NCBI GenBank assembly: GCA_026991065.1
Contig: JALXCG010000629.1
Coordinates: forward strand, 1-14,288
Reading direction: 5' to 3'
Length of the DNA stretch: 14,288 nucleotides
Source: JALXCG01 sp026991065 [NCBI: Gemmatimonadota bacterium]
GTDB lineage: Bacteria > GCA-2686955
The position numbers were made by a program, and so were the translations under genes. The notes below the pieces were generated by a model that was given only the letters and a program-made list of their open reading frames with translations, searched no databases and had not been told where the DNA came from. Position 1 is the first letter of the stretch, and every line of letters starts with the position of its first letter. Shown here piece by piece: positions 1 to 14,288 of this stretch.

Positions 1-98
1 GCGTCACGGCAAGCACCGAGGCCCGTGGTGAGGGCCAGGAGCAGAGAGAGAATGGCGTGCCGGAGGCGGCGTGACGCACGGCGAACGGGGAGGATCAT
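1..98 (-). CDS. Partial lipoprotein N-terminus, gene runs off the left edge
   Basis: Reading the minus strand from the ATG at 98 gives an open frame to the window edge, 32 codons. The peptide has a basic N-region (MILPVRRASRRLRHA), a hydrophobic core (ILSLLLALTTG) and a lipobox LGAC near residues 26-29. This is the classical type II (Spase II) lipoprotein signal: the cysteine would be lipidated and the mature protein anchored in the membrane. Nothing of the mature domain is visible, so function is unknown. It would be transcribed divergently from the M3 peptidase. No good Shine-Dalgarno sequence precedes the ATG, so the gene call rests only on the signal-peptide pattern. Confidence 0.45.
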   Translation of the reverse strand, partial: MILPVRRASRRLRHAILSLLLALTTGLGACRD

Positions 99-237
99 GG
101 CAAGTCGGGGAAAAGTGTGAGATTATGCAGGATCGAAAGGACTCCAGCCGGGACCCGGATATTCTACCTGTTTGCGGTGACGATTGCGCCGGCCGAGCCC
201 TTGGACTGTTCTGTTCACCATCTTCTTCGGATCATCG

Positions 238-2274
238 ATGGACTCGCACGATCTCAATCCGCTTCTGACTGAATCCACACTGCCTTTTGGCGCCTTGCGC
301 TTCGATCTGTTTCGCACCGAGCATTTTCAGCCGGCGCTGGAAGAGGCGATCGCCAACGCAGAGAAGTTGCTGGATGCCGTAGCGGCTGAAACAGCCGCAC
401 CCAGCTTCGAGAATTGCATTCTGGCGATCGAGGAAGCGACTGCCGGCGTCGGCGAGGTTCTCAGCATCTACCATGGACTGAGCGCCATTCACGCGGATGA
501 GGAGTTCCGGGCCCTGGCCCAGGAGATCGGTCCCAAGGCGTCGGCCTTCTTTGATCGCCTGGCCCACGATCCGGTGGTTTTCGAGCGTGTGCGCCAAGTG
601 TATGCACAGAAAGAGCAACTGGGGCCGCAGGAGCGCCGCGTCACGGAACTTGCATACCGCAGTTTTGTCCGCAATGGAGCGTTGCTGGACGCTGCCGGGA
701 AGAAGCGCTTCAGCGAACTCAGCGCCAAGCTCTCGCAGCTTTCGCCGAGTTTTTCCGACAATGTGCTGAAGTCGAAAAACAGCTTTTTCTACCACACGGC
801 CGATCCGGCCGAGGTCGCCGGGCTGCCGGAAACCGCGCTCAAGGCGGCGCGTCACGCGGCGAAGGAGCATGGCTTCGAAGATGGCTGGGGCTTCACCTTG
901 CAGGAGCCGAGTTTCGGTCCGGTCATGGAATATGCAGACCATCGGCCACTGCGAGAGAAGCTTTTTCGGGCCCGGGGCGCGGTGGCTTTTGGCGATGAGT
1001 TTGACAATTGTGAGAATGTGCGCCAGATCGCCGCGCTCACCTTTGAGATGGTGCAGCTTCTTGGCTACAAGAGCTACGCGGCTTTCGCGCTGGAGGAGCG
1101 CATGGCAGCCACGCCCGAGCGAGTCGAGGCCTTCATGGAGCGCATGCGGAGCGCTGCCTCACGGGTGGTGGACAAAGAGTTACAGGCGGAGAAGGAGTTC
1201 GCGCAGCGGGTCGATGGCGTGACCGATTTGCAGCGCTGGGACTCGACCTACTATGGGCGCCGGCTGAAAGAGGAGACTTTGGCCCTTGATGAAGAGCAGT
1301 TGCGCCCCTATTTCCGTGTGGAGAATGTGGTTGAAGGTGTTTTCGAAGTTGCCAGGCGATTGTATGGATTGAAGTTCGAGCGTCAGGATTCGCTCCCGCT
1401 CTACCACTCGGATGTATCGGTTTACCGCGTCGACGACGAGGATGGAAGCTATCTGGGATTGCTCTATCTCGATCTGCATCCGCGCAAGACCAAGAGCGGT
1501 GGTGCCTTTACCGGGCGTTGGCGCGATCAGGGCTTGCGCAAGGGCCGCATGCAGCGGCCACATGTCTACATTGTCGCCAATTTTACCCCCTCCACGCCGG
1601 ATCACCCCTCGCTGCTCTCGTTGGAGGAGGTGCGCACGCTTTTTCATGAGTTTGGTCATGCCCTGCATGCTCTCCTCTCTCAGTCCAAGTACGCGGCGCT
1701 GGCGGGGCCGGATGTCTACTGGGACTTTGTCGAATTGCCGTCGCAGATCATGGAGAATTGGGTGGTCGAGAAGGAGGCATTGGAGCTTTTTGCTTACCAC
1801 CATGAAAGCGGAGCACCCGTGCCGCTCGAACTGATCGACAAAGTGAAAGCGGCGCGCAAGTTTGAAGCGGGGATGGATTGCATGAACCGGCTGCAGTTTG
1901 AATACCTGGACTGGGCCTGGTTTGGCGGAGATCCGCGCGGCGTGACCGATGTGGCCGAGTATGAACGGCGCGCGGTGGAAAAAGTGGCGCTTTTCCCGGC
2001 GGTGGAGGGACGCTGCCTCTCGACCTCTTTTGACCACATCTTTGGTGGGGGCTATGCCGCCGGCTATTACTCCTATCGCTGGGCGGAGGTGCTGGATGCC
2101 GACGCCTTCGAACTGTTCAAGGAGCGCGGCATTTTCAACCGCGAAGTGGCGACGGCGTTCCGGCGGGAGGTCCTGGAGCGGGGCAACCAGGCCGAGCCGA
2201 TGGAACTCTTCAAGCGTTTCCGGGGTCGTGAACCGGATCCCGACGCGCTGCTGCGCCGCATGGGGTTGGCGTGA
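238..2274 (+). CDS. M3 family zinc oligopeptidase (oligopeptidase A / peptidyl-dipeptidase Dcp-like)
   Basis: A complete 678-residue protein, close to the roughly 680 residues usual for bacterial M3A peptidases. It carries the zinc motif HEFGH at residues 470-474 (two His ligands and the catalytic Glu) and the third ligand Glu499 in FVELPSQIMENW, 29 residues after the first His as in the family. Other family blocks are LYLDLHPRKTKSGGAF before the active site and GGGYAAGYYSYRWAEVLDADAF near the C-terminus, whose Tyr residues normally contact substrate. Members are cytoplasmic and cut short peptides, for example from protein turnover or released signal peptides. The ATG at 238 is chosen because the family domain starts just after it. 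An in-frame TTG at 184 would add 18 hydrophobic residues with no convincing ribosome site. The site before 238 is also weak (CGGA). Dcp and oligopeptidase A cannot be separated by eye. Confidence 0.93.
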   Translation: MDSHDLNPLLTESTLPFGALRFDLFRTEHFQPALEEAIANAEKLLDAVAAETAAPSFENCILAIEEATAGVGEVLSIYHGLSAIHADEEFRALAQEIGPKASAFFDRLAHDPVVFERVRQVYAQKEQLGPQERRVTELAYRSFVRNGALLDAAGKKRFSELSAKLSQLSPSFSDNVLKSKNSFFYHTADPAEVAGLPETALKAARHAAKEHGFEDGWGFTLQEPSFGPVMEYADHRPLREKLFRARGAVAFGDEFDNCENVRQIAALTFEMVQLLGYKSYAAFALEERMAATPERVEAFMERMRSAASRVVDKELQAEKEFAQRVDGVTDLQRWDSTYYGRRLKEETLALDEEQLRPYFRVENVVEGVFEVARRLYGLKFERQDSLPLYHSDVSVYRVDDEDGSYLGLLYLDLHPRKTKSGGAFTGRWRDQGLRKGRMQRPHVYIVANFTPSTPDHPSLLSLEEVRTLFHEFGHALHALLSQSKYAALAGPDVYWDFVELPSQIMENWVVEKEALELFAYHHESGAPVPLELIDKVKAARKFEAGMDCMNRLQFEYLDWAWFGGDPRGVTDVAEYERRAVEKVALFPAVEGRCLSTSFDHIFGGGYAAGYYSYRWAEVLDADAFELFKERGIFNREVATAFRREVLERGNQAEPMELFKRFRGREPDPDALLRRMGLA

Positions 2275-2275
2275 G

Positions 2276-2644
2276 TCAGCTTTTCAGCGCTTGCTGAACA
2301 GCGCCGGAGAGTTCCGCTGCGCGTACCGGTTTTTGCAAGGCATCAAGCGCACCGAAAGCACGTGCCATGCGCAGATACTCGAAGCCGAGGTCCTGGCCGC
2401 CGCCGGAGATCGCAATGATGCGAGCGTGCGGATCGGCGGCGCGGATCTTCTGGATCGATTCCAGCCCCTCCTGCTCCGGCATGACCAGGTCCATGAGCAC
2501 CAGGTCGAAATCGCCCGCTTGGTAGAGTTCCGAGCCACGTTTGCCGTTTTCCGCTTCAGTGATGCTGTGGCCGTCACGCTCGAGAATCCTACGAAAGACA
2601 GAACGAACTTCGGGATCATCATCCACAATCAAAATTCTAGGCAC
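2276..2644 (-). CDS. Single-domain response regulator (CheY-like receiver)
   Basis: A 122-residue stand-alone receiver domain with no output domain. It shows the acidic pocket D8-D9-D10 (ILIVDDDPEVR), the phosphoacceptor Asp52 in LVLMDLVMPEQEG, Ser80 at the Thr/Ser switch position (IIAISGGG) and Lys105 in ALQKPVRAAEL. It therefore looks competent for phosphotransfer from a histidine kinase, but no kinase is nearby, so it is an orphan. The start is taken as GTG at 2644, directly before the first beta strand, with GGGGTAAGG upstream. A start at ATG 2749 would add 35 residues unlike any receiver N-terminus. Its stop lies one base from the stop of the convergent M3 peptidase. The DLGFEYLRMARAFGALDAL stretch places it in a group common in GC-rich environmental bacteria. 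The output partner is unknown. Confidence 0.85.
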   Translation of the reverse strand: MPRILIVDDDPEVRSVFRRILERDGHSITEAENGKRGSELYQAGDFDLVLMDLVMPEQEGLESIQKIRAADPHARIIAISGGGQDLGFEYLRMARAFGALDALQKPVRAAELSGAVQQALKS

Positions 2645-2773
2645 GCACCTTACCCCGCGAATCGATATCCACGAACAAGTTCCTGCCACCGCAAGAACCC
2701 CACAAGAGAAAACTAGGCAATCGGTGAGCGGGTTTCCAGCAAGAAACATCGCTCCGGCCGGATTCAGGGAGAT

Positions 2774-4270
2774 TTACCCTGGGGTGGCAGGCCGCCCCTT
2801 GAGGTACGCATCGGCCGCGGCTGCCAGGCCTGGCCGGCTATTGGTGACGCTACCCTCCACCACCTGTTCCAGAAGGTGGGCCTGGAGGCGCCCGATCTCG
2901 CGGCCGCGCAGGCCGTAGCGTTGCATGAGTTCGCCGCCGGAAAGCGCCAGATCATGGGGCGTGGCCGGAAGGTCGGCGCGAATCTCCAGGAGCTTGGCGG
3001 CGAGGGCGTCGATCTCTTCGTCTTCGGAGCCGGCGGCGTGGGCCGCGCGGTCGGCGCGGTGGAGAAGAAGCAACCGCTCCAGGCGTTCGCGCCCATCTCC
3101 CAAGCGCGCCAGCAGTCGCCGCAGAGCCCGCGGCGATGAATCCGCGCGCAGGTAGACCAGGTGGTTATGAATCAGCGCGCGGACCTCGGTCTCGCCGTTG
3201 TGAGGGAAGGAGGGAGCGGCGGTGATCCGCAGGCGCTGCATGAGCGTGGCCGCCATCCTGGCGCCGACTTCGGCGTGCCCATAGAAATGACCGTGAATCT
3301 TCCCGTCCGCCCCCATCGACTCGCTGTAGCAGTAGGGCTTGGCGATGTCGTGGAGGAGCGCGGCGAGCCGCACGATCACATCGTCGGTGCGCCGGGCGGC
3401 TTCATCGACTGTGAGCAGCACATGCTCATCCACCGGCAGGTGGTGGTGGCGACTGCGCTGGTCGAAGCCGATCGAGGGGAGAAACTCCGGTAGGATCCGG
3501 CCCATGGCGCCGGTGGCGATGAGCAGGCGCAGGCCGATCGAAGGGGTTTCGGCGCGGGCCAGGAGCTTGACCAGTTCCTCGGCCACGCGCTCGCGGCTCA
3601 CGTTTTCCAGAAGATCGACGCAGGCGGCCATGCCGCGCTCGGTGGCGGCGTCGACCGTCAACTGAAAACGGGCGGCCGCGCCGGCGCCGCGGAGAATGCG
3701 CAGTGGATCTTCGCGGAAGCGCGTCGCGGGGTCGCCGACCGCGCGCAGGAGGCGGGCGTTCAGGTCCGCGCGGCCCCCATGGGGGTCGATCCAGCGGCCG
3801 CCGGGGAGTTCCACCGCCATGGCATTGATCGTGAAGTCTCGGCGGCGCAGGTCATCTTCGATGGTGAGAGCGGGGTTGGTATGAATGCGAAAGTCACGGT
3901 GGCCGGGACCGGTGGAGTGCTCCGAACGCGGCAGGGCGACATCGATTGCAGTGGCGGCGCGCGGCGGCGGCGAGCCCGGGGCGGCGGCGGAGGTTGTCGG
4001 CCGCTTCCCGCGGCGCGGGTGCGGGCACCATTTGAAGACCGCGAATGTCGCGCCTACGCGATTCACCTTTCCATGCGCCGCCAGCACCTCGTGCAGTTGC
4101 TCCTCCGCGACTCCGGCGACCACATAGTCCAAGTCGGCCGTTGCGGTGTCGCGACCGCGGAGCAGATCGCGCACCGCTCCACCGACGACATAGATCCTGG
4201 CACCCTGGGCGCGGAGCGGCGCGATCCACGAAGGCGCGAGCCACGCCGCCGGAAGTGGGAACTCACTCAT
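2774..4270 (-). CDS. cca: CCA-adding tRNA nucleotidyltransferase (class II) with HD domain
   Basis: A 498-residue protein. It has the class II nucleotidyltransferase signature GGAVRD (30-35), metal-binding D46-x-D48 in ADLDYVV, a third carboxylate D110 in IDVALPR, RRDFTINAMA (143-152) and EDPLRILRG (187-195). These are hallmarks of the enzyme that builds or repairs the 3' CCA end of tRNA from CTP and ATP in the cytoplasm. The C-terminal half holds an HD phosphohydrolase domain with ALLHDIAKP (H307-D308) and further His at HGHFYGHAEVG, as in the HD-fused CCA enzymes. A Pro/Arg/Ala-rich insert lies at about residues 83-107, between TFAVFKW and the IDVALPR strand. The ATG overlaps the stop of the upstream HD-domain gene by 4 bp (ATGA), implying translational coupling. 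Poly(A) polymerase or a partial CC- or A-adding specificity is a less likely alternative. Confidence 0.9.
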   Translation of the reverse strand: MSEFPLPAAWLAPSWIAPLRAQGARIYVVGGAVRDLLRGRDTATADLDYVVAGVAEEQLHEVLAAHGKVNRVGATFAVFKWCPHPRRGKRPTTSAAAPGSPPPRAATAIDVALPRSEHSTGPGHRDFRIHTNPALTIEDDLRRRDFTINAMAVELPGGRWIDPHGGRADLNARLLRAVGDPATRFREDPLRILRGAGAAARFQLTVDAATERGMAACVDLLENVSRERVAEELVKLLARAETPSIGLRLLIATGAMGRILPEFLPSIGFDQRSRHHHLPVDEHVLLTVDEAARRTDDVIVRLAALLHDIAKPYCYSESMGADGKIHGHFYGHAEVGARMAATLMQRLRITAAPSFPHNGETEVRALIHNHLVYLRADSSPRALRRLLARLGDGRERLERLLLLHRADRAAHAAGSEDEEIDALAAKLLEIRADLPATPHDLALSGGELMQRYGLRGREIGRLQAHLLEQVVEGSVTNSRPGLAAAADAYLKGRPATPG

Positions 4271-4824
4271 GCAGAGGGTACGAGCCCCTTGACCAGCGGC
4301 TCGTAGGTCATGAAGTCAGCGTGGTGTACGACATAGGCTTCGGGCGTGCGCTTGACCAGATTGCCTTCGCCGGCATGGGTGGCGATGATGTGGCAGACCG
4401 CATCCGGGACACCACACTCCTGTGCCAGCCCGACCCCGGTGAAGGGGTGACGCAGGTACTGGCCGCGTAGCGATTGGCGCAACTCACCATCGACCCGCTC
4501 ATATTCCAGGAGCTTGCCGACATCCGCCAGAATGGCGCCGGCAATGAGCGTATCGCGATCCAGTGGCATGGCGGTGCCCATGAAGGCCTCAATCTTTTTC
4601 GCCGACTCCATGGCCAAATGAACCACCAGGCGCTTGTGCGCCAGGAACGAGACCGAGCAATTCGGTACATGCAGAGTGAAAGGCATCTGATTCAGATCAC
4701 TCGGCGTCAGCGGGCTGCGGGCGAATGCCAGGCGCCAGGTGGCCAGGGTTTGGGCGCGCAGATCCTCATTGTCGATCCACTCGATTTCCGGCCAGATCTC
4801 AAGGATTTCAGCGTCGGTCACCAT
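4267..4824 (-). CDS. HD-domain protein with altered HD motif, coupled to cca
   Basis: A 185-residue protein with an HD-superfamily helical core: HKRLVVHLAMESAKKI (His63, His69), LIAGAILADVGKLLEYE (98-109), RHPF (His126), IIATHAGEG (His150) and VVHHADF (His167, His168, Asp170). The usual HD pair reads AD here (Ala100-Asp101), so one metal-binding His is replaced. It may be a family variant with metal held by the other His and Asp residues, or a loss of catalysis. HD proteins of this type act on phosphate esters, often nucleotides; the substrate here is unknown. The start at ATG 4824 has a clear ribosome site, GGAG, seven bases upstream. The reading frame continues open further upstream but is not protein-like. 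The stop overlaps the cca start (ATGA), so the two are probably one transcript. A paired role in tRNA or nucleotide metabolism is inference from position only. Confidence 0.78.
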   Translation of the reverse strand: MVTDAEILEIWPEIEWIDNEDLRAQTLATWRLAFARSPLTPSDLNQMPFTLHVPNCSVSFLAHKRLVVHLAMESAKKIEAFMGTAMPLDRDTLIAGAILADVGKLLEYERVDGELRQSLRGQYLRHPFTGVGLAQECGVPDAVCHIIATHAGEGNLVKRTPEAYVVHHADFMTYEPLVKGLVPSA

Positions 4825-4937
4825 GGCTCTACTCCATCGATTGGCAAGATCTGTGAAGAGTGAAAAACAAAAATAATAGCGTAGCTTGGCGGCAGAATAG
4901 CGATCTTCTTTTGTGGTTTCGACCCTGACCTTCGGGG

Positions 4938-4955
4938 TTCGGTTATTTTGCCGAA
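4938..4955. promoter_or_regulatory. Palindromic operator-like site 1
   Basis: TTCGGTTATTTTGCCGAA. With its flanking bases the arms extend to GGTTCGG / CCGAACC, a 7-bp inverted repeat. It starts exactly 29 bp before site 2. The AT-rich six-base centre and GC-rich half-sites are typical of binding sites for dimeric helix-turn-helix regulators. It sits nearer to the HD-domain gene than the other copies. Confidence 0.75.
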
Positions 4956-4966
4956 CCATCTCTCGA

Positions 4967-4984
4967 TTCGGTATTTTTGCCGAA
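4967..4984. promoter_or_regulatory. Palindromic operator-like site 2
   Basis: TTCGGTATTTTTGCCGAA, the same half-sites and the same 6-bp AT-rich centre as site 1, separated from it by 11 bp (29 bp start to start). It lies 35 bp upstream of the presumed -35 box of satD, so site 1 plus site 2 form a distal pair relative to that promoter. Confidence 0.75.
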
Positions 4985-5018
4985 ATATACAGGTCCCGAA
5001 AAGAGTTCTTGCAACCGG

Positions 5019-5046
5019 TTGACGGCTGCTCTGCATTCGGTAACAT
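5019..5046 (+). promoter_or_regulatory. Putative satD promoter, likely giving a leaderless mRNA
   Basis: TTGACG at 5019-5024 matches five of six bases of the sigma70 -35 box. TAACAT at 5041-5046, after a 16-bp spacer, matches four of six of the -10 box. Transcription would begin around 5053-5056, at or next to the satD ATG at 5056, and no Shine-Dalgarno sequence precedes that ATG. The -10 box lies inside operator site 3, so a bound regulator would block the promoter. Boxes were found by eye only. Confidence 0.45.
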
Positions 5047-5053
5047 TACCGAA
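5036..5053. promoter_or_regulatory. Palindromic operator-like site 3, overlapping the satD -10 box
   Basis: TTCGGTAACATTACCGAA. Including one flanking base on each side it is the most symmetric copy: 9-bp arms ATTCGGTAA / TTACCGAAT around a two-base centre. It covers the putative -10 box and ends two bases before the satD start codon. That position would give direct repression. Confidence 0.75.
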
Positions 5054-5055
5054 TC

Positions 5056-5727
5056 ATGAGCGAATTCGGCAATTTTACCGATCATCACTATTTGGCCCTG
5101 ATTGGTGATCTCCGGGGCTCGCGGGACCTGCCGCGCCGCGCCGCGGTGCAGGAGCAACTGGAGGCGGCCATGGAGAGCCTCAACCGCGAACTCCCGGCCG
5201 GGCAACTGGCCGCCGGTTTCGCCATTTCGCTGGGAGATGAGTTTCAGGGGTTGCTCAGTGACCCGGCCGCACTGCCGCTGCTCCTTGCCCGTCTCGATGC
5301 ACTCCTGCCGGGGCTCGCCATTCGCTACGGCGTGGGCTGGGGCACCATCACCACCACCCCGCGGCCCCTTGCGGTGAGCATGGACGGCCCTGCCTTTCAT
5401 CGTGCCCGCAGCGCCATTGAAGCGGGCAAGCGGAGTGGCCGCTGGGTCACGGTGAGTGGCTTTGGGGAGGTCGGCGATGACCTGCTCAACGCCCTCTTTC
5501 GCCTGATGGGGGTGCTGCGCGGCGGCTGGTCGGAGAAACAAGCGGAGACGGTGAGCTTGGTGCGTCGACTCGGCACGCAAAAAGCGGTGGCGGAGGCTCG
5601 CGCGGTGGCGCCGTCGACCGTCAGCGAAGCGCTCGCCGCCGCCTATTTCGAGCCGCTGCAGGAAGCGGAAAACGCCATCGCCGAATTTCTTCGCCACCAT
5701 TTTTCGCGGACACCCGATGTGGATTGA
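5056..5727 (+). CDS. satD: SatD family protein with C-terminal helix-turn-helix-like segment
   Basis: A 223-residue protein of the SatD family. Seen features: YLALIGDLRGSRDLPRR at the N-terminus (12-28), LGDEFQGLL (59-67), IRYGVGWGTITT (89-100) and MDGPAFHRARSAIEAGKRSGRW (109-130). The family is named after a gene in the streptococcal sat (acid-tolerance) locus, and its biochemical activity is not established as far as I know. Residues about 174-193 (TQKAVAEARAVAPSTVSEAL) look like a helix-turn-helix, which would let the protein bind DNA, plausibly the palindromes around its own promoter. The start at ATG 5056 has no Shine-Dalgarno sequence and may be leaderless. Codons 4-9 themselves form operator site 4. 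The 3' end overlaps the DUF3307 gene by 11 bp, so the two are co-expressed. Function as an autoregulator is inference. Confidence 0.85.
   Translation: MSEFGNFTDHHYLALIGDLRGSRDLPRRAAVQEQLEAAMESLNRELPAGQLAAGFAISLGDEFQGLLSDPAALPLLLARLDALLPGLAIRYGVGWGTITTTPRPLAVSMDGPAFHRARSAIEAGKRSGRWVTVSGFGEVGDDLLNALFRLMGVLRGGWSEKQAETVSLVRRLGTQKAVAEARAVAPSTVSEALAAAYFEPLQEAENAIAEFLRHHFSRTPDVD
5065..5082. promoter_or_regulatory. Palindromic operator-like site 4, inside the satD coding start
   Basis: TTCGGCAATTTTACCGAT, one base off the palindrome at its last position. It is exactly codons 4-9 of satD (Phe-Gly-Asn-Phe-Thr-Asp) and starts 29 bp after site 3, repeating the site 1 to site 2 spacing. A site in early coding sequence fits a roadblock or cooperative repressor arrangement. 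Confidence 0.65.
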
Positions 5728-6607
5728 TACCCCCGCCGCTCAGCTTCTCGCCCTGCTCATCGTCGGACACCTGCTGGGCGACTTTCTTCTGCAGGGCGCC
5801 GCTATGGCGCGTCTGAAGGGGCGCCGGGTGCGCGTTCTGGCGGCCCATGGCGGGCGCGTGGCGCTGGCCCAACTGCTGCTGGCCTGGCCCTTTGTGGATC
5901 TTCGGCTGGTGCTGGGCGTGCTGTTGCTGGCGCTGCTCCACTCTCTGGTGGATCGCGGCAGGATAGCGATCCAGCGCCGGGCCCTGCTGACCGCCTACCG
6001 GGCGGCCCGCTCCACCCCGAAGGCCACCCGCCGTCCCGGCGACCGCTGTTCTCACCGCTCCCGCGCGACTGCCGCCTGCGCGCCCGCCCGATTGCGCCTG
6101 TTCTTCGCCGAGCAGGCACTGCATCTGCTGCTGCTCTGCGGCCTCTGGCAGCTTTGGCTGCGCAGCGCCGGTCACCCGCCGGCAGCGGTCTGGCCGGTTG
6201 CCGCCACCACCCTGCGCACCTACACCGCCGCCGCCCTGGTCGTGGGAGGCTACATCGTCAACGGCGCCGCCGCCGTGGTCGTGGTGCGGGGCATTCTGGC
6301 CCGCTTCGCCGACCTCTGGGAGCCCTCGGATGACGCAGCCGGTCGTGCGTCACGGGTTTCCCGCAATGCGATGGGACGCGTCATCGGTGTGCTCGAGCGG
6401 CAGATTGTCTACACCCTGATTCTGCTCGGTCAGTGGGGGGCGCTGGGGCTGGTCCTGGCAGCCAAGTCGGTCGCCCGCTACCCCGAGATGAAGCAGCGCC
6501 ACTTTGCCGACTACTACCTGATCGGTACACTGGCGAGCCTCAGCGTGGCGCTCGCCAGCGGGGTGGTCGTGGCGCTGGCGCTCGGCCGGTTGAAACTCCC
6601 GGGTTAG
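5717..6607 (+). CDS. DUF3307 domain integral membrane protein
   Basis: A 296-residue hydrophobic protein. The N-terminus holds the DUF3307 signature GHLLGDFLLQ (17-26) within the first membrane segment, then HSLVDRGRIAIQRR (75-88) and FFAEQALHLLLL (129-140). Likely membrane segments lie at about residues 6-26, 52-78, 129-148, 163-190, 229-250 and 269-290, with a very basic loop at 95-127. The C-terminal half (GRVIGVLERQIVYTLILLGQW, then ARYPEMKQRHFADYYLIG) is the part usually attached in longer DUF3307 proteins. Function is unknown. Repeated His/Asp residues at the membrane face (His18, Asp22, His75, Asp79) hint at metal or proton chemistry, which is inference. ATG 5717 overlaps the satD end by 11 bp. 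The TAG stop is formed by the end of the 167-bp inverted-repeat element. Confidence 0.85.
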   Translation: MWIDTPAAQLLALLIVGHLLGDFLLQGAAMARLKGRRVRVLAAHGGRVALAQLLLAWPFVDLRLVLGVLLLALLHSLVDRGRIAIQRRALLTAYRAARSTPKATRRPGDRCSHRSRATAACAPARLRLFFAEQALHLLLLCGLWQLWLRSAGHPPAAVWPVAATTLRTYTAAALVVGGYIVNGAAAVVVVRGILARFADLWEPSDDAAGRASRVSRNAMGRVIGVLERQIVYTLILLGQWGALGLVLAAKSVARYPEMKQRHFADYYLIGTLASLSVALASGVVVALALGRLKLPG

Positions 6608-6771
6608 GAGCCTGTCGCCCATTGTCTTCATGTCGCCCCGCACCCGTTCCTGCTCCGATCTCTGCGTTGCCAAGTCCTTGAGAGGCAACCAGCCTTCCTG
6701 CGGACTCAGCGCCTTGATCTCGAAGCAGGCCCGAACACGGGGCTCGAAAGCCAATGTGCGACAGGCTCCTA
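6605..6771. mobile_element. MITE-like element with 20-bp terminal inverted repeats and TA flanks
   Basis: The left end TAGGAGCCTGTCGCCCATTG (6605-6624) and the reverse complement of the right end (6752-6771) match at 19 of 20 positions. Both ends start with TA, so the element can be read as GGAGCCTGTCGC...GCGACAGGCTCC inserted at a duplicated TA, the pattern of IS630/Tc1-mariner type transposition. The 167-bp length and lack of a transposase fit a miniature non-autonomous element. An inner arm pair GTTGCC / GGCAAC lies at 6666-6671 and 6684-6689. The two ends supply the TAG stop codons of DUF3307 and of the methyltransferase. It may also act as a bidirectional hairpin between the convergent genes. 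The transposon family is inferred only from the TA and the end shape. Confidence 0.65.
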
Positions 6772-7620
6772 GCGCTTGTAAGCCGTGATCCCGACGCTCT
6801 TGATCGCCGGAAAATGCTCCTCCAACTCCCGCTTGGTGAATCCCTCGCGGGCCAGCGCCAGTTGCAGGTCGCTGTCGCTGGCGTAGAGGTCCGCGCCGAA
6901 AACCGACTCCCGCTCGACCCGGATGTCGCTGAAGCCCGCGGCCTCCATGGCGGCGATATAGTCCGCGCGCAGCCAGGCGCCGCTGACGCAGCCGACATAG
7001 GCATCGGCACAGCGCAGAATCGCCCGCGGCAGAGGGCGTTCCAGCACCACGTCGGAGATCATCAGCCGCCCGCCCGGCTTGAGCACCCGGAACGCCTCGC
7101 GGAACACCCGCTCCTTTTCCGGCGAGAGGTTGATGACGCAGTTGGAGATGATCACGTCAACCGCGTCATTTTCCACCGGCAGTTCTTCGATCAGCCCCTT
7201 GCGGAACTCCACATTTTCCGCCTCGACCGCCTGCGCATTGGCGCGGGCCCGCGCCAGCATCTCGTCCGTCATGTCGACCCCGATGACGCGCCCTTCGGTG
7301 CCCACCTGGCGGGCGGCGAGAAAGGCATCGATCCCGGCGCCGGAGCCGAGGTCGAGCACCACTTCGCCCGGTCGCAATGAATCGAGTGCAGTCGGATTGC
7401 CGCAGCCCAGTCCGAGGTTTGCTCCCTCCGGCAGGGCCGCGAGTTCCTCTTTGCTGTAGCCGATGGCGCCACTGATCAGGGCGGCCCGGGCCTCTCCTCC
7501 GCCGCAGCAGGAGCCGCCGCCGGCGACGACGCGCGCATAGCCTTCCGCCACCAGACGGCGAATCTCTTCGGGGGTTTCCGGCGCCTGGCCGGGTGCGGGG
7601 GTGGAGTTGCAGCAGCCCAT
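6769..7620 (-). CDS. arsM: Arsenite S-adenosylmethionine methyltransferase
   Basis: A 283-residue class I methyltransferase. The SAM motif VLDLGSGAGIDAFLAA lies at residues 88-103. It is preceded by NLGLGCGNPTALDSL (Cys73) and followed by VIISNCVINLSPEKERVFREAFRVLKPGG (Cys161) and CADAYVGCVSGA (Cys204, Cys211). By analogy with characterised ArsM enzymes, cysteines in the GCGNP, NCVINL and GC(I/V)SGA blocks bind As(III). A further CysCys pair sits at 38-39 in GGGSCCGGG. The enzyme transfers methyl groups from SAM to arsenite, giving methylated and volatile arsenicals in the cytoplasm. The ATG at 7620 is the natural family start (MGCCNS...). AGGAG lies 12 bases upstream, a rather long spacing. 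The upstream extension of the frame to 8010 is not protein-like. No arsR, arsC or arsenic transporter is adjacent. Confidence 0.92.
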   Translation of the reverse strand: MGCCNSTPAPGQAPETPEEIRRLVAEGYARVVAGGGSCCGGGEARAALISGAIGYSKEELAALPEGANLGLGCGNPTALDSLRPGEVVLDLGSGAGIDAFLAARQVGTEGRVIGVDMTDEMLARARANAQAVEAENVEFRKGLIEELPVENDAVDVIISNCVINLSPEKERVFREAFRVLKPGGRLMISDVVLERPLPRAILRCADAYVGCVSGAWLRADYIAAMEAAGFSDIRVERESVFGADLYASDSDLQLALAREGFTKRELEEHFPAIKSVGITAYKR

Positions 7621-7689
7621 GATGGTTGAGATCTCCTGAAGGTTCACAAAGGAACCGGTTGGGGGTGGTGCCCGGATCGGGACATACAA

Positions 7690-7703
7690 TGTGCATGCGC
7701 ACA
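7690..7703. promoter_or_regulatory. Short palindrome upstream of arsM
   Basis: TGTGCATGCGCACA: 5-bp arms TGTGC / GCACA around a 4-base centre, 70 bp upstream of the arsM start and next to an AT-rich spot that could hold its promoter. It does not resemble the known ArsR operator. It may be a regulator site or chance. Confidence 0.25.
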
Positions 7704-7723
7704 GTTTGGGACCGATCGCTCCG

Positions 7724-7759
7724 CAGCGCCACCCCCGATTTGGGTGGAGTGCTGCGCTG
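7724..7759. terminator. Nested hairpin between the first beta-helix gene and arsM
   Basis: An outer arm pair CAGCGC / GCGCTG (7724-7729 and 7754-7759) encloses an inner pair CCACCC / GGGTGG (7729-7734 and 7742-7747) with a 7-base loop. It begins 16 bases past the beta-helix stop at 7775 on the minus strand, the usual place for a transcription terminator. There is no T-run after it on that strand, so an intrinsic terminator is not certain; the structure may only protect the mRNA end. Confidence 0.35.
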
Positions 7760-7774
7760 GCGGCAGGGTGAAGA

Positions 7775-8884
7775 CTACTCCAACCAGCCAACGGCTTCCG
7801 GACCACCGTAGGCACCCATGTCGGGAGCCTGGGTGTTGTAGCTACCGTAGGCGGGCGAGATGTTGCTCCAGTCGATTCCGTCGTCGGCTCCGGTGCCGCT
7901 GTCCATGCAGGGGGAGCCCGGCCAGAGCACGTAGTCGAAGCCGCGGCGGGTGCGGAAATGGGGTGAGGCGCTGATGTTGCCTTCGCCTTCGTAGCCTCCC
8001 TGAATGTCACAATAGGTCAGAGTGCTGCCGCCGGCGGCGATCTCTTCCGGCGGATCGTTCCAGAGAATGCAGTTGGTGAGTTTCGGTGCGCAGGAGTAGG
8101 CACAGGCCAGGCCGCCGCCGCGATTGACGGCGTTGTTTTCGGTCAGGGTGCAGTTGGTGAGGACCGGGTGGGCTGAATTCCAGCAGTAGATTCCGCCGCC
8201 TTCATCGTCGGCGTTGTTGCGGGCGATGGTGCAGTTGGTGATGGCGGGAGTGGACCCGATGCGGATATTCATGCCGCCGCCGTTGCCGTTGGCGTGGTTG
8301 TCGTTGATGAGACAGTTGCGCAGGGTGGGCGTGCAATCGTAGATGCAGTAGACACCACCGCCGTAATCGGCTTCGTTGTTGCGGATGGTGCAGTTCTCGA
8401 TCAGTGGGTGGGCGCTGGATGTGCAGTGGATGCCGCCCCCCAACCAAGCGTGGTTCTCCTGGAAGATGCAGTTGCGCAGGGTGGGAGAAGTGCCGTTGCA
8501 GCAGATGCCGCCACCGTAGCCGGCTGGAGAGAGGCCGGTCACATAGCCGTTGATGATGGTGAACCCATCGATCACGGCAGCCGCGGTTTCGCCGTTGTGC
8601 AGGTAGAAACCGCGCGCTGGGTCCGCTTCCGACGCAGCGCAGTCGATCACGGTCGCGTCTGCTCCGGCGGTAGAGCGGAGAACCAGATCGGTGCCGCCGA
8701 AATCGAGACCGCGGTTTCCCGGGCCGGAATAGGTTCCGGGGGCCACCAGGACGGTGTCACCGGGTTGCGTGGCGCTGATTCCTGCCTGGATCGTGGCGTA
8801 GTCCGCGGGAATATGAAGCGTTGCCCCGAAGGCTGACGTAGCAAGGAGGAGCACGGTGGGCGGGAGGAGTCGACGGTAGGACAT
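7775..8884 (-). CDS. Secreted right-handed beta-helix repeat protein (paralog 1)
   Basis: A 369-residue protein with a Sec signal peptide (YRR, then LLPPTVLLLATSAFGA, cut near residue 20), followed by TLHIPADYATIQAGI and the loop DTVLVAPGTYSG typical of parallel beta-helix (PbH1/NosD-like) proteins. Six ladder rungs of the form NC(T/I)I..N.A...GGG(I/V).C repeat with Asn-Cys at 138, 164, 190, 217, 244 and 271, spaced 26-27 residues. The C-terminus ends with SPCMDSGTGADDGIDW and PDMGAYGGP, a cap common in exported proteins of this type. No sortase or type IX sorting domain follows. Exported, substrate unknown; polysaccharide or surface binding is possible. ATG 8884 is chosen because it begins the signal peptide, although its ribosome site is poor. 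A TTG 36 bases upstream is less likely. Confidence 0.83.
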   Translation of the reverse strand: MSYRRLLPPTVLLLATSAFGATLHIPADYATIQAGISATQPGDTVLVAPGTYSGPGNRGLDFGGTDLVLRSTAGADATVIDCAASEADPARGFYLHNGETAAAVIDGFTIINGYVTGLSPAGYGGGICCNGTSPTLRNCIFQENHAWLGGGIHCTSSAHPLIENCTIRNNEADYGGGVYCIYDCTPTLRNCLINDNHANGNGGGMNIRIGSTPAITNCTIARNNADDEGGGIYCWNSAHPVLTNCTLTENNAVNRGGGLACAYSCAPKLTNCILWNDPPEEIAAGGSTLTYCDIQGGYEGEGNISASPHFRTRRGFDYVLWPGSPCMDSGTGADDGIDWSNISPAYGSYNTQAPDMGAYGGPEAVGWLE

Positions 8885-9226
8885 GGTGTGGGGTATCCAA
8901 ATGAAGGTGGAAGAGCGCAATCCACGCTCACGGCTTTGGCTCTGTGTGTCGCGGACTGCAGGCCGGACTCTCTGCCGGGTGGCGAGATGCGCCGCGGGGA
9001 GTCAGGCCTTCAGCCCGGGATGTCCGGCACCTGGTCGGGTGCAAGAGAACTGCCCGGCGATGTCCTGCCCGGGGGCAATGAACACTCCAGGGCGCGGGGG
9101 CCGGACAGGTGGCTGCGACAGTGGCCGGACGGGAGCGGGCGGAGGGGCTGTTTGCCCCGCTGCTTTGCGCTCTCGCCGGTCCGCTGCGCATTGGCGGTGC
9201 AACTGAAAAAAAGAGGAGAGGAGGGA
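8885..9226. other. 342-bp spacer between the two beta-helix paralogs
   Basis: No convincing gene was found on either strand. The only features are the AGCGCAAT block at 8914-8921, shared with the other paralog's upstream region, and seven T residues on the minus strand (plus-strand A-run 9206-9212) just after the stop of the upstream gene. No strong stem precedes that T-run. The middle (about 9000-9190) is very GC-rich with many short CCCGGG-like palindromes and no clear promoter. Confidence 0.5.
8914..8921 (-). repeat. Shared upstream block of beta-helix paralog 1
   Basis: On the minus strand this reads ATTGCGCT, followed closely by CTTCCA, and ends 29 bases before the start codon of paralog 1. 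The same ATTGCGCT followed by CTTCCA occurs 32 bases before the start of paralog 2. It may be a regulatory site or a remnant of the duplication that made the two genes. Confidence 0.35.
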
Positions 9227-10414
9227 TCAGTCCTGCCACAGGAAATCCCACGGGCCACCGTAGGCGCCCATGTCGGGAATGAACTGCGAGTTGTGTTGGC
9301 AGTAGAGTGGGTGGACGGTGCACCAGTCGATGCCGTCATGGAGTCCTGTTCCGGCATCGATGCAGGGGGAGAAGGGGCGCAACACGGCGATATAGTCACC
9401 CCAGTTGAAGAGTTTGGGGTCGGCGGTGATGTTGCCGTCGCCGGAGTGGGATTCGTTGTGCACGCAGGTGTAGCTGATATTTGCCGATCCGGCGATGTGG
9501 TTGGGGCGTGGATTGCCGGTGATGATGCAGTTGCGGACAACCAGGTTGTTGCCGGCCCAGATGGTTCCGCCGTTGCCGGAACTCCAGGGCGCGGCCTGGG
9601 TGGAATTGTCGTCGAAGGTGCAGTTGACGAACTGGGTGGGACCACCGGCGTAGGCGGCCCCGCCGATGCCGGCGTAGCTGTAGGTGCCGTTGGAGAATGC
9701 GCGATTGTGGACGAAGATACAGTTTTCGAAAAGGTTGTCGCCGCCGGAGACATAGACGCCGCCACCGTAACCTTGGATAACGTAATTTTGGCCCGTGACG
9801 TTGCCGTCGAAGGTGCAGGCACGGAAGATCGCCTGGCTGGAGAGCAGGGCAGCTCCGCCGCCGTGCGATGGGTTGTATTCCTCGGCAGAGTCCGCGCGGT
9901 TGCTGATGAATTGACAGTTTTCGAAAAGCGGCGAGGAGGAGACGACCAGGATACCGCCGCCGTAGGTTGTCCAGTTGTCGGCGCGGGGGTATTCGGTGAG
10001 GTGACTATCGCGGATGGTACAGTGGCGAATGGTGGGGGAGGAGCCATCGATGAAACGCATCCCGCCGCCGCCGTTGCTGTCGATCTTGGGCCGGCCGCGT
10101 TTGATGATGAGACCGTCCAGAATTGAAGCCGAGGTTTCGCCGTTGGCGAAGTCGAAGCCGCGCCCGAGTCCTTCGGCATCGATGACAGCGGGGTCTTCGG
10201 GGAATTCGGAACGGACCTCGATCGCTTTGCCGAGGAAACTGATGTCACGGTTGCCGAGCCCGGTGTAGGTTCCCGGAGCGATCACCACTTCGTCACCGTC
10301 GTTCGCGGCGTCGATACCGCTCTGAATTGTGCTGTAGTCGGTGGGGATGTGGATGGTCGCGGCAAGGGCGATGGAACTGGAAACGGAGAGGAGAAGAATG
10401 GAACGAAATACCAT
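9227..10414 (-). CDS. Secreted right-handed beta-helix repeat protein (paralog 2)
   Basis: A 395-residue exported protein clearly related to its downstream neighbour. The signal peptide FRSILLLSVSSSIALA ends at an Ala-x-Ala site (A16-L-A18). Then come TIHIPTDYSTIQSGI, EVVIAPGTYTG, six beta-helix rungs with (N/H/A)C at 131, 166, 199, 231, 264 and 295, and the cap SPCIDAGTGLHDGIDW ending in PDMGAYGGP. Rungs are longer and less regular than in paralog 1 (about 31-35 residues), with Tyr/Ser/Asn-rich loops. ATG 10414 is preceded by a good ribosome site (GAGG, eight bases upstream), unlike paralog 1. Function is unknown, presumably extracellular or outer-membrane associated. The two genes face the same way, 342 bp apart, so they may be separate transcripts. 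Confidence 0.85.
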   Translation of the reverse strand: MVFRSILLLSVSSSIALAATIHIPTDYSTIQSGIDAANDGDEVVIAPGTYTGLGNRDISFLGKAIEVRSEFPEDPAVIDAEGLGRGFDFANGETSASILDGLIIKRGRPKIDSNGGGGMRFIDGSSPTIRHCTIRDSHLTEYPRADNWTTYGGGILVVSSSPLFENCQFISNRADSAEEYNPSHGGGAALLSSQAIFRACTFDGNVTGQNYVIQGYGGGVYVSGGDNLFENCIFVHNRAFSNGTYSYAGIGGAAYAGGPTQFVNCTFDDNSTQAAPWSSGNGGTIWAGNNLVVRNCIITGNPRPNHIAGSANISYTCVHNESHSGDGNITADPKLFNWGDYIAVLRPFSPCIDAGTGLHDGIDWCTVHPLYCQHNSQFIPDMGAYGGPWDFLWQD

Positions 10415-10444
10415 TGGGTTGACCTCAATTGTGGGATTGGAAGA

Positions 10445-10461
10445 AAAGCGCAATGCGCTTT
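10445..10461. promoter_or_regulatory. Palindrome upstream of beta-helix paralog 2
   Basis: AAAGCGCA / TGCGCTTT, 8-bp perfect arms around a single central base. It includes the ATTGCGCT block shared with paralog 1 and lies 31 bp before the start codon. As RNA on the minus strand it would fold with a 5-base loop and be followed by TCTTCC, a poor terminator tail. It could be a weak terminator of the molybdenum hydroxylase operon or an operator for paralog 2. Confidence 0.4.
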
Positions 10462-10592
10462 CTGTTGTCAGGGCGCATTGGGTGGAGACCAGTGACCCCC
10501 GGCGCTGGTCGCAAGTGATGGTAGCGGTGATTGGCGGTAGCTGGTTGCCTTTCCGGCTGGGGTGTAGTCACAGATGGCGGCACCGGCGATCT

Positions 10593-11471
10593 TCATGCGG
10601 TTTTGTCCTTGGGGGGCTTCCGCGCGGCGTGGGCGAGGATCTTCTCCGGGGAGATCGGCAGATCTTTGCAGACATAGCCGGTGGCGGCGAAAACGGCGTC
10701 CGCGACCGCGGGGGCGGTGGGGCAGGCCAGCCCCTCGCCCGCTTCTTTGGCGCCGAAGGGGCCCAGGGGCTCGTAGGTTTCGACAGTGGTGGAGATCGAA
10801 GGGGGCATGTCGAGCGCGGTCGGCATCTTGTAGTCGAGGAATGAGGTATTGAGAGTGCGCCCCTGCTCCATGACCAGGGTTTCGGAGAGGGCGTAGCCGA
10901 GGCTCATCTGGATCGACCCTTCGAGCTGCCCTTCGACCGCCATCGGATTGAGTTCAGTGCCGCAGTCGTGCACGGTGTACATCTGTTCCACCCGCACCTG
11001 TCCGGTGCCGGGATCGACCTCTACTTCAGCCACCTGGGCGCCGAAGGAGAAGGCGGGCGAGACCAGCCCGCAGTCGCGCGGCGTATAGGAGCCGTAGGCG
11101 ATGAGCGGCTCGCCGCGGTTGGCGCGCTGCGCCTTTGCTACCGCCGCGGCGAAGGAGATGCGGCGCGAGGGCTTGCTTTTGCAGTAGACAAAACCGTCGC
11201 CACACTCCATTTCGTGGATCACGTTCAGGTCGAATTCGAGCGAGACCACGGCGAAGAGCTTCTCTTTGATCTGTTGCGCCGCGTTGCGCACGGCGTTGCC
11301 GGCCATGAGTGTGACCCGGCTGCCCCAGGTGCCCAGGTCGGATTGCGGGCAGGTGGCGGTGTCGCCGGTGATCAGGCGAATGTCGCTGAGGTTCAGGCCC
11401 AGCTCTTCGGCCAGGATCTGCGGCAGGATCAGATCGGAGCCCTGGCCGATGTCCGCTGCCAGGGTGCTGAG
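10593..11471 (-). pseudogene. Molybdopterin-binding (large) subunit, C-terminal fragment in shifted frame
   Basis: About 292 residues continuing the large subunit of a xanthine dehydrogenase-family molybdenum hydroxylase, in a different frame from the N-terminal part. It begins within the cofactor-binding domain at LSTLAADIGQGSD (the Gln of GQG normally contacts the molybdenum cofactor). It continues with DLGTWGSRVTLMAGNA, VHDCGTELNPMAVEGQLEGS and the active-site block GPFGAKEAGEGLACPTAPAV, whose Glu in AGE corresponds to the catalytic base. The DLG...SRVTLMAGNA block resembles 4-hydroxybenzoyl-CoA reductase-type large subunits, but substrate cannot be assigned. No good start codon or ribosome site exists for this part alone. 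With the N-terminal part, about 754 residues are present, slightly short of the family norm, consistent with a small deletion at the junction. Confidence 0.8.
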
Positions 11472-12856
11472 CTGGAGAAGGGATACTTGGTATTGAACCA
11501 GTTGAAAACGCCGCCCGAGATAAAACTGTAGCAGGCGATCCCCAGCCCTTTGCCGCTCCCCTGAAGTGTCGCCCATTTCTCCTCCCAGCCGGAGAGCCGC
11601 CGGACCTCTTGCAGGCATTCGCGGAATCCGCAACTGCCGATGGTGGCCACGCCGGGGATCTCGTCGCCCGGTTCCATGGCGTTGCGCAGGCGAAGTTCGA
11701 TCGGGTCGATCCCCAACTCGCGCGCGGCCAGGTTCATCTGCATCTCGCCGGCAAAGAGTGCCTGGGGCGCGCCGAAACCGCGCATCGCTCCGGCCGGTGG
11801 GGTGTTGGTGTAGATGTAGGTGCCGCGGTAGCGATAGGCGGGGATCTTGTAGAGCATCGCGCCGAAATTGCCGATGAGGAAGGTCGCCGTGGGGCCCATG
11901 CCGTTGTAGGCGCCGCCGTCGAGCCAGGCGTGGAATTCGCGGCCGGTGATGGTGCCGTCGCGGCGGAAGCCGATCTTGGAGCGGATGCGGACCGCGTGGC
12001 GCCGCCGGCCGGTGGCGAGTTCCTCTTCGCGGGTCAAGGTGAATTTGACCGGGCGGCCGCACTCGCGGGCCAGCCAGGCGGCGCAGAAATCCCACGGCCG
12101 CAACTCCATTTTGCCGCCGAAGCCGCCGCCCACATAGGGCTTGATCACGCGCACGTCGTTTTCGCGCAGCTTCATGGTGCGCGCCAGCAGGCACTGGATG
12201 TAGTAGGGAGTCTGGGTCGAGGTCCAGAGGGTGATGCGACCGTCGGCGTCGACCTTGGCCACGGCGGAGCAGGGCTCCATGTAGGCGTGATTCACCGCAT
12301 GGGTGGTGAAAGTGTCTTCACGAATGTAGTCGGCCTCGGCAAAGGCGGCTTCCAGGTCGCCGTAGTCGATTTTGCGGTAGAGGCTGATGTTGTCGTGGTG
12401 GGCGTCGTGCAGCCAGGGGGCGCCTTCGGCCAGTGCCTGGTCGATGTCGAAGACCGCCGGGAGTTCTTCGTAGTCGACCTGGATCAGCTCCAGTGCCTCC
12501 AGGGCGGTGTCGCGGTCCACGGCCGCGACCGCGGCGACCTCGTCGCCGATGAAGCGCACCTTGTCGATGGCGAGAGCGGTTTCATCCTGCAGTTCCGGCA
12601 CCAGGCGCCAGTTGCCGTAGCGCACCGGAGGAATGTCGCGGCCGGTGATCACCGCCTTGACCCCGGGCAGGGCGCGGGCGCGGGAAACGTCGATGGAGCG
12701 GATCCGCGCGTGTGCCACCGGGCTGCGCAGCAGTGCGCCGTGGAGCATGCCGGGAAGCTGGATGTCGTCCGTGAACTGGGCGCCGCCGGTGACTTTGGCG
12801 CGCGCGTCGGGGCGTGGCAGGCTCTTGCCGATCAGGGTGCTGCGTGGGGGTGTCAT
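11429..12856 (-). pseudogene. Molybdopterin-binding (large) subunit, N-terminal fragment
   Basis: An open frame of 475 codons, of which residues 1 to about 462 are homologous. Features are KVTGGAQFTDDIQLPGMLHG (the aldehyde oxidase/xanthine dehydrogenase a/b hammerhead domain), GGGFGGK (243-249) and AMRGFGAPQ (357-365), both molybdopterin-contact blocks. After FNWFNTKYPFSS the frame continues into 13 unrelated residues and stops, while the expected continuation (DIGQGSD) lies in another frame. An intact subunit would carry the molybdenum site that hydroxylates a heterocycle, aldehyde or aromatic acyl compound. The ATG overlaps the stop of the FAD subunit gene by 4 bp (ATGA). Upstream domains show no other damage, so the break is recent or a sequencing or assembly error. 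Confidence 0.8.
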
Positions 12857-13734
12857 GCTTCTTTCACCAGGTTCCGGAGTGCGCGTTGGGTCAGCACCTC
12901 CACCAAATGCTCTTTGTATTCCCGGGTGGCGCGAAAATCGGTGATCGGCCGACTCTCGGCGCGCGCTTCGCGCCCGGCGGTGGCCGCCAGGTCGGTTGCG
13001 GCCAGCGCGGCGGCTTCGGCGCCCTCCAGCAGGGCCTCGGCGCGGCGCGCCCGCAGCGGCGTTGGCGCCACGGTTCCGAGGGCGATCCGCACATCGTGCA
13101 GGCGCCCCGCTTCGACCCGGAAGCCGGCTGCCACGCTGACTGCCGAGATGTCGATGCGGGAGCGCGGCGAGAATTTGAGGAAAGAGCTGCGCCAGCCCGC
13201 GGCGGGCAATGGCACGCGGATCGCGGTCATCACCTCGCCCGGTTCTACTGCAGTTTGCCGGGGGCCGCGAAAGAAATCCGCCAATGGCAGATCGCGCTCA
13301 CCGCCGCGCCGCCGCAGCTCCACCCGCGCATTCAGCACCAGCAGCGGCGGGGCGGTGTCGGCGCAGGGGGAAGCGTTGCAGAGGTTGCCGGCGACTGTTG
13401 CTTTGTTGCGCACCTGCGGTGTCGCCAGTTCGTCGATCGCTGTGGCGAGCACTGTGTAGTCGCGTTGCACGACCGGTTCAGCCGCCACATCCGCCAGCAG
13501 CGCCGTGGCGCCGATCCGGAGGGTGCGGGCCGCCGCGTCAAACTCCACCCGGTCGATTCCCTCCAGCCATTTCAGCGCCACCAGGTGGGCGCAGCGTTCG
13601 CGACCGGCTGCCATGCGGGGCAGCAGATCGGTGCCGCCGGCCATCAGGCGCGCATCGTCGCCGAGTGCCTCCAGCAGGTCGAAAAGCACCGAGAATCGCT
13701 GTGGGCGATGCACTTCGAAACGGGGCAGACTCAT
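12853..13734 (-). CDS. FAD-binding (medium) subunit of a molybdenum hydroxylase
   Basis: A 293-residue protein of the CoxM/xanthine dehydrogenase medium-subunit family. The FAD-binding blocks are AGGTDLLP (32-39) and ATVAGNLCNASPCADTAPPLL (112-132), followed by DFFRGPRQTAVEPGEVMTAIRVP and the C-terminal CO dehydrogenase flavoprotein-like domain (SRIDISAVSVAAGF, RIALGTVAPTPLRARRAE). It passes electrons from the iron-sulphur subunit to an external acceptor. It lacks the roughly 40-residue insert with an extra 4Fe-4S cluster found in the medium subunit of 4-hydroxybenzoyl-CoA reductase, which argues against that exact enzyme. ATG 13734 overlaps the stop of the small subunit (ATGA), with GAGGGGG five bases upstream. 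Its own stop overlaps the start of the large subunit the same way. Confidence 0.92.
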   Translation of the reverse strand: MSLPRFEVHRPQRFSVLFDLLEALGDDARLMAGGTDLLPRMAAGRERCAHLVALKWLEGIDRVEFDAAARTLRIGATALLADVAAEPVVQRDYTVLATAIDELATPQVRNKATVAGNLCNASPCADTAPPLLVLNARVELRRRGGERDLPLADFFRGPRQTAVEPGEVMTAIRVPLPAAGWRSSFLKFSPRSRIDISAVSVAAGFRVEAGRLHDVRIALGTVAPTPLRARRAEALLEGAEAAALAATDLAATAGREARAESRPITDFRATREYKEHLVEVLTQRALRNLVKEA

Positions 13735-14219
13735 TGTCGCCCCCTCTGCTGCGTGTCGACCGCCTGGACCGCTTCCACGATCTTGGTGTAGCCGGTGCAG
13801 CGACACAGGTTGCCACCCAGTCCATGGCGAATCTCCGCCTCGGAGAGCGGGCTCGCGCCGGACTTTTCCAGCAGGTGCACAGCGGAAACCACCATGCCCG
13901 GTGTGCAGAAACCGCACTGGGTCGCGCCGTGCTGGATGAAGGCCTCCTGAACTGGGTGCAAGCGCCCATCACCGGGCGCGATCCCTTCGATGGTGGTGAC
14001 TTCCTGACCATCGGCCTCGATGGCCAGGGTCAGGCAGGAGTTGATCGCGCGTCCGTTGAGCAGCACTGTGCAGGCACCGCAATCGCCGCTGCCGCAGCCT
14101 AATTTGGTGCCGGTCAGCCCCAGCTTCTCACGCAGCACGTCTACCAACCGTTCATGCGGCTGGACCACCGCCACCCGGCGGTCGCCATTGACTTGCAGAC
14201 GGATGATCTCTTCAGGCAT
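13731..14219 (-). CDS. 2Fe-2S (small) subunit of a molybdenum hydroxylase
   Basis: A 162-residue protein with two [2Fe-2S] domains. The plant-ferredoxin-like N-terminal cluster uses Cys42, Cys47, Cys50 and Cys62 ([18 protein letters not shown], then INSCL). The C-terminal helical cluster uses Cys102, Cys105, Cys139 and Cys141 ([11 protein letters not shown], then GNLCRCTGY). It carries electrons from the molybdenum centre to FAD. All eight cysteines are present. The start at ATG 14219 ([12 protein letters not shown]) fits the family. The in-frame GTG at 14270 would add 17 residues and has a stronger ribosome site (GGGAGAG), so it cannot be excluded. It is the first gene of the S-M-L operon seen here; what lies upstream is outside the window. 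Confidence 0.92.
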
Positions 14220-14270
14220 GGAGAACTTCACGGGCCGGCGCGCTGGTTCATTGCAAGCCGTTACCACCAC

Positions 14271-14287
14271 CTCTCCCGCCGGGAGAG
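14271..14287. repeat. Inverted repeat at the right edge
   Basis: CTCTCCC / GGGAGAG, a perfect 7-bp stem with a 3-base loop, directly upstream of the longer possible reading of the 2Fe-2S subunit gene. On the minus strand one arm is a Shine-Dalgarno-like GGGAGAG, so folding could hide a ribosome site. It may equally be the end of a terminator of an upstream gene; the window stops here. Confidence 0.35.
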
Positions 14288-14288
14288 C

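Follow-up and report, generated by a model that had tools for sequence, protein, structure and literature searches.

The window, which is the whole stretch of 14,288 nucleotides analysed here, carries satD followed by a gene coding a membrane protein with a DUF3307 domain (Table 1). An HDIG-domain protein is encoded divergently from satD. Just after the DUF3307 gene lies an element of 167 bp whose inverted ends, 24 bp long, are 92% complementary. At least 46 matches to this element are found in its own genome; at least 40 exceed 120 bases, with identities of 87-100% (40 of 119 candidates scored), which makes it look like an abundant MITE-like repeat.

Table 1. Features of the satD region; positions are those of the window.
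Feature	Position	Strand	Sequence or basis
Operator palindrome 1 (predicted)	4938-4955	.	TTCGGTTATTTTGCCGAA
Operator palindrome 2 (predicted), starts 29 bp after site 1	4967-4984	.	TTCGGTATTTTTGCCGAA
Operator palindrome 3 (predicted), over the -10 and inferred transcription start	5036-5053	.	TTCGGTAACATTACCGAA
Operator palindrome 4 (predicted), within satD codons 4-9	5065-5082	.	TTCGGCAATTTTACCGAT
-35-like hexamer TTGACG	5019-5024	+	consensus match only
-10-like hexamer TAACAT, inside site 3	5041-5046	+	consensus match
satD, 223 aa, PF16264	5056-5727	+	Pfam match
SatD N-terminal domain, residues ~11-134, nucleotidyl cyclase/GGDEF-type fold	5086-5457	+	AF2, fold matches
SatD HTH, residues 175-195; second helix 186-195 PSTVSEALAA	5578-5640	+	AF2 helices, half-site covariation
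DUF3307 membrane protein	5717-6607	+	overlaps satD end by 11 bp; PF11750 match
C-terminal domain common to examined SatD partners	6362-6568	+	about residues 216-284, outside Pfam match
HDIG-domain protein, divergent from satD	4267-4824	-	
167-bp element with inverted ends	6605-6772		

Four 18-bp palindromes surround the satD start. Their coordinates and their 29-bp pairing, given by an earlier, sequence-only reading of this DNA, are confirmed by the sequence and by a repeat finder, which reports for the window a single repeat family: four copies of 18 nt, spaced 29, 69 and 29. The strict motif TTCGG-N8-CCGAA has three exact matches and one with a single mismatch, which are the four sites; the claim that no similar palindrome lies elsewhere in the window holds for this motif at up to one mismatch. 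At up to two mismatches the window has 12 matches for 9.3 expected, a number reached in 46 of 200 shuffles, so that the motif stands out in no form but the strict one. The degenerate pattern TTCGSY-N6-RSCGAA (at least 10 of 12 letters) finds four sites in the satD region, against 0.19 per region in shuffles of eight satD regions. The combination TTGACG-16-TAACAT at 5019-5046 is the only sigma-70-like promoter found in 4700-5300 (0.2 expected). Its -10 falls within site 3, as the sequence-only reading had proposed, and the assignment of site 4 to satD codons 4-9 agrees with the coordinates. The satD transcript, whose start position is inferred, would be leaderless or nearly so.

SatD belongs to PF16264, with 72.1 bits for a cut-off of 29 (E 6.6e-20). 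It is predicted to combine a cyclase-fold domain with a helix-turn-helix (HTH) motif. The AF2 model (pLDDT 92.5) matches GTP cyclohydrolase III with Z 13.3 (108 residues, 2.1 A), and GGDEF and adenylyl cyclase chains with Z up to 12, a palm-type fold. The HTH-like carboxyl terminus noticed before at about residues 174-193 corresponds in the model to helices 175-181 and 186-195. Conservation among 198 SatDs is very high at D18 (197), S22 (198), D61 (198) and E62 (180). The acidic residues D18, D61 and E62 were likened to cyclase metal-ligand positions by strand order, without superposition, and the near invariance of D18, S22 and D61 suggests a working nucleotide site.

The partner encoded downstream of satD belongs to PF11750 (36.3 bits for a cut-off of 23), the match covering residues 10-144 only. 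Its model is all-helical (pLDDT 89.9) and matched no solved fold (best E 0.4), a result that by itself does not make the fold a new one. Alignment of 12 partners of 106-296 aa from different satD loci shows that, despite their differing lengths, they share a C-terminal domain; a profile of this domain, built from those 12 proteins that are themselves from among the loci, finds the domain in 151 of 201 loci and underlies the partner counts given below. Only one of ten partners scanned against Pfam scores over a cut-off, as DUF3307. The arrays described below mark out the partner as a membrane family whose common C-terminal domain lies beyond the Pfam DUF3307 match. Pfam gives DUF3307 no function. 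Residues 7-89 of the DUF3307 protein match phrog_2470 (membrane protein; moron, auxiliary metabolic gene and host takeover), and a 134-aa DUF3307 protein is reported from a jumbo Ralstonia phage (PMC8504454). Phages may carry the N-terminal DUF3307 domain without the C-terminal one. A search of phage records and one scan of virus contigs gave no relative of SatD.

The sequence-only reading had set conservation of the motif upstream of related satD genes beforehand as a test, and similar half-sites in 29-bp pairs are indeed found there in haloarchaea and bacteria. In eight haloarchaeal records (L051, L056, L132-L137), TTCGGY/TTCGCC-type sites are found at -126, -97, -50 and -21 relative to the ATG; seven of the records have the full set, and L133 is without the first. 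Sites of L139 at -20 and +9 have the same positions as sites 3 and 4 of the window. Two pairs are present in L157 (-140/-111 and -38/-9), one in L177 (-38/-9), and in a Thermoplasmatales MAG (L138) sites are found at -81, -51 and -22. No such array was found in L149, also a relative. An initial scan of the collected genomes for close relatives had retrieved none.

The spacing was scored in 120 loci, the window included, over a region from 300 bases before to 60 bases after the SatD match. Each spacing from 20 to 40 was rated for palindromicity and for the likeness of the two sites, with ties shared. A spacing of 28-29 bp is best in 73.9 of the 120 loci, against 11.1 in shuffles (100 per region) and 12.1 in coding controls; with ties counted in full the numbers are 77/120 and, for controls, 18/120. 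Of these 77 loci, 62 in addition score higher than at least 95% of the shuffles of their region. In a further 80 loci, the best 80 of 364 relatives found with an alignment of the window and haloarchaeal SatDs, 28-29 bp is best in 53.4 (shuffles 7.8, coding controls 4.3). The loci compared are not fully independent of each other; among the 70 representatives out of 198 that are less than 50% identical, 28-29 bp is best in 50.0. All 26 representatives that score at least 32 have a spacing of 28 or 29, a score that 2 of 1400 shuffles attain. In 22 of 24 additional loci, scored without shuffles, 28 or 29 comes out best in 18 (tied with 39 in L225), the exceptions being L224 (28 second), L237, L240 and L241. 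Omitted from the comparison were L086, with 8 nt upstream, and six matches below the Pfam cut-off; 20 of 27 further satD places were fetched (15 second copies and five that are the sole match of their genome), and 7 of 10 plasmid hits were opened.

Arrays are carried by haloarchaea, a Thermoplasmatales MAG, Clostridia, Gammaproteobacteria (Haliea), Eisenbacteria and, on plasmids, Alphaproteobacteria. Many consist of weak A/T palindromes, e.g., TATAAC, at the fixed 28-29 bp spacing. The evenly spaced layout is, on this sequence comparison, a trait of the SatD family in bacteria and archaea, with half-site letters that differ by lineage. Chance origin of the arrays is rejected by the shuffles and coding controls. 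Note that 28-29 bp is a non-integer number of B-DNA turns, which counts against reading the sites as operators. On plasmids of haloarchaea and Alphaproteobacteria (L051, L053, L054, L055, L056), satD occurs with its membrane partner next to it and an array upstream, so the SatD module may be transferred from one replicon to another. Locus L052, on an Arthrobacter plasmid, has the partner and lacks the array.

The half-sites vary with the HTH of the SatD encoded beside them. Across 89 non-redundant loci the partial Mantel correlation between half-site and HTH similarity, the N-domain being held constant, is 0.30; none of 999 permutations reaches this value (highest 0.09), and the correlation of half-sites with the N-domain given the HTH is 0.06. 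The correlation with the HTH is modest, falls to 0.19 among pairs less than 35% identical in the N-domain, and comes from a test that does not fully remove shared ancestry. Particular helices go with particular letters. SatDs with an STVSE helix, haloarchaeal ones among them, have TTCGG, TTCGC or TTCG sites in 6/6 cases; QPAVSK goes with TATAAC (4/4), QPAVSQ with TATAAG or near (6/7, the exception being L067) and QQAVS with ACAA (3/3). The IWKRRKTL helix is accompanied by GTTTCA or GT.TCA in three of five loci, the remaining two being best on GAAACA. In L155 and L181, whose SatDs are 49% and 48% identical to that of the window, the helix has VSK or VSR and the sites are TTAGC. VSE alone is insufficient, with ATCGG sites in L097 and L108 and AGATA in L099. 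A partial helix-to-site code extending over bacteria and archaea is predicted from these pairings. This statistical link makes SatD the likely binder of the array, and the earlier naming of SatD as first candidate for an autoregulator gains support from half-sites that follow its recognition helix beyond what the N-domain predicts.

In the genome of origin (an assembly of 4.14 Mb in 902 contigs, 83.8% complete), an exact palindrome pair separated by 5-25 bp is present solely at satD. The single pattern of the sequence-only reading has 15 forward matches, four of them at satD, and an A/T-rich core with at most one mismatch is found in seven places, again four at satD. A motif scattered genome-wide without relation to satD had been named as an outcome that would speak against the proposal: for the paired form, unique to satD, this is rejected, while single sites do occur elsewhere. 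At up to two mismatches there are 39 places against 14 for a control pattern, an excess that leaves room for further genomic targets.

The array goes with the gene after satD. Arrays were called strong when the best spacing was 28 or 29 with a score of at least 28 (33 of 3000 shuffles), and weak by a rule that 396 of 3000 shuffles pass. Where the partner is adjacent (131 of 201 loci) the upstream array is strong in 99, weak in 13 and absent in 19; where no partner is seen (42 loci) it is absent in 35, strong in five and weak in two. The other loci have a separate partner (18), a partner region outside the sequence (9; seven strong, two weak) or were skipped (1). The 13 weak calls are at the chance rate of their rule and provide no evidence. 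The 42 loci without a partner represent few independent events because about 30 of them come from one phylum, that of genome G075. In this phylum satD is present in 36 of 40 genomes, many with two copies; the 20 lower-ranked copies (L112-L131) have no visible partner and no best spacing of 28-29, except for a three-way tie in L117.

When satD and its partner are apart, the array lies between the two in 11 of 18 loci (0.17 expected), two of which also have a weak upstream call; five of the remaining seven have a strong upstream array. A 30-bp pair is located between satD and partner in L091, one of the 18. A count with partners called by hydropathy gave arrays in 67/72 loci with partner versus 7/45 without in a first set, and no contrast in a second (44/61 versus 11/16), in which several loci without a called partner have wrong frames or a gene further away. 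The best reading of these sequence comparisons is that the array accompanies the membrane-protein gene after satD (often DUF3307) and that the partner is its real target. Two numbers count against the target reading: 32 of the 131 loci with an adjacent partner are without a strong upstream array, and a strong array is found in five of the 42 loci without visible partner.

Fourteen loci are termed streptococcal-type from a strong Pfam match and, in L225, also from a satD flanked upstream by SRP54 and downstream by DUF3307. In all 14 the TTATAA motif nearest the start has the reading TATAAT, a count that covers the -10 element and was obtained with TTATAA itself as search string. In 13 of them (the exception being L238) TTATAA motifs are 28 or 56 bp apart. 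Two of these loci were checked: DUF3307 follows satD in both, and SRP54 (ffh) precedes it in L225. The gene before satD in L228 codes for a topoisomerase. In L237 (2.3-Mb genome) satD is interrupted with SRP54 still upstream, and no partner was detected within the 3.5 kb examined. In S. pyogenes, satD is reported to occur in 178/249 genomes and to be the one accessory gene that ranks in the top quarter for essentiality (PMC11323703); the passages on satD in PMC10326533 tie it to acid tolerance only. Open-licence literature on SatD/PF16264/DUF3307 yielded no SatD operator, DNA binding or regulatory role. Beyond the acid-tolerance and essentiality labels, the arrays lead to the prediction that SatD is a DNA-binding regulator whose operator can be read.

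The reading favoured here, with a probability of about 0.8, is that the palindromes are SatD operators occupied cooperatively by dimers in 29-bp pairs, and that SatD is a local autorepressor of satD-DUF3307 whose real target is the partner. A SatD dimer would bind each palindrome via the C-terminal HTH, and two dimers 29 bp apart would bind cooperatively. Occupancy of sites 3 and 4 would shut off the satD-DUF3307 transcript, since the -10, the inferred start and the opening codons all fall under these two sites; sites 1 and 2 would form a second, upstream pair. The N-terminal cyclase-fold domain would be a likely nucleotide input, sensing or making a nucleotide. SatD would act in this way as a local autorepressor of the two-gene unit, with the membrane partner as the gene whose control matters. 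What the sequences show is the arrays, their constant spacing, their tie to the partner gene and their covariation with the HTH; that SatD binds as a dimer or tetramer and represses, that a nucleotide controls it and that the partner does harm are presumed steps of this scheme. The partner protein is, hypothetically, harmful to the cell; loss of the repressor of a harmful neighbour predicts a gene that is accessory yet essential, which fits satD of S. pyogenes and offers a simple candidate answer to that combination. The interrupted satD of L237, with no partner detected in 3.5 kb, agrees with this prediction.

SatD might bind the same array as an activator. The location of sites 1 and 2 upstream of the promoter is a frequent activator position, but site 3 covers the -10, site 4 is within the coding region, and the repeats of streptococcal-type loci themselves contain a TATAAT-like -10, which renders activation improbable. 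That another regulator encoded elsewhere binds the array and controls satD is more doubtful still: single TTCGGY-like palindromes do exist elsewhere in the genome, whereas the half-sites vary with SatD's own HTH over the 89 loci, and STVSE-type SatDs go with closely similar sites both in haloarchaea and in bacteria, which are unlikely to share one such regulator.

The intergenic region holding the array is common to the divergent HD-domain gene, which the array could serve. A tblastn comparison with 17 related satD loci (up to ~2.5 kb of flank each) detected no relative of the HD protein, its one chance hit having E 0.58, and loci without such a relative include ones with the same sites; a role for the HD gene is accordingly very improbable. 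Perfect arms and a 6-nt loop could also pair in RNA as leader hairpins or terminators, and a single terminator-like hit, at 4921-4939, has its end within site 1. Sites 1-3 are, nonetheless, at or before the inferred transcription start, and many arrays in other loci are weak A/T palindromes that keep the 28-29 bp spacing, so that hairpins are scarcely credible.

Repeated palindromes at fixed spacing beside the regulator's own gene, the layout of an array operator, are what is found at satD, and the autorepressor reading invites comparison with several known systems. SatD is the namesake family of the sat (secretion and acid tolerance) genes of Streptococcus mutans, which adjoin ffh. PucR/CdaR-type regulators join a GGDEF-like domain to an HTH, a domain order that agrees with SatD. 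Foldseek ranks a fragment of Mycobacterium Rv2242, of this type, first for the SatD model (E 2.6e-4), while the overall TM-score to Rv2242 is low (0.34). The PucR/CdaR family is not known to have a 28-29 bp palindrome array. As is predicted for SatD, NrdR associates a nucleotide-related with a DNA-binding domain and represses, often at its own gene, from two boxes in fixed register (PMC12051234, PMC12176259, PMC9110341). It differs in its ATP-cone and Zn-ribbon domains (PMC12176259, PMC9110341), and in box centres that PMC12051234 places about three whole helix turns apart, as compared to 28-29 bp for SatD. The SatD sites are, moreover, found at satD and a membrane-protein gene. The Zn-ribbon and ATP-cone of NrdR were not found in SatD: Pfam finds only SatD in the protein, and the model has a cyclase-like N-domain with a C-terminal HTH.

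A predicted autorepressor next to a partner that may do harm also recalls type II toxin-antitoxin systems, as does a satD that is accessory but essential in S. pyogenes (PMC11323703); the difference is that the SatD partner is a polytopic membrane protein whose toxicity is hypothetical. No PADLOC 2023 model matches SatD, DUF3307 or the HD protein. The Panoptes system pairs OptS, a minimal CRISPR polymerase with a palm-type fold, with the membrane protein OptE, a likeness to SatD and its partner. A fold search with the SatD model lists OptS (9pd0) at rank 34 (E 3.5e-3); the predicted DNA-binding domain and operator array of SatD set it apart from Panoptes. A tentative and rather unlikely extension of the autorepressor reading is a widespread addiction or guard module made up of SatD and the membrane partner and common to bacteria and archaea. 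In it SatD would repress the partner gene, and a nucleotide that SatD makes or holds would quiet the partner protein; disturbance of this nucleotide signal, for example by stress or phage, would lift both controls at once and free the partner to act on the membrane. If true, such a module would join a Panoptes-like logic to a built-in repressor.
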